This document shows, in pieces, positions 1-49,080 of a stretch of 49,080 nucleotides of DNA. This stretch comes from Bacteroidota bacterium (GTDB taxonomy: Bacteria > Bacteroidota > Bacteroidia > Palsa-965), in the NCBI GenBank assembly GCA_016194975.1, contig JACQAM010000002.1:1-49080 (forward strand), in the 5' to 3' direction. The position numbers and the translations under genes are program-made. Every line of letters starts with the position of its first letter. Positions within the stretch are counted from its first letter, which is position 1. The notes under the pieces were generated by a model. It ran no database searches. It was given only the letters and a program-made list of their open reading frames with translations, and was not told where the DNA came from.

Positions 1-129
1 CTTGTCGAAAGAACATTCGCATGGCTTGAAAACTTCAGAAGACTCAGTAAGGATTTTGAATATCTCTTGGAAACAAGTCAAGCGATGATTTACCTTGCTT
101 CCATAAAATTATTATTGAATAAATTTTAA
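1..129 (+). CDS. IS5-family transposase, C-terminal 42 residues (partial)
   Basis: An open frame enters from the left edge and stops at TAA 127-129. The visible peptide starts LVERTFAWLENFRRLSKDFE, which matches the last DDE-domain block of IS5/IS427-type transposases (V-E-R-T-F-A-W-L-x-x-F-R-R-L-S-K-D), including the final catalytic Glu. The end of the gene runs directly into TTTTAAACAGTCTC at 124-137, a plausible right terminal inverted repeat, but the left end is outside the window so this cannot be confirmed. The element ends next to the 3' end of a leftward acetyltransferase gene without obviously breaking it. Family assignment rests on one strong motif only. Confidence 0.8.
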   Translation, partial: LVERTFAWLENFRRLSKDFEYLLETSQAMIYLASIKLLLNKF

Positions 130-145
130 ACAGTCTCTAAAGTGT

Positions 146-745
146 TCATGAAATATTTTTCAATTTTCCATTGGAAATATCCAAAATCTTTTTCAATTTC
201 TCTGAGTTTTTTATTTCTTGTATTGTTTTTAGTTTCAATGGTGGTGTTGGGTAATCCGCCAACTGCAATTGAAACCAGCGCGTGGTATGCCATTGATTTA
301 ATTTGAACCCGATGTTTTTGTAAAGGCCGATCGCTGTGAAGCCAAGCGAAGTGTGCAGCTTTTCACTTTTTTCATTGGGCAGTGCGATCCCCGCAAATGC
401 ATTTACAAATCCCTGCAAACGTAAAACATCAAAAAGAGTTTCGTACAGAATTTTTCCTATTCCTTTTCCCTGCGCTTCTGCTGCTAAATAAATAGTCACT
501 TCCGGCGACCAATGGTAAGCAGCTTTCGGGCGGAATTTACTGGCATAAGCATAACCGGTTATTTTTTCATTCTTAGTGCAAACGAGCCAGGGATAATCGG
601 CAGCGTTCATTTTGATTCTTTCGGAAAATTCCCTGACAGAAGGAACTTCGTACTCGAAAGTTATTCCTGTGTTGATTACATAGGGTTTGTAAACTTCCAG
701 TGCAGAAGCTGTGTCTGATAATTCTATTGGGCGGATGGAGTACAT
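146..745 (-). CDS. GNAT N-acetyltransferase, phosphinothricin acetyltransferase-like
   Basis: The 199-residue protein opens with the usual GNAT strand (SIRPIELSD). It carries the PAT-like segment FRPKAAYHWSPEVTIY at about 69-86, the acetyl-CoA pyrophosphate loop QGKGIGK at 92-98, and the late motif NEKSEKLHTSLGF at 124-136. The family acetylates small amines: phosphinothricin, methionine sulfone or sulfoximine, or unknown substrates. The substrate cannot be read from sequence. The last 30-40 residues, after the core ends near residue 165, are lysine-rich and not typical. They lie nearest the IS remnant, so the C-terminus may have been altered. The protein should be cytoplasmic. It is transcribed leftwards, away from the peptidase gene 64 bp upstream. 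Confidence 0.85.
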   Translation of the reverse strand: MYSIRPIELSDTASALEVYKPYVINTGITFEYEVPSVREFSERIKMNAADYPWLVCTKNEKITGYAYASKFRPKAAYHWSPEVTIYLAAEAQGKGIGKILYETLFDVLRLQGFVNAFAGIALPNEKSEKLHTSLGFTAIGLYKNIGFKLNQWHTTRWFQLQLADYPTPPLKLKTIQEIKNSEKLKKILDISNGKLKNIS

Positions 746-808
746 GATTTTTATAATGATGGCTCGGTTCCTGCGGGAAAGAAAGACGGAGTACTGTTGC
801 GTCAGCTT

Positions 809-2299
809 TTAAATCCCATACAAACTTCCATATTTTTCTTTTGCATAATTCATGAAGTATGAAAAATTAAGCGGTTCGCCCGTGACGCGCGTGCATAACT
901 CGCCGGCGCGATACCGTTTTCCGTACTGGTGAATATTTTCCCTCAACCATTTCAGTAGCGAAGAAAAATTTCCGGATTCGATTTCTTTTTCAAGCGAAGG
1001 AATATTTTTTTTCGCATGTGCAAAAAACTGTGCGGCATAAAAACTTCCGAGCGAATAGGTGGGGAAATAGCCGAAACTTCCATGCGACCAATGCACATCC
1101 TGCAAACATCCGTGCGCATCATCAGGCACATCGATGCCGAGATAATCTTTGTAGCGTGCATTCCAGTAAGCGGGAATTTCTTCGGGCTGCAGTTTATTTT
1201 CAAAAAGCGCTTTCTCCACTTCGAAGCGTATCATCACATGAAAATGGTACGTGAGTTCGTCGGCGTTAATGCGGATGAGCGATGGCTGAACGACATTGAT
1301 CGCAGCGAAGATGTCTTCCGCTTTAGAATTTTTCAATTGTTCCGGAAAATGGTTTTTCATTTCCGGGAATTGCCCTTTCCAGAAAATCAAACTTCTTCCC
1401 ACATTATTTTCCCACAAGCGCGATTGCGATTCGTGAATGCCGAGTGAAACTGCTTCTGCAGAAGGCAAACCGTATTCGGAAGTTGGCAATCCCTGCTCGT
1501 AAAGTGCATGGCCGCCTTCGTGAATGGTTCCTGTTATGCAATCGGCAATATTATTTTCATCTACGCGCGTGGTCACGCGCACGTCGAGCGAACCGAAGCT
1601 GGTGGTGAACGGATGAACAGAAAGATCCTGGCGCCCGGTATTGAAATCAAATCCCATTTGTTTCAGCAGGTGAATACTGAAATCCCATTGCTGATCTTTC
1701 GGAAAATGCCTGTGAAGAATTTCATTACTGTGTATTTTTTTTTCCGTGATCTTTTTTACAAACGGAACTAATTCTTTCCGTACATCTTCAAAAAGTTTTT
1801 CTACGTCTTTCGTGGTGAGGCCCGGTTCATGATTATCGAGCAAGGCATCGTACGGATGTTCTTTGTAGCCGAGCAATTCGCATTCTTTTCTTTTCAATGC
1901 AATGAGTTTTTTCAGTTGCGGTGCAAAGACTGAAAAATCGCTTTTTGATTTTGCGATCTGCCACGCCGAAAAACTTTCTGAAACAGTACGGCTCATTTCT
2001 TCCACGAATTCGCGCGTATATTTTTTTGCTTTCCGGTAATCTTTCAGTGTTTGTTTTACATTGGCGCTTTGTGTTTCATCGAGGCCATTCCCGGCGTTGA
2101 GCCCTTCCAGCAATTTTCCGAGTTCTTCACTCGTCACCATCTCGTGCACGATGCCCGCGAGTGTGGACAGTTGCTGCGCGCGTGTGGCTGCGCTTCCTTC
2201 GGGCATGTAGGTTTCCTGGTCCCAGCCAAGAACGGCGGTAGTGTAACCGAGATCTGCTATTCTTCGCAGCGAATTTTTATAAGTGTTGTAATCAGTCAT
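809..2299 (-). CDS. M32 family (Taq-type) metallocarboxypeptidase
   Basis: The protein has 496 residues, the normal length for family M32. The zinc site HEGGH lies at 260-264 within TGTIHEGGHALYEQG, and the downstream GIHESQSRLWEN block (288-299) supplies the third ligand Glu, as in Thermus aquaticus carboxypeptidase. The conserved HPF near 229-231 and the HGCLQDVHWSHGSFGYFPTY region near the C-terminus also fit. It should remove C-terminal amino acids from peptides in the cytoplasm, since no signal peptide is seen. The middle Gly-Gly of the HEXXH motif is HEAGH in many relatives, a conservative change. It is transcribed leftwards, upstream of the acetyltransferase gene; co-transcription is possible but unproven. 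Confidence 0.93.
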   Translation of the reverse strand: MTDYNTYKNSLRRIADLGYTTAVLGWDQETYMPEGSAATRAQQLSTLAGIVHEMVTSEELGKLLEGLNAGNGLDETQSANVKQTLKDYRKAKKYTREFVEEMSRTVSESFSAWQIAKSKSDFSVFAPQLKKLIALKRKECELLGYKEHPYDALLDNHEPGLTTKDVEKLFEDVRKELVPFVKKITEKKIHSNEILHRHFPKDQQWDFSIHLLKQMGFDFNTGRQDLSVHPFTTSFGSLDVRVTTRVDENNIADCITGTIHEGGHALYEQGLPTSEYGLPSAEAVSLGIHESQSRLWENNVGRSLIFWKGQFPEMKNHFPEQLKNSKAEDIFAAINVVQPSLIRINADELTYHFHVMIRFEVEKALFENKLQPEEIPAYWNARYKDYLGIDVPDDAHGCLQDVHWSHGSFGYFPTYSLGSFYAAQFFAHAKKNIPSLEKEIESGNFSSLLKWLRENIHQYGKRYRAGELCTRVTGEPLNFSYFMNYAKEKYGSLYGI

Positions 2300-2355
2300 C
2301 GGAGTTAAAATTTGAAGATTTGCTATTCGAAGATTTGCAGATTGGGAAAATAAAT

Positions 2356-2781
2356 TCAGGCATTGGAATTAATTTCTTTGCAGCGTGCGATTGCAATAGC
2401 GAGTAAGGCCCAGCCGGAGATGAAACAAATTCCACCAATGGGCGTGACGGGGCCGAGCCATTCCCAGCTTTTCATTCCGATCACGTTGCGCATGCTGAGT
2501 AAATAAAGTGATCCGCTGAAAAATATTATTCCAATGATGAACAATCCTCCGGCTGCTGAAACTAATTTTCCGAATGAAAATTGTTTCTGAAGAATTCCCG
2601 TGAGCACGAGCGCGAGTGCGTGATACATCTGGTAACGTGCGGCGGTCTGAAAATTTTCCAGCATCTGCGCATCCATTTCTCCGGTGGAAATATATTTTTT
2701 CAATCCGTGTGCTGCAAATGCCCCGAGGCACACGGAAAGCGCGGCGAAAATGGTTCCGGCGAGGATAATTTTTTTTGACAT
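2356..2781 (-). CDS. DUF423 family membrane protein
   Basis: A small, very hydrophobic protein of about 141 residues with four likely membrane spans. It contains the GAFAAHGLKK motif near the N-terminus and the SGSLYLLS and GPVTPIGG motifs typical of DUF423 (YwdK-like) inner-membrane proteins of unknown function. Two adjacent ATGs exist, at 2784 and 2781. A perfect TATATTTG promoter box ends four bases before the second one, so transcription probably starts at or just inside the first ATG and 2781 (MSKKIILAG) is the better start. The frame stays open about 80 bp further upstream, but that extension overlaps the promoter and has no family similarity. It ends 56 bp before the M32 gene on the same strand. 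Confidence 0.88.
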   Translation of the reverse strand: MSKKIILAGTIFAALSVCLGAFAAHGLKKYISTGEMDAQMLENFQTAARYQMYHALALVLTGILQKQFSFGKLVSAAGGLFIIGIIFFSGSLYLLSMRNVIGMKSWEWLGPVTPIGGICFISGWALLAIAIARCKEINSNA

Positions 2782-2785
2782 CATG

Positions 2786-2793
2786 CAAATATA
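2786..2793 (-). promoter_or_regulatory. Bacteroidota -7 promoter box for DUF423 gene
   Basis: Read leftwards the bases are TATATTTG, an exact TAnnTTTG box. The last base lies four bases from the ATG at 2781, which predicts a leaderless or near-leaderless mRNA. No clear TTTG -33 element was seen. Confidence 0.55.
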
Positions 2794-2903
2794 GGGAGGA
2801 GTTGTGAGGGAGTAGAACAGAGATGCCCTAAAGTAAAAACGGCAACAAAGTTCAAAGGGAGGCACAGCAGAAAATTTAAAGTGATGAAGTGATGACGCAT
2901 AGC

Positions 2904-2950
2904 CCGGCTACCGCCACTTCCCGAACACGTTCGGGATTGGCGGTAGCCGG
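2904..2950. repeat. Nested hairpin with CCCGAA-N4-TTCGGG core
   Basis: Perfect 13-bp inverted arms (CCGGCTACCGCCA at 2904-2916 and its complement at 2938-2950) enclose an 18-bp palindrome TCCCGAA-CACG-TTCGGGA at 2919-2936. The element lies in the 358-bp divergent gap 2782-3139 between the DUF423 gene and the ECF sigma gene. Apart from the promoter box at 2786-2793, nothing else was recognised in that gap. The same core recurs at 27590-27607 and 31190-31207 inside different arms. Confidence 0.8.
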
Positions 2951-3139
2951 AGCAGAGAAAATAAGAAGAGCAACCGGTGCGCTCCAAAAAATAATGATTG
3001 TTGGAAAAACTTTGTGTTCATACTAAGACGATCTCTTGGATTCCTTTCAACTGCCGCTTTTCTCTTCTGAAATATTTGTTTCGCCACCGAAAGTATTTCC
3101 ATTTCACATCGTCTTATTCTTAAACAGTAGATTTGAGGG

Positions 3140-3706
3140 TTGGAAGAATCAGAATTACTTCGTCATCTGCGGGAGGGAAAGCAGGAATATTATTCTACGC
3201 TTTTCCGATTGCACGGCAGGCAGGTTTACAATACATGCCTGGGTTTGCTGCAGCATGAAACGGATGCGGAGGATGTGGCGCAGGAAGTGTTCATTGAAGT
3301 ATTCCGTTCGGTAAAAAAGTTCAGGGGCGATTCGAAAATTTCGACCTGGCTTTACCGGATCGCGATGAATAAATGTCTCGATCATATCCGTTCAAAGAAA
3401 CGCGGGAAGCGTTCGGGAAATGTGATCAGTATAGACGGGGAAATGAATGTGCAGATTCCTGTTTCAAATTCATTTGTTCATCCCGGAATTGCGCTGGAAA
3501 ACAAAGAGCGGGCAAAAATTCTTTTCGGCGCGATCTCTGTTCTTCCCGAAAATCAGCGTGTAGCTTTTACGCTGAACAAAGTGGATGGATTGAGTTACCA
3601 GGAGATCTGTGAAGTGATGAAAATGAAATTACCTGCTGTGGAATCGCTGATCCATCGCGCAAAACAGAACCTGAAAAGATCGCTGGAAGAATATTATAAA
3701 AGTTAG
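3140..3706 (+). CDS. RNA polymerase ECF-type sigma-70 factor
   Basis: The protein has 188 residues. Sigma region 2 covers about 22-92 (LFRLHGRQVYNTCLGLL, ETDAEDVAQEVFIEVFRSVKKF, then STWLYRIAMNKCLDHIRSKKR) and region 4 about 130-182 (LPENQRVAFTLNKVDGLSYQEI, MKLPAVESLIHRAKQNLKRSL). The start is TTG at 3140: an in-frame TGA lies two codons upstream, and the next in-frame ATG (IAMNK) would remove most of region 2. The GGGTTGG stretch gives little ribosome-binding help. It redirects RNA polymerase to a small regulon. The two following genes, 57 and 61 bp apart, encode a single-span membrane protein and a periplasmic metal/stress-sensor-like protein, the usual partners of such a factor. Confidence 0.93.
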   Translation: MEESELLRHLREGKQEYYSTLFRLHGRQVYNTCLGLLQHETDAEDVAQEVFIEVFRSVKKFRGDSKISTWLYRIAMNKCLDHIRSKKRGKRSGNVISIDGEMNVQIPVSNSFVHPGIALENKERAKILFGAISVLPENQRVAFTLNKVDGLSYQEICEVMKMKLPAVESLIHRAKQNLKRSLEEYYKS

Positions 3707-3763
3707 TCAATTGTTTGTCTTCAACCGGCGCTAAGACGTACAGCGAACAAAAAAAATAAAAAA

Positions 3764-4087
3764 ATGAAAACGGACCACGAAAAAGAAGCAAGGATGACGA
3801 TGGAGTCGCTGGAGAATATTTTTCCTGCGGAAGTTCCTTTACATCTTGAGAAAAAATTTCTCGAGAAACTGGAACTGGAAAAACGTTCATCGGGAAGAGC
3901 TATGAAATTTTTCTGGGCGGCGGCGGTTATTCTTTTTGCAGTGAATGCGTTCGCTGCTTTCAATTACCTGGATTCTCCGGGCGAAGTTCCGAAAAGCAAT
4001 ACTTCGAATTCCTCAACTGATAAAACGATGAATGCAAAATTGCTCGGAAAATATTATTTCGATAACACTTCATCGTGGTACCAATAG
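3764..4087 (+). CDS. Small single-span membrane protein, candidate anti-sigma factor
   Basis: The protein has 107 residues. A charged cytoplasmic N-terminal half of about 45 residues (KTDHEKEARMTMESLENIF, PLHLEKKFLEKLELEKRSSG) is followed by one membrane span, roughly AMKFFWAAAVILFAVNAFAAF (46-66), and a short Ser/Thr/Asn-rich outer tail. No named domain is recognised and there is no zinc-binding HxxxCxxC motif. Size, topology and position straight after an ECF sigma gene are what is expected of a CnrY-like or minimal anti-sigma factor, but this is inference from context. The ATG at 3764 is preceded by an A-rich stretch and no clear Shine-Dalgarno, which is normal in this phylum. Confidence 0.7.
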   Translation: MKTDHEKEARMTMESLENIFPAEVPLHLEKKFLEKLELEKRSSGRAMKFFWAAAVILFAVNAFAAFNYLDSPGEVPKSNTSNSSTDKTMNAKLLGKYYFDNTSSWYQ

Positions 4088-4148
4088 AATTCAAGATTCA
4101 AGATTGTAAATTGCCTGCCTGCGGCGTGCAGGTAAAACATACAACCCA

Positions 4149-4682
4149 ATGGATATTTTAGAAAATAAAAAATTCACCGGTGCAACACTTCTGCTGTTGC
4201 TCGTACTGAATTCTGCATTGCTGGTGATACTCGTGATGCGCCATCATGGTCCGCCCATGCGTCCGCCTTTCCCGCCTATGCGCCCTGATATGCAGATGCC
4301 CGGCGGCCCGCACGCAGGCCCGCGCGATTTTCTCGTGCATGAACTGGATCTGAATTCCGATCAGCAGAAAAAATTCGACGACATGATCTTTGCGCATCGT
4401 CAGTTGATGGAAGAATTGCAGCGGAAGATTCATGATCACCGCGATTCGCTGATTCACGAACTCGGAAAGAATAATTCCGATTCTTCATTGGTAAATTCGC
4501 TGACGATGGAGATCGGCGCAGACCAGGCGGCGATCGAGAAAAATAATTTCAATCACTTCCGCTCTTTAAGAATGATCTGCACTGATCAGCAGAAACTGAA
4601 ATTCGACAGTGTGATCACGATCGCGCTTCACATGATGGGACCCGAAGGACATCCGCATCCGCACTCTCCGGGAAACTTTTAA
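4149..4682 (+). CDS. Spy/CpxP/CnrX-like periplasmic sensor protein
   Basis: The protein has 177 residues. An N-terminal span or signal anchor (ATLLLLLVLNSALLVILVM, about 13-31) leads to a Met/His/Pro-rich linker (RHHGPPMRPPFPPMRPDMQM). A helical domain follows with two copies of the D-Q-Q-K-x-x-F-D type motif: LDLNSDQQKKFDDMIFAHRQ and ICTDQQKLKFDSVI, equivalent to the LTxxQ repeats of Spy, ZraP and CnrX. The C-terminus is His-rich (MMGPEGHPHPHSPG). The Met and His clusters suggest metal contact, for example copper, zinc or nickel, though this is inference. As third gene after an ECF sigma factor and a membrane protein it probably senses the envelope stimulus that releases the sigma factor. 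Confidence 0.78.
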   Translation: MDILENKKFTGATLLLLLVLNSALLVILVMRHHGPPMRPPFPPMRPDMQMPGGPHAGPRDFLVHELDLNSDQQKKFDDMIFAHRQLMEELQRKIHDHRDSLIHELGKNNSDSSLVNSLTMEIGADQAAIEKNNFNHFRSLRMICTDQQKLKFDSVITIALHMMGPEGHPHPHSPGNF

Positions 4683-4738
4683 AAAATAAAAACCCAAAAC
4701 CCAAAAAACAAAAGTCAATTGGGATTTGAGTTTGTGAT

Positions 4739-4790
4739 TTGCCTGCCCGCCCGGATGACCCGGTTGGACGGGCCGTAGGCAGGCAATTTT
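4739..4790 (+). terminator. Hairpin terminator / repeat after the sensor gene
   Basis: Arms TTGCCTGCC (4739-4747) and GGCAGGCAA (4778-4786) are perfectly complementary, with further CCCG/CGGG pairing inside, and are followed by a T-run. This fits a terminator of the 3140-4682 unit. The GCCTGCC/GGCAGGC sequence also resembles dispersed phrases at 4112-4132 and 42838-42872, so it may be a repeat reused as terminator. The convergent gene ends at 4797. Confidence 0.6.
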
Positions 4791-4796
4791 TATTTC

Positions 4797-5849
4797 TTAC
4801 TGATGCGGATGCTGTTTAATATATTCATCAAGTGCATCGGTAGAGGAAGAAAAACTGAATCCATCATTTAACTGGTAATAATTATTCGGATCCGTTGTTT
4901 TTCCATAAGCAAATTTTGCCCAGTCGAGTTTGTTGTCTTCGAAGGAGAACATGCCCATTATTTCTTTCACCTGCGCCGTACTCATGCAATTGGAATTGAG
5001 AATTTGTTTCGCCACTTTTAATTTCCCTTCTTCGAAAGATTGTTTATCAATGGACGCTTTTGCGTTGGTGAAATCACTTTCCGACATGGGGAATGCACAA
5101 ACATTCGCGGTATTACTTGCTGTTGTTGCTCCGGTAGATTGAGTATTTGTATTGGAAGACGTGGTGGTGGAAGAAGTGGTGGTAGTGGTGGTCGTTGAAG
5201 AACCTGTTGCCGGGCCCATTCCTGTAATATTGATATTCACACCCACACCACCTGCATTCACGCCCACATTTGCGCCGTCGGCAGAAGAAGTAGTGGTTGT
5301 AGTGGTAGTGGTTGTAGCTCCGGTTCCATCGGTAACAGTTGTTCCGGTAGAAACATTTCCTGCATTCGGATCATTCGTTGTTGTGGTTCCGGTAGTGGTG
5401 GTGGAAACGGTGGTGCTTGTTCCGCCGATCATGACTGATCCGGCAGGGTTGTATTGGTACACAACCTGTGTTGCCGAACTTGTTGACGTCCCGGTGATGT
5501 CGGCAACACTTTGCCCTTTCAGTTTCAAACCATTTTTTCCCTGAGCAATGGCGTAGGTGAATTCCTTGTTCGTCACATTCTCACCGCCGTCCATCATATA
5601 AACGTTTTGATCGATGGGCGCCATTTTTGTGTCTTCGAAGATCACGCGTACTTTGTAATTCGGCGCGTTGAGCCCGACCACCTTTACATTGGTTTCGGGT
5701 TTTTCATTTTGTTTGAGTCCGTTCACGATGAGTGTGAAGCGGTAACCGTCCTGCGAGAAGACGACAATGTTGTTCGATTGTTGTGCAGAAGCAAAGGATG
5801 TTGTGAAGAACAATATTGCGATTGCAGAGATCTGGAGAAAAGTTTTCAT
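4797..5849 (-). CDS. Secreted DUF4476 domain protein with Thr/Ser-rich linker
   Basis: The protein has 350 residues. A clear signal peptide (MKTFLQISAIAILFFTTSFASAQ) leads to an N-terminal beta-rich region (24-110), then a long low-complexity Thr/Ser/Asn/Gly linker of about 110-250 with runs of threonine. The C-terminal domain, roughly 255-345 (CAFPMSESDFTNAKASIDKQ, FEEGKLKVAKQILNSNCMST, VKEIMGMFSFEDNKLDWAKF), matches DUF4476, a helical module of unknown function common in exported Bacteroidota proteins. The enzyme or partner is unknown. The repeat-coding DNA is strongly strand-biased, which makes a valine-rich artefact frame on the other strand. It is divergent from the 6176 gene, and both carry the same 16-bp site near their predicted promoters. 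Confidence 0.85.
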   Translation of the reverse strand: MKTFLQISAIAILFFTTSFASAQQSNNIVVFSQDGYRFTLIVNGLKQNEKPETNVKVVGLNAPNYKVRVIFEDTKMAPIDQNVYMMDGGENVTNKEFTYAIAQGKNGLKLKGQSVADITGTSTSSATQVVYQYNPAGSVMIGGTSTTVSTTTTGTTTTNDPNAGNVSTGTTVTDGTGATTTTTTTTTSSADGANVGVNAGGVGVNINITGMGPATGSSTTTTTTTSSTTTSSNTNTQSTGATTASNTANVCAFPMSESDFTNAKASIDKQSFEEGKLKVAKQILNSNCMSTAQVKEIMGMFSFEDNKLDWAKFAYGKTTDPNNYYQLNDGFSFSSSTDALDEYIKQHPHQ

Positions 5850-5901
5850 GAGGATTTTGTTTTTGATTTCGTGAGGTACAATTTCAACTGTTGTGCCAGA
5901 C

Positions 5902-5917
5902 CTGTTGTGAGTTCACA
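5902..5917. promoter_or_regulatory. Candidate operator, copy 1
   Basis: CTGTTGTGAGTTCACA contains the perfect palindrome TGTGA-GT-TCACA. It lies 53 bp upstream of the DUF4476 start and just downstream of a weak leftward -7 box (TACCTTGT read leftwards, 5936-5929). An identical 16-mer lies at 6125-6140. A half copy, CTGTTGTG, precedes this copy at 5888-5895. The rest of the 326-bp divergent gap 5850-6175 shows nothing else recognisable. Confidence 0.5.
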
Positions 5918-6124
5918 GGAATCCGGAAACAAGGTACGCCGGAGTTTTGTTCCGTGTGGTTGTAAAATTCTTTTTTGATTCGGGGTTGTTGAGGAATGAT
6001 CATGCAACAAATGTAGTTGTGGGCGCTGTGAAATCAATTTTAAAGTGTACATAATATGTTATTTTAGAATCATAAATCAGGTTAAGGAGTATTTCATATA
6101 ATGAGAAATCTTATCTTGGCACGT

Positions 6125-6140
6125 CTGTTGTGAGTTCACA
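6125..6140. promoter_or_regulatory. Candidate operator, copy 2
   Basis: This is an exact second copy of CTGTTGTGAGTTCACA, 36 bp before the ATG at 6176 and five bases after the weak -7 box TATCTTGG (6112-6119). A position overlapping the transcription start would suit a repressor site. A 16-bp exact match within 230 bp placed at both divergent promoters is unlikely by chance. Confidence 0.5.
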
Positions 6141-6175
6141 TTATAGATAGTTTAATCGTAATAAAAATTATTTTC

Positions 6176-7636
6176 ATGAATCAACTCTTACAGAACAGGT
6201 ATAATGAGCTCGGTACGGAGCAGCGATCCGAATTGCGGCACGAGTTGAAAGATTCTCCCATGGCGCTGAAACTGATCGGAATTCTTGAACAGAAAAAAGA
6301 TAAGAAGATCAATATGATCGAAGTGATCGGTTTATTGTATGGAAATGAAACAGGTTTTGAAGTGAGAAGGAATCGTTATTTCAAATTACGGAGACTCTTG
6401 CTCGACCGGATGGAAATCCAGGGCACAGACGAAAAAAGATCATCCGGAAAATTACTTCCACTTGAGAAAAAACTTTTTGAATGCCGGCAATTGGTCAGTG
6501 AAAATCATTTTCAATTAGCGAAGCAGCAACTCCGAGAACTGGTGAATGAATGTCGTGAACGGAATATTTTCGAGATCTACCCGGAAGCAGTGAGCCAGCT
6601 TATCTATTGCAATCTCGCCATGAACGTGCTGAAAGAAAATCAGAAACTCGCTGATGAATTGGTTGAAGCGAGTAAACTTCTTCACGATCTGCGATTGATG
6701 CAGGCCATCGTTCGTAAATTGTATTCGCACGTGGTAGCGCGATCGCACACGCACGTGCATGAAGCGCTTGCCCATCTGCGTCGCATTGCCATTCGAAGAA
6801 AAAATTTTCCGCGTTATCGTTTGTTCTATCATTTCACGGTGATCACGAATACTTCCGGAATTCCGGGTGGCAGTACAAAAGCAACAGCCCGTCATTTCAC
6901 ATCACTCAAACGTCTTCTTGAAAAACATCCCGGAATGCCGGCTGGATATTATGAGGCAAATGCTGCGACCATTCTGCAGTTTTATCTGAATATGGCGGAG
7001 GGCACACATTATTTCATGAAAGGAAATGTGCCGGCCTGTTATCGTCTTTTCAAAGAAGCGTGGAGCATTCAGGATCGCACGCCTAACCTGCGCATACGCA
7101 GGAGCGAGAGTAGTTTCTCCAATAGGATCGCTATAGAAATTGCCACCGGCAGATTCCGTGATGCGTTGAAAACTGCAGAAGAACTTATAGAATTCCAGAA
7201 AGAACAACACCAGGAAGAAAAAAGATTGAAAGGATTTGCAGACATGGCGATGATCTATACTTATTCGTGGCCGACATTGACGTGCAAAGATCCGGACTTC
7301 ATCAAAGGAAAACTGCGTGAGTATATTTCTTCATTGAAGAAAAATGATTCGCCGCAGTTGACCGAAGCTTTAACGACACAGGCCGTTTTTCTTTTTCTGA
7401 ATAAAGAATTCCGTGAAGCTTCTAAGATTGCGAAGCAAACCGCTGTGATGAAAATGTTTTCCGCAATGGGATTGGAAATTTATAATGAACTGTTGCTATT
7501 GACGGACAGATCGACGGCTGCGGAAATTGATGCGCTAAAGAAAAAAACAGAAGTGACCCTGCATCATGCCGTTTCATCTGATCTTGTTATTTCCATGAAA
7601 CGCGCAATGAACCTGGTTAAGCTGGTGGAGAAATGA
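6176..7636 (+). CDS. Uncharacterised alpha-helical (TPR-like) protein
   Basis: The protein has 486 residues, with no signal peptide and no membrane span. It appears almost wholly helical: pairs of amphipathic helices such as ECRQLVSENHFQLAKQQLRE and RFRDALKTAEELIEFQKEQH suggest degenerate TPR or similar solenoid repeats over about 95-440. The N-terminal 70 residues (RSELRHELKDSPMALKLIGI, EVRRNRYFKLRRLLLDRMEI) look like a separate helical head. No catalytic motif or named family is recognised. It is monocistronic, with a short leader that overlaps one copy of the 16-bp palindrome shared with the divergent DUF4476 gene, so the two may be co-regulated. A scaffold or regulatory role is possible but is only inferred from the fold type. 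Confidence 0.8.
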   Translation: MNQLLQNRYNELGTEQRSELRHELKDSPMALKLIGILEQKKDKKINMIEVIGLLYGNETGFEVRRNRYFKLRRLLLDRMEIQGTDEKRSSGKLLPLEKKLFECRQLVSENHFQLAKQQLRELVNECRERNIFEIYPEAVSQLIYCNLAMNVLKENQKLADELVEASKLLHDLRLMQAIVRKLYSHVVARSHTHVHEALAHLRRIAIRRKNFPRYRLFYHFTVITNTSGIPGGSTKATARHFTSLKRLLEKHPGMPAGYYEANAATILQFYLNMAEGTHYFMKGNVPACYRLFKEAWSIQDRTPNLRIRRSESSFSNRIAIEIATGRFRDALKTAEELIEFQKEQHQEEKRLKGFADMAMIYTYSWPTLTCKDPDFIKGKLREYISSLKKNDSPQLTEALTTQAVFLFLNKEFREASKIAKQTAVMKMFSAMGLEIYNELLLLTDRSTAAEIDALKKKTEVTLHHAVSSDLVISMKRAMNLVKLVEK

Positions 7637-7948
7637 GGAGGAATAATTCCATTCCACAAAATGAAAATTGTTTTTTCTGAGTTCAGTATTTTTTCGAGAA
7701 TGGCTGATTCTGGCACTATTTCCATCGGATTCTGCGATTTCTCATTTCCAAATGATATTAGTTATGAACAGAGATTTTTATTTAATAGCTTGATTTTCAA
7801 AAATTTATCATTCATAAACAATCCTGTTCTGTCGACGAACTTCAAATATTCTTCGACGGGTATTGACTTTTAGGAAAGAGGTTTGTACTTTTGCGCCCGA
7901 ATTCACCCTGTTAAATGGTGGTGATAAACCGGCAAACAAAACAAAAAA
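7637..7948. other. 312-bp gap: promoter only
   Basis: The A/T-rich stretch could encode 70 residues at 7661-7873, but composition, lack of any family look and a promoter at its end argue against a gene. The only supported content is the promoter at 7863-7893. Confidence 0.5.
7863..7893 (+). promoter_or_regulatory. Bacteroidota-type promoter for lipoprotein gene
   Basis: The -33-like ATTGAC (7862-7867) and an exact TAnnTTTG box, TACTTTTG (7886-7893), are 20 bases apart if ATTG is taken as the -33 element. It is followed by a leader of about 50 bases to the ATG at 7949. This is the best two-part promoter seen in the window. Confidence 0.65.
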
Positions 7949-8344
7949 ATGAAAAATCTCGCAGCAGTTCTCTTTATTTCTTTCTCATTTTTTCTCGCAT
8001 CGTGCGAAAAAGAAGAACTTCCAACTCCGGCAACTACCGGTACTACAGCAACAACTTCCACGGTTTCTGTTGAATACCGCGTATCATCAGTTTCCGGTCA
8101 TTTCACTGCAACTTATTCTGTAATGGAAAACGGGGCGATGACTGAAAAAACTTATAACTACGACAGAACTCAGAATTCTATCACGTTCAACACGGCACCG
8201 GGAACAAATCTTTCTGTGAAAGCTCACAATTCAATTCCTTCCGGCGATGAAGTAGAAGTGGAGATCTGGGTGAACGGAGCGCTTTTCAAATCCGGAACGG
8301 CTGATGCGCCGGGTGCAATTGCAATTGCTGAAGGAAAATACTGA
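7949..8344 (+). CDS. Small surface lipoprotein
   Basis: The protein has 131 residues. The lipoprotein signal MKNLAAVLFISFSFFLASC puts the lipidated Cys at 19. It is followed by the acidic EKEELP, similar to the acidic lipoprotein export signals that direct Bacteroidota lipoproteins to the cell surface. A short Thr-rich linker (30-42) precedes a roughly 90-residue beta-rich domain (VEYRVSSVSGHFTATYSVME through VEIWVNGALFKSGTADAPG), probably a single beta sandwich; no named family is recognised. It has its own promoter (7863-7893) and a strong terminator (8374-8401), so it is expressed alone. Function unknown. Confidence 0.85.
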   Translation: MKNLAAVLFISFSFFLASCEKEELPTPATTGTTATTSTVSVEYRVSSVSGHFTATYSVMENGAMTEKTYNYDRTQNSITFNTAPGTNLSVKAHNSIPSGDEVEVEIWVNGALFKSGTADAPGAIAIAEGKY

Positions 8345-8373
8345 CCCAGGAAAAACCCATAACCCCGAAAGAG

Positions 8374-8401
8374 ACCCGCACAATCAGATGCGGGTTTTTT
8401 T
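8374..8401 (+). terminator. Rho-independent terminator
   Basis: A perfect 7-bp stem, ACCCGCA (8374-8380) and TGCGGGT (8389-8395) with an 8-base loop, is followed by seven T residues. It closes the lipoprotein gene 30 bp after its stop codon. Confidence 0.85.
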
Positions 8402-8438
8402 ATTTCCCGCTGTGAATGTTTCCTAAATTCGTGTCCGC

Positions 8439-9764
8439 ATGAAAACAATTCTCATCATCGGTGCCGGCCGGTCTTCTTCTTCACTCATTCATTACCTGCT
8501 GACCGAAGGAAAAAAAATAAATTGGAAGATCAGAGTGGGGGATGCCGATGAACAAGCTGCATTTGCGAAAGTGAAAAGTTTTAAAAACGGTCATGGTTTT
8601 CGTCTTGACATTCACGATGAAAAGCAACGTGAAAAAGAAATTTCAGGATCCGATATTGTTGTTTCCATGCTTCCGGCTTCCATGCATGGCGCTGTTGCAA
8701 AAGATTGTGTGCGTCTTGGAAAAAGCCTTGTCACTGCGTCATACGTTTCCGAAGAAATGAGATCGTTCGATAAAGAAGCGAAAAAGAAAAAAATAATTCT
8801 TCTCAACGAGATCGGCCTCGATCCGGGGATCGATCACATGTCGGCGATGGAGATTATTTCGCGGATAAAAAATTCCGGCGGAGAAATGAATGCATTCTAT
8901 TCTTATACGGGCGGACTTGTAGCGCCGGAATCGAACGATAATCCATGGGGATATAAATTTTCCTGGAATCCGAGGAATGTAATTCTTGCAGGACAAAGCA
9001 CGGCACAATTCATTGAGAATGGCAAATACAAATACCTTCCCTATTATCGATTGTTTGCAGAAGCAAAAACAATTGAAGTGGATGGCTACGGAAAATTCGA
9101 CGCTTATGCCAACCGCGATTCACTCAGTTATCGCAGCGTTTACGGGCTGGAAAATATTCCAACAATGCTGCGTGGCACTTTGCGTGCAGAAGGATATTGC
9201 AAAGCATGGAATATTTTTGTGCAGGCCGGATTCACAGATGACAGTTACAAGGTCAGCGATTCAGAAAACATTACGTATGCACAATTCTGCGAATCGTTTT
9301 TACCGGAAGGAAAAGGTTCGCTGAAAAAAAGAATGGCTCTTCTCGCCGGGCTGAAAGAAAATGATGAAGCAATGAAGAAAGTGGAGTGGACCGGAATATT
9401 TTCGAATGATGAATTCATTTTGAAAAATGCATCACCTGCGCAGGTGCTCCAGGCATTGCTCGAGAAAAAATGGAAATTGCAACACGGCGATAAGGACATG
9501 ATCGTGATGCAACATCGTTTTGAATATTCGCTCAAGGGAAAAGAGCATCATCTCACTTCATCTCTTGTCGTTAAAGGAGAAGATGAAATTCATACCGCAA
9601 TGGCGAAAACTGTCGGGCTTCCTGCGGCGATCGCGGTGAAACTTATTCTCACCGGGAAGATCGCACGTACAGGCGTGTGCGTTCCTGTACACGCTGACAT
9701 CTACGCGCCCGTGCTGGAAGAATTGAAATCTTTCGGAATAAAATTCAGCGAAAAGAAAAATTAA
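8439..9764 (+). CDS. Saccharopine dehydrogenase family protein (LYS9-like)
   Basis: The protein has 441 residues. The N-terminal Rossmann fold carries the dinucleotide loop ILIIGAGRSSSSL (4-16), then SDIVVSMLPASMHGAVAKDC and LNEIGLDPGIDHMSAMEII (about 122-140), which are landmarks of saccharopine reductase/dehydrogenase. The reaction joins or splits saccharopine, glutamate and aminoadipate semialdehyde with NAD(P)H. Because this genome also has lysC and lysA for the diaminopimelate pathway, a role in lysine breakdown is more likely than in synthesis; this is inference. A weak -7 box, TAAATTCG (8424-8431), lies seven bases before the ATG. It overlaps the convergent gene by 4 bp at its 3' end. 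Confidence 0.9.
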   Translation: MKTILIIGAGRSSSSLIHYLLTEGKKINWKIRVGDADEQAAFAKVKSFKNGHGFRLDIHDEKQREKEISGSDIVVSMLPASMHGAVAKDCVRLGKSLVTASYVSEEMRSFDKEAKKKKIILLNEIGLDPGIDHMSAMEIISRIKNSGGEMNAFYSYTGGLVAPESNDNPWGYKFSWNPRNVILAGQSTAQFIENGKYKYLPYYRLFAEAKTIEVDGYGKFDAYANRDSLSYRSVYGLENIPTMLRGTLRAEGYCKAWNIFVQAGFTDDSYKVSDSENITYAQFCESFLPEGKGSLKKRMALLAGLKENDEAMKKVEWTGIFSNDEFILKNASPAQVLQALLEKKWKLQHGDKDMIVMQHRFEYSLKGKEHHLTSSLVVKGEDEIHTAMAKTVGLPAAIAVKLILTGKIARTGVCVPVHADIYAPVLEELKSFGIKFSEKKN

Positions 9765-10174
9765 TTTCCTGATCGGCGGAATCTTTTCGGCCGGCCTAAT
9801 TCTTCGGTCGGAACTGTTGAAGCGCTGTCGGCTTTAGGCGCACTGTTTGCAGAACCACTTTTGCTTTTATCCGGCTGTTGCTGTCCCGGTTCGTCAATGG
9901 TAATTGAACCAGCGCCGCTACCGCCACCGGATGCATTTTTCGGATTTACGGCTGCGCTGTCCGTGGTTTTCTGATCATTTTGATAAGTAGGACGGCTTTG
10001 TCCGCCTTCATCGATCGTGATCCCCCCGCTTGAATTAGAACTTCCCGGCGCAGGACTTTCTTTCTGTTCCGCGTTTGATTTTTTCGATTTCGATTTTCCT
10101 TTTTTTGTTTCCTGCGTTTGTGCAAAAGCAAATGCAGTGAGAAAAATTGCGAAGATGGTGAAGAGCCGTTTCAT
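9761..10174 (-). CDS. Small exported protein with duplicated ITIDE motif
   Basis: The protein has 137 residues. The signal peptide MKRLFTIFAIFLTAFAFAQ is followed by a Lys/Ser-rich low-complexity region (KKGKSKSKKSNAEQKES). Two copies of a short motif follow, SSGGITIDEGGQSRP and GAGSITIDEPGQQQP, separated by about 35 polar residues, and the tail is basic (GRPKRFRRSGN). Apart from the motif it appears disordered. No family is recognised. It is the last gene of a leftward run of exported proteins starting at 15003 and lies 61 bp beyond the collagen/SPOR gene. Its 3' end overlaps the saccharopine dehydrogenase gene by four bases. Confidence 0.72.
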   Translation of the reverse strand: MKRLFTIFAIFLTAFAFAQTQETKKGKSKSKKSNAEQKESPAPGSSNSSGGITIDEGGQSRPTYQNDQKTTDSAAVNPKNASGGGSGAGSITIDEPGQQQPDKSKSGSANSAPKADSASTVPTEELGRPKRFRRSGN

Positions 10175-10235
10175 GATAATAGTTTTGAAGAAGTAATTCC
10201 AAAATCAGTGCCAGAGAAAAATAGGCGACCAAAAA

Positions 10236-12494
10236 TTATTTCATCAGTTCCAGCGCTTCCGGAACTGTGACCTGTTGTCCTTTGAAGTAAGCGATAACAA
10301 ATGCATCATCGAATCCCATCGATTTCAGTTGGTCTTTCATTGCAACTATTTTCTGATAATCATTCGTGCTTCCAACTGTGTAACGATTCAATCCGGCTGC
10401 CGTAACATCGGTCTTCACATCTTTCACATTGCTGAGTTTAGAAGTGAAATCAGATGGCGGTGTGTTTTTGAAAACGCCGAGCTGCACGCGGAATTCTATA
10501 AGATTTTTCACGTTGGCACTCTGCTGCGTGCTGTCTGAAAGATTTTCTTTTTCGTGTTTTACATAAATGGCGCCGGCTTTCTCCAGCGGAATTCGTTTTC
10601 CTCCCTGATAAGCCGTGATGAATGCACCGTTGTATCCTTTCACATTCAATTGCGCTTTTGCATTCGCTGCATCCTGGAAGGTTGAATAAGATCCACTCAT
10701 GTATTTGTACAATCCGTCTTCCGTTTTGAAAACAGAAAGGTTTGGCACATCAGCAAACGTACTTCGTGATATAGGATGGCTGAATGCTCCCAGCTGAACA
10801 CGGAATACAATGCAGGTATCACATCCGGGAACTCCGGGATCGCCGGAAATTTCTCCGGTTGAACCGGTGCTTCCTGTAGCGCCGTGTGTTCCCGTACTTC
10901 CTGTTGCACCATGTGTGCCTGTGCTTCCTGTTGCACCATGTGTTCCCGTACTTCCTGTAGCGCCAACAATTCCTGTTGCTCCCGTTGCGCCAACAATTCC
11001 TGTTGCTCCCGTTGAGCCCGTTGCACCATTCACAAAAATATCTTTCACTTCAATGAATTTTCCATCTGCATTTTTGTAAACGATCACCGGATCTTTGAAT
11101 CCCTGCGCTTCGAGTTGTTTTCTTCTTTTCTCAGCAGAAAGAACATCAGGAAAATTTCCTGCTACATAAATTGTAGAAGAGTCGGGGAGAAAAACACCGC
11201 TCACATCAGATTCACTCAGCAATTTGGTCATGAAGGTTGTGGAAATTCCTTTACTGTAAGTTCCGAGTGAAACCATGTACATTTTTCTTCCGGCGCCACC
11301 TGTACCAGTGAGATCCTGCCCGCTGTGAAGAATCACATGCGTTGCAAAAAGTTCACCGGTTGAATCGTTGTAAAGATCCCAGCGATGCTGAATCATAGAA
11401 TCTGTGAGAGTAACTCCCTGCTCATCGGTGAAAGATCCGCGGGAAGAACCGAGTTCTTTATCCATATAGTCAGCGGTGTGATCGGCATCATCATCAAGCG
11501 GACAACCGAGTTTATCAACCGGAACACCGTGTGGAGTCAGGCCGCATGAATCTATGAGATCGGGTACGCCATCGCCATCATAATCTTCATCATTGAATAC
11601 GAGAATCTCATTGTTATTTTCATTTTCACCCGAGGTATCAATATCCTGTTTACTGTTGATGTTGTAGCGGATAGATAAAGCCGTAAAAAGAAAATTATCA
11701 TTCTTCGCAGTTCCGGCGCGATTACCTAAACTTTTATCTGTAACTCCATCAATATAATCGGTCATTGTAAAATGAACTGACGTTCCTATTCTTGCATCAA
11801 GCTGATCAGTAAGTTTCATTTTAAATCCGATACCGACAGGAATAGACCACGAACGCTCAGAATATTTTCCGAAACCATCGAGATTCAATTCGCGCACATC
11901 CGTTTCGTAAGTGAAATCGCGCGTGAGAAAAGTTGCCAGCGCTGCATTCGGATCATTTTCCGGAAGACTGCGAATGGATCCGTCACTCCAGTAATTATAA
12001 AAATTTCCATTCTTATCCTTGAGATCAGTCTTGGTAAGAAATTCAAAGGATTCGAAACCGAATGTTACATAAGGAAAAACAGAATGCTTTCCTCCATCAA
12101 TGAAATTGCTGAAATCATATTCGAGTTCAACGCCACCCATTCTTATCTGTGATTCAAAATTCAGGTTACGATAAATGAGATGTTCATTCGCACCGAGTTT
12201 TCCAAAAATAGAATAGAATCCGAATCGCAAACATGGAGTGATCGCCTGCTGAATAATAACCTGGTAACCTACGCGGCTTACAGAGGGACTCACAAGATGT
12301 TTTGAATACAGATCGCCATAGTAAGACATGAGGCCCGTACCCACACCGATCGTAGGATTAAAGACAAGCGGTTTCTGCTCCGTTTTTGCTCCGGTAGCAT
12401 GCGAAAGAGTCAACGAGGATTCTTGCGCGCTGATCTGCAGATGGGGTGTCAGCAGCCCGATAAGGATCAGGCCTGTCAGCTTCAAATGGGTCAT
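10236..12494 (-). CDS. Outer-membrane barrel protein with TSP3, collagen-like and SPOR segments
   Basis: The protein has 752 residues in five parts. (1) A signal peptide ends near LQISAQ. (2) An outer-membrane-type beta domain covers about 35-280, paralogous to the 13729 gene product (shared [19 protein letters not shown] block). (3) Thrombospondin type-3 calcium repeats follow ([39 protein letters not shown]). (4) A SPOR-like unit ([11 protein letters not shown]) leads to 68 residues of Gly-X-Y triplets rich in [12 protein letters not shown]. (5) Two C-terminal SPOR-like repeats begin [11 protein letters not shown] and [15 protein letters not shown] domains bind denuded septal peptidoglycan, so the protein may link the outer membrane to the wall. 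It is the third gene of an operon, 31 bp after the preceding gene. Confidence 0.82.
10824..11027 (-). repeat. Collagen-like Gly-X-Y coding repeat
   Basis: The 204 bp encode 68 residues in which every third residue is Gly. The middle part repeats a 27-bp unit (nine residues, GTHGATGST) three times, flanked by GIVGATGAT copies. The near-identical units make copy-number change by slippage or recombination likely. Confidence 0.85.
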
Positions 12495-12525
12495 TAATAC
12501 AAAAATAGCAAGAATGAACGAATGC

Positions 12526-13707
12526 TCACTGCACCCATTTCTGGCTCGTGATCATGAGCGCCTCCTGTACGGTAATGCGGGTACCGGAATTGTAGGCAGT
12601 AACAAACGGGCCAACCACTCCTTTTGCCTTCACTTCCTCACGGTGATTCCTTGCATCTCCATAAACTGTGAATGAACCAACCGTATATTTATTGAGGCCG
12701 TTATGCTGTTCCATATTTATATTTTCTGAAATGCTGTAAGTGCTTTTGTAGTAAGAGATCGGTACACGCCGACTCATTGCTGCAATCTGAACACTATATT
12801 TTACACCGGCGCCTGTCTTCGCCTGCTGTTGCTGTTGCTGTTGCTGTTGGTTGTCAACAACAACTTGCGTCTCTTTCACTTTCACAATCGATGCGGAGGT
12901 TTGCACTACTTTACCTGTGCCATTTTCCACATAGGAGAAAAAGCCGGTTATAGTTTGCGGCCCGCTCACATCGGGAGAAACAATGACTTTATATTTTATG
13001 TTCAATGAATTTTTTTGCGGCAATGCCCACCAGGAAAATTTCGCTTTGTTATTTTCAAATTTAAAATCAGATCCATCGGCGTCGATTACCTGTGCAGAAA
13101 AACCAGCGGGCAATGAATCTTCGAATTTTCCAAAGCTGGAAAGATCATCTTTGCCAATGGAAATACTCACTTCGAATGAACCGGAAACTTCATCGGCAGG
13201 AACAGTGCGGTCAGCATGAACATCTGCTGCAGGTTTCGCTGTTGAATCAGTATGCGAATCCACAACCTGGGTTCCACTTTCACCGGTCACATTCACTTTT
13301 AATGGTGTCAGTTGAATATTGCTGGGAAGATTATCTACAGTGTGAGAAATTTTGCTGGAAAGTTCGAAGGTGCCGGAAGCTGTTGCGGGTGGAGTGACTT
13401 TGTAAGAAATTTTCAATTCAGGAGTATCGCCCACGCGCGACCAGAGAAATTTCACAATTTGTTTTTCAAACATGAATGAAGAACCATCGGTTTCCACTTT
13501 TTCTGCGGTCCATCCTTCAGGAAGATTCATTGCATAGCGGAGAAATCCGGTTTCGCCATTGGTCTGAATAGTGACCTCAACAGTGAAAGGTTCTCCTGCT
13601 TTTACATCAGAAGGGGCTTTTACATCAGCGGTAGGATCAGTACCCGTGATCAATTTCACGAATAGCGCGATGAAAAGATTGACAATGATGATGAGCGATC
13701 TGACCAT
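12526..13707 (-). CDS. Exported protein with two beta domains, poly-Gln linker and SPOR-like C-terminus
   Basis: The protein has 393 residues. An N-terminal hydrophobic segment ([20 protein letters not shown]) acts as signal or anchor. Two homologous roughly 110-residue beta domains follow, 25-140 and 165-285. Each has the pattern F-x-V-x-I-x-I, LP-x-G-(W/F)-x-A, (D)G-S-x-F-x-F, then V/A-K-F-x-W and I-K/S-Y-K-V; compare [19 protein letters not shown] with [19 protein letters not shown]. They resemble Ig-like or cohesin-like sandwiches but no family is certain. A nine-Gln linker precedes a SPOR-like module ([20 protein letters not shown] to the end). The position between two barrel/TSP3 genes, 21 and 31 bp away, argues for a shared envelope complex. 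Confidence 0.78.
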
Positions 13708-13728
13708 AGTTTTCTTTTTGTGTTATTA

Positions 13729-15003
13729 TCACTGATCAAAGAAATAATCGATAAGGCGGTTAATGCGATCTGCTGTCCAGTCACCGATCCCGTCAAAGAA
13801 ATTATCGATCACCGTATTGATCTCATCAGCGGTGATCACACAATCTTTATTGACATCAGCTGCACGGAATTCTTCGGGAATACAATCGGCGCCGGTCTTG
13901 TCAGTATGAACTTCATTGTTTCCCTGCGAAAGTGTCTGCTGTGACGGATGCGCAGCGAATGAATCGCGCTGTGCTTCGTTGAGTGAATCTTTTCGCGCCT
14001 GCTCTGCGATCTTATCGTAATCGATCGTCACTCCGTTTCCATCTACAATAGCGCCGTGTTTTGTATTGGGTTCTTTGTCGAGATAATCAGGAACGCCATC
14101 GTTGTCATCATCAAGCGGGCAACCTTTGTGATCTACTTTCACTCCTTTAGGAGTTCCCTGGCATTCATCACTTCCATCAACTACTCCGTCTCCGTCGTAA
14201 TCTTCATTCAACATTGCTTTGATATCTATTCCTTCATTTTTTTCTTTATCTACTTTTCCGAGTTTGTAATAAACCGAACATCCCATCCACCACCAGGAAT
14301 CATTGCCACCTTCTTTTACATTATCAATATAATCGGTGAACGTGAGAAAATAATTTGCGCGGACATCTACACCGAGATGATTTCCGAAATTGAATCGTGC
14401 GCCGATCCCGATCGGAATTCCAAATGTGTGTCGTGCATAATTATTCGTGCTATCGGTAAGTTTTGTTTCATACTTGTAATCGCGCTGTAGAATCGGAGAG
14501 AATTGTGCGATGGGAGAATTCTGATCCACATCGTGAATAGAACCATCTGACCAGTAGAAATATTTATTTCCATTCACATCTTTAAGGTCGCCATGCGGAT
14601 CGAAAGTCATGAATCCGAATCCTGCTGTAATAAAAGGAGCGAAGATGGAATTCCGGGGCATGATCATATCGTTATTGAAATAGAAAACGCCATTCGCTCC
14701 TACAAAGAGTATCGGTGATTCGAAATTTCTGTTCAGTGTAACGCTTCTTTCATTTTTTGAAAGCGTTCCGTAGTTCGCAAAAATTTCTGCGCCGAAATAA
14801 TTTCCGAAACGTTGTTCAACGCCAAAACGGTAAGCCGAACGGAAAGAACCGCCTGAGTGATTCGAGTGGCCAACATCGCCGGAAAAAAGAGTGAGGCCTG
14901 CGCCGCCACTGATGAGTGGCAATTCCGTGGAAGTGGATTGCGCCGATGAATAAACACTAGCGAGAAAAGCGATCATCACCAGCGGAAATTTTTTTCGCAT
15001 CAT
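13729..15003 (-). CDS. Outer-membrane barrel protein with TSP3 repeats and EF-hand-like tail
   Basis: The protein has 424 residues. The signal peptide MMRKKFPLVMIAFLASVYSSAQ precedes a beta-barrel-like domain at about 28-265, paralogous to the 10236 product. Thrombospondin type-3 repeats follow ([40 protein letters not shown]), then a polar linker. The C-terminal EF-hand-like loop DVNKDCVITADE has D, N, D, T and E at ligand positions and is followed by NTVIDNFFDG and RINRLIDYFFDQ helices, similar to one dockerin half-repeat. It is the first gene of the four-gene leftward unit, with a TAGTTTTG box 56 bp upstream. The role is probably calcium-stabilised envelope structure. A second ATG at 15000 is an equal start choice. 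Confidence 0.8.
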   Translation of the reverse strand: MMRKKFPLVMIAFLASVYSSAQSTSTELPLISGGAGLTLFSGDVGHSNHSGGSFRSAYRFGVEQRFGNYFGAEIFANYGTLSKNERSVTLNRNFESPILFVGANGVFYFNNDMIMPRNSIFAPFITAGFGFMTFDPHGDLKDVNGNKYFYWSDGSIHDVDQNSPIAQFSPILQRDYKYETKLTDSTNNYARHTFGIPIGIGARFNFGNHLGVDVRANYFLTFTDYIDNVKEGGNDSWWWMGCSVYYKLGKVDKEKNEGIDIKAMLNEDYDGDGVVDGSDECQGTPKGVKVDHKGCPLDDDNDGVPDYLDKEPNTKHGAIVDGNGVTIDYDKIAEQARKDSLNEAQRDSFAAHPSQQTLSQGNNEVHTDKTGADCIPEEFRAADVNKDCVITADEINTVIDNFFDGIGDWTADRINRLIDYFFDQ

Positions 15004-15058
15004 GGGTTCCTAATTGCGGATCCGCAATAAACTGATTGCAGCACAATACGGATCGGAG

Positions 15059-15066
15059 CAAAACTA
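15059..15066 (-). promoter_or_regulatory. -7 box of the envelope operon
   Basis: Read leftwards this is TAGTTTTG, an exact TAnnTTTG, giving a leader of about 50 bases before the ATG at 15003. The -33 region has only A/T-rich sequence and no clean TTTG. Confidence 0.45.
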
Positions 15067-15254
15067 TTTTATGCCACCCTGCGAAAATTTACCGGCGAGC
15101 TTAGTTTTAAACAGTGATTTGTTAATGGGGCGTGCACAATTCTCATTTCTCATTGGGGAAAAACGAAAATCGCTGTGAAGAAAAGAGGAAGGAGGGAACA
15201 GGCGGGGTTGTTAACAATCGAATGTTGAAAGCGAGAAAAATGAAATCTCCGGAA

Positions 15255-15962
15255 TCAGAAATTCGGCTTCAACATATACTTCGAATAAAAATCGTTGATG
15301 ATCTTCACCGCTTCATCGGCAGTATCCACCACATGGAAAAGTTCAAGATCATCGGGGCTCACATTTTTTTCTTTAGCAAGCATGGTGCTGCGTATCCAGT
15401 TCACCAATCCATTCCAGTATTCTGTGCCCACGAGCACAACAGGGTAATGCGCGATCTTCGAAGTCTGCACGAGCGTGAGCGCTTCGAATAATTCATCAAG
15501 CGTTCCGAATCCGCCGGGCATGGCAATGAATCCCTGGGAATATTTCAGGAAAATAGTTTTTCGCACGAAGAAATAATCGAAGTTGATATTCTTGTCGTGA
15601 TCTACGTAAAGATTCGCTGATTGCTCGAAAGGAAGCCGGATATTCAATCCTACTGATTTTCCTTTTCCGGCTTTCGCTCCTTTATTTCCTGCTTCCATAA
15701 TTCCCGGTCCGCCACCGGTGATCACACCGTAACCTTCCAGCGTTAGTTTCATTGCTATTTCTTCAGCAAGCTGGTAATATTTATTGTGAGATTTCGTGCG
15801 GGCCGATCCGAAAAGGGAAACGCACGGGCCGATCTTCTGCATTTTTTCAAATCCCTCTACAAACTCCGACATGATCTTGAATATCTGCCAGGAGTCGCCC
15901 GCTTTTATTTCACTCCAGTCTTTTTCTGCAAAGGCACGGCGGATCTTATCTTCATTGGTCAT
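15255..15962 (-). CDS. LOG family protein (cytokinin-type riboside 5'-monophosphate phosphoribohydrolase)
   Basis: The protein has 235 residues of the TIGR00730 Rossmann family, often misnamed lysine decarboxylase. It shows CVSLFGSARTK near 47-57, VITGGGPGIMEAGNKGAKAG near 95-114, and the signature MPGGFGTLDELFEALT near 168-183 (PGGxGTxxE). Family members cleave nucleoside monophosphates such as AMP or N6-modified AMP to base plus ribose 5-phosphate. The bacterial role may be purine salvage rather than hormone production. The protein should be cytoplasmic. It stands alone, with about 250 bp on either side that hold no clear signals. Confidence 0.92.
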   Translation of the reverse strand: MTNEDKIRRAFAEKDWSEIKAGDSWQIFKIMSEFVEGFEKMQKIGPCVSLFGSARTKSHNKYYQLAEEIAMKLTLEGYGVITGGGPGIMEAGNKGAKAGKGKSVGLNIRLPFEQSANLYVDHDKNINFDYFFVRKTIFLKYSQGFIAMPGGFGTLDELFEALTLVQTSKIAHYPVVLVGTEYWNGLVNWIRSTMLAKEKNVSPDDLELFHVVDTADEAVKIINDFYSKYMLKPNF

Positions 15963-16204
15963 AAATAGCAGGAGTAAGTGAATAGAGATTTCAATTCAAA
16001 TTTTCTTTTCTTGGAAACGATCGGGGGAAATAAGGGCTTTGCGAAAATGTATTGAATTGATTGCACTTGTTTAACGAATAGAGAAGGTGAATGTTTCAGT
16101 GTAAAAGTAACCTTTGGCCTCTATAACGTATTTTAACGTATGATTTTGAATAATGATTTTCTGCAACCGTTGAATGCTGAAATTTATTCGTTGCTTCTTT
16201 GCTT

Positions 16205-17767
16205 TCATTTTACTTCAATGAGTTTTATGACTTTGGAATATTCGCCGCTTTTGAAACGGATCAAATAAATTCCCGCATCAAGCGTGCTCAGATCAGTGGT
16301 GAAAGTGTGATCGCCAGCCGACTGAAAATTATCATCAGATAAAATTACGGCAACGCGTTTCCCGATCGCATCAAACAATTCTATTGAAACCTGTTCATCA
16401 CCTGGAATTTCATAATGAATGGTGAGCGAATTTCCGAACGGATTGGGATAAACGCTGAAATCAAACTGGAAATTACCAGGTGGAGTTACCGGCGTTGAAG
16501 AACAGATCCAGCCAATTGAATCGAGTTCTGCTATCACGTGCGCGCGCCTGTTCGCCATGAATTTTTTAAGCGCTGGAATATCTCCGATCGGTGTGTGAAT
16601 GGTCATCGTATCGATCGTTGCGTAGAATGCCTGTTCGGGAAACATCTGGTTCGAATCGGGTTCGGCAGCAAAATCAGGATAGATAATAGCTGCAAGACTA
16701 TCGATCTCTGAATATGTTTTACTGGTTGTGTCCAACTCATCAAGATAATCGCAGATCGTGTTCAGGTAAGTTGTTTTATAATTAGAATCGGCGATCATTT
16801 TTATTGCAAGTGTATTCATAGCGCGAAGAATGCTCACATTCTCAGTTGAATCTTCCGACCAGAATGGGTAAAATCCGAAAGCTACACTTACATCCCAGGT
16901 ACACCATTCGAATTTACCGGTGAGCGTGTCGTCGTACAGGTAATAATTGTGAGCGGCATTGAAGTACGCATCCAGATCTACAAAAAGATTTCTTGCGGCC
17001 CATTGTTCTATCAGCGGATCAGTGTCAAGATAATTTTCGAGCGAGTCATAGAATTCTGCAGTTGGAGTATTGTTGATCTTGTCGATGAGATTCACAAGGT
17101 CGCTCCAGTCATTGATGGTTGTGTTGGAATGCAACTCGTAATAAGGATAGTAAGTTGACGGCACGCTTCCCATCCAGGTGAGTGTTCCGCCCGGATCACC
17201 TTTAAAAAGATTTCCTCCCCAGGTGTTATAATGGGTTTGTATGAATTCTTTGTCCACTTGTTCTATGATTTTGTAAAGTCCCACGTATTGCCCGTTGTAC
17301 GATACGCGTGCGTAAGTGCAACGCGGCGCAGGCAATCCTTTACGATTCATGAAATCAAGCAGGAGTTTTTCCCGCATCATGGTTGGATCAAGCGTGTTGT
17401 TGTTGAGATCGATCACCGTCAACCCTTCCAGTTTTTTTCCAATCACGTAATTATTGAAAGTTATTTTAATAGATTTTTTCCGGCCGGGATAACCGAAACT
17501 TGAATTTCCCTTCAGCTTTATTCCCACAGAATCAATGGGCGTTCCGTCAATGATAAAATTTCCCATCATATTTTTTGTACTGATATTGAAAGAATCGGCA
17601 TGTTCTTTATAAAGCATCAGGGAATCCCAGAAAGAAGGTTGAGAAAAAGTGATATTAATATCGTGAATGTGAGAAGAATTGAAAAGCGTATCACCCGGAT
17701 TCTGCGCAAGGAGAAAACGGGAAATAATTGTAATGAAAAAAAATAAAAACCGAAATTTGATTTTCAT
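16205..17767 (-). CDS. CotH kinase family protein secreted by the type IX system
   Basis: The protein has 520 residues. A signal peptide (MKIKFRFLFFFITIISRFLLAQ) is followed by a CotH-like atypical kinase domain over about 30-410. Landmarks are GIKLKGNSSFGYPGRKKSIK, the segment GLYKIIEQVDKEFI, and NLFVDLDAYFNAAHNYYLYD then GKFEWCTWDVSVAFGF, the last holding the W-D metal-binding motif region. The final 85 residues form a T9SS type A sorting domain (FSVYPNPFGNSLTIHYEI, DLSTLDAGIYLIRFKSGEYS, KVIKLIEVK), so the mature protein should be on the surface or released. CotH proteins phosphorylate partner proteins; no obvious substrate gene is adjacent. The SDR gene lies 14 bp upstream on the same strand. 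Confidence 0.9.
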   Translation of the reverse strand: MKIKFRFLFFFITIISRFLLAQNPGDTLFNSSHIHDINITFSQPSFWDSLMLYKEHADSFNISTKNMMGNFIIDGTPIDSVGIKLKGNSSFGYPGRKKSIKITFNNYVIGKKLEGLTVIDLNNNTLDPTMMREKLLLDFMNRKGLPAPRCTYARVSYNGQYVGLYKIIEQVDKEFIQTHYNTWGGNLFKGDPGGTLTWMGSVPSTYYPYYELHSNTTINDWSDLVNLIDKINNTPTAEFYDSLENYLDTDPLIEQWAARNLFVDLDAYFNAAHNYYLYDDTLTGKFEWCTWDVSVAFGFYPFWSEDSTENVSILRAMNTLAIKMIADSNYKTTYLNTICDYLDELDTTSKTYSEIDSLAAIIYPDFAAEPDSNQMFPEQAFYATIDTMTIHTPIGDIPALKKFMANRRAHVIAELDSIGWICSSTPVTPPGNFQFDFSVYPNPFGNSLTIHYEIPGDEQVSIELFDAIGKRVAVILSDDNFQSAGDHTFTTDLSTLDAGIYLIRFKSGEYSKVIKLIEVK

Positions 17768-17781
17768 CCTGGTGGTTATAA

Positions 17782-18612
17782 TTAATCGGAATACGTAATT
17801 TCTTCACTCATCTTCCACAATTTTTCCTGGTTGTCCCTGTCATAGGAGTAAGCGTTCGATTTGATTTGTTTGCCATTGAATTTCAGGAATATTCCGTTCG
17901 AATTATTGTAGTTGCCGCCGATGGTCATTGTACATAACATCTTTGCCGCTTTTTCGGGCGGCGAAGACATCATCCCGAAAATAAAATTAGCGAACGCCGA
18001 CATTTCGCGGGTCAATTCCGATTTCATCAAACCGGGATGATAAACACTCGCGGTAACTCCACTGCCTTCGATTCTCCGCGCGAGGGCGTATGTGAAAAGT
18101 AAATTCATCATTTTTGTTGCGCCGAAAGTGCCCATGAAACCGGGATTCCATTTTTGTTTTCCGTGAATGTCATCGAAATTCACCTTCGTCGTCGAAGGAG
18201 CGGACACGGTGAGAACGCGCGAAGGTTTTCCGGCTTTCAAAAGATCAAGCAATTCATTCGTGAGTAGAAAAGTGCCGAGGTGATTTGTCGCGAACATGTA
18301 TTCATGTCCGAGTGAATTTTGCTTTCGTTGCTTAATGAAAATGGCAGCGGTATTGATCAAACCATTCAATGAAGAATGTTTGCTTTTTATTTCGGCAACA
18401 GCTTTTCGGATCGAAGAAGGTTCACTCAGGTCGGCAACGAAATATTCTACATCGTTGTTTTTCGTTGCGCTGATAATTTCATTTTTGATCTTTAAAAGTT
18501 TATCCGCGTTTCTTGCAAGAAGAATAATGCGGCAATTATTTTTTGCAAGTTCGAGCGCAGTCGCTTTTCCAAGAGAACCTGTTGCGCCGGTAACGACAAT
18601 TGTTTTTTTCAT
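17782..18612 (-). CDS. SDR family oxidoreductase, catalytic Tyr replaced by Phe
   Basis: About 276 residues from ATG 18612 (MKKTIVVTGATGSLGKATAL). Further upstream codons (MSECTNFLNLF) look like leader, not protein. The NAD(P) motif TGATGSLG at 8-15 and the conserved TAAIF segment, equivalent to the NNAG motif, place it with retinol-dehydrogenase-like classical SDRs. The active-site motif YxxxK reads F-G-A-T-K in GTFGATKMMNLLF: the codon is TTC, so the Tyr is Phe while the Lys is kept. The serine region is TVSAPSTT. Catalysis would be impaired or use another residue, so this could be a binding or regulatory protein. Start of transcription is close to that of the divergent phosphohexomutase gene. 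The CotH gene follows 14 bp downstream. Confidence 0.88.
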   Translation of the reverse strand: MKKTIVVTGATGSLGKATALELAKNNCRIILLARNADKLLKIKNEIISATKNNDVEYFVADLSEPSSIRKAVAEIKSKHSSLNGLINTAAIFIKQRKQNSLGHEYMFATNHLGTFLLTNELLDLLKAGKPSRVLTVSAPSTTKVNFDDIHGKQKWNPGFMGTFGATKMMNLLFTYALARRIEGSGVTASVYHPGLMKSELTREMSAFANFIFGMMSSPPEKAAKMLCTMTIGGNYNNSNGIFLKFNGKQIKSNAYSYDRDNQEKLWKMSEEITYSD

Positions 18613-18729
18613 GAAAGGTGTAAATAGGTTGAGAAAGTTAGTGCATTCTGACAATTTTCCCCGGTAAAATCCAATGATGGGCTTATAGATTTTGCAGATA
18701 ATTCATAAAGTCCTCTCCTTCCAAAATCC

Positions 18730-18737
18730 TATCTTTG
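18730..18737 (+). promoter_or_regulatory. -7 promoter box for phosphohexomutase gene
   Basis: TATCTTTG is an exact TAnnTTTG box 17 bases before the ATG at 18755. It lies inside the longer open frame that begins at 18692, which argues that the frame before 18755 is untranslated. Confidence 0.55.
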
Positions 18738-18754
18738 CCATCCAATTTCTCACT

Positions 18755-20158
18755 ATGTACACGATCAGATTCGGAACCGACGGATGGCGCGCCATCATTG
18801 CACAGGAATTCACGGTTGAAAATGTTGCGCGGCTAACAGAAGGAACAGCGCTGTGGATGAAAAAAAATTTCAAGGATCCTTCAGTGGTTGTTGGGCATGA
18901 CTGCCGTTTCGGTGGCGAACTTTTCGCAGAAACTACCGCAAAAGTTTTTATTCATCACGGCGTGAAAGTTTTTCTCGCAAAGGATTTTGTGAGCACGCCC
19001 ATGATCTCACTCGGTGCAAAAAATTACAACACTTCGATCGGCGTCATCATTACCGCTTCGCATAATCCGCCTTCGTATAACGGATACAAACTGAAAGCCG
19101 GTTATGGCGGGCCACTTTCGCCGGAAGACATTGCTGTGATAGAACCCATGATCCCTGAAAAATGTTCGGTCGATCTTAATTCTGTTCAATTAAGCAACTT
19201 GCCAACCGATCAACTGCAGTGGGTAAAGCTCGAGGAAGATTACATTGTTCATGTGAAAAAAAATTTCGATCTCGATGCGATCCGCAATTCAGGAATTCGT
19301 TTTGGTTATGATGCGATGTATGGCGCCGGGCAGAACGTGATCAAAAGGTTGTTTCCTAACACAACCATGCTTCATTGCGATTACAACCCATCTTTTAACG
19401 GGCAAGCGCCTGAGCCCATTCTCAGGAACCTGAAAGAATTTTCCGATCTCATCCGAACTTCAAAAAAAATAGATTGTGGTTTAGCGACCGATGGAGATGC
19501 TGACCGTATCGGCTTATTCGACAGCGACGGAAATTTTGTGGACTCGCATCACATCATTCTCCTGCTCATTCATTATCTGGTGAAATACAAAGGCATGAAA
19601 GGAAAAGTGTGCACTGCATTTTCCACGACAGTGAAAATTAAAAATATGTGCAAACATTACGGCCTTGAACTGGAAACAGTGAAGATCGGTTTCAAATACA
19701 TTTGCGGAATTATGGTGAAGGAAGATGTATTGCTGGGAGGAGAAGAATCCGGAGGCATTGCGATCAAAGGCCACATTCCCGAGCGTGATGGAATATGGAT
19801 GGGACTCGTGATCTGGGAATTCATGGCGAAGAGCGGGAAAAATCTGAAACAGCTGATTGAAGAAGTTTATGCGATTACCGGCCCATTCTCATTCGAGCGA
19901 GTGGATCTTCATCTTGATGAACGTGTGAAGCAAAAAGTGATTGCCGACTGCAAAGCCGGAAAATATTCTTCCTTTGGAAAATATAAAGTGGATCGCGTGG
20001 AAGATCTCGACGGATGGAAATTTTTTCTCAATCACGAATCGTGGGTGATGATACGCGCGAGCGGGACTGAGCCCGTGTTGCGCACATACGCAGAGGCGGC
20101 TACGCACGAGGAAGCTGTTGCAATACTGGAAGCGACGAAGAAAGTTTTGCTGGGGTGA
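18755..20158 (+). CDS. Phosphoglucomutase/phosphomannomutase family phosphohexomutase
   Basis: 467 residues from MYTIRFGTDGWRAII. All four signature loops are present: the phosphoserine loop TASHNPPSYNGYK near 95-107, the metal loop ATDGDADRIGLF near 245-256, the sugar-specificity loop LGGEESGGIAIKGH near 328-341, and the phosphate loop RASGTEPVLRTY near 433-444. It interconverts hexose 1- and 6-phosphates (glucose, mannose or glucosamine; which cannot be told here), feeding sugar nucleotide and glycan synthesis. The start at 18755 is chosen because the N-terminal FGTDGWR motif begins there and a perfect promoter box sits just before it. Cytoplasmic, single gene. Confidence 0.94.
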   Translation: MYTIRFGTDGWRAIIAQEFTVENVARLTEGTALWMKKNFKDPSVVVGHDCRFGGELFAETTAKVFIHHGVKVFLAKDFVSTPMISLGAKNYNTSIGVIITASHNPPSYNGYKLKAGYGGPLSPEDIAVIEPMIPEKCSVDLNSVQLSNLPTDQLQWVKLEEDYIVHVKKNFDLDAIRNSGIRFGYDAMYGAGQNVIKRLFPNTTMLHCDYNPSFNGQAPEPILRNLKEFSDLIRTSKKIDCGLATDGDADRIGLFDSDGNFVDSHHIILLLIHYLVKYKGMKGKVCTAFSTTVKIKNMCKHYGLELETVKIGFKYICGIMVKEDVLLGGEESGGIAIKGHIPERDGIWMGLVIWEFMAKSGKNLKQLIEEVYAITGPFSFERVDLHLDERVKQKVIADCKAGKYSSFGKYKVDRVEDLDGWKFFLNHESWVMIRASGTEPVLRTYAEAATHEEAVAILEATKKVLLG

Positions 20159-20285
20159 GTTGTTATGCCTGTCCGGCCCTATGTTCTCAGGCGGTGCAGA
20201 ATAAACGCGCAGAAAACTATTTAATGAATCGCTACAGTCATAATGATTAATACCAACTGGCGTTGCCGCTGAATGCTGCCGCCTC

Positions 20286-20993
20286 TTAGTACTTCCCTTC
20301 CAACAAATCCTTCATCACAGGCGCAATCAATTTTTCCCACACTGCATATTCTTTCGCCGAAGGATGAAGCCCATCGCCGGCGATCAGCGTATCATCACTT
20401 CCCATATTTTTTGAAACAGGAAAAATATCAACGAGTTTCAATTCTCTTTTTGCTGCTTCTTCCGAAATAATTTTATTGAATTCCGAAATTCCCGCAGAAA
20501 TATCTCTTCCGCCCGAATATAATTTTCCAGTGGGTGTTACTCCGAAATCAGGAATGGTAATAAGCACAATATTATTTTTCTTAGCAAGTTTTTCCTGGAG
20601 ATGATCGAGAATAAAAATAAGATGAGAATGAAAAGTTTCTTTACTCACTCCCTGCACCCAGTCGTTCACACCAATGAGCAGCGTCACCACATCTGCTTTG
20701 CTGTCATCGAAAACAGAAAGTTCATTGTCGATCAGGTCCTGCGTGGTCCAGCCCGTGCGCGAAGGATTTGCAACAAGATCCACTTTTATTTTATCCGATG
20801 AAATTTCATTCGCCATGATCAACGGCCACGACTCATCACGTGTAGCACCTTCGCAAATTGTGTAGGAATCGCCAAGCGCAACATATCGAACAGAAGAAGA
20901 ATCAATAGTGTTCATGGAATTATTTTTCGGATCGCAACTCCAGCTCGTGAGCAGGATCGGGGCAAGTATCGGAAGGAAAAGAATTTGTTTCAT
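20286..20993 (-). CDS. SGNH/GDSL hydrolase lipoprotein
   Basis: The protein has 235 residues. The signal MKQILFLPILAPILLTSWSC ends in a lipobox-like Cys at 20. The SGNH blocks are complete: block I VALGDSYTICEG (catalytic Ser43), the Gly region around NPSRTGWTT, block III GVND at 108-111, and block V DGLHPS with Asp207 and His210. These enzymes hydrolyse ester or acetyl groups on lipids, sugars or peptides; the substrate is unknown. It is probably anchored in an envelope membrane. It is convergent with the phosphohexomutase gene, 127 bp away, and that gap holds nothing recognisable. Confidence 0.9.
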   Translation of the reverse strand: MKQILFLPILAPILLTSWSCDPKNNSMNTIDSSSVRYVALGDSYTICEGATRDESWPLIMANEISSDKIKVDLVANPSRTGWTTQDLIDNELSVFDDSKADVVTLLIGVNDWVQGVSKETFHSHLIFILDHLQEKLAKKNNIVLITIPDFGVTPTGKLYSGGRDISAGISEFNKIISEEAAKRELKLVDIFPVSKNMGSDDTLIAGDGLHPSAKEYAVWEKLIAPVMKDLLEGKY

Positions 20994-21039
20994 GTGAAGA
21001 TATACGAAATTTCAGATCGCGCGGATTCAATACTCAAGA

Positions 21040-21101
21040 TTGAAAATTCAAAATTGTTTATAGCATTATTTGATCCTGAATCTTCAATTTTGAATTTTGA
21101 A
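21040..21101. repeat. A/T-rich inverted phrase before hrpB
   Basis: TTGAAAATTCAAAATTG (21040-21056) and CAATTTTGAATTTTGAA (21085-21101) are inverted copies with one mismatch over 17 bp. They end eight bases before the hrpB -7 box. Similar inverted phrases precede the lysC gene and the GNAT-TIM gene. Confidence 0.65.
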
Positions 21102-21108
21102 TAGCGCT

Positions 21109-21116
21109 TATCTTTA
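21109..21116 (+). promoter_or_regulatory. -7-like box before hrpB
   Basis: TATCTTTA matches TAnnTTTG except the last base and ends four bases before ATG 21121. The same 4-base spacing is seen for the DUF423 and neuB genes, suggesting leaderless transcripts. Confidence 0.45.
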
Positions 21117-21120
21117 CAAA

Positions 21121-22758
21121 ATGAATTCCCTTCCCATCGAAGAAGTAGTTGCGGAGATAAAAGAAAAACTTTCTTCGGGCAATACTGTTATTCTTGAAGC
21201 ACCACCCGGTGCAGGAAAAAGTACATGGCTTCCTTTGCAGTTGCTGAATGAAAATTGGCTTGATGGAAAAAAAATTCTCATGCTCGAACCGCGGCGGCTT
21301 GCTGCAAGAACTGTTGCAGCCCGGCTTGCTTCGCACCTTGGAGAAGAGAGCGGTGAAACGATCGGCTACCGGATTCGATTTGAAAAAAAGATCAGTGAGA
21401 AGACAAGAATTGAAATTCTTACCGAAGGAATTCTTACCCGCATGTTGCTCGATGATGCTTCACTTGAAAATGTGGGCCTCGTCATTTTCGATGAGTTTCA
21501 TGAGAGAAGTATTCACGCCGACCTTGGCCTGGCGATTTGCCTCGAAGTGCAGAAAATTCTCCGGCCTGATCTCAGAATTCTTATCATGTCGGCTACCATC
21601 AGCGGAGAAAAAATAGCTGCTCTGCTTGATCATGCGCCGGTGATCACGAGCCAGGGACGCCGGCATCCGGTTGTGTTTAAGTACAACTCTTATGAGGAAA
21701 ACATTCCACTTCCGGTTCAAACAGCGAAATTAGTGAGGCAGTCCTTCCGCGAGAACGATGGCGATGTTCTTGTTTTTCTTCCGGGGGCAGGGGAAATTCT
21801 CCGCACAATTGAAAATCTTGAAAAGGAAAACACCGGTGCGCTCATCGTTCCATTGTACGGCGATCTTTCTATTCAGAAGCAGCAGGAAGCGATAGAACCG
21901 GATAAAAATGACCGGAGAAAAATTGTTCTAGCGACTTCCATTGCGGAAACAAGTTTAACGATCGAAGGAATAAAAATTGTTGTTGATTCCGGTTTTGCGC
22001 GTGTGCCGCGATTCGATCCATCTTCGGGAATGACAAAACTGCAAACAGTTCGCGTAACGCGCGACAGTGCGGATCAGCGTGCGGGGCGCGCCGGACGACT
22101 CGGCCCCGGAATTTGTTACCGGTTGTGGAGTGAAGGATTCGACCATCATCTTATTCCGCATCGTGCGCCGGAGATCGAAGAAAGTGATCTTGCCTCCTTG
22201 TTGCTCGACGTGATGAGATGGGGAAATGAAAATATTTTTTCGCTCACGTGGATCACCGTACCCCCGCGAGGCGCGGTGGCGCAGGCAAAAGAATTACTGG
22301 AAGAAATCGGTGCGACCGAAAATGGAAAGATAACGGAGAAGGGAAAACAACTTGCAAAAATTCCCGCTCATCCCCGGATCGCCAATATGCTCTTGCATGC
22401 AAAAGAGATTCACGCGGAAAAATTTTCCTGCGATCTCGTTTCAATTCTTGAAGAACGCGATCCATTACCAGCAGGAAGTGGCGCAGATATTCATTTGAGG
22501 ATAGAATCACTGGAGAAATGGAGAAAACGGGAAATGGTGAATGCAGACAAACGGCGTCTCGAACAGATCAACAGGGGATCAGAAAACTGGAAACGTATCA
22601 TTGGATTAAAAAATAGTATTTCAGAAAAAAATAATTCTTCAGCCGGAGAATTGCTCGCGTGTGCGTACCCGGAACGCATTGCAAAAAAATGGAGGGGAAA
22701 AAATACCGTCTCGCTAATGGAAGGATTGCGGTTCTTCCCGAACACGATGCACTGCTAA
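21121..22758 (+). CDS. hrpB: ATP-dependent helicase HrpB, N-terminal portion (frame 1)
   Basis: This DEAH/RHA-type helicase part has Walker A APPGAGKST (27-35), Ia LEPRRLAARTVAARLA, Walker B DEFH (124-127), SAT in ILIMSATISG, motif V ATSIAETSLTIEGI and motif VI QRAGRAGRLGPG, followed by the HA2-like and HrpB-specific regions. The in-frame stop at 22758 truncates it: after residue 523 (PERIAKK) the reading departs from the family and runs 22 unrelated residues. The rest of HrpB continues in the -1 frame from 22689. The joined product would be about 823 residues, the usual HrpB length. The A7 run at 22683-22689 is the crossing point. The start is ATG 21121, next to a promoter box, rather than the in-frame ATG at 21097 inside the repeat. 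Confidence 0.9.
   Translation: MNSLPIEEVVAEIKEKLSSGNTVILEAPPGAGKSTWLPLQLLNENWLDGKKILMLEPRRLAARTVAARLASHLGEESGETIGYRIRFEKKISEKTRIEILTEGILTRMLLDDASLENVGLVIFDEFHERSIHADLGLAICLEVQKILRPDLRILIMSATISGEKIAALLDHAPVITSQGRRHPVVFKYNSYEENIPLPVQTAKLVRQSFRENDGDVLVFLPGAGEILRTIENLEKENTGALIVPLYGDLSIQKQQEAIEPDKNDRRKIVLATSIAETSLTIEGIKIVVDSGFARVPRFDPSSGMTKLQTVRVTRDSADQRAGRAGRLGPGICYRLWSEGFDHHLIPHRAPEIEESDLASLLLDVMRWGNENIFSLTWITVPPRGAVAQAKELLEEIGATENGKITEKGKQLAKIPAHPRIANMLLHAKEIHAEKFSCDLVSILEERDPLPAGSGADIHLRIESLEKWRKREMVNADKRRLEQINRGSENWKRIIGLKNSISEKNNSSAGELLACAYPERIAKKWRGKNTVSLMEGLRFFPNTMHC
22683..22689 (+). other. A-AAA-AAA slippery heptamer at the hrpB frame break
   Basis: In the upstream frame the bases read gcA AAA AAA tgg, the canonical X-XXY-YYZ form for -1 slippage. 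After a one-base slip the next codon is ATG at 22689 and the frame continues MEGKKYRLANGRIAVLPE, as expected for HrpB. Adding one A would give the same fused protein. No strong downstream hairpin was seen. Confidence 0.7.
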
Positions 22759-23591
22759 ATGAAGAATACATTTCCATTGCGCAACTTGATGCCGGCATGA
22801 AAGGAGAAGCAAAAATATTTCTCGCTGCGGCGCTTGACCCGGAAGTGATCGCACACCTCGCGCAGGAGAAGCGGGTAGTGGAGTGGGATGAAAAGAAAGG
22901 AGAGCTGGTCGCACATACGGAACTCCGCTTCGGGGAAATTATTCTTGAAAAAAAAATTCTGAAAACGATCCCTGAAGAAGAAAAAATAAAACTTGTCATT
23001 GACGCGGTGAAAAAAAGTGAAATGCAGTTGTTGAATATTTCAGAAGAATTTCTTGAATTTACATCGAGAGTGATCTGCCTGCGAAAATGGAATGCATCAA
23101 AAAACTGGCCGGATCTTTCTATGGAAAATCTTGTTTTGACCTCTGACGAATGGCTTGCTCCTTACCTGCAACATGTAAAAACAAAGAACGATCTTCTGAA
23201 AATAAATCTCCTGGAAATAATTTCAGCCAGATTCTCCTACGAAGAAAAACAATTGCTTGAAAAACTTGCGCCGCAGAAATTATCCGTACCAAGCGGATCG
23301 CACATAAAAATTAAATATCACGATGATGGAAGTGCGCCGGTGCTCGCGGTACGTTTGCAGGAAATTTTCGGAATGATAAAAACGCCGTCCATCAACAACG
23401 GAAAAATAAAATTGCTCATTCATCTCCTCTCGCCCGCGTACAGGCCCGTGCAGGTTACGCAGGATCTTGAAAGTTTCTGGAAGAATACATACTCCGAAGT
23501 GCGGAAAGATCTTCGCTCACGTTACCCGAAACATTCCTGGCCTGAAGATCCGCTAACGGCTGTTGCGGTTAGAGGAGTCAAAAGAAAATAA
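22689..23591 (+). CDS. hrpB: ATP-dependent helicase HrpB, C-terminal portion (frame 3)
   Basis: 300 residues from the ATG at 22689. The opening KKYRLANGRIAVLPEHDALLN matches the YxLxNGRGAxL region that follows PERIAK in HrpB. The end LHLLSPAYRPVQVTQDLESF, then WKNTYSEVRKDLRSRYPKHSWPEDPL, is the diagnostic HrpB C-terminal domain (RPxQxTxDLxxFW, YPKHxWPxDP). The segment has no helicase motifs of its own, so on its own it would not be an ATPase. It could be made by -1 frameshifting as a fusion, by reinitiation at the ATG (preceded only by A7, with no Shine-Dalgarno), or not at all if the gene is broken. The frame is open further upstream to 22659, but those codons overlap the N-terminal portion. 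Confidence 0.88.
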   Translation: MEGKKYRLANGRIAVLPEHDALLNEEYISIAQLDAGMKGEAKIFLAAALDPEVIAHLAQEKRVVEWDEKKGELVAHTELRFGEIILEKKILKTIPEEEKIKLVIDAVKKSEMQLLNISEEFLEFTSRVICLRKWNASKNWPDLSMENLVLTSDEWLAPYLQHVKTKNDLLKINLLEIISARFSYEEKQLLEKLAPQKLSVPSGSHIKIKYHDDGSAPVLAVRLQEIFGMIKTPSINNGKIKLLIHLLSPAYRPVQVTQDLESFWKNTYSEVRKDLRSRYPKHSWPEDPLTAVAVRGVKRK

Positions 23592-23716
23592 CATCACCTG
23601 CAGTTTTTGGTCAATTGTCATTGTGGAAGTTTATCTTTTTTATAAATAGAAAAACTGCTCATAAGAAAAAGAAGCAGCGCGAAAACAGGAATTGATCTCG
23701 ACATTTTATTTCAGGT

Positions 23717-24688
23717 TTAATGAGCGATCCATTGACATTTTACTTTTCCATTTTCAAAGATCATGCCCGGAGCAGGAATTTTAAGAAATCCAACAGCAAC
23801 AAAAACAGTATGAAGAAAATGGGAATGAGTTCTGATCTTTGAGAGATCGATGTCGGGAGAAATATAAAATTGCTGGTAACGCTGGAAAGTGAGAAGATTT
23901 CCATTCGCAGAATAGTAAGGAGGATTGGTTCTTGCCCCCGTCATTCCGTTTGCTCCATAACCGAACGCAATATTCAGCCAGGAAGGAAACCTGTTTTCGC
24001 CGGGAATAAAAGAAGAAATATTTACCGACGCCCAATAGATCTGCCCGTTGTAATCTTTGAAGAGTTGTGAAGAAAAATTTTCGCCAAGCAATGAAGGGCG
24101 ATATTGGGCATAACCACTTTTAGAAAAAGAAAATTTCGGAGTGATGAATTGTTTTTTTAAAAAAATATTTTGCCCTGCATATAAAAAATAGCCACCCGCA
24201 TTCGCAGCCATGTCTCCCCATGAAAATCCCCATCCCGAAGAATAACCATCGAAAATTTCAAGTACACCCTGGTAAGTGAAACCCGTCAGTCCGCCAAGCA
24301 AAGTTGAATTCCTGAAATTCATTCCACTCCAGTAATAAAGATCGGTGCAGTAACGGCCGATCTCATACGAAGCAGTGATGTGTCCGCATTTATCCATTCC
24401 CATCCACTCGGCGTTGTCATTGAAGTAATGAAATTTTTCACGCGGATAATCTTTGTACCATACATTTTGCAAAGCAATGAGCGATCCGCCGCCGCCAGCG
24501 AGTTCGAAAGAAAAAATTCCGATCGCTCTTTTTTTATTGAAAGTTTTTGAAGGATTAAAAAATGTATCGATATGATTTTCCGGCCTGGCATAAACGTCTC
24601 CGCCACATCGTGGAAATTCCACGTCCTGCGCCCCAGCGAAAAAATTCAGAAATAAAACAGTGAAGAGCAATAATGCAATTCGGCTCAT
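23717..24688 (-). CDS. DUF2279 family exported protein
   Basis: The protein has 323 residues. The signal peptide is MSRIALLLFTVLFLNFFAGAQ. The central block KFHYFNDNAEWMGMDKCGHI, then EIFDGYSSGWGFSWGDMAANAGGYF, is the DUF2279 signature (FHxFNDNxEWxxMDKxGH and GxGFSxGDxxANxxG). Such proteins are predicted periplasmic or outer-membrane proteins with several hydrophobic helices; their function is unknown. The C-terminal half is aromatic and strand-like (FIPGENRFPSWLNIAFGYGA). It is convergent with hrpB, and the 125-bp gap has no supported feature. The small CARDB/T9SS gene lies upstream on the same strand, but the terminator at 24777-24809 separates them. Confidence 0.88.
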   Translation of the reverse strand: MSRIALLLFTVLFLNFFAGAQDVEFPRCGGDVYARPENHIDTFFNPSKTFNKKRAIGIFSFELAGGGGSLIALQNVWYKDYPREKFHYFNDNAEWMGMDKCGHITASYEIGRYCTDLYYWSGMNFRNSTLLGGLTGFTYQGVLEIFDGYSSGWGFSWGDMAANAGGYFLYAGQNIFLKKQFITPKFSFSKSGYAQYRPSLLGENFSSQLFKDYNGQIYWASVNISSFIPGENRFPSWLNIAFGYGANGMTGARTNPPYYSANGNLLTFQRYQQFYISPDIDLSKIRTHSHFLHTVFVAVGFLKIPAPGMIFENGKVKCQWIAH

Positions 24689-24776
24689 TTCATAAAGTTA
24701 AGGGAATGAAAGAATAGCTGAGTTAACAGGGCATTTTTATTCTCAAATTCTTCTTTTCTGCCTTTCTTATTTACGC

Positions 24777-24809
24777 AAAAAAATCCCCGATAAAATCAAT
24801 TACCGGGGA
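24777..24809 (-). terminator. Rho-independent terminator, leftward
   Basis: Read leftwards, TCCCCG (24809-24804) and CGGGGA (24789-24784) form a 6-bp stem followed by a run of seven T residues. It closes the CARDB/T9SS gene ending at 24833. Confidence 0.8.
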
Positions 24810-24832
24810 GAGTGGGTCTTCGGTTGAAAAGA

Positions 24833-25552
24833 TCAATGCATCACAGAAAGTTTTTTTGTGATCACTGATCCTCCTGCGATAATCTTCACAAAATAAATTC
24901 CCGGAGGAAGTGAAGATGTTTCCAGCTCTGTTTTGTGGTCTCCTGCGCCAAGAACTCCAGGTTCATTCGCACGCATCATGAGTTTTCCTGCATCGTCGAA
25001 AATATTTATTTCAACGGCGCTGTTTTCTGTCAATGAATAATTCACAGAAACATTTTCATTCGCCGGATTCGGATAAAGAGTCGCATTTTCATCTGGTAAT
25101 ATTGCATTCGAAATTCCACTTGCATTTGGTGTGTAATTTATATTTCCCGCGAGTAATCCTGCATTGTTAGTTTCATCGGTCTCCGTTATAGCACTGTTCG
25201 AATCAGTCCACACACCGAGACGATAAGTTCCCGCAGGAATTCCCGATGTCTGATTGATGTCAATGTTCCAGTTGGAAATCGTGATGAGTGAATTTCCCGA
25301 GAGTGAAGGAATATTCTGCGTACCAATGATCCAGTAATTTGTGGTGTTCGGATCGTAGAGATACATAGCTACATCAAAAGAACCGGCAGCATTCGCATCG
25401 TTGTTCAGAACATCAATGGTGATATTCGTGATGATCCCGTTTGCGCCGGGCGGATTGTAACTGTAATTGATGCCGGGTAAGAGATCCTGCGCAGATAGTT
25501 TCACGAGGCCGAGTCCAAGCGCGGCGATTACAAGTAAAATTTTTGTTTTCAT
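24833..25552 (-). CDS. CARDB-like protein with T9SS type A sorting domain
   Basis: The protein has 239 residues. The signal peptide ends near LSAQ (residue 21). A CARDB-like beta-sandwich lies at about 25-135, recognisable by ITIDVLNNDANAAGSFDVAM and PAGTYRLGVWTDSNSAITET then DETNN. The last 83 residues, from ATLYPNPANENVSVNYSLTE to VITKKLSVMH, are a T9SS sorting and anchoring domain (YPNP, PPGIYFVKI, KK-L). It is probably a surface-attached or secreted adhesin-like or binding protein. It stands alone, with its own terminator. The mature protein is unusually small for a T9SS cargo, essentially one domain. Confidence 0.88.
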   Translation of the reverse strand: MKTKILLVIAALGLGLVKLSAQDLLPGINYSYNPPGANGIITNITIDVLNNDANAAGSFDVAMYLYDPNTTNYWIIGTQNIPSLSGNSLITISNWNIDINQTSGIPAGTYRLGVWTDSNSAITETDETNNAGLLAGNINYTPNASGISNAILPDENATLYPNPANENVSVNYSLTENSAVEINIFDDAGKLMMRANEPGVLGAGDHKTELETSSLPPGIYFVKIIAGGSVITKKLSVMH

Positions 25553-25911
25553 TTTGTTTTGAGTTTAGTTCCGTAAGCAGATTTTACTAATCGCTCCGGG
25601 ATGTTTCATCCGGCTTCACTTTTACTCTTGAAAAATGACCAGCAGGATTCCGGAGAACAAATGTTGAAACAATCGGGCCATTTGATTTTTGATGATACAC
25701 CGGAATGTCCGGTTAAGCTTGAGAAATTGCAAATGAATATTCATTAATGAGAGGAGGGAATGGAATTTTTGTGTGACTTCACAGAGGAGTTATTGGCTAT
25801 CGGGGTTTTGGAGTATTGAGGTAACGGGGTAATGTTTTAAATTCATTCATAACCCAAAACCCAAAATTCAAAACTCATAACCAATCCCTTATCTTTACGC
25901 ATCATTTCTCT
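25553..25911. other. 359-bp divergent gap
   Basis: It holds a short perfect hairpin (ACCGGA-ATG-TCCGGT, 25699-25713), an A/C-rich phrase ACCCAAAACCCAAAATTCAA near 25854-25875, and the -7 box at 25890. No gene or RNA is recognised. No clear promoter for the leftward CARDB gene was found. Confidence 0.5.
25890..25897 (+). promoter_or_regulatory. -7-like box for MFS transporter gene
   Basis: TATCTTTA, 14 bases before the ATG at 25912, is identical to the box before hrpB. No TTTG -33 element was found. Confidence 0.45.
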
Positions 25912-27192
25912 ATGAAAAAAGAATCGCATTACACCCGGCAGGTCATTCTGCTCATCATCGTTGCAGGCCTGGGTTACTTCGTCGACATTTATGATCTGAT
26001 CCTTTTTCTTTTCGTAAAAAAATCTTCGCTGAATGAACTTCATATTCCGGAAGATCAATACCCTGTTCTTCTGAATTTCCAGATGTTCGGAATGCTCCTT
26101 GGGGGAATTGTATGGGGTGTGCTTGGCGATAAAAAAGGACGACTTTCAACTTTATTTTTTACGATCTTCATTTATTCGCTTGCAAATATTGCGAATGGTT
26201 TTGTGCAGACACTTCATCAGTATGAAGGATTGCGTTTCATTGCAGGATTCGGACTTGCCGGCGAACTCGGTGTCGGAATCACATTGGTTTCAGAACTCAT
26301 GTCGAAAGAAACACGTGGCTACGGGACATCGATTGTTGCAGGAATAGGAATTGCCGGTGCGGGGCTGGGTTATGTTATATCACAACATTTGGGATGGAGA
26401 CAGGCTTACTGGGCAGGCGGAGTACTCGGGCTCGTGTTGCTGGTGATGCGGATGTCTGTAAGTGAAAGTTCCCTGTTTCACAAATCGAAAAAAGATAATG
26501 TGGCGATGGGGAATTTTTTCAGTTTATTCACGAATGGAAATCGAACGATGAAATATATTTATTGTATTCTCATTGGAATTCCTGTCTGGTTCGTGATCGG
26601 GATCGTGATCGCGGGCGCGGAAAAATTTGCGACAAATATTTTTCACGTTGAAGGGATCTTCGATGCAAATGGAAATCCTTTAAAGAATATACATGGAAAT
26701 AAGATTGTTGATGAGATCGGCGCTAAGGCCGTGTTGTATCATTACATCGGTGCATCGGCCGGAAGTTTCCTATTGGGATTTCTCGGGCAATGGCTGAAGT
26801 CGAGAAAGAAAGCACTCATTATTTCGCTTACGATGCTCTCGATCTCGCTCGGCGCATTTTTCTATTCCTCCGGAATTTCACTGTCACTTTATTATTTCAT
26901 CATTTTTATTCTCGGAATTGCACAAGGATACTGGGCGATCTTCATCACGGTTGCATCCGAACAATTCGGAACCAATCTTCGCGCAACAGTTTCTACAACT
27001 GCACCGAATTTTGTGCGCGGTGCATTACCGCTCATGGCATTCGGCTATGCGGCTCTCGGCACAGCGAAGGATGGAACGATGAAAGGTGCAATTATTGTTG
27101 GGGCAATTGTAATTGCCCTTGCATTTTTCGCGACGACACAATTGAAAGAAACCTATGGTAAGGAATTGGATTATTTAGAACCTGTCGAATGA
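25912..27192 (+). CDS. Major facilitator superfamily transporter
   Basis: The protein has 426 residues with about 12 membrane spans. Characteristic MFS signals are GMLLGGIVWGVLGDKKGRLS near 62-81 (the loop 2-3 motif GxxxDxxGRR) and EGLRFIAGFGLAGELGVGIT near 105-124, typical of the metabolite:H+ and sugar/phosphate porters. The large loop after span 6 is normal, and a loop of about 30 residues (FHVEGIFDANGNPLKNIHGN) between spans 7 and 8 is longer than usual. The substrate is unknown; organic acid, sugar or osmolyte are all possible. It overlaps the following CoA-binding gene by 4 bp (ATGA), so the two are translated together. Confidence 0.88.
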   Translation: MKKESHYTRQVILLIIVAGLGYFVDIYDLILFLFVKKSSLNELHIPEDQYPVLLNFQMFGMLLGGIVWGVLGDKKGRLSTLFFTIFIYSLANIANGFVQTLHQYEGLRFIAGFGLAGELGVGITLVSELMSKETRGYGTSIVAGIGIAGAGLGYVISQHLGWRQAYWAGGVLGLVLLVMRMSVSESSLFHKSKKDNVAMGNFFSLFTNGNRTMKYIYCILIGIPVWFVIGIVIAGAEKFATNIFHVEGIFDANGNPLKNIHGNKIVDEIGAKAVLYHYIGASAGSFLLGFLGQWLKSRKKALIISLTMLSISLGAFFYSSGISLSLYYFIIFILGIAQGYWAIFITVASEQFGTNLRATVSTTAPNFVRGALPLMAFGYAALGTAKDGTMKGAIIVGAIVIALAFFATTQLKETYGKELDYLEPVE

Positions 27193-27545
27193 AAACACTG
27201 GTGCTTGGTGCTTCCGAAAATCCGGAACGGTATAGTTTTCGTGCCGTGAATTCACTTTTGAATCACAACGAAGAAGTGGTAGCGTTGGGAATAAAAGAAG
27301 GAGAGATACGTGGTGTAAAAATTCTTACCGGTAAACCGGAAATAAAAAACATTGACACGGTAACGATTTATGTAGGACCGAAAAATTTACCGGAGTGGTA
27401 TGATTATATTCTTTCATTGAAACCGAAACGGGTGATCTTCAATCCCGGCGCAGAGAACCCGGAGTTTGAAAAAATGTGCAGGGAAAATAATATTGAAGTA
27501 GTGGAAGCGTGTACGCTGGTGATGTTGAGTATCGGAATTTACTAG
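27189..27545 (+). CDS. CoA-binding (Rossmann) domain protein
   Basis: The protein has 118 residues. KTLVLGASENPERYSFRAVN (2-21) carries the G-A-S-x-x-P-x-R-Y-S-x-x-A motif of CoA_binding_2 (YccU-like) proteins. Later strands PKRVIFNPGAENPEFEKMCR and NNIEVVEACTLVMLSIGIY match the usual NPGAEN and EACT(L/P)V endings. Family members bind CoA; a wider function is not established. The start overlaps the MFS stop codon, so it is translationally coupled to the transporter. It ends at the edge of a large inverted repeat. Confidence 0.9.
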   Translation: MKTLVLGASENPERYSFRAVNSLLNHNEEVVALGIKEGEIRGVKILTGKPEIKNIDTVTIYVGPKNLPEWYDYILSLKPKRVIFNPGAENPEFEKMCRENNIEVVEACTLVMLSIGIY

Positions 27546-27685
27546 AGTACGAAATACGAAAAGTTTACTAAAAGTTACGTAATACGAAATCCCGAACGCG
27601 TTCGGGAAAAAGTCTATTGGGGAACACAGATTTCGTATTCATCTGCATGACGTAACTTTTAGTAAACTTTTTGTATTTCGTACTC
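27545..27685. repeat. MITE-like inverted repeat with nested CCCGAA core
   Basis: Arms of 36 bp at 27545-27580 and 27650-27685 are complementary with one mismatch (they begin GAGTACGAAATACG). Inside are 10-bp arms AATACGAAAT/ATTTCGTATT (27581-27590, 27630-27639) and the palindrome TCCCGAA-CGCG-TTCGGGA (27590-27607). The 141-bp element fills the space between two convergent genes and could act as a two-way terminator. Its arms resemble those of the 42626-42761 element. Confidence 0.85.
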
Positions 27686-27728
27686 ACCCGATCTTCATAA
27701 CAGATTCTGTTTCTTCGAATCCAAAAAA

Positions 27729-28886
27729 TTATTCTTTCCAATACACATACTCCCACCTTGTCACCGCTTTTGTTTGTGGAACATGTGTGGGATGAAATTC
27801 GTCGTCAATCGCCTGAGCGTATTGCGTGCTTGTGAATGTGTGCGCGAGGCCGTTTTTAAAATAAAAATAAACGTCTGAACTTAACGTGTCTCCGTTGTCA
27901 GAAAAATAATATTCATTTTCTCTTTTGTCCTGGTTAATGTCGGCATGATAAAAACGTTTTCCGTTCTTCCAGCGTTCGAATGTAAGTTCCTTGTCGTTCC
28001 TGTCGTAATAGTAAACTGTTTTTGATCCCACCCAGTTTTTTTCCGGCTTATCCGGGTGATCCGAATTATTGGAAAGAAGTGTAACCACGTAACTGCTGTC
28101 AGTATCGTATTGGTAAGAGTATTCCTGGTAACCTTCCTGCCTTGTGGTCACGAAATGTTCATAAATTATTTTATGCTCGCTGTTGAATTTTTCCTCCACC
28201 GTGCAATAGTAATCCGGTTGGGTTGTGTTATAATACACCGGGTCTTTATGCCGGTCGTAACGGAAATGATCGTAACGCACAACTTTTCCGTGCTGATCGG
28301 TTACTTTTACCCTGTAATTCGGGTTGTTGTATTTCGTTTTATAAAAATAATTTTCGCCTGAGATCACTTCACCATTCGGCCCATAATGGTAATCGCTTAA
28401 GAGACGATGCATACTATCGATTGTCATTTTTTTTACTTCAGTTTGTCCGCTGTGAGAAGTTTCCCTGCTCGTCACGGTCATTGCGTTGTAAGAATAAGAG
28501 GTGAGCGAAAAAAGTTCGTTGTTGATGATCATTTTTTCTTCAGTGATGCGGTTGCGATCATCGTACTTTGTGATTACTTCCTTTGTGCGCACGGTCAATG
28601 AATCGCGGTAGATAAATGTATAAGAACGGTAATTATCGGAATAAAAATATTTTTCAGAATATTTTTCACTTCCATCTGCATGATAACAAATGACACTGTC
28701 TGTTAATCCCGGCTTGTTGTACCAGGTAACGGTAGAATCGAGTAACCCGGTTTTTGAAGTGGTGCAATCATAAATAGTTTTTATTTCAGTTTGTTTTCGG
28801 ATCGCATGCATCCGCACATACGCGCTGTCCTGCGCCTGCGTGACCGCGGGAATGAAAAAAATAATAAACATGAAAAAATTCCGCAT
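27729..28886 (-). CDS. Exported protein with Y-D/Y-x-Y repeats, function unknown
   Basis: The protein has 385 residues. The signal peptide is MRNFFMFIIFFIPAVTQAQ. The mature part is a regular series of short beta-hairpin-like units rich in Tyr, Asp and Lys, such as EKYFYSDNYRSYTFIYRDSL, TKYDDRNRITEEKMIINNEL, EVISGENYFYKTKYNNPNYR and KTVYYYDRNDKELTFERWKN. This is the style of RHS/YD or MORN-like repeats but without clean consensus, so no family is claimed. It is probably located in the periplasm or outer membrane. It is next to a PorT-like barrel gene on the same strand, 102 bp upstream. Convergent with the CoA-binding gene across the inverted repeat. Confidence 0.8.
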   Translation of the reverse strand: MRNFFMFIIFFIPAVTQAQDSAYVRMHAIRKQTEIKTIYDCTTSKTGLLDSTVTWYNKPGLTDSVICYHADGSEKYSEKYFYSDNYRSYTFIYRDSLTVRTKEVITKYDDRNRITEEKMIINNELFSLTSYSYNAMTVTSRETSHSGQTEVKKMTIDSMHRLLSDYHYGPNGEVISGENYFYKTKYNNPNYRVKVTDQHGKVVRYDHFRYDRHKDPVYYNTTQPDYYCTVEEKFNSEHKIIYEHFVTTRQEGYQEYSYQYDTDSSYVVTLLSNNSDHPDKPEKNWVGSKTVYYYDRNDKELTFERWKNGKRFYHADINQDKRENEYYFSDNGDTLSSDVYFYFKNGLAHTFTSTQYAQAIDDEFHPTHVPQTKAVTRWEYVYWKE

Positions 28887-28988
28887 AAAGAAATGGATCC
28901 GAGAAGATGTGCGCTGGTTATACGATGCTTTTACCGGGCAATTTCCATACCCGGCTTCGTCATTCAGACCAACATAAAAATACGGAAG

Positions 28989-29759
28989 TCAATAATGCGG
29001 ACAATCAACTACTTCTTTTGCTTTTTCCTTGAGCCGGGTAAAATTGTAACGTACTGTAAAAGTGTAATTGTCATTCTGCATCGACGGCTCTCCCGGCATG
29101 CACATGATGTAAACATATTTTGAAAAATACAAAGGCCTTCCCCGGTTGCACATTGCCGTAAATTCAAAATTCTTCCACGCTACTGAAAGCCCGCCGCAGA
29201 GTTGCGAATGAAAATGTGTCATAGGAAGCACATTCGATTTACTAAATGGATCAGTGTTTTCTGAAAAATAATCATCAAGAGAATCGTTGCTGGAATTCAA
29301 AGTATAATCGTGATGATAATTTCCATTCACAAAATAATTCAAACGGTAACCGGCAAATAAATGAAAACGTAATTGATTCACCTGAAAAACAAATCCTGCT
29401 GTGACCGGCATGCAGAGTTTCGTAAAATGTTCTTCGAAATTCTCTTCACGGTTCCAGGTTCCGGAATTATCCTGTCCGCTATTCGTAATCTGCTCGTGGT
29501 ATCCTATCAGTTCATATTGAATTCCTGTTCCAAAACGCAAATGCTTTTTTATTGTAAATTCAGTTCCCACGCCTGCGAGCGGTCGCGTGAAGTAAGTTTT
29601 GTCTGAAGAATATTGTGATGAGGTATAAATTCTACCGGCTCGCGAAAGAAATTCAGTGGAGACTCCGACTTCCGGCCCGAAAGAAAATTCAACCTGCGCG
29701 AATGTAATTTTTGCCGAAAGAAAAATGAATTGCAGAATAAAAAGTGAACGGGCTATCAT
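28989..29759 (-). CDS. PorT-like outer-membrane beta-barrel protein
   Basis: The protein has 256 residues. The signal peptide ends at FAQ (residue 22). Alternating hydrophobic/polar strands follow: FSFGPEVGVSTEFLS, RPLAGVGTEFTIKKHLRFGT, KLCMPVTAGFVFQVNQLRFH, FHSQLCGGLSVAWKNFEFTA, NDNYTFTVRYNFTRLKEKAK. This fits the PorT/outer_membrane_beta-barrel family of about 8 strands. Its ligand or role is unknown; not every member belongs to the secretion system. Two Cys residues in neighbouring strands (KLCMP, SQLCGG) and one near the terminus are unusual for a barrel. It may be co-transcribed with the downstream 27729 gene. Confidence 0.8.
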   Translation of the reverse strand: MIARSLFILQFIFLSAKITFAQVEFSFGPEVGVSTEFLSRAGRIYTSSQYSSDKTYFTRPLAGVGTEFTIKKHLRFGTGIQYELIGYHEQITNSGQDNSGTWNREENFEEHFTKLCMPVTAGFVFQVNQLRFHLFAGYRLNYFVNGNYHHDYTLNSSNDSLDDYFSENTDPFSKSNVLPMTHFHSQLCGGLSVAWKNFEFTAMCNRGRPLYFSKYVYIMCMPGEPSMQNDNYTFTVRYNFTRLKEKAKEVVDCPHY

Positions 29760-29812
29760 GGGGTTTTTATTTCAAGACGGAGAAATTGGAAATTGGTTGT
29801 CAGGGATGAAAT

Positions 29813-29837
29813 GAAAAAAGCCGCCTGATTAGGTCGG
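29813..29837 (-). terminator. Terminator after dnaN
   Basis: Read leftwards, CCG-A-CCT, a 4-base loop, then AGG-CGG form a 6-bp stem with one bulge, followed by C and a run of T residues. It lies 64 bp beyond the dnaN stop codon. Confidence 0.6.
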
Positions 29838-29900
29838 TCTTTTTCATTTCTGGTGTCAGATCGGGCAGGTGCATTTGTCAGTCCGGGCCCGAGTCGAGGA

Positions 29901-31043
29901 CTAATTATTCAGCATCACCGGCATCACCAGCATGAGCGTGTCTTCTTCTGCATTTGGTTTTACCGATGGAAGAAGAATTCCAGCACGATTCGGCGCCGAC
30001 ATTTCAATGAGCGCTTCTTCACTTCCGATATTCGTGAGCATCTCGGCAAGAAATTTTGAATTGAAACCGATCTCCATATCATCACCGGAATAAGAACAGG
30101 TCAAACGTTCAGCAGCTTCATTCGAGAAATCAAGATCCTCCGCGGAAATATTCAATTCGTTTCCCACTACTTTAAGTCGCACCTGGTGCGTGGTTTTATT
30201 CGCGAAGATCGCAACGCGGCGAATAGAACCAAGAAGAGAATTCGTATCGATAGTAAGTTTGTTCGGATTATTTTTCGGGATCACCGCTTCGTAGTTCGGA
30301 TATTTTCCGTCGATGAGGCGACAGATCATCGTTGTCCCTACGGTTCCGTCAGGTGCAATTCCCCAGGTGAATCTTGCGTTCGTTGCATTGTATTCCACGC
30401 GGATAATTCCATCAACACCTACAAGAACATTCTTGAGAAGATTCAAAGGTTTTCTCGGAAGAATGAAAGAAGCGCTTCCGCTTGCTTTGATATCGGTGCG
30501 GCGATAACGCACGAGTTTGTGCGCATCAGTTGCAACGAAGGTCGTACTGTCGGGCGCGAATTGAACGAACACGCCCGACATAACGGGACGAAGTTCATCA
30601 TTACCGGCAGCGAATAAAGTTTTTGCAATGGCGCGGCCAAGTACAGAAGCATCCATCTCTATCTTCGAACCTTTGTCAACCGTAGGCGCTTTCGGAAATT
30701 CATCACCGTTCTGGCCGGTGATCTTGTACTTTCCGTAATCGGAAGAAATTTCTATTGCAAATCTTTTTTTGTCGACAGAAAAAGTGAGCGGTTGTTCCGG
30801 AAAAGTTTTCAGCGTATCGATGAGCAGTTTTGCAGGCACCGCTACATTACCCGTGTCTTTCGATTCCACGGTAAGATGTGTGGTCATCGTAGTCTCAAGA
30901 TCAGAGGCCGATATCGTAAGTGATCCTTTGTCTATCTCAAAAAGAAAATTGTCGAGAATAGGAAGTGTGTTGGTAGAATTCAGCACGCCGCTCAGTGTCT
31001 GGAGTTGCTTCAGAAGTGATGAACTGGAAACAATGAATTTCAT
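29901..31043 (-). CDS. dnaN: DNA polymerase III sliding clamp (beta subunit)
   Basis: The 380-residue beta clamp has the normal length and the three repeated clamp domains. N-terminal MKFIVSSSSLLKQLQTLSGV, ASDLETTMTTHL and VPAKLLIDTLKTFPEQPLTF are typical, as are VLPRKPLNLL-like FILPRKPLNLLKNVL in the middle and the C-terminal end MPVMLNN, which resembles the usual MP(M/V)R(L) terminus but without the Arg. It encircles DNA and tethers the replicative polymerase. It lies downstream of gldF-gldG-DUF4340 on the same strand, but has its own TAATTTTG box 28 bases upstream and a hairpin in between, so it is likely an independent unit. Confidence 0.97.
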   Translation of the reverse strand: MKFIVSSSSLLKQLQTLSGVLNSTNTLPILDNFLFEIDKGSLTISASDLETTMTTHLTVESKDTGNVAVPAKLLIDTLKTFPEQPLTFSVDKKRFAIEISSDYGKYKITGQNGDEFPKAPTVDKGSKIEMDASVLGRAIAKTLFAAGNDELRPVMSGVFVQFAPDSTTFVATDAHKLVRYRRTDIKASGSASFILPRKPLNLLKNVLVGVDGIIRVEYNATNARFTWGIAPDGTVGTTMICRLIDGKYPNYEAVIPKNNPNKLTIDTNSLLGSIRRVAIFANKTTHQVRLKVVGNELNISAEDLDFSNEAAERLTCSYSGDDMEIGFNSKFLAEMLTNIGSEEALIEMSAPNRAGILLPSVKPNAEEDTLMLVMPVMLNN

Positions 31044-31071
31044 AGGAAAATGGTTCTGAAAAAGTGAATCA

Positions 31072-31079
31072 CAAAATTA
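31072..31079 (-). promoter_or_regulatory. -7 promoter box for dnaN
   Basis: Read leftwards TAATTTTG is an exact TAnnTTTG box, giving a leader of about 25 bases to the dnaN ATG at 31043. Confidence 0.5.
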
Positions 31080-31144
31080 TCCCTTTTGAGGGCGAACACA
31101 GAATGAAAAAAACCGACTTTTTAACTTATTACTAACAATTTGGT

Positions 31145-31248
31145 GGGAAGATTACAGATATACAGATTGCTCACGCGCAAGATTGCTTCTCCCGAATGAA
31201 TTCGGGATCGCAATGACCACGCCCAATCTGTATAGCTGTAATCTTCCC
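31145..31248. repeat. Long inverted repeat with nested CCCGAA core
   Basis: Arms of 25 bp at 31145-31169 and 31224-31248 (GGGAAGATTACAG start) are complementary with one mismatch. They enclose TCCCGAA-TGAA-TTCGGGA at 31190-31207. The right arm ends two bases before the stop codon region of the DUF4340 gene, so it may act as that operon's terminator. Confidence 0.8.
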
Positions 31249-31249
31249 T

Positions 31250-32371
31250 TTACTTTTTCTTCGGAGTTCTTCCCAGCGCTGCGTCCATCTTTGCTTTCTC
31301 TTCATCCGCTTTTGCTTTCTGCGCAGCGAGCGAAAAATAATCGGGATCGATGAGTAATTTTCCGAACACGAAATAATTCAGTATCACAAAATCTTTTCCG
31401 TTGTTCACAATGCCGTACATGTGATCGGGATCGAAGGGCGGGGGAGCGGCCGCAGTAGTATCGTCCGGCATGAAGCCGTCATTTTTTTTCATGAACATCA
31501 GCACTTCATTCGGTTTTCCGCTGGCGTCGGTAACGGTGATGCGTTGTGCCCACGGGGAATGCATGATGGAATCCTTGTGTTCCGGTTTCAGTGTCGTTTC
31601 AAAATTCTCGAAATTTATTTTTCCGAAATAGGAAATGTATTGACGGACCGGAATAGTATCGAAATAAATTTTTTTCCCGTCGAGCGATGTTACATTATAA
31701 CTTTTTCCGTCGGCGCCCTGGCTTACAATGAAAGAAGTTTCGGGATGGCCGGCATGTTCCACTTTTATAGAACGGATATCGGGAGCGTAGTATTGAAAAA
31801 TAGTGCGGTCTCTCCATTCTGCTTCCTTCGTGAAATAATACGGCGAGAGATAACCTTCCCACCCTTTCACTTCTATCACGAAAGGTTCAGTGGAATTCAG
31901 AATATCATCGGGATCTGAAACATCGCAATTGAGCATATAGGTTCCGGTTTCGTCGGGAGTAGCGCCGCCTATGTAATATTGTTTTACAAGATCATCTCCC
32001 ACGTAGATCGCGCATTTTGTTGCACCGGTTGCAAGTTGTTTGATGATGTTCTCTCTCGCTTTGAGTCCCACCGGTTCTTTCACCGAAAGATTATGAATGG
32101 TGCGGAGTAATTGTGTAATTGCATCCGGCCGCGCCACATATTTTCCGTCCACCATCCATTTTATTTTTCCGCCCGGCATAGTTTCTTTGGTGAGCGTCAC
32201 CTGGTTCAGCGCTTTATCGGCGAGAAAAATTTTTGTGACATGGGCAGTATCTTCAAATGAAAAATCGCGGAGTTCTTTTTTCATCGAACTTCTGTCGCGT
32301 TGCATCACCATCCAGAAAGTGAAACTTCCGAGAATGATCACGACCACCAATGCGAATACATTGCGTTTCAT
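31250..32371 (-). CDS. DUF4340 domain membrane-anchored protein
   Basis: 373 residues from ATG 32371 (MKRNVFALVVVIILGSFTFW), which opens directly into the single membrane anchor; the frame upstream to 32437 lacks family character. The exported part contains the DUF4340 pattern FSFEDTAHVTKIFLADKALN, then KWMVDGKYVARPDAITQLLR and YIGGATPDETGTYMLNCDVS. A Lys-rich tail (TPKKK) ends the protein. DUF4340 genes often follow gldG-like genes, and here it is 139 bp downstream of gldG on the same strand. It probably works with the GldFG transporter at the inner membrane, though this is inference from gene order. Confidence 0.85.
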   Translation of the reverse strand: MKRNVFALVVVIILGSFTFWMVMQRDRSSMKKELRDFSFEDTAHVTKIFLADKALNQVTLTKETMPGGKIKWMVDGKYVARPDAITQLLRTIHNLSVKEPVGLKARENIIKQLATGATKCAIYVGDDLVKQYYIGGATPDETGTYMLNCDVSDPDDILNSTEPFVIEVKGWEGYLSPYYFTKEAEWRDRTIFQYYAPDIRSIKVEHAGHPETSFIVSQGADGKSYNVTSLDGKKIYFDTIPVRQYISYFGKINFENFETTLKPEHKDSIMHSPWAQRITVTDASGKPNEVLMFMKKNDGFMPDDTTAAAPPPFDPDHMYGIVNNGKDFVILNYFVFGKLLIDPDYFSLAAQKAKADEEKAKMDAALGRTPKKK

Positions 32372-32510
32372 AGGGAATGAAGAATAAATGAGAGGGGAGT
32401 TGTACTTTTCAAATATCGCGATAAAGTTCCATCGCAATCGGCCTTGCTTGCCAATGGAAGAATATTTGCATTAACTGGATGGATACGGTTCACGTGCGGT
32501 AAATGAAAGA

Positions 32511-34445
32511 TCATTTTTTTCTTCTTATTCGGGCAATTGAAGTGCGGAACATTTTGTTTGCTGGTACTGAGAAATTATGAAGGAGCACAATGATCAGTGA
32601 GTAAATGATCGCAACTATGAACGCCACCCATAATTTCACAAAGAAGAAAAGTATGAGTCCGATTGCGAAACTCACAATGACCGTATCGATCACCCGATAA
32701 TTTTTATCAAACACATATTTCTGTTTCCGCATCCATGCGCGATAAAGGCCAATGAGAATAATAATGAACACCGGCGCAAGCGTATTGATCAGTTGCCATT
32801 TCAACCGGTGATCTTTTATTTTTCCTCGATCGAGCAAACGAAGCGTTACTTCGCGAGAACGCAGCGCGAGCATTCCTTTGTCATCACACAGGTAATTCAC
32901 GCAGTTGAGCAGGAAAGTTTTATTTGCATACAATACAGGGTTGTGATAATTCATCAGGTCATAACCGAGATCGGCGGTTTCTGTTCCTTTCACAGGATTC
33001 ATTGCCACTTCTCCGTCACCAACAACAATGATCTTCGAATCTTTTATGCTGTGTTGTTTGTAACCGATGATCTTGCTGTTCTTGAAGGTGTCGGGCAAAA
33101 ATTTATTTTTATAATAAGAATCAAAATTTCCTTCGAGCAGCACAGCAACCGACTGATCAGGTTTATCAAACATACGTTGATCGGGCGGCTGAAGAATTGC
33201 AAGTTTTATGCTGATGTGTGCGGGCGTACGCATGAAGCGCGACTTATCTGAACTCTTCAGCAGAATTGTTTTCTTCACATTCGTCGTGGTTCCAACCGTG
33301 TCAATCGTGGAAAGAAAATCGAATTTGATGCGATCAAGATTTCTTACAATGGGATGATCTTCGAGCGGAAGAATGGTAGGTGAATAAACCCACGGCACTT
33401 TGCGGTACTGTCCTCCTCTCATTGGTAAAACAAGATCGCTGCAATAGAGATCCTGCACCAGCGTTGTATTCATTCTCGCTCCATAACGGAATGTGAGATC
33501 TTCAAGTCCAAGTTTACGCGGCATCGCAAGTGTCTGGTAAGTCGCCGCAAGACTATCAATATCCGTGTACACCGGATCCACGAGAAAAAGCGCTTTTCCG
33601 CCGTACATAATAAACTGGTCGAGAATAAATAATTCCTGCGCGGTAAATACAGAATCGGGAGAATCAACAATGATGGCAGAATATTTATTCACGATCTGCG
33701 TTGCATCCTGCATCGTATCGCGGAATGCACCCAGGTTATTGTGAAACGGAACAAAATCGACATCATAATATTCGCGAAGCCCATTCACAAGATCGCGCAA
33801 CTGGAGCGTATCGGCCTCGCCATGTCCCTGCGTGATCGCGATCTTCGGTTTCAATCGCATCTGTAATTTGCGAATCGCATTCGTGAATTCATATTCGAGC
33901 CCTTCCACCGCGTGATTGATTATTTCTTCATCGCTCTTTTCCATATTCGTTCCAAGCAATGGAATTTTCACTTCTTTCCCTTTATAACTCGCGATCGCCC
34001 ATGGATAAAGTTTCATCACAGTCTCCGCACCTTTATCATCAACGAATGGTTCGGAATGCGGTTTCAACCCTTTTCCTTCAAGCTGTGTCTGGAAAGCGGT
34101 GCGCTGTGCGGGATTAGGATTTTCATTCGGATCTATGAATTCATAAGCGATGCGGTCTCCGCCATAAGCACGGAATTCATCGAGCATGATTCTCGCTTCA
34201 TCACGCAGATGTTTGAAATCGCCTGCACCCTGCGGAAAATCGCCTTCAAGATAAACTTTGAAATAAACAATGTCATCGAGATCCTTCAGCATCTGCTTGG
34301 TCGTCGGCGCAAGCGTGTAGCGTTTTTCCTGTGTAAGATCGAAGCGCACAAAATAATATTGTGAGGCCACATTGAGCAGCACAATGATCACTAATCCCAG
34401 GAAGAGATTGATGATGTCCGATCTTTTATTTCTTTTTGTGCGCAA
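32511..34445 (-). CDS. gldG: Gliding-motility ABC transporter-associated protein GldG
   Basis: The protein has 644 residues. An N-terminal membrane span (IINLFLGLVIIVLLNVASQY) follows a basic cytoplasmic start. The large exported domain of about 40-560 belongs to the ABC_transp_aux/GldG family, with YTLAPTTKQMLKDLDDIVYF, EFIDPNENPNPAQRTAFQ, KPKIAITQGHGEADTLQLRD and YGGKALFLVDPVYTDIDSLA. Membrane spans cluster at the C-terminal end (NTLAPVFIIILIGLYRAWMR, VIVSFAIGLILFFFVKLWVA). GldG works with GldF and the ATPase GldA in gliding and in export of surface components. gldF ends 12 bp upstream, so they form an operon. gldA is not in the window. Confidence 0.95.
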   Translation of the reverse strand: MRTKRNKRSDIINLFLGLVIIVLLNVASQYYFVRFDLTQEKRYTLAPTTKQMLKDLDDIVYFKVYLEGDFPQGAGDFKHLRDEARIMLDEFRAYGGDRIAYEFIDPNENPNPAQRTAFQTQLEGKGLKPHSEPFVDDKGAETVMKLYPWAIASYKGKEVKIPLLGTNMEKSDEEIINHAVEGLEYEFTNAIRKLQMRLKPKIAITQGHGEADTLQLRDLVNGLREYYDVDFVPFHNNLGAFRDTMQDATQIVNKYSAIIVDSPDSVFTAQELFILDQFIMYGGKALFLVDPVYTDIDSLAATYQTLAMPRKLGLEDLTFRYGARMNTTLVQDLYCSDLVLPMRGGQYRKVPWVYSPTILPLEDHPIVRNLDRIKFDFLSTIDTVGTTTNVKKTILLKSSDKSRFMRTPAHISIKLAILQPPDQRMFDKPDQSVAVLLEGNFDSYYKNKFLPDTFKNSKIIGYKQHSIKDSKIIVVGDGEVAMNPVKGTETADLGYDLMNYHNPVLYANKTFLLNCVNYLCDDKGMLALRSREVTLRLLDRGKIKDHRLKWQLINTLAPVFIIILIGLYRAWMRKQKYVFDKNYRVIDTVIVSFAIGLILFFFVKLWVAFIVAIIYSLIIVLLHNFSVPANKMFRTSIARIRRKK

Positions 34446-34457
34446 TGAAATTATTAT

Positions 34458-35189
34458 TTACCACTTTCTCGATTCGAGAATGGTTTTGGTAAGCGTTACG
34501 AAAAATCCGTTGAACGTAATAAAGTAGATCACATCTCTGGTGTCAATGACGCCGCGGGCAAGTGAATTGTAATGTTCATTGATTCCAATGGACTGTATGA
34601 ACGTATCTGCTTTTCCGAAAAGTGAAAGCGAACTGATCTGTTCGAACCCGATGTAACAGAAAAAACAAAGGGCAAGAGCGAGAATAAAAGAGATGATCTG
34701 GTTGTCGGTGAGTGAAGATGCAAAAATTCCAATGGCCACAAAAGAAGAACCAAGCATCAGCAATCCGAAGTAGGAGCCCCATGTTCCGCCCGAATCTATA
34801 TTTCCCTGCGGACTTCCGAGTTTGATCACGCTGTAATAATAAACGAGCGTAGGGAGAAGTGAAATTAGAACGAGAATGAATCCGGCAAAATATTTTGCGA
34901 GAATGATCTGGATGTCGGTGAGCGGGCGGGTGAGGAGCAATTCAATTGTGCCCGATCTTTTTTCTTCGGCAAAAGAACGCATGGTGATCGCGGGAATGAG
35001 AAAAAGAAAAACCCACGGTGCAATCGCAAAAAGAGTTTTCATATCGGCGCGGCCGTCATCGAGAATATTGCTTTCCCCGCGGATGATCCACATGAAAAGT
35101 GAAATGGCGAGAAGGAAAACAATAATGACTATGTACCCGATGAGGGAACTGAGAAAACTTCGGATCTCTTTTGCAAAAAGTGAATACAT
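34458..35189 (-). CDS. gldF: Gliding-motility ABC transporter permease GldF
   Basis: The protein has 243 residues with about six membrane spans: FLSSLIGYIVIIVFLLAISL, LFAIAPWVFLFLIPAITMRS, YFAGFILVLISLLPTLVYYY, GSYFGLLMLGSSFVAIGIFA, ISFILALALCFFCYIGFEQI and YFITFNGFFVTLTKTILESR. The cytoplasmic loop AEEKRSGTIELLLTRPLTD is the classical ABC-2 permease motif. Together with GldG and GldA it forms the gliding ABC transporter. The family assignment is reinforced by the directly following gldG. A perfect TATTTTTG box is 48 bp upstream. No motility genes other than gldFG occur in the window. Confidence 0.95.
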   Translation of the reverse strand: MYSLFAKEIRSFLSSLIGYIVIIVFLLAISLFMWIIRGESNILDDGRADMKTLFAIAPWVFLFLIPAITMRSFAEEKRSGTIELLLTRPLTDIQIILAKYFAGFILVLISLLPTLVYYYSVIKLGSPQGNIDSGGTWGSYFGLLMLGSSFVAIGIFASSLTDNQIISFILALALCFFCYIGFEQISSLSLFGKADTFIQSIGINEHYNSLARGVIDTRDVIYFITFNGFFVTLTKTILESRKW

Positions 35190-35236
35190 ATTTTCCTTCG
35201 GGGACGTTCTGTTTCCGGTGAATCAACAGGCGGGTT

Positions 35237-35244
35237 CAAAAATA
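35237..35244 (-). promoter_or_regulatory. -7 promoter box for gldF operon
   Basis: Read leftwards TATTTTTG matches TAnnTTTG exactly. No TTTG -33 element was found at the usual distance. Confidence 0.45.
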
Positions 35245-35322
35245 ACGATTCATCCGGTAGAAAGATTTGATTTGCATAGAAGCTTTTAACATCCTTTTGC
35301 ACAATGAAATTTAATAATTCAA

Positions 35323-35391
35323 AAATTCAAAGATTCAAAGATTTTAAAGGAGTGAGTCTTCTTTTCATTGAATCCTTGAATCTTTGAATTT
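35323..35391. repeat. A/T-rich inverted phrase before lysC
   Basis: Arms of 21 bp at 35323-35343 and 35371-35391 (AAATTCAAAGATTCAA start) are complementary with one mismatch and a 27-base loop. The right arm ends 51 bp before the lysC start. Confidence 0.7.
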
Positions 35392-35442
35392 AGAATAATG
35401 AAATGATAGTTTTTGGAGTAATTTCGCTCCTTAAAATCAGCA

Positions 35443-36759
35443 ATGTTAGTTCTCAAATTCGGTGGAACATCAGTGGGCAGTCCTGAACGGATGAAAGCTC
35501 TTGTTCCGCTTATTGTCAATGAAAAACCGAAGATCGTGGTGCTTTCTGCCATGTCGGGAACAACGAATGCGTTGCTGGAGATCGCCAATTCTCTTTATGC
35601 AAAAGATAATGATGCGGCGAGAAAACAGATCGAATTGCTCGAAGCGAAATACCGCACCGTAGTAAAGGAACTTTATTCTTCCACCAAAGCGCAGCAGAAA
35701 GGAAATGAACTGGTGTCGGAACATTTTAATTTTCTCCGCAGTTTCACTATCGATCTTTTTACTTCCAATGAAGAGAAATCGATTCTTGCACAGGGAGAAT
35801 TGCTAAGCACGGCGCTCGTGCAGTTTTATCTCGAAGAAAAAGGAATAAAATCTGTTCTGCTTGCGGCGTTGAATTTCATGCGCATCGATGAAAATGATGA
35901 ACCCGATCTTGTTTACATCGAGAAAAATCTGCAGGAACAACTGGCAAAACACAAAGGCGTGAATCTTTTCATCACGCAGGGTTACATCTGCAGGAATGCA
36001 TTCGGTGAAATTGATAATCTGAAAAGAGGCGGCAGCGATTACACCGGGACGCTCATTGGCGCAGCGATCCGTGCAGAGCAGGTTCAGATATGGACCGACA
36101 TCGATGGTATGCATAACAATGATCCGCGCATCGTGGAAAAAACTTTTCCCATTCACGAATTAACTTTTGATGAAGCAGCAGAGCTCGCGTATTTCGGAGC
36201 GAAAATCCTTCATCCCACCTGCGTGTTGCCCGCGCAGAAGAGAAATGTTCCGGTTGCGTTGCTCAATACCATGCAGCCCGAATCGAAAGGAACAGTGATC
36301 GGAAATAATATTCTTGCCGAGCGCTTCACGGCGATCGCGGCGAAAGACGGGATCACGGCAGTCAAAATAAAATCGACACGTATGTTATTGGCGTATGGAT
36401 TTCTCCGTTCTGTATTCGAAGTTTTTGAACGCTACAAAACGCCGATCGATATGATCACCACATCCGAAGTGGCGGTTTCCGTTACCATCGACAACGCTTC
36501 TCATCTCAATGACATTATTCCCGAATTGGAAAATTTCGGAAGCGTGGAAGTAGATAAAGATCAGACCATCGTTTGTATTGTTGGAACTTTCGGCAAAGAC
36601 AAACAGGGATATGCTTCGAAAGTTTTCGACTCGCTGAAAAATATTCCCATTCGCATGATCTCCTATGGCGGAAGTGAAAATAATATTTCCATTCTCATTG
36701 ATACACCCAGAAAAAAAGAAACGCTCCAGGCACTGAACAAAGGATTATTCAATCTTTGA
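35443..36759 (+). CDS. lysC: Aspartate kinase
   Basis: The protein has 438 residues. The N-terminal MLVLKFGGTSVGSPERMKAL is the aspartokinase ATP site (KFGGTSV). FITQGYICRNAFGEIDNLKR, then GGSDYTGTLIGAA and WTDIDGMHNNDPR, complete the catalytic domain. Two ACT domains occupy about 300-438, so feedback control by lysine or threonine is expected. It phosphorylates aspartate, the first step towards lysine, threonine, methionine and diaminopimelate. It is monofunctional, not fused to homoserine dehydrogenase. lysA follows 37 bp downstream, placing first and last steps of lysine synthesis together. Confidence 0.95.
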   Translation: MLVLKFGGTSVGSPERMKALVPLIVNEKPKIVVLSAMSGTTNALLEIANSLYAKDNDAARKQIELLEAKYRTVVKELYSSTKAQQKGNELVSEHFNFLRSFTIDLFTSNEEKSILAQGELLSTALVQFYLEEKGIKSVLLAALNFMRIDENDEPDLVYIEKNLQEQLAKHKGVNLFITQGYICRNAFGEIDNLKRGGSDYTGTLIGAAIRAEQVQIWTDIDGMHNNDPRIVEKTFPIHELTFDEAAELAYFGAKILHPTCVLPAQKRNVPVALLNTMQPESKGTVIGNNILAERFTAIAAKDGITAVKIKSTRMLLAYGFLRSVFEVFERYKTPIDMITTSEVAVSVTIDNASHLNDIIPELENFGSVEVDKDQTIVCIVGTFGKDKQGYASKVFDSLKNIPIRMISYGGSENNISILIDTPRKKETLQALNKGLFNL

Positions 36760-36796
36760 TAAACCTCGCTCCGTTGCGCCTTAGCGGTTACCATTC

Positions 36797-37948
36797 ATGT
36801 TTTCCAACCAAAATATAGCTCTCTTTCAGCAACACGCTACTCCTTTCTACGCGTATGATCTTTCATTGCTCGATGATACGTTGAAATTTTGCAACAAATC
36901 CTCCTCGAAGCATGGCTTTCATGTTCATTATGCTCTGAAAGCAAATTCAAATCCGGAAATTCTTCAGCGTATTCAGAAAGCCGGACTCGGCGCCGACTGT
37001 GTGAGTGGCAATGAAGTGACACGCGCCGTGGAATGCGGATTTACTTCTTCTTCCATTGCTTTTGCCGGAGTTGGGAAGAGCGACGCTGAAATTAAAATTG
37101 GTTTGTCGAATGACATTTTCTGTTTCAATTGCGAATCGCTTCCTGAACTGGAAGTGATTGATCAGTTGGCGCGGGAGGCAGGCAGGCAGGCGCGCGTGGC
37201 GTTGCGCATAAACCCGAACGTACACGCGAACACGCATCATTACATCACGACGGGACTCGAAGAAAATAAATTCGGTATCAGTATTCATGAATTGCCGGGT
37301 GTGATTGACGCGATGAGTGTACTGAAAAATATTTCGCTTTGCGGGATTCATTTTCACATCGGATCGCAGATCACTGATCTGAATGTTTTCCGTTCGCTCT
37401 GTATGCGCGTGAATGAAATACAGGAATGGTTTGCTTCGAAGAGAATTTCACTGGCGCACGTGAATGTCGGCGGCGGACTCGGTGTGAATTATCATGAGCC
37501 GGAAAGAAATGCTATCCCTGATTTCGAATCTTTCTTCAGCATCTTCGCGAAATTTCTCGAAATACGGAGAGGACAGGAAGTTCATTTCGAGCTCGGCCGC
37601 GCACTCGTTGCGCAATGCGGAACGCTCGTATCGCGCGTGCTGTATGTGAAGAAAGGTGTGAATACGAATTTTGCAATTCTCGATGCAGGAATGACGGAAC
37701 TAATTCGTCCGGCATTGTACCAGGCCTACCACAAAATTGAAAATCTCACGCCTTCGCCAGGCGCAACAGAAAATCGTTACGATGTTGTCGGGCCTGTTTG
37801 CGAAAGTTCCGATTGTTTTGCAAAAGCAATTGATCTTCCTGAAGTAAAGCGAGGAGACCTTATTGCTATTAGAACGACGGGAGCGTATGGAGAAGTAATG
37901 GCGAGCGGATATAATTTGAGAGAGCGGGAAGAGACGATGTATTATTGA
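36797..37948 (+). CDS. lysA: Diaminopimelate decarboxylase
   Basis: The 383-residue fold-type III PLP enzyme has the PLP-lysine motif VHYALKANSNPEILQRI near 44-60, HFHIGSQITDLNVFRSLCMR near 189-208, the phosphate-binding GGGLGVNYHEPE near 225-236, and the partner-subunit active-site motif GPVCESSDCFAKAI near 330-343. It decarboxylates meso-diaminopimelate to lysine, the last step. The residues near the dimer active site are intact. It is in an apparent operon with lysC. The frame begins at the ATG, shortly after the phrase GCGCCTTAGCGGTTA. That phrase has a similar partner (TTAGCGCCTTTGCAGTTAAA) after the gene. Confidence 0.96.
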   Translation: MFSNQNIALFQQHATPFYAYDLSLLDDTLKFCNKSSSKHGFHVHYALKANSNPEILQRIQKAGLGADCVSGNEVTRAVECGFTSSSIAFAGVGKSDAEIKIGLSNDIFCFNCESLPELEVIDQLAREAGRQARVALRINPNVHANTHHYITTGLEENKFGISIHELPGVIDAMSVLKNISLCGIHFHIGSQITDLNVFRSLCMRVNEIQEWFASKRISLAHVNVGGGLGVNYHEPERNAIPDFESFFSIFAKFLEIRRGQEVHFELGRALVAQCGTLVSRVLYVKKGVNTNFAILDAGMTELIRPALYQAYHKIENLTPSPGATENRYDVVGPVCESSDCFAKAIDLPEVKRGDLIAIRTTGAYGEVMASGYNLREREETMYY

Positions 37949-38118
37949 TTTTCAGTTGGAAGAGATGCAGTTTGAAAATTCTTTGTGACTTAGCGCCTTT
38001 GCAGTTAAATAAAATAATGGTTTAGGAACCGCCCTTCAATTCTTCAGGGCAGGCTGTGGCGCCAAGGCGCGAAGTTGAATCTCAAAAGAACAAGACCATC
38101 CTATTGATTTTTCAGTTT

Positions 38119-40410
38119 TCATTCGGGAATACGATAAGCATACATCACGCGCTGCGGTGTGTAACCGAGCAAGTCAACACTTCCATCATCGTAAACGCGG
38201 AATGTCCAATTCAGATAATAGGGTAAACCGCTTTTATCATGTGGGAAAAAATAAAAATAATCGACATCAGTGTACCCGGTGCCGGCGTGTGAGGTCATGT
38301 AACTTCTGGTAATGTTATCATATTCCCCGGGCATGGAAGGACTGAAGTATTCGCAACCGTATCGCGGATTCATTTTTTTTAGCAAGCTGTCGAAAGCCCT
38401 GTCGTTGAAATTAATATCGGAAGTAAATCCGCGCCTTATTCCGCCGTTATCATCGCCGTAACATTCATCAAAAACAGGTTTGAAATGCATTTCAGAAATA
38501 ATTTTATCCAATTGTGGAGGCCATGATCCCGTGCCCGCACAGGAAGATGTATCGCCGGGCCTTTTCGGCGTCCAGGGATAATCAAGATAGACGTGAGTTC
38601 TTTTCAATAAAGAATCATAATGAACAAGACGAGCGGTATCAATTTCTGGCGGAATGAAATAATAAATGGAAACGAGTACAGAAAGTAATTTTTTTTGCGC
38701 CGAATCGGATGGATACAACTGTGAATTGAAATTACTATACCCGTCATTCAAATTCATCGTTTCCAGGATCTTTGCATCGGTCTTATAGATAGCTCTTACA
38801 GAATCCACATTCGCGCCCGTGCGCACCGGTGCTATGTGATTCGGCCCCACGGGTTCTCCATTCATAAAATCCTGTTCGTAAACAAGCTCTCCTGCTGAAT
38901 TCCATTCCTTACATCTTCCGCTTCGTACATCATTTGTATAATTAAATTCTCTCCATACTTTTGCTTTTCCTCCGGTATCTTCCGGCACTGCATCCGGAAA
39001 ATACCAGTAACATTTTCCATCGCGTTGATAATTCTTATAACTGATCTCGCAACGCAGTGTTCCGTCCTCGCGGAAATATTTACAATTTCCATTCAGGCCT
39101 CCGTTCAAATAATTTTCTTCCACCCGGAGTTTTCCATTTGAATAATAATATTTACAAATTCCGCTCTTCGTATATTTCAAATAATTTTCTTCCTTTTCAA
39201 GAATACCTGATTCATAATAAGTGGTCCATTTACCAATGAATCTTCCATACTTATCCGTTTGAGTTTCCTCTCTCAGTTTTCCGTTTTCCCAGTAGTCCCG
39301 ATCTGTTTGTGTGAAGTCATTTCCATTGGTCCGAATAGTTTCGGTTTTTAAATTTCCATTATCCCACCACGTCGCCTGGCGTCCGGCATAACGACCGCTG
39401 TCGGAATAATTATAAGAAGCAGCCGGCTTTCCATTTTCAAACCATTCTTCATCTTTGCCAATGGGGAATCCATTTTTGTAAAAAGCTTTTTTCTTCGGGC
39501 TTCCGTCTGGCCAGTATTCAAAGTAATCTCCGTTTAGTTTCCAGTTGGAATAAGCAGCAACGGTTTTCGGCTGGCCATTTTCATACCACTCTTTAAAATT
39601 TGCGGAGGGCTGATCATTGCAATAATCGATGTCTGCTTTCAATTGTCCGTTCTCATACCATTCACGCCATCTTCCGTTTCTGAATCCATAAGGAGAAGAA
39701 TAATTCTCATCGCTTTTCAATTTGCCGGAGGCGTACCATCTTTTCCATTCACCGCTTTTATAGTTATTGTGATATTGACCTTGTGCGGTTAAAACTTTTC
39801 CTCCATATTCGTAATAAGGCCCATCCTGCACAGGAATGCTGTAAAATCCGTCGGCAGTTAAGCGCGAATCTTTTTTGTAGTTGCGGTAATTTCCCCAGTA
39901 GTTAAGCGAGTCGCCTTCTTCCGGATAAAAATAATTGGTAATTGAACTTATCTCTCCATCAAAGTTGTAAGCATATACACGAAGAAATTTTCCGCCGTGA
40001 GAGTAATAATAAATTTCGCGTGCTTCAAAACGTCCGGACTGGTAATTGAATCTTTTTGTTTCAGCGAAAATGGAATCTTCCTTCACGCGATGAAAATATC
40101 CTATCGTATCGCCATGCTGATTGAAGGAAACGTAATATTCCAATGCTCCGTCTTTGAATTCGCCATGCTGATAAGTGCGCGAATAATCGGGTTGCACGTA
40201 AGCCACTGCCATATAATAAGTGTGACAAACGCCGGTGTACGGCCTTTTAATTATTTCATTGTGATTGTAATAAGACGTTTGAATTTCGCCGATGTAGAAA
40301 AAATCCGGAATAGGAGTGAGGGAAATACAACTGCAACTGTCGCGCTGAGCGCGCGCATCATGCAATGCGAATGTAAAAGCAATGGAAAGTATAAAACAGA
40401 TTTTTTTCAT
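38119..40410 (-). CDS. Exported MORN-repeat protein
   Basis: About 763 residues. The signal peptide is MKKICFILSIAFTFALHDARAQ. The middle 500 residues are a long array of MORN_2-type repeats (G-x-W-x-x-W/Y-Y-x-N/S-G-x-L/P-K): GEWKRWYASGKLKSDENYSS, GRWREWYENGQLKADIDYCN, NFKEWYENGQPKTVAAYSNW, GKWTTYYESGILEKEENYLK and GICKYYYSNGKLRVEENYLN, at least 15 units. The C-terminal 200 residues are a separate domain of unknown type. The ATG at 40410 is preferred over the TTG that overlaps the upstream stop. MORN_2 units also occur in YwqK-type antitoxins, but the signal peptide points to the envelope. It is a tandem paralogue of the gene before it. Confidence 0.86.
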   Translation of the reverse strand: MKKICFILSIAFTFALHDARAQRDSCSCISLTPIPDFFYIGEIQTSYYNHNEIIKRPYTGVCHTYYMAVAYVQPDYSRTYQHGEFKDGALEYYVSFNQHGDTIGYFHRVKEDSIFAETKRFNYQSGRFEAREIYYYSHGGKFLRVYAYNFDGEISSITNYFYPEEGDSLNYWGNYRNYKKDSRLTADGFYSIPVQDGPYYEYGGKVLTAQGQYHNNYKSGEWKRWYASGKLKSDENYSSPYGFRNGRWREWYENGQLKADIDYCNDQPSANFKEWYENGQPKTVAAYSNWKLNGDYFEYWPDGSPKKKAFYKNGFPIGKDEEWFENGKPAASYNYSDSGRYAGRQATWWDNGNLKTETIRTNGNDFTQTDRDYWENGKLREETQTDKYGRFIGKWTTYYESGILEKEENYLKYTKSGICKYYYSNGKLRVEENYLNGGLNGNCKYFREDGTLRCEISYKNYQRDGKCYWYFPDAVPEDTGGKAKVWREFNYTNDVRSGRCKEWNSAGELVYEQDFMNGEPVGPNHIAPVRTGANVDSVRAIYKTDAKILETMNLNDGYSNFNSQLYPSDSAQKKLLSVLVSIYYFIPPEIDTARLVHYDSLLKRTHVYLDYPWTPKRPGDTSSCAGTGSWPPQLDKIISEMHFKPVFDECYGDDNGGIRRGFTSDINFNDRAFDSLLKKMNPRYGCEYFSPSMPGEYDNITRSYMTSHAGTGYTDVDYFYFFPHDKSGLPYYLNWTFRVYDDGSVDLLGYTPQRVMYAYRIPE

Positions 40411-40415
40411 CGGAG

Positions 40416-42587
40416 TCAATAATCTATTTGATAATATTTTCTTTTACGCCATACAAAATGCTGCCGGTAGTGTGACCTGTTCTTTTTTTGTTTTGCTGTT
40501 GACGGGGCAATATAATGATAAGCCGGCCTCCATTGCTGGCTTGTAAATTCTGCCGAATGGTCTTCATAAACAGTAAAGCAATAATATTTTGCTCCGCTGT
40601 TTGATAAATAATTTTCATTCGACCAGGTATAATCTGCGCTGATCTCCACATCGGCCACCGGATATTTCTCCACAAACCAGATTATATAATTCAATTCCTG
40701 TTTATGATTCCCGGCATCCGGCTCATAAATTTTAGTGGATGCGTTTCTGAAATCATAAGAGTTGCCACTTGAAGCGGCATAACTGTAAATTTTCGTGTTC
40801 AGTGGCTGATCAACTATTACAGTTACTGTTCCTGAATTCTTAGAAAAGGAATAGGACGAAACACGATATGAAACATGTGCAAAAATGGAATCAACATTGC
40901 GATCCGTCACAATTATTTTTCCTTTACCGCAATTGTCCATCCACTTCAACGAATCGCTCGTTCGTGAAACAATCGTGTAAGTAAATTGCGGTTTTCCATT
41001 GGCAAATGTCAGCCCGGTTGTTTTTGCAGAATCGGTCATAAGTTTCCGGAGAAACTTCAACGAATCCGGCAATGATAAATAAACAGTCGTGAGAATTTCC
41101 TGGATGGAGTCAATATAAGTTACCGGGATCTGGTACGATTTTCTCCAATACGTTTTAGGATTAAACCAGGGAACATTGCCATTTAAATCGGTCTGTTGGG
41201 CAATGTACCATGCCGGGCGATAGAGCAATTGTTTGATACTGTCGCGCACGAGATTATTTTTATTGTAATTTGAATCGTAAGCTTTAAGAAATATTCCATT
41301 GTCATATTCCCTGTCAATTAATAAAACTCCGGAAGTATCCCATTCTTTGTAACGGCCATCGCGGTAAGAAATGTATTCTCCCTTGCGGTCCGGCCACTGT
41401 TCGTTGGTTTCTTTCTGCAATTTTCCAGTCGGATACCAATAGCGCGAGGGTTGATTTAATTTATCGAGCGGTTTGTAATATTTTATTTTTCCATCCGGAT
41501 AAAATTCAGCAACAGATGTATCGCCGGCTAAAAAATCGGATTGTACTTTTTGTAATTGTCCGTTCCGATAATAGTCCTGAATTATGCCCGAATACTCCGA
41601 TGATTTATTGAGCAGAGCCGCATCGTGAATAATTTGATTTCCATTATGAAATTCTCCAAGGTAAGTTTCCTCAATCTTCCCATCCGGATAATAAGTGCGC
41701 GAAGAATCGAGTATCGAAGAATATCCGAGCACATGTTCGAATAGCGGATTATTAGTAAACCATTCTTCCAGTAGAACATGACCCAAAGTATCATAATAAA
41801 TCCAGTGGCCTGCTTGTTCGCCATGATTATGATAGCCCTCGCTTATTGGAATTTCATTTCTGTAATTTGCTTCATAATTATAGCCCTGCTGAGCGCCGAA
41901 TTCGTCAGTGGAATCCTGTAAAAATAATTTACCATCCGTAAAAAAATCTTTTTCAGCAGTACGATCTCCGTTTTTGTAGATATAATAGTAGTTGATCTTT
42001 CCCTCGCTGTAGAAGTACAAACCGTCATTCACACCAACATAACTTTTACTATCGCATCCGCATTCCTGAATGTAGCGGTTAATACAACCCGGAATGATAT
42101 AATTATTTTCCTGTGTCAGCGTTCGGGTCGAATCGAATACCTGCTGCCTCATTCTCCATTCGTTATTTTTCCTGTAAATGATCTGCGTTTGAAGAAACAC
42201 AACACCTGTAAATGGATTATTGTTATCGATTTTCTTCCAGTCGCGCCGGATTGAAGTATCTATTGCAATTACCGAATCTTTTTCAACGAGATGAAAATGG
42301 TACCGTTCGTAACCATTATCCTGGTAGAATAAAGTTATTTTTCCATTCACCAGTTCATAGTATTCCCCGTTATATCCTTTTGCTTTTCCGGAATAAAGTT
42401 TTTTTGCGAGATAATATTTTTCCTGGATCGCGTAAAGAATATTGGTGGGGCCATAATAAGTCATTGCTGATTTTGGAGCGCCGTATCGTTCCGGTTTCAG
42501 ATCAAAAATGGAAATGGTATCCGATTGCGAATAAAGCAAATCAGGAATTGAAATAAAAAAAGCAAGAATGAACAGGGTTAACCGCAT
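40416..42587 (-). CDS. Exported MORN-repeat protein, tandem paralogue
   Basis: The protein has 723 residues. The signal peptide is MRLTLFILAFFISIPDLLYSQ. It carries fewer and more degenerate MORN_2-type units (NYYYIYKNGDRTAEKDFFTD, SRTYYPDGKIEETYLGEFHN, DYYRNGQLQKVQSDFLAGDT and SRYWYPTGKLQKETNEQWPD) and a C-terminal region of about 250 residues that resembles the end of the neighbouring protein. It is followed after 5 bp by the 38119 gene, so the two are one transcriptional unit. Function unknown; an envelope scaffold or surface protein is likely. The codon use and composition look like the rest of the window, with no sign of recent transfer. Confidence 0.84.
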   Translation of the reverse strand: MRLTLFILAFFISIPDLLYSQSDTISIFDLKPERYGAPKSAMTYYGPTNILYAIQEKYYLAKKLYSGKAKGYNGEYYELVNGKITLFYQDNGYERYHFHLVEKDSVIAIDTSIRRDWKKIDNNNPFTGVVFLQTQIIYRKNNEWRMRQQVFDSTRTLTQENNYIIPGCINRYIQECGCDSKSYVGVNDGLYFYSEGKINYYYIYKNGDRTAEKDFFTDGKLFLQDSTDEFGAQQGYNYEANYRNEIPISEGYHNHGEQAGHWIYYDTLGHVLLEEWFTNNPLFEHVLGYSSILDSSRTYYPDGKIEETYLGEFHNGNQIIHDAALLNKSSEYSGIIQDYYRNGQLQKVQSDFLAGDTSVAEFYPDGKIKYYKPLDKLNQPSRYWYPTGKLQKETNEQWPDRKGEYISYRDGRYKEWDTSGVLLIDREYDNGIFLKAYDSNYNKNNLVRDSIKQLLYRPAWYIAQQTDLNGNVPWFNPKTYWRKSYQIPVTYIDSIQEILTTVYLSLPDSLKFLRKLMTDSAKTTGLTFANGKPQFTYTIVSRTSDSLKWMDNCGKGKIIVTDRNVDSIFAHVSYRVSSYSFSKNSGTVTVIVDQPLNTKIYSYAASSGNSYDFRNASTKIYEPDAGNHKQELNYIIWFVEKYPVADVEISADYTWSNENYLSNSGAKYYCFTVYEDHSAEFTSQQWRPAYHYIAPSTAKQKKNRSHYRQHFVWRKRKYYQIDY

Positions 42588-42625
42588 TTGGATATATAAC
42601 GGTGGAGTTGAATAAAGTTACAATA

Positions 42626-42761
42626 GGAGTACTAAATACGAAAATTTACTAAAAGTTACGAAATACAAATGAATTCAAATTTTATTCTCTAAACGAAGCT
42701 TCATTCGCCATGACAGACGCACTTTCGTAACTTTTCGTTTTCTTTTCGTTGTTCGTACTCC
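42626..42761. repeat. MITE-like inverted repeat, diverged second copy
   Basis: The 136-bp element has terminal GGAGTAC...GTACTCC and inner arms TTTCGTAACTTTT matching AAAAGTTACGAAA. The left arm resembles the left arm at 27545 (ACTAAATACGAAAATTTACT against ACGAAATACGAAAAGTTTAC). The middle of the right arm has diverged. It lies in the 303-bp divergent gap 42588-42890. Confidence 0.65.
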
Positions 42762-42841
42762 CTTTTTAGCCATTCATCAGTTTTCCATTTCCATTCAGCA
42801 TACATTCCATTTTTCAGAGGAGAAATTGTGTAAACTTGCCT

Positions 42842-42872
42842 GCCCGCCGAAATAATACCAATGATGGCGGGC
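42842..42872. repeat. Hairpin before the M1 peptidase start
   Basis: GCCCGCC (42842-42848) pairs perfectly with GGCGGGC (42866-42872). It covers the upstream in-frame ATGs at 42861 and 42864, which argues for translation starting at 42891. Confidence 0.6.
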
Positions 42873-42890
42873 GATCTCAAAATTCTCCTT

Positions 42891-45338
42891 ATGAAAAAAT
42901 ATCTTCTTTTCTCCTTTCTCATTATTTCATCCTCTATTCTCGACGCACAGTTTGTCGGCAACGGATCTTTCGACGGATCGAAACGCACTTATCTTGATGA
43001 TGGTGCCTGGGCGCCGCGCGAACATAACGTGGATTTCATTCACATGTCGCTCGAAATTTCTTTCGACACGAAAGCAGGAAAAGTGAATGGAAAAGTTACG
43101 CATCGCTTTTCTCCATTGCAAAAAAATGTCGATTCGGTTTGGGTGGATGGGCCGGGAATAAAAATTCTTGATGCTTCTGTCAATGGAAAAACGGTTTCCT
43201 TCAGAACAGAAGAGCAGGGCACCTGGATAAAAATGGAAAAAACACATCAGCCACTCGAGACCGATTCGATGACTTTGGTTTATGAATGCACTCCGCGTCA
43301 TGGACTTTATTTTGTGGGATGGAATGATCCTGCAGGAATTTGCAGAAAACAGATCTGGTCGCAGGGACAGGGAATTGATAATAGAAACTGGATTCCATTC
43401 TATGATGAGATGAATGACAAGATCACGACGGATATGATGGTGACGTTTGATAAAGATTACAAAGTTTTGTCGAACGGAAATAAAATTTCGGAAAAAGAAA
43501 ATAAAGACGGAACAAAAACATGGCATTATCAATTGACAAAACCATTTGCTCCCTATCTCGTGATGCTCGGCATTGGAATTTATGATATCAAAGAAACGCA
43601 TTCGAAATCGGGAGTGCCTATGTATTTATATTATTATCCCGATTGGAAAGATCGCGTGGAAGTAACGTACCAGCACGCCGAAGAGATGATCGACTTTTAT
43701 GAAAATGAAATTGGTGTGAAATATCCGTGGCCTTCCTATTCGCAGATTCCCGTGCAGGAATTTATGTACGGCGCAATGGAAAATGTTACGGCAACAGTTT
43801 ACGGCGATTTTCTTTTCGTGGATGCGCGCAGCGATCTCGACCGCGGGTACATGAGCGTGAATGCGCACGAACTTGCACACCAGTGGTTCGGCGATTATGT
43901 AACGGCAAGAAGCGATGCGCATCACTGGCTGCAGGAAAGTTTTGCAACATATTACGATGCGCTGTTCGAAAAAAATCTTCTTGGTGAAGATCATTTCAAA
44001 TGGGGGATGAAAGGAAACCAGGACGCGGCTCTTTCTGAAGGAGAAAAAAATGATCTGCCCATCGCGCATAGCCAGGCAGGCAGCGCACGGCATTATCCGA
44101 AAGGCGCATTCGTTTTGAATATGCTGAAGTATGTTGTTGGCGGAAGAGAAATTTACAATCGCGCCATAAAAAATTATCTTGAAAAACATGCGTATGGAAA
44201 TGTGACTTCCGATGATCTGCTTGAATCATTTGAAGAAACTTCAGGAATGAATCTTCATTGGTTCTGGGATGAATGGGTTTATCGCGGCGGAGAACCGGAA
44301 TACAATGTGAATGCAGAGGATCTCAACGAGAATGGAAAACGCTTTACAAGATTTACTGTGGAACAGGTGCAGCATGAAAATGAGGTGACCGGACTTTTTA
44401 AAATGCCAATTTGGTTTGAAGTGCATTATTCGGATGGTACGATGGATCATGTGATGAAATGGATCAACGAAAAAACGCAGATAATCGATCTTGCAAACGC
44501 TTCAGGAAAAACAATTTCGTATGTGCTATTCGATCCGAATAATGAAGTGCTGAAAAAAGTTCATTTCAAAAAATCGTTTGAGTGGTTGAAGAACCAGGCA
44601 GCTTCTGCTGCTAATATGCTCGATCGGTATGACGCGCTTGTGGCAATGAGAACAATTCCGGTGGAACAGAAACGCGAATTTCTAAGTACGATCTATTCAA
44701 AGGAAACTTTTTTCGCAACAAAGTCAGAAATTGTTTCTCAACTTATCAATGATCCGAATGAGATCAGCGCGAATATTATCAAGTCGGCCGTGAACGATAA
44801 AGATGTGCAGATGCACAAGGCCGTCATTAACAGTACGAATATGATCCGGAAGGATATGGTTTCTATTTACAAGCAACTGCTCACTTCGCCGTCTTATGAA
44901 GTAGTGATGAATGCGCTTGATAAACTTAGTTTCCAGTATCCCGACAATACGATTGAATATCTTGAATTGACAAAAGGTGTGATCGGCACTGCGGGAAGGA
45001 ACGTGGAAGTAAAATGGCTGGAGATAAAAGCAAAAATGGGTGGGATGGATAAAGATGCTATAGATAAATTGGTTTCTTACACGGGCGAGTCGTACGAGTT
45101 CCGCACGCGTGTGAATGCGGCGCAGGCGCTCAAACGATTGGATTATTTCGATCCCACGATGATGAAAAATCTCATCAACGCTTCGTTCAGTGCTAATACG
45201 CGCCTTGCAAATCCATGTGAAGAGGTGCTGACGACTTTCTACAATCAGGATCGTTTCCGGAAAATGATATGGGATTATGTGTCAGCAACGGCGTGGAATG
45301 ACTGGCAACGGGAGATACTGATGAATGTGATGAAATAA
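42891..45338 (+). CDS. M1 family aminopeptidase
   Basis: About 815 residues from ATG 42891, chosen because MKKYLLFSFLIISSSILDAQ is a clear signal peptide and upstream codons are covered by a hairpin. The gluzincin motifs are complete: GAMEN in FMYGAMENVTATVYGDF, the zinc site HELAHQWFGD, and the downstream ligand in HWLQESFATYYDALF. A C-terminal HEAT-like helical region of about 570-815 follows. It removes N-terminal amino acids from peptides in the periplasm or outside the cell. No T9SS sorting domain is present. It is divergent from the MORN genes and monocistronic. Confidence 0.95.
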   Translation: MKKYLLFSFLIISSSILDAQFVGNGSFDGSKRTYLDDGAWAPREHNVDFIHMSLEISFDTKAGKVNGKVTHRFSPLQKNVDSVWVDGPGIKILDASVNGKTVSFRTEEQGTWIKMEKTHQPLETDSMTLVYECTPRHGLYFVGWNDPAGICRKQIWSQGQGIDNRNWIPFYDEMNDKITTDMMVTFDKDYKVLSNGNKISEKENKDGTKTWHYQLTKPFAPYLVMLGIGIYDIKETHSKSGVPMYLYYYPDWKDRVEVTYQHAEEMIDFYENEIGVKYPWPSYSQIPVQEFMYGAMENVTATVYGDFLFVDARSDLDRGYMSVNAHELAHQWFGDYVTARSDAHHWLQESFATYYDALFEKNLLGEDHFKWGMKGNQDAALSEGEKNDLPIAHSQAGSARHYPKGAFVLNMLKYVVGGREIYNRAIKNYLEKHAYGNVTSDDLLESFEETSGMNLHWFWDEWVYRGGEPEYNVNAEDLNENGKRFTRFTVEQVQHENEVTGLFKMPIWFEVHYSDGTMDHVMKWINEKTQIIDLANASGKTISYVLFDPNNEVLKKVHFKKSFEWLKNQAASAANMLDRYDALVAMRTIPVEQKREFLSTIYSKETFFATKSEIVSQLINDPNEISANIIKSAVNDKDVQMHKAVINSTNMIRKDMVSIYKQLLTSPSYEVVMNALDKLSFQYPDNTIEYLELTKGVIGTAGRNVEVKWLEIKAKMGGMDKDAIDKLVSYTGESYEFRTRVNAAQALKRLDYFDPTMMKNLINASFSANTRLANPCEEVLTTFYNQDRFRKMIWDYVSATAWNDWQREILMNVMK

Positions 45339-45440
45339 GGTGTGTTTTCTGTTAGCGGTTTTCTGTTTTCAGTTGTCACCGGGAAAGATTTGATAAATGC
45401 GAAAACTGACGATACCGGGCTGAGAACGTTTTAAAGCATA

Positions 45441-46289
45441 TCAGGAGTTCTTGCTTTTTTGTTTTCTTAATTGTTGCTCAATATATTTTTCCGAGGTAAT
45501 TAGAGCACGTTGAATTCTGCTTGCGTAGTGAATGCTGTCCAGAATCTCTTTTTGCTTTTGACTGATAATTTTGTTTTGAATTTCCATTTTTCGTTTGTTT
45601 TTCCGGACTTGGTAATAACTGTAAAGGATGGCAATAAGAGCCAAACCAAAGACTATTGAGAAAATCAAATAGAGAAGATTCTTTTGCTTTTCGGATTTCA
45701 GTTTTACACTGTTCAATTTTGCTTCTGTTTCGGCTTTTTCGAGATTGACAATTCTGAAGATATTTGCATTCTGATTTTTTACATAATCAATAGTGGAGCT
45801 ATCTTCAGGGAAGGATTCCGTTGTTGGTACTTCCCTCATTTTTCTTGCCACTGAATCAAAAACGTTCTTTCTCTTTGTGATGAAATTTCCGAGTGAATCA
45901 AAATCATACATGGGACCTTCCTCGAAACCCTCTTTCATAAATACTATATGTGAAATTATTCCATTGGTGTAGTAATAGGTTTGTGTACCTATTCGCTTTC
46001 CGTTAACGTCATAATTAAACTCCTGCCTTTTCACTCCATTCGGCCAATAGAGAACATAGTTTCCGACCCACCGCCTGTTGTACCAATGTCCGGCCTCAGA
46101 GAGATTACCTTCCTTATTGAACAACATTGCAAATCCAAAAGCTTCGCCATCTTTAAAATAAATTTTGCTTTTTAATTTTCCATTTGGATAAAATTTGTTT
46201 TGTAGTCCATCCTTAATTTGAAGCGTATCTTGCGAATGTGCTGAAACAAAAAGAAAAAGAGAAAAAGTTATTATTTTTACTGGTATCAT
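45441..46289 (-). CDS. MORN/TM/coiled-coil protein with SpoIIE-linker motif, no phosphatase domain
   Basis: The protein has 282 residues. A signal peptide (MIPVKIITFSLFLFVSAHSQ) precedes about four MORN_2-type units (QNKFYPNGKLKSKIYFKDGE, NYVLYWPNGVKRQEFNYDVN, TYYYTNGIISHIVFMKEGFE). A polar linker, one membrane span (LLYLIFSIVFGLALIAILYS, about 206-225) and a basic coiled coil of about 230-275 follow. The end contains KEILDSIHYASRIQRALITS, which in many Bacteroidota proteins leads into a SpoIIE-type PP2C phosphatase domain. Here the protein stops 17 residues later, so the output domain is missing or supplied by another protein. The two flanks carry related TTTTCAGTTGTCA phrases. The signal likely goes from periplasm to cytoplasm. 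Confidence 0.82.
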   Translation of the reverse strand: MIPVKIITFSLFLFVSAHSQDTLQIKDGLQNKFYPNGKLKSKIYFKDGEAFGFAMLFNKEGNLSEAGHWYNRRWVGNYVLYWPNGVKRQEFNYDVNGKRIGTQTYYYTNGIISHIVFMKEGFEEGPMYDFDSLGNFITKRKNVFDSVARKMREVPTTESFPEDSSTIDYVKNQNANIFRIVNLEKAETEAKLNSVKLKSEKQKNLLYLIFSIVFGLALIAILYSYYQVRKNKRKMEIQNKIISQKQKEILDSIHYASRIQRALITSEKYIEQQLRKQKSKNS

Positions 46290-46377
46290 TTTTTTATTCT
46301 GGAAAATCGGAGGTTACGATGTTTAAATATAGCAATTCATTGTACTGATAACCGAAAACTGACAACTGAAAACTGTT

Positions 46378-46385
46378 TACCTTTA
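46378..46385 (+). promoter_or_regulatory. -7-like box for neuB gene
   Basis: TACCTTTA lies four bases before the ATG at 46390. It directly follows the phrase ACTGACAACTGAAAACTG, and the spacing predicts a leaderless mRNA. Confidence 0.4.
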
Positions 46386-46389
46386 ACCC

Positions 46390-47403
46390 ATGTCAAAAGT
46401 TTTCATCATTGCTGAAGCGGGAGTGAATCACAATGGAAGTTTAGTGGCCGCTATGCATCTTGTAGATAAAGCGGTGGAGATAGGCGCCGATTGTATAAAA
46501 TTCCAGACGTTCAAAGCAGAACAGATCGTTACCGCACATTCTCCCAAAGCAGATTACCAGTTAAAAGTCACCGATAAAAAAGAGTCGCAGTTCGAGATGC
46601 TGAAAAAACTTGAACTCAACCGCGATGCATTTAAGGCGTTAAAAGAATATTGCGATAAGAGAAAAATAAAATTCCTCTCGACTCCTTATAATCCGGAAGA
46701 TGCCGATCTGCTGAATTCGATCGGGGTAGATGGATTTAAAATCGCCTCAGGGCAATTAGTGGAAACTTATTTTCTTAAGTACGTGGCGAAATTCGGAAAG
46801 CAGATGATCATTTCTACCGGCATGGGAAATATGGAGGAGGTGAAAAGCGCGGTCGATGCAATTCATTCTACCGGCAACAAAGACCTGGTTGTGCTACAAT
46901 GCAACACCGATTATCCTTCTAAGATCAGTGATTCTAATCTGCGTGCTATGCTCACCATGCGCGATGAATTGAAAGTGCGCGTTGGTTATTCCGACCACGT
47001 TCCGGAAAATTATGCCTGCTTTGCCGCTGTTACGTTGGGAGCGGAAGTGATCGAGAAACATTTTACACTCGATAAAACTTTGCCGGGGCCTGACCATTCT
47101 TCTTCGCTTGAGCCCGAAGAATTCCGTGAACTCATCAAAGGTGTACGCAGCATTGAACTTTCTCTTGGCGACGGAATAAAAAAACCATCGGAAGCAGAAA
47201 TAAAAAATACGTTCGGAATGCGGAGGAGTCTTGTCGCAAGAACCGATCTGGGAAAAGGAACGATCTTAAAAGCGGAACATATCGGTTTTAAAAGGCCGGC
47301 GAACGGATTATCTCCCGCATTATTTGAAAAGGTGATCGGCAAAGAATTATTGACCGATCTTAAAAAAGATGATCCTTTTACCAAAACCTCTGTTCTCCTA
47401 TGA
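46390..47403 (+). CDS. neuB: N-acetylneuraminate (nonulosonic acid) synthase
   Basis: The protein has 337 residues. The NeuB TIM barrel covers about 1-265: AEAGVNHNGSLVAAMHLVDK, ADCIKFQTFKAEQIVT, FLSTPYNPEDADLLNSIGVD, KIASGQLVETYFLKYVA, ISTGMGNMEEVKSAVDAI, LQCNTDYPSK, VGYSDHVPE and IEKHFTLDKTLPGPDHSSSL. It ends with a SAF/antifreeze-like domain, RRSLVARTDLGKGTILKAEH and the NGLSPALFEKVIGKEL region. It condenses phosphoenolpyruvate with a 6-carbon N-acyl sugar to give a sialic-, legionaminic- or pseudaminic-type acid. Which one cannot be told from this gene alone. It is directly followed by a GNAT/TIM fusion gene 70 bp downstream. Confidence 0.92.
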   Translation: MSKVFIIAEAGVNHNGSLVAAMHLVDKAVEIGADCIKFQTFKAEQIVTAHSPKADYQLKVTDKKESQFEMLKKLELNRDAFKALKEYCDKRKIKFLSTPYNPEDADLLNSIGVDGFKIASGQLVETYFLKYVAKFGKQMIISTGMGNMEEVKSAVDAIHSTGNKDLVVLQCNTDYPSKISDSNLRAMLTMRDELKVRVGYSDHVPENYACFAAVTLGAEVIEKHFTLDKTLPGPDHSSSLEPEEFRELIKGVRSIELSLGDGIKKPSEAEIKNTFGMRRSLVARTDLGKGTILKAEHIGFKRPANGLSPALFEKVIGKELLTDLKKDDPFTKTSVLL

Positions 47404-47406
47404 CAG

Positions 47407-47472
47407 ATTCAAAATTTAAGATTGATACCTTTTGTTCCTGCACCTGATTTTTCGGCGATGAAAATTTTGAAT
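47407..47472. repeat. Inverted phrase before the GNAT-TIM gene
   Basis: ATTCAAAATTT (47407-47417) and AAATTTTGAAT (47462-47472) are perfectly complementary, and the second ends one base before ATG 47474. It belongs to the same class as the phrases at 21040 and 35323. Confidence 0.6.
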
Positions 47473-47473
47473 T

Positions 47474-48727
47474 ATGGAATTCATCTGCATCAATAATAAG
47501 AATCTTTATTACCTCGAAGCTTTTGTAAAGAAGGCAGGCGATTCCCTGAAAACATTCCGCTACTTCGACAAACGGCCATTTTCCATTGTGAAAGATCACA
47601 TCTGCACCTGGGTGATAGAAGAAAAGAATGAAGTGTTGGCCTATGGTCATCTGGATAAGGAAAATGAAACAGTATGGCTGGGCATCGCAGTTGCGGATCA
47701 CGCGCGCGGAAAAGGCCTCGGAAAAAAAATGATGCAGCGGTTGATGGAGTCTGCTGCCGGTTGCGGAATTCAGAAAATAAAATTGTCGGTCGATCATGTG
47801 AATGAAGCAGCAATTAAACTGTATGAGTGTTTTGGTTTTCATCTTGCAGAGAAAAAGGAAACGTTCGGTTTTTACGAATGGAATGCGGCCCCATTTGAAA
47901 AAATAGTGATCAGCACCCTTGCATTTACCGGAATGAAAGCGGAAGAGATCATCAAGGTTGCGTTAGAACACAACTTTGCGCTGGAGTTCTCTTCCGGAAT
48001 GTACTATCGGGCCGATATGGAAAAAATATTTCTCGAAGCGCCGGTGAAAAGATTTGTCCATAATTATTTTCCACCTCCCGAAATCCCTTTCGTGCTGAAT
48101 CTCGCCAGTGCCAATGAAGAAATAAGAAAAAGATCGGTGGAGCATTGCGTAAATGGAATAAAATTAAATTACGCGGCAGGCGCTTCTTTTTTTTCTGCTC
48201 ACGCCGGATTCTGCATCGACCCAAAGCCATCGGAACTGGGGAAGGAACTTTCTAAAGTAAAGTCGTTCGATCGCGCGAAGCATTGGAAAATATTTCTTGA
48301 AAGTATCCGCGAAGTTCTTGAAAGGGCCAAAGATCTTCCCACCGGTTTTTTATTGGAGAATAATGTACTTGCAAAAATGAATTTGTATCCCGATGGATCG
48401 AATCCATTGCTGAACGTGCGCGCCGCAGAAATGAACCTGATGCTTGAAGAAATAAATGATCCGCGTATCGGGAACCTTGTGGACACGGCTCATTTAAAAG
48501 TTTCTTCGGCCACCCTCCATTTTGATCTTGTTTCAGAAATGAATTCAATTTCCGGTGTACGCTGTATTCATCACAGTGACAATGACGGATGGAAAGACGA
48601 TAATCAACCATTTGGAAAAAATTATTGGTTTTTACCATTGATGAAAAACTATCGGCACGCAATTCATGTGCTTGAAGTGAGAAAGCAAAGTGTGGAAGAA
48701 TTGAAGAAGATGGAGAAGATGTTGTGA
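47474..48727 (+). CDS. GNAT acetyltransferase / TIM-barrel (sugar isomerase-epimerase-like) fusion
   Basis: The protein has 417 residues in two domains. Residues 1-140 are a GNAT domain with acetyl-CoA loop ARGKGLGKK at 77-85 and NEAAIKLYECFGF at 110-122. Residues 143-417 form an AP-endonuclease-2/xylose-isomerase-like TIM barrel with likely metal ligands in SAHAGF (H243), LLENN (E295), LVDTAH (D337, H340) and IHHSDNDG (H366/H367, D369). All expected metal positions appear kept, so both domains are likely active. An N-acyltransferase joined to a sugar isomerase or epimerase next to neuB suits synthesis of an acylated nonulosonic acid or its precursor sugar. The pathway is inferred. The gene ends 126 bp before the CRISPR repeats, with a short hairpin at 48726-48748. 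Confidence 0.88.
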   Translation: MEFICINNKNLYYLEAFVKKAGDSLKTFRYFDKRPFSIVKDHICTWVIEEKNEVLAYGHLDKENETVWLGIAVADHARGKGLGKKMMQRLMESAAGCGIQKIKLSVDHVNEAAIKLYECFGFHLAEKKETFGFYEWNAAPFEKIVISTLAFTGMKAEEIIKVALEHNFALEFSSGMYYRADMEKIFLEAPVKRFVHNYFPPPEIPFVLNLASANEEIRKRSVEHCVNGIKLNYAAGASFFSAHAGFCIDPKPSELGKELSKVKSFDRAKHWKIFLESIREVLERAKDLPTGFLLENNVLAKMNLYPDGSNPLLNVRAAEMNLMLEEINDPRIGNLVDTAHLKVSSATLHFDLVSEMNSISGVRCIHHSDNDGWKDDNQPFGKNYWFLPLMKNYRHAIHVLEVRKQSVEELKKMEKML

Positions 48728-48813
48728 AATAATTTGTAAATTTATTTCCTGAGTAAGTTCATTGACATCTTGGTTCTCTCTTTGAAGTTTTACCTTTTTT
48801 TGAAAATTTCTCT

Positions 48814-48837
48814 TTGTGGTGATTTCAGTATAGTGAT
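48814..48837 (-). ncRNA. Candidate tracrRNA anti-repeat
   Basis: The plus strand TTGTGGTGATTTCA (48814-48827) matches repeat bases 2-17 with a two-base gap, and a weaker match continues to 48837. Read leftwards it gives GAAATCACCACAA, complementary to the 5' part of the repeat with an internal bulge, as in type II tracrRNA. It lies only 16 bases from the first repeat, so it does not fit the 66-bp array spacing. No clear downstream stem-loops or terminator were seen, so a degenerate remnant repeat is the alternative. Confidence 0.4.
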
Positions 48838-48853
48838 GCAGGACAAGTGCACC

Positions 48854-49068
48854 GTTGTGGTTTGATTTCAAAGAGGGATAAAAAACTTTGAACCAGTCAA
48901 ACCCAATAAAATCAATAAGGTTGTGGTTTGATTTCAAAGAGGGATAAAAAACTTTTTCCCATACCCAAACATTGCGCTGTTTACCGTTGTGGTTTGATTT
49001 CAAAGAGGGATAAAAAACTTTACAGAAAAGGAAAACACACCGTCACCATTGGTTGTGGTTTGATTTCA
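48854..49068 (+). CRISPR. CRISPR array, 36-bp repeats and 30-bp spacers, truncated at contig end
   Basis: Three identical 36-bp repeats (48854-48889, 48920-48955, 48986-49021; starting GTTGTGGTTTGATTTC and ending ATAAAAAACTTT) are separated by unique 30-bp spacers. A fourth repeat starts at 49052 and is cut after 17 bases by adapter sequence. The 66-bp period is exact. Repeat length, spacer length and the GTTGTGGTTTGATT start resemble type II-C arrays of Bacteroidota; the type is inferred because no cas gene is present in the window. A repeat-coded artefact peptide (KVFYPSLKSNHN repeated) appears on the opposite strand. Confidence 0.95.
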
Positions 49069-49080
49069 GATCGGAAGAGC
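49068..49080 (+). other. Illumina adapter sequence at contig end
   Basis: The final 13 bases are AGATCGGAAGAGC, the standard TruSeq adapter start. The fourth CRISPR repeat should read AAAGAGGG from this point. The end is therefore not genomic. Confidence 0.95.

Follow-up and report, generated by a model that had tools for sequence, protein, structure and literature searches.

HrpB is an ATP-dependent DEAH-box helicase, described by the family profile TIGR01970 and by the E. coli structures 6eud and 6heg. Genes with interrupted reading frames, on the other hand, are known in several forms. The GeneTack authors describe singleton frame-transition genes, whose break is ascribed to a recent indel or to sequencing error and is not shared within the family, and those validated by BLAST are expected in their account to be mostly sequencing errors (PMC3711429). 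In other cases the break is compensated during expression. The tssM gene of C. rodentium carries an A11 run and is rescued by slippage (PMC4256274), while dnaX of E. coli undergoes -1 frameshifting at A AAA AAG (PMC5009743). Insertions made during transcription of A/T runs increase with run length (PMC5574713), and for a large share of genomes nine is given as the slippage-prone length (PMC1088944). The hrpB gene described here falls among these known kinds, singleton frame transitions and slippage-rescued genes, with nothing beyond them. Its break most likely reflects either a recent mutation of an ordinary kind or a sequence error confined to this place.

The split hrpB gene

The window analysed is a whole contig (C2) of 49,080 bases; the genome to which it belongs comprises 28 contigs and 4.10 Mb and is 99.78% complete. 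On its forward strand an upstream hrpB ORF of 553 aa (21097..22758, beginning at TTG 21097 or ATG 21121) encodes the helicase core and ends in an out-of-frame tail and a stop, while the remainder of HrpB is encoded in the -1 frame by a downstream ORF of 310 aa (22659..23591). In a profile search the upstream ORF matched positions 1-523 of the 825 in TIGR01970 with 648 bits, by itself exceeding the curated cut-off of 546, and the downstream ORF matched positions 520-824 with 305 bits. The Pfam domains DEAD and Helicase_C are found in the former, together with GAGKST, DEFH, SAT and QRAGRAGR, which we take to be helicase motifs. The latter contains the connector CON_HrpB (PF24473) and HrpB_C (PF08482), and aligns to residues 507-806 of E. 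coli 6heg.

A genome-wide search with the TIGR01970 profile returned these two segments as the sole HrpB matches and, since they adjoin each other in the profile, they represent one single-copy hrpB; it has one net -1 frame change, as the initial annotation had proposed. The whole family profile is covered by the two frames together. HrpB is therefore not read here in one uninterrupted frame, and this gene differs from the solved and related copies examined in having a frame change in the linker before YRLANGR. Both frames are open over 22635..22755 of the forward strand (including the open frame of 318 aa), an overlap of ~120 nt, and the change lies somewhere inside this region, by homology at ~22681-22706. 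The joined reading spans 831 codons from TTG 21097 or 823 from ATG 21121, the second agreeing with the near-normal length of about 823 residues first estimated. Beyond the frame break itself, neither half contains a further stop.

Position of the frame change

The break had been placed at an A-AAA-AAA heptamer. A run of seven A is indeed present on the forward strand at 22683..22689 in the X XXY YYZ phase, the upstream frame reading GCA AAA AAA TGG, although the break need not lie exactly there. A G4 run follows at 22694-22697, and 8 nt past the A7 run begins a second slip-like heptamer, A AAA AAT (22698..22704, forward strand; A6 at 22698-22703, then T), which fits the frame change equally. 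Over the switch points tested between 22684 and 22710, a range that covers all three runs, the codon-model score stays flat (5.0 to 6.1), and the linker from PERIA to YRLANGR is variable among relatives. For these reasons the break is not pinned to A7, and G4 and A6 are equally good candidates. The switch-point method misplaced the change by a median of 8 nt in the 100 detected of 120 simulated one-base losses.

Conservation of the reading frame in relatives

Altogether 99 genomes were searched, including the present one, and only 28 of them match the C-terminal half of HrpB, a distribution which marks hrpB as dispensable in this class. Besides the gene under study, 29 related loci were fetched, of which 28, from 27 genomes, hold the junction (L031 is without it). 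In all 28 the junction lies in one open frame, some of these loci being cut by contig ends elsewhere, and neither a broken frame nor an A7 run in the X XXY YYZ phase occurs at the junction in any of them. Uninterrupted relatives free of the homopolymer, which had been named as evidence against the original reading, are thus what was found, with the exception of L008, where an A7 run near the junction stands in another phase and the frame is unbroken. In the remaining related loci the longest A run is at most six in the 66 bases compared at the junction. The gene is also unbroken in all six other genus members (G001 to G006). A genus-wide DNA search gave seven genomes, the present one included, the nearest being 65-72% identical in their best segments, and no second genome of the same species was among the seven.

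The same picture extends to more distant homologues. A set of 28 named loci from GTDB genomes was assembled, in which 24 hold both halves of hrpB, the upstream half being absent from the other four (L037, L043, L046 and L053). All 24 are single ORFs, a count that includes L036, L038 and L059, for which the junction text itself was not displayed. Distant loci L032 and L040 have A7 runs near the junction in other phases. Conserved frameshifting is rejected on the unbroken frames of all 28 related and all 24 distant two-half loci.

These comparisons weigh against a reading in which the break is rescued by recoding, so that some full-length HrpB would be made beside the truncated core. Such recoding could take place in transcription, by slippage of RNA polymerase on the A run, or in translation, by -1 slippage of the ribosome at either heptamer, A AAA AAA or A AAA AAT. 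The arrangement invites such a reading: slip heptamers lie in the correct phase and direction within the upstream frame, there is a -1 overlap of ~120 nt, the downstream frame is conserved, and a scan covering 26 of the 30 tRNA loci showed one tRNA-Lys (UUU). As in tssM, an A run is accompanied by a shifted downstream ORF, and longer A/T runs do attract more transcriptional insertions, as cited above. However, the hrpB run is shorter than that of tssM and is not conserved, both break and site being absent from the 28 related loci, and intact genes of this genome often carry runs from A7 to A9. In comparison with dnaX the heptamer is a weaker one, A AAA AAA being much less shift-prone in E. coli than A AAA AAG (PMC5009743); it is likewise unconserved, and no stimulator was found in the two folds tried.

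With respect to the latter, two downstream folds, 22690-22790 (z -0.34) and 22704-22810 (z +1.32), gave no stimulatory hairpin, and the only repeat near the junction is a 12-nt palindrome at 22786-22801. Among the features expected of programmed -1 frameshifting, a slippery heptamer within the overlap is present and conservation among relatives is absent. For rescue by transcriptional slippage one would expect a run kept by selection and long enough to slip, about nine in many genomes (PMC1088944), whereas the run here is seven and unconserved. Recoding is accordingly regarded as improbable. Real frameshifting, which the initial annotation raised as one option, and its corollary of two products, the core alone and the full-length protein, are not supported, the site being unconserved, the heptamer common and the two folds unremarkable.

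A further reading holds that HrpB has become two proteins, with the C-terminal part started separately at an ATG in the -1 frame (22689..22691, forward strand). This codon uses the last A of the A7 run and lies right at the junction, both parts of the gene are conserved, and A is found at -3 and -6, positions at which A favours initiation in Flavobacterium johnsoniae (PMC6847099). This context counts as favourable in Bacteroidetes, the phylum to which the organism probably belongs, judging by its gene content. Against this, a split hrpB is absent from all the related and distant loci examined, the AUG sits inside a translated ORF, and in a genome of this kind chance alone should produce A-rich ATGs. 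A separate start is regarded as very improbable.

Rate of change and constraint

Tajima-type counts of amino-acid changes were made with G007 as outgroup, comparing the present gene with the genus copies of G001 and G003-G006 (G002 was left out). In the N part its unique changes against G001, G004, G005 and G006 numbered 84 v 29, 76 v 33, 86 v 29 and 87 v 41, and in the C part 41 v 20, 36 v 22, 43 v 26 and 54 v 23, so that it has evolved 1.6-3.0 times faster than four of the five genus copies. No excess was seen against G003 (54 v 70 in the N part, 35 v 45 in the C part), whose frame is intact. Three control genes of the same contig, for which the listed homologues only were used, were balanced against the closest sister G001 (35 v 34, 47 v 45 and 44 v 41), although one of them, an M1 peptidase, showed an excess in the present genome against G005 (93 v 59) and G003 (98 v 64).

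Despite this rate, the gene departs from only 2 of 88 and 0 of 27 otherwise invariant columns, and relative to the controls there is no shift of its specific changes to codon positions 1 and 2. By these two measures no decay is visible. An old pseudogene is not supported, given the absence of further stops and the 86 of 88 and 27 of 27 invariant columns kept. With the C-terminal frame conserved and nearly all invariant columns retained, the break is recent, or an error, or compensated. The G003 copy (L016), equally fast and in an intact frame, itself departs from 7 of 93 otherwise invariant columns.

The elevation in both parts of the gene, together with the fast but intact G003 copy, points to weaker constraint in some lineages rather than to a dead gene, and G003 also demonstrates that fast evolution does not imply loss. 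A raised rate beside control genes that match the rate of the closest sister mildly favours a real mutation, since an excess over four of five genus copies is what weakened constraint would give. Counted on the other side are the equally fast yet intact G003, the excess in the M1 peptidase control and the lack of visible decay.

Homopolymers and frame breaks elsewhere in the genome

Two samples of the genome were used as a reference. Sample 1 comprised contig starts and the window (425,628 bases, 206 long ORFs), and sample 2 contig interiors (380 kb usable out of 400,000 bases, the other 20,000 reading N; 172 ORFs). A7 runs are frequent in their intact ORFs, with 167 in sample 1 and 190 in sample 2, and 68 and 73 of these, respectively, stand in the A AAA AAA phase, which is ordinary in this genome. 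Longer runs are also carried by intact ORFs, A8 being found 59 and 71 times and A9 five times in each sample, and the downstream half of hrpB has an A9 run of its own at 22948-22956 with the frame intact.

A frame-switch scan of 3544 ORF pairs in sample 1 gave 20 candidates, hrpB and 19 others. In eight of them the best switch point is followed by a stop at a distance of over 12 nt: hrpB, L070 near 569, L071 near 1068, L074 near 11838, L086 near 93, 12620 and 19024, and L072 near 19525. Inspection covered hrpB, L070, L071, L074 and L086 near 93 and 19024. Three appear split, namely hrpB, a MORN-repeat gene in L071 and an Ig-repeat gene in L070, while L074 and the two L086 places were ambiguous. 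The MORN-repeat gene (L071:811-1508, at the start of contig C4) is seemingly frame-broken, its MORN matches lying below the Pfam cut-off. In sample 2 the scan gave 33 candidates, five with a stop more than 12 nt away. Three of these (L106, L107 and L108) look like neighbouring genes on inspection, and the remaining wide-overlap candidates are L102 and L093 (start codon at the stop). Within the 380 kb of interiors none of the 33 candidates was clearly a split gene, inspection having covered three of the five with wide overlaps. In simulation the scan flagged 79 of 120 one-base losses with a stop more than 12 nt away. Intact A7, A8 and A9 runs, taken with this sensitivity, make it unlikely that bases are generally lost at homopolymers, and general undercalling of homopolymers is not supported. 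Outside this genome, the homologue in G010 (L172) of the window ORF 32511-34445 has two in-frame TAA stops.

The contig end and possible sequencing error

The contig closes with the 13 bases AGATCGGAAGAGC (49068-49080), which we take to be an Illumina adapter core; the adapter noticed in the initial annotation is thus present, and it is the only exact copy in the genome. A 36-nt repeat, GTTGTGGTTTGATTTCAAAGAGGGATAAAAAACTTT, occurs within 48851-49080 in three full copies that are spaced at 66 nt and resemble the start of a CRISPR array, and a fourth copy passes into the adapter core after 16 bases, which is read as the assembly ending inside the array. Further inward, a single ORF at 47474-48727 combines a GNAT acetyltransferase domain with a xylose-isomerase-like TIM barrel, and is adjoined by a NeuB-like sialic-acid synthase gene at 46390-47403.

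The untrimmed adapter speaks of imperfect short-read processing and so lends some weight to the reading that the break is an isolated error of sequencing, assembly or consensus, and that the organism has an intact hrpB. Conservation of both halves, with neither stop nor decay, is in keeping with this, as are the two other probably split or damaged genes, L071 near 1068 and L070 near 569, each less than 1.1 kb from a contig end. The hrpB break, in contrast, is 22 kb inside its contig and away from the ends, and both samples show the longer runs, A8 and A9, intact. In Illumina data, moreover, homopolymer errors are uncommon. The GeneTack expectation for validated singletons leans towards an error, and hrpB resembles that class in being confirmed by homology while its break is unshared in the family. 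Its A7 run has the length of poly-A that PMC3711429 counts as slip-prone, and no notable difference from the singleton class emerges. An isolated error is consequently a serious possibility, with a probability of about one in three.

Origin and meaning of the break

The explanation placed first is a recent and genuine one-base change (net -1) that broke a single-copy, otherwise conserved hrpB, to which we give an even chance. The initial annotation had asked for a real mutation to be considered, and it remains a leading reading, none of the relatives examined sharing the break and both halves being conserved; the dispensability of hrpB in the class and the lack of a general loss at homopolymers also speak for it. 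On this view the organism itself mutated in the A/G-rich linker at ~22681-22706, with slippage during replication of a short homopolymer (A7, G4 or A6) as the probable cause. What would be left is a helicase core that lacks the C-terminal part, either a pseudogene of very recent origin or a truncation that is tolerated. A real indel is therefore ranked ahead of an isolated error, recoding and a split gene, in that order, with the first two ordered on weak evidence.

If the break is an ordinary indel or an error, the matter is one of annotation only, and the two ORFs are one gene to be marked as frame-broken. It is also conceivable, though unlikely, that the lineage lives with a two-piece or slippage-rescued HrpB, in which the core and the C-terminal protein would both be functional, through ATG 22689 or slippage at the paired A7/A6 runs, and the raised rate would reflect adaptation. 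Were the gene rescued or split in such a manner, it would offer an example of a recent, tolerated frame break in a free-standing DEAH helicase, at the border before its C-terminal part.
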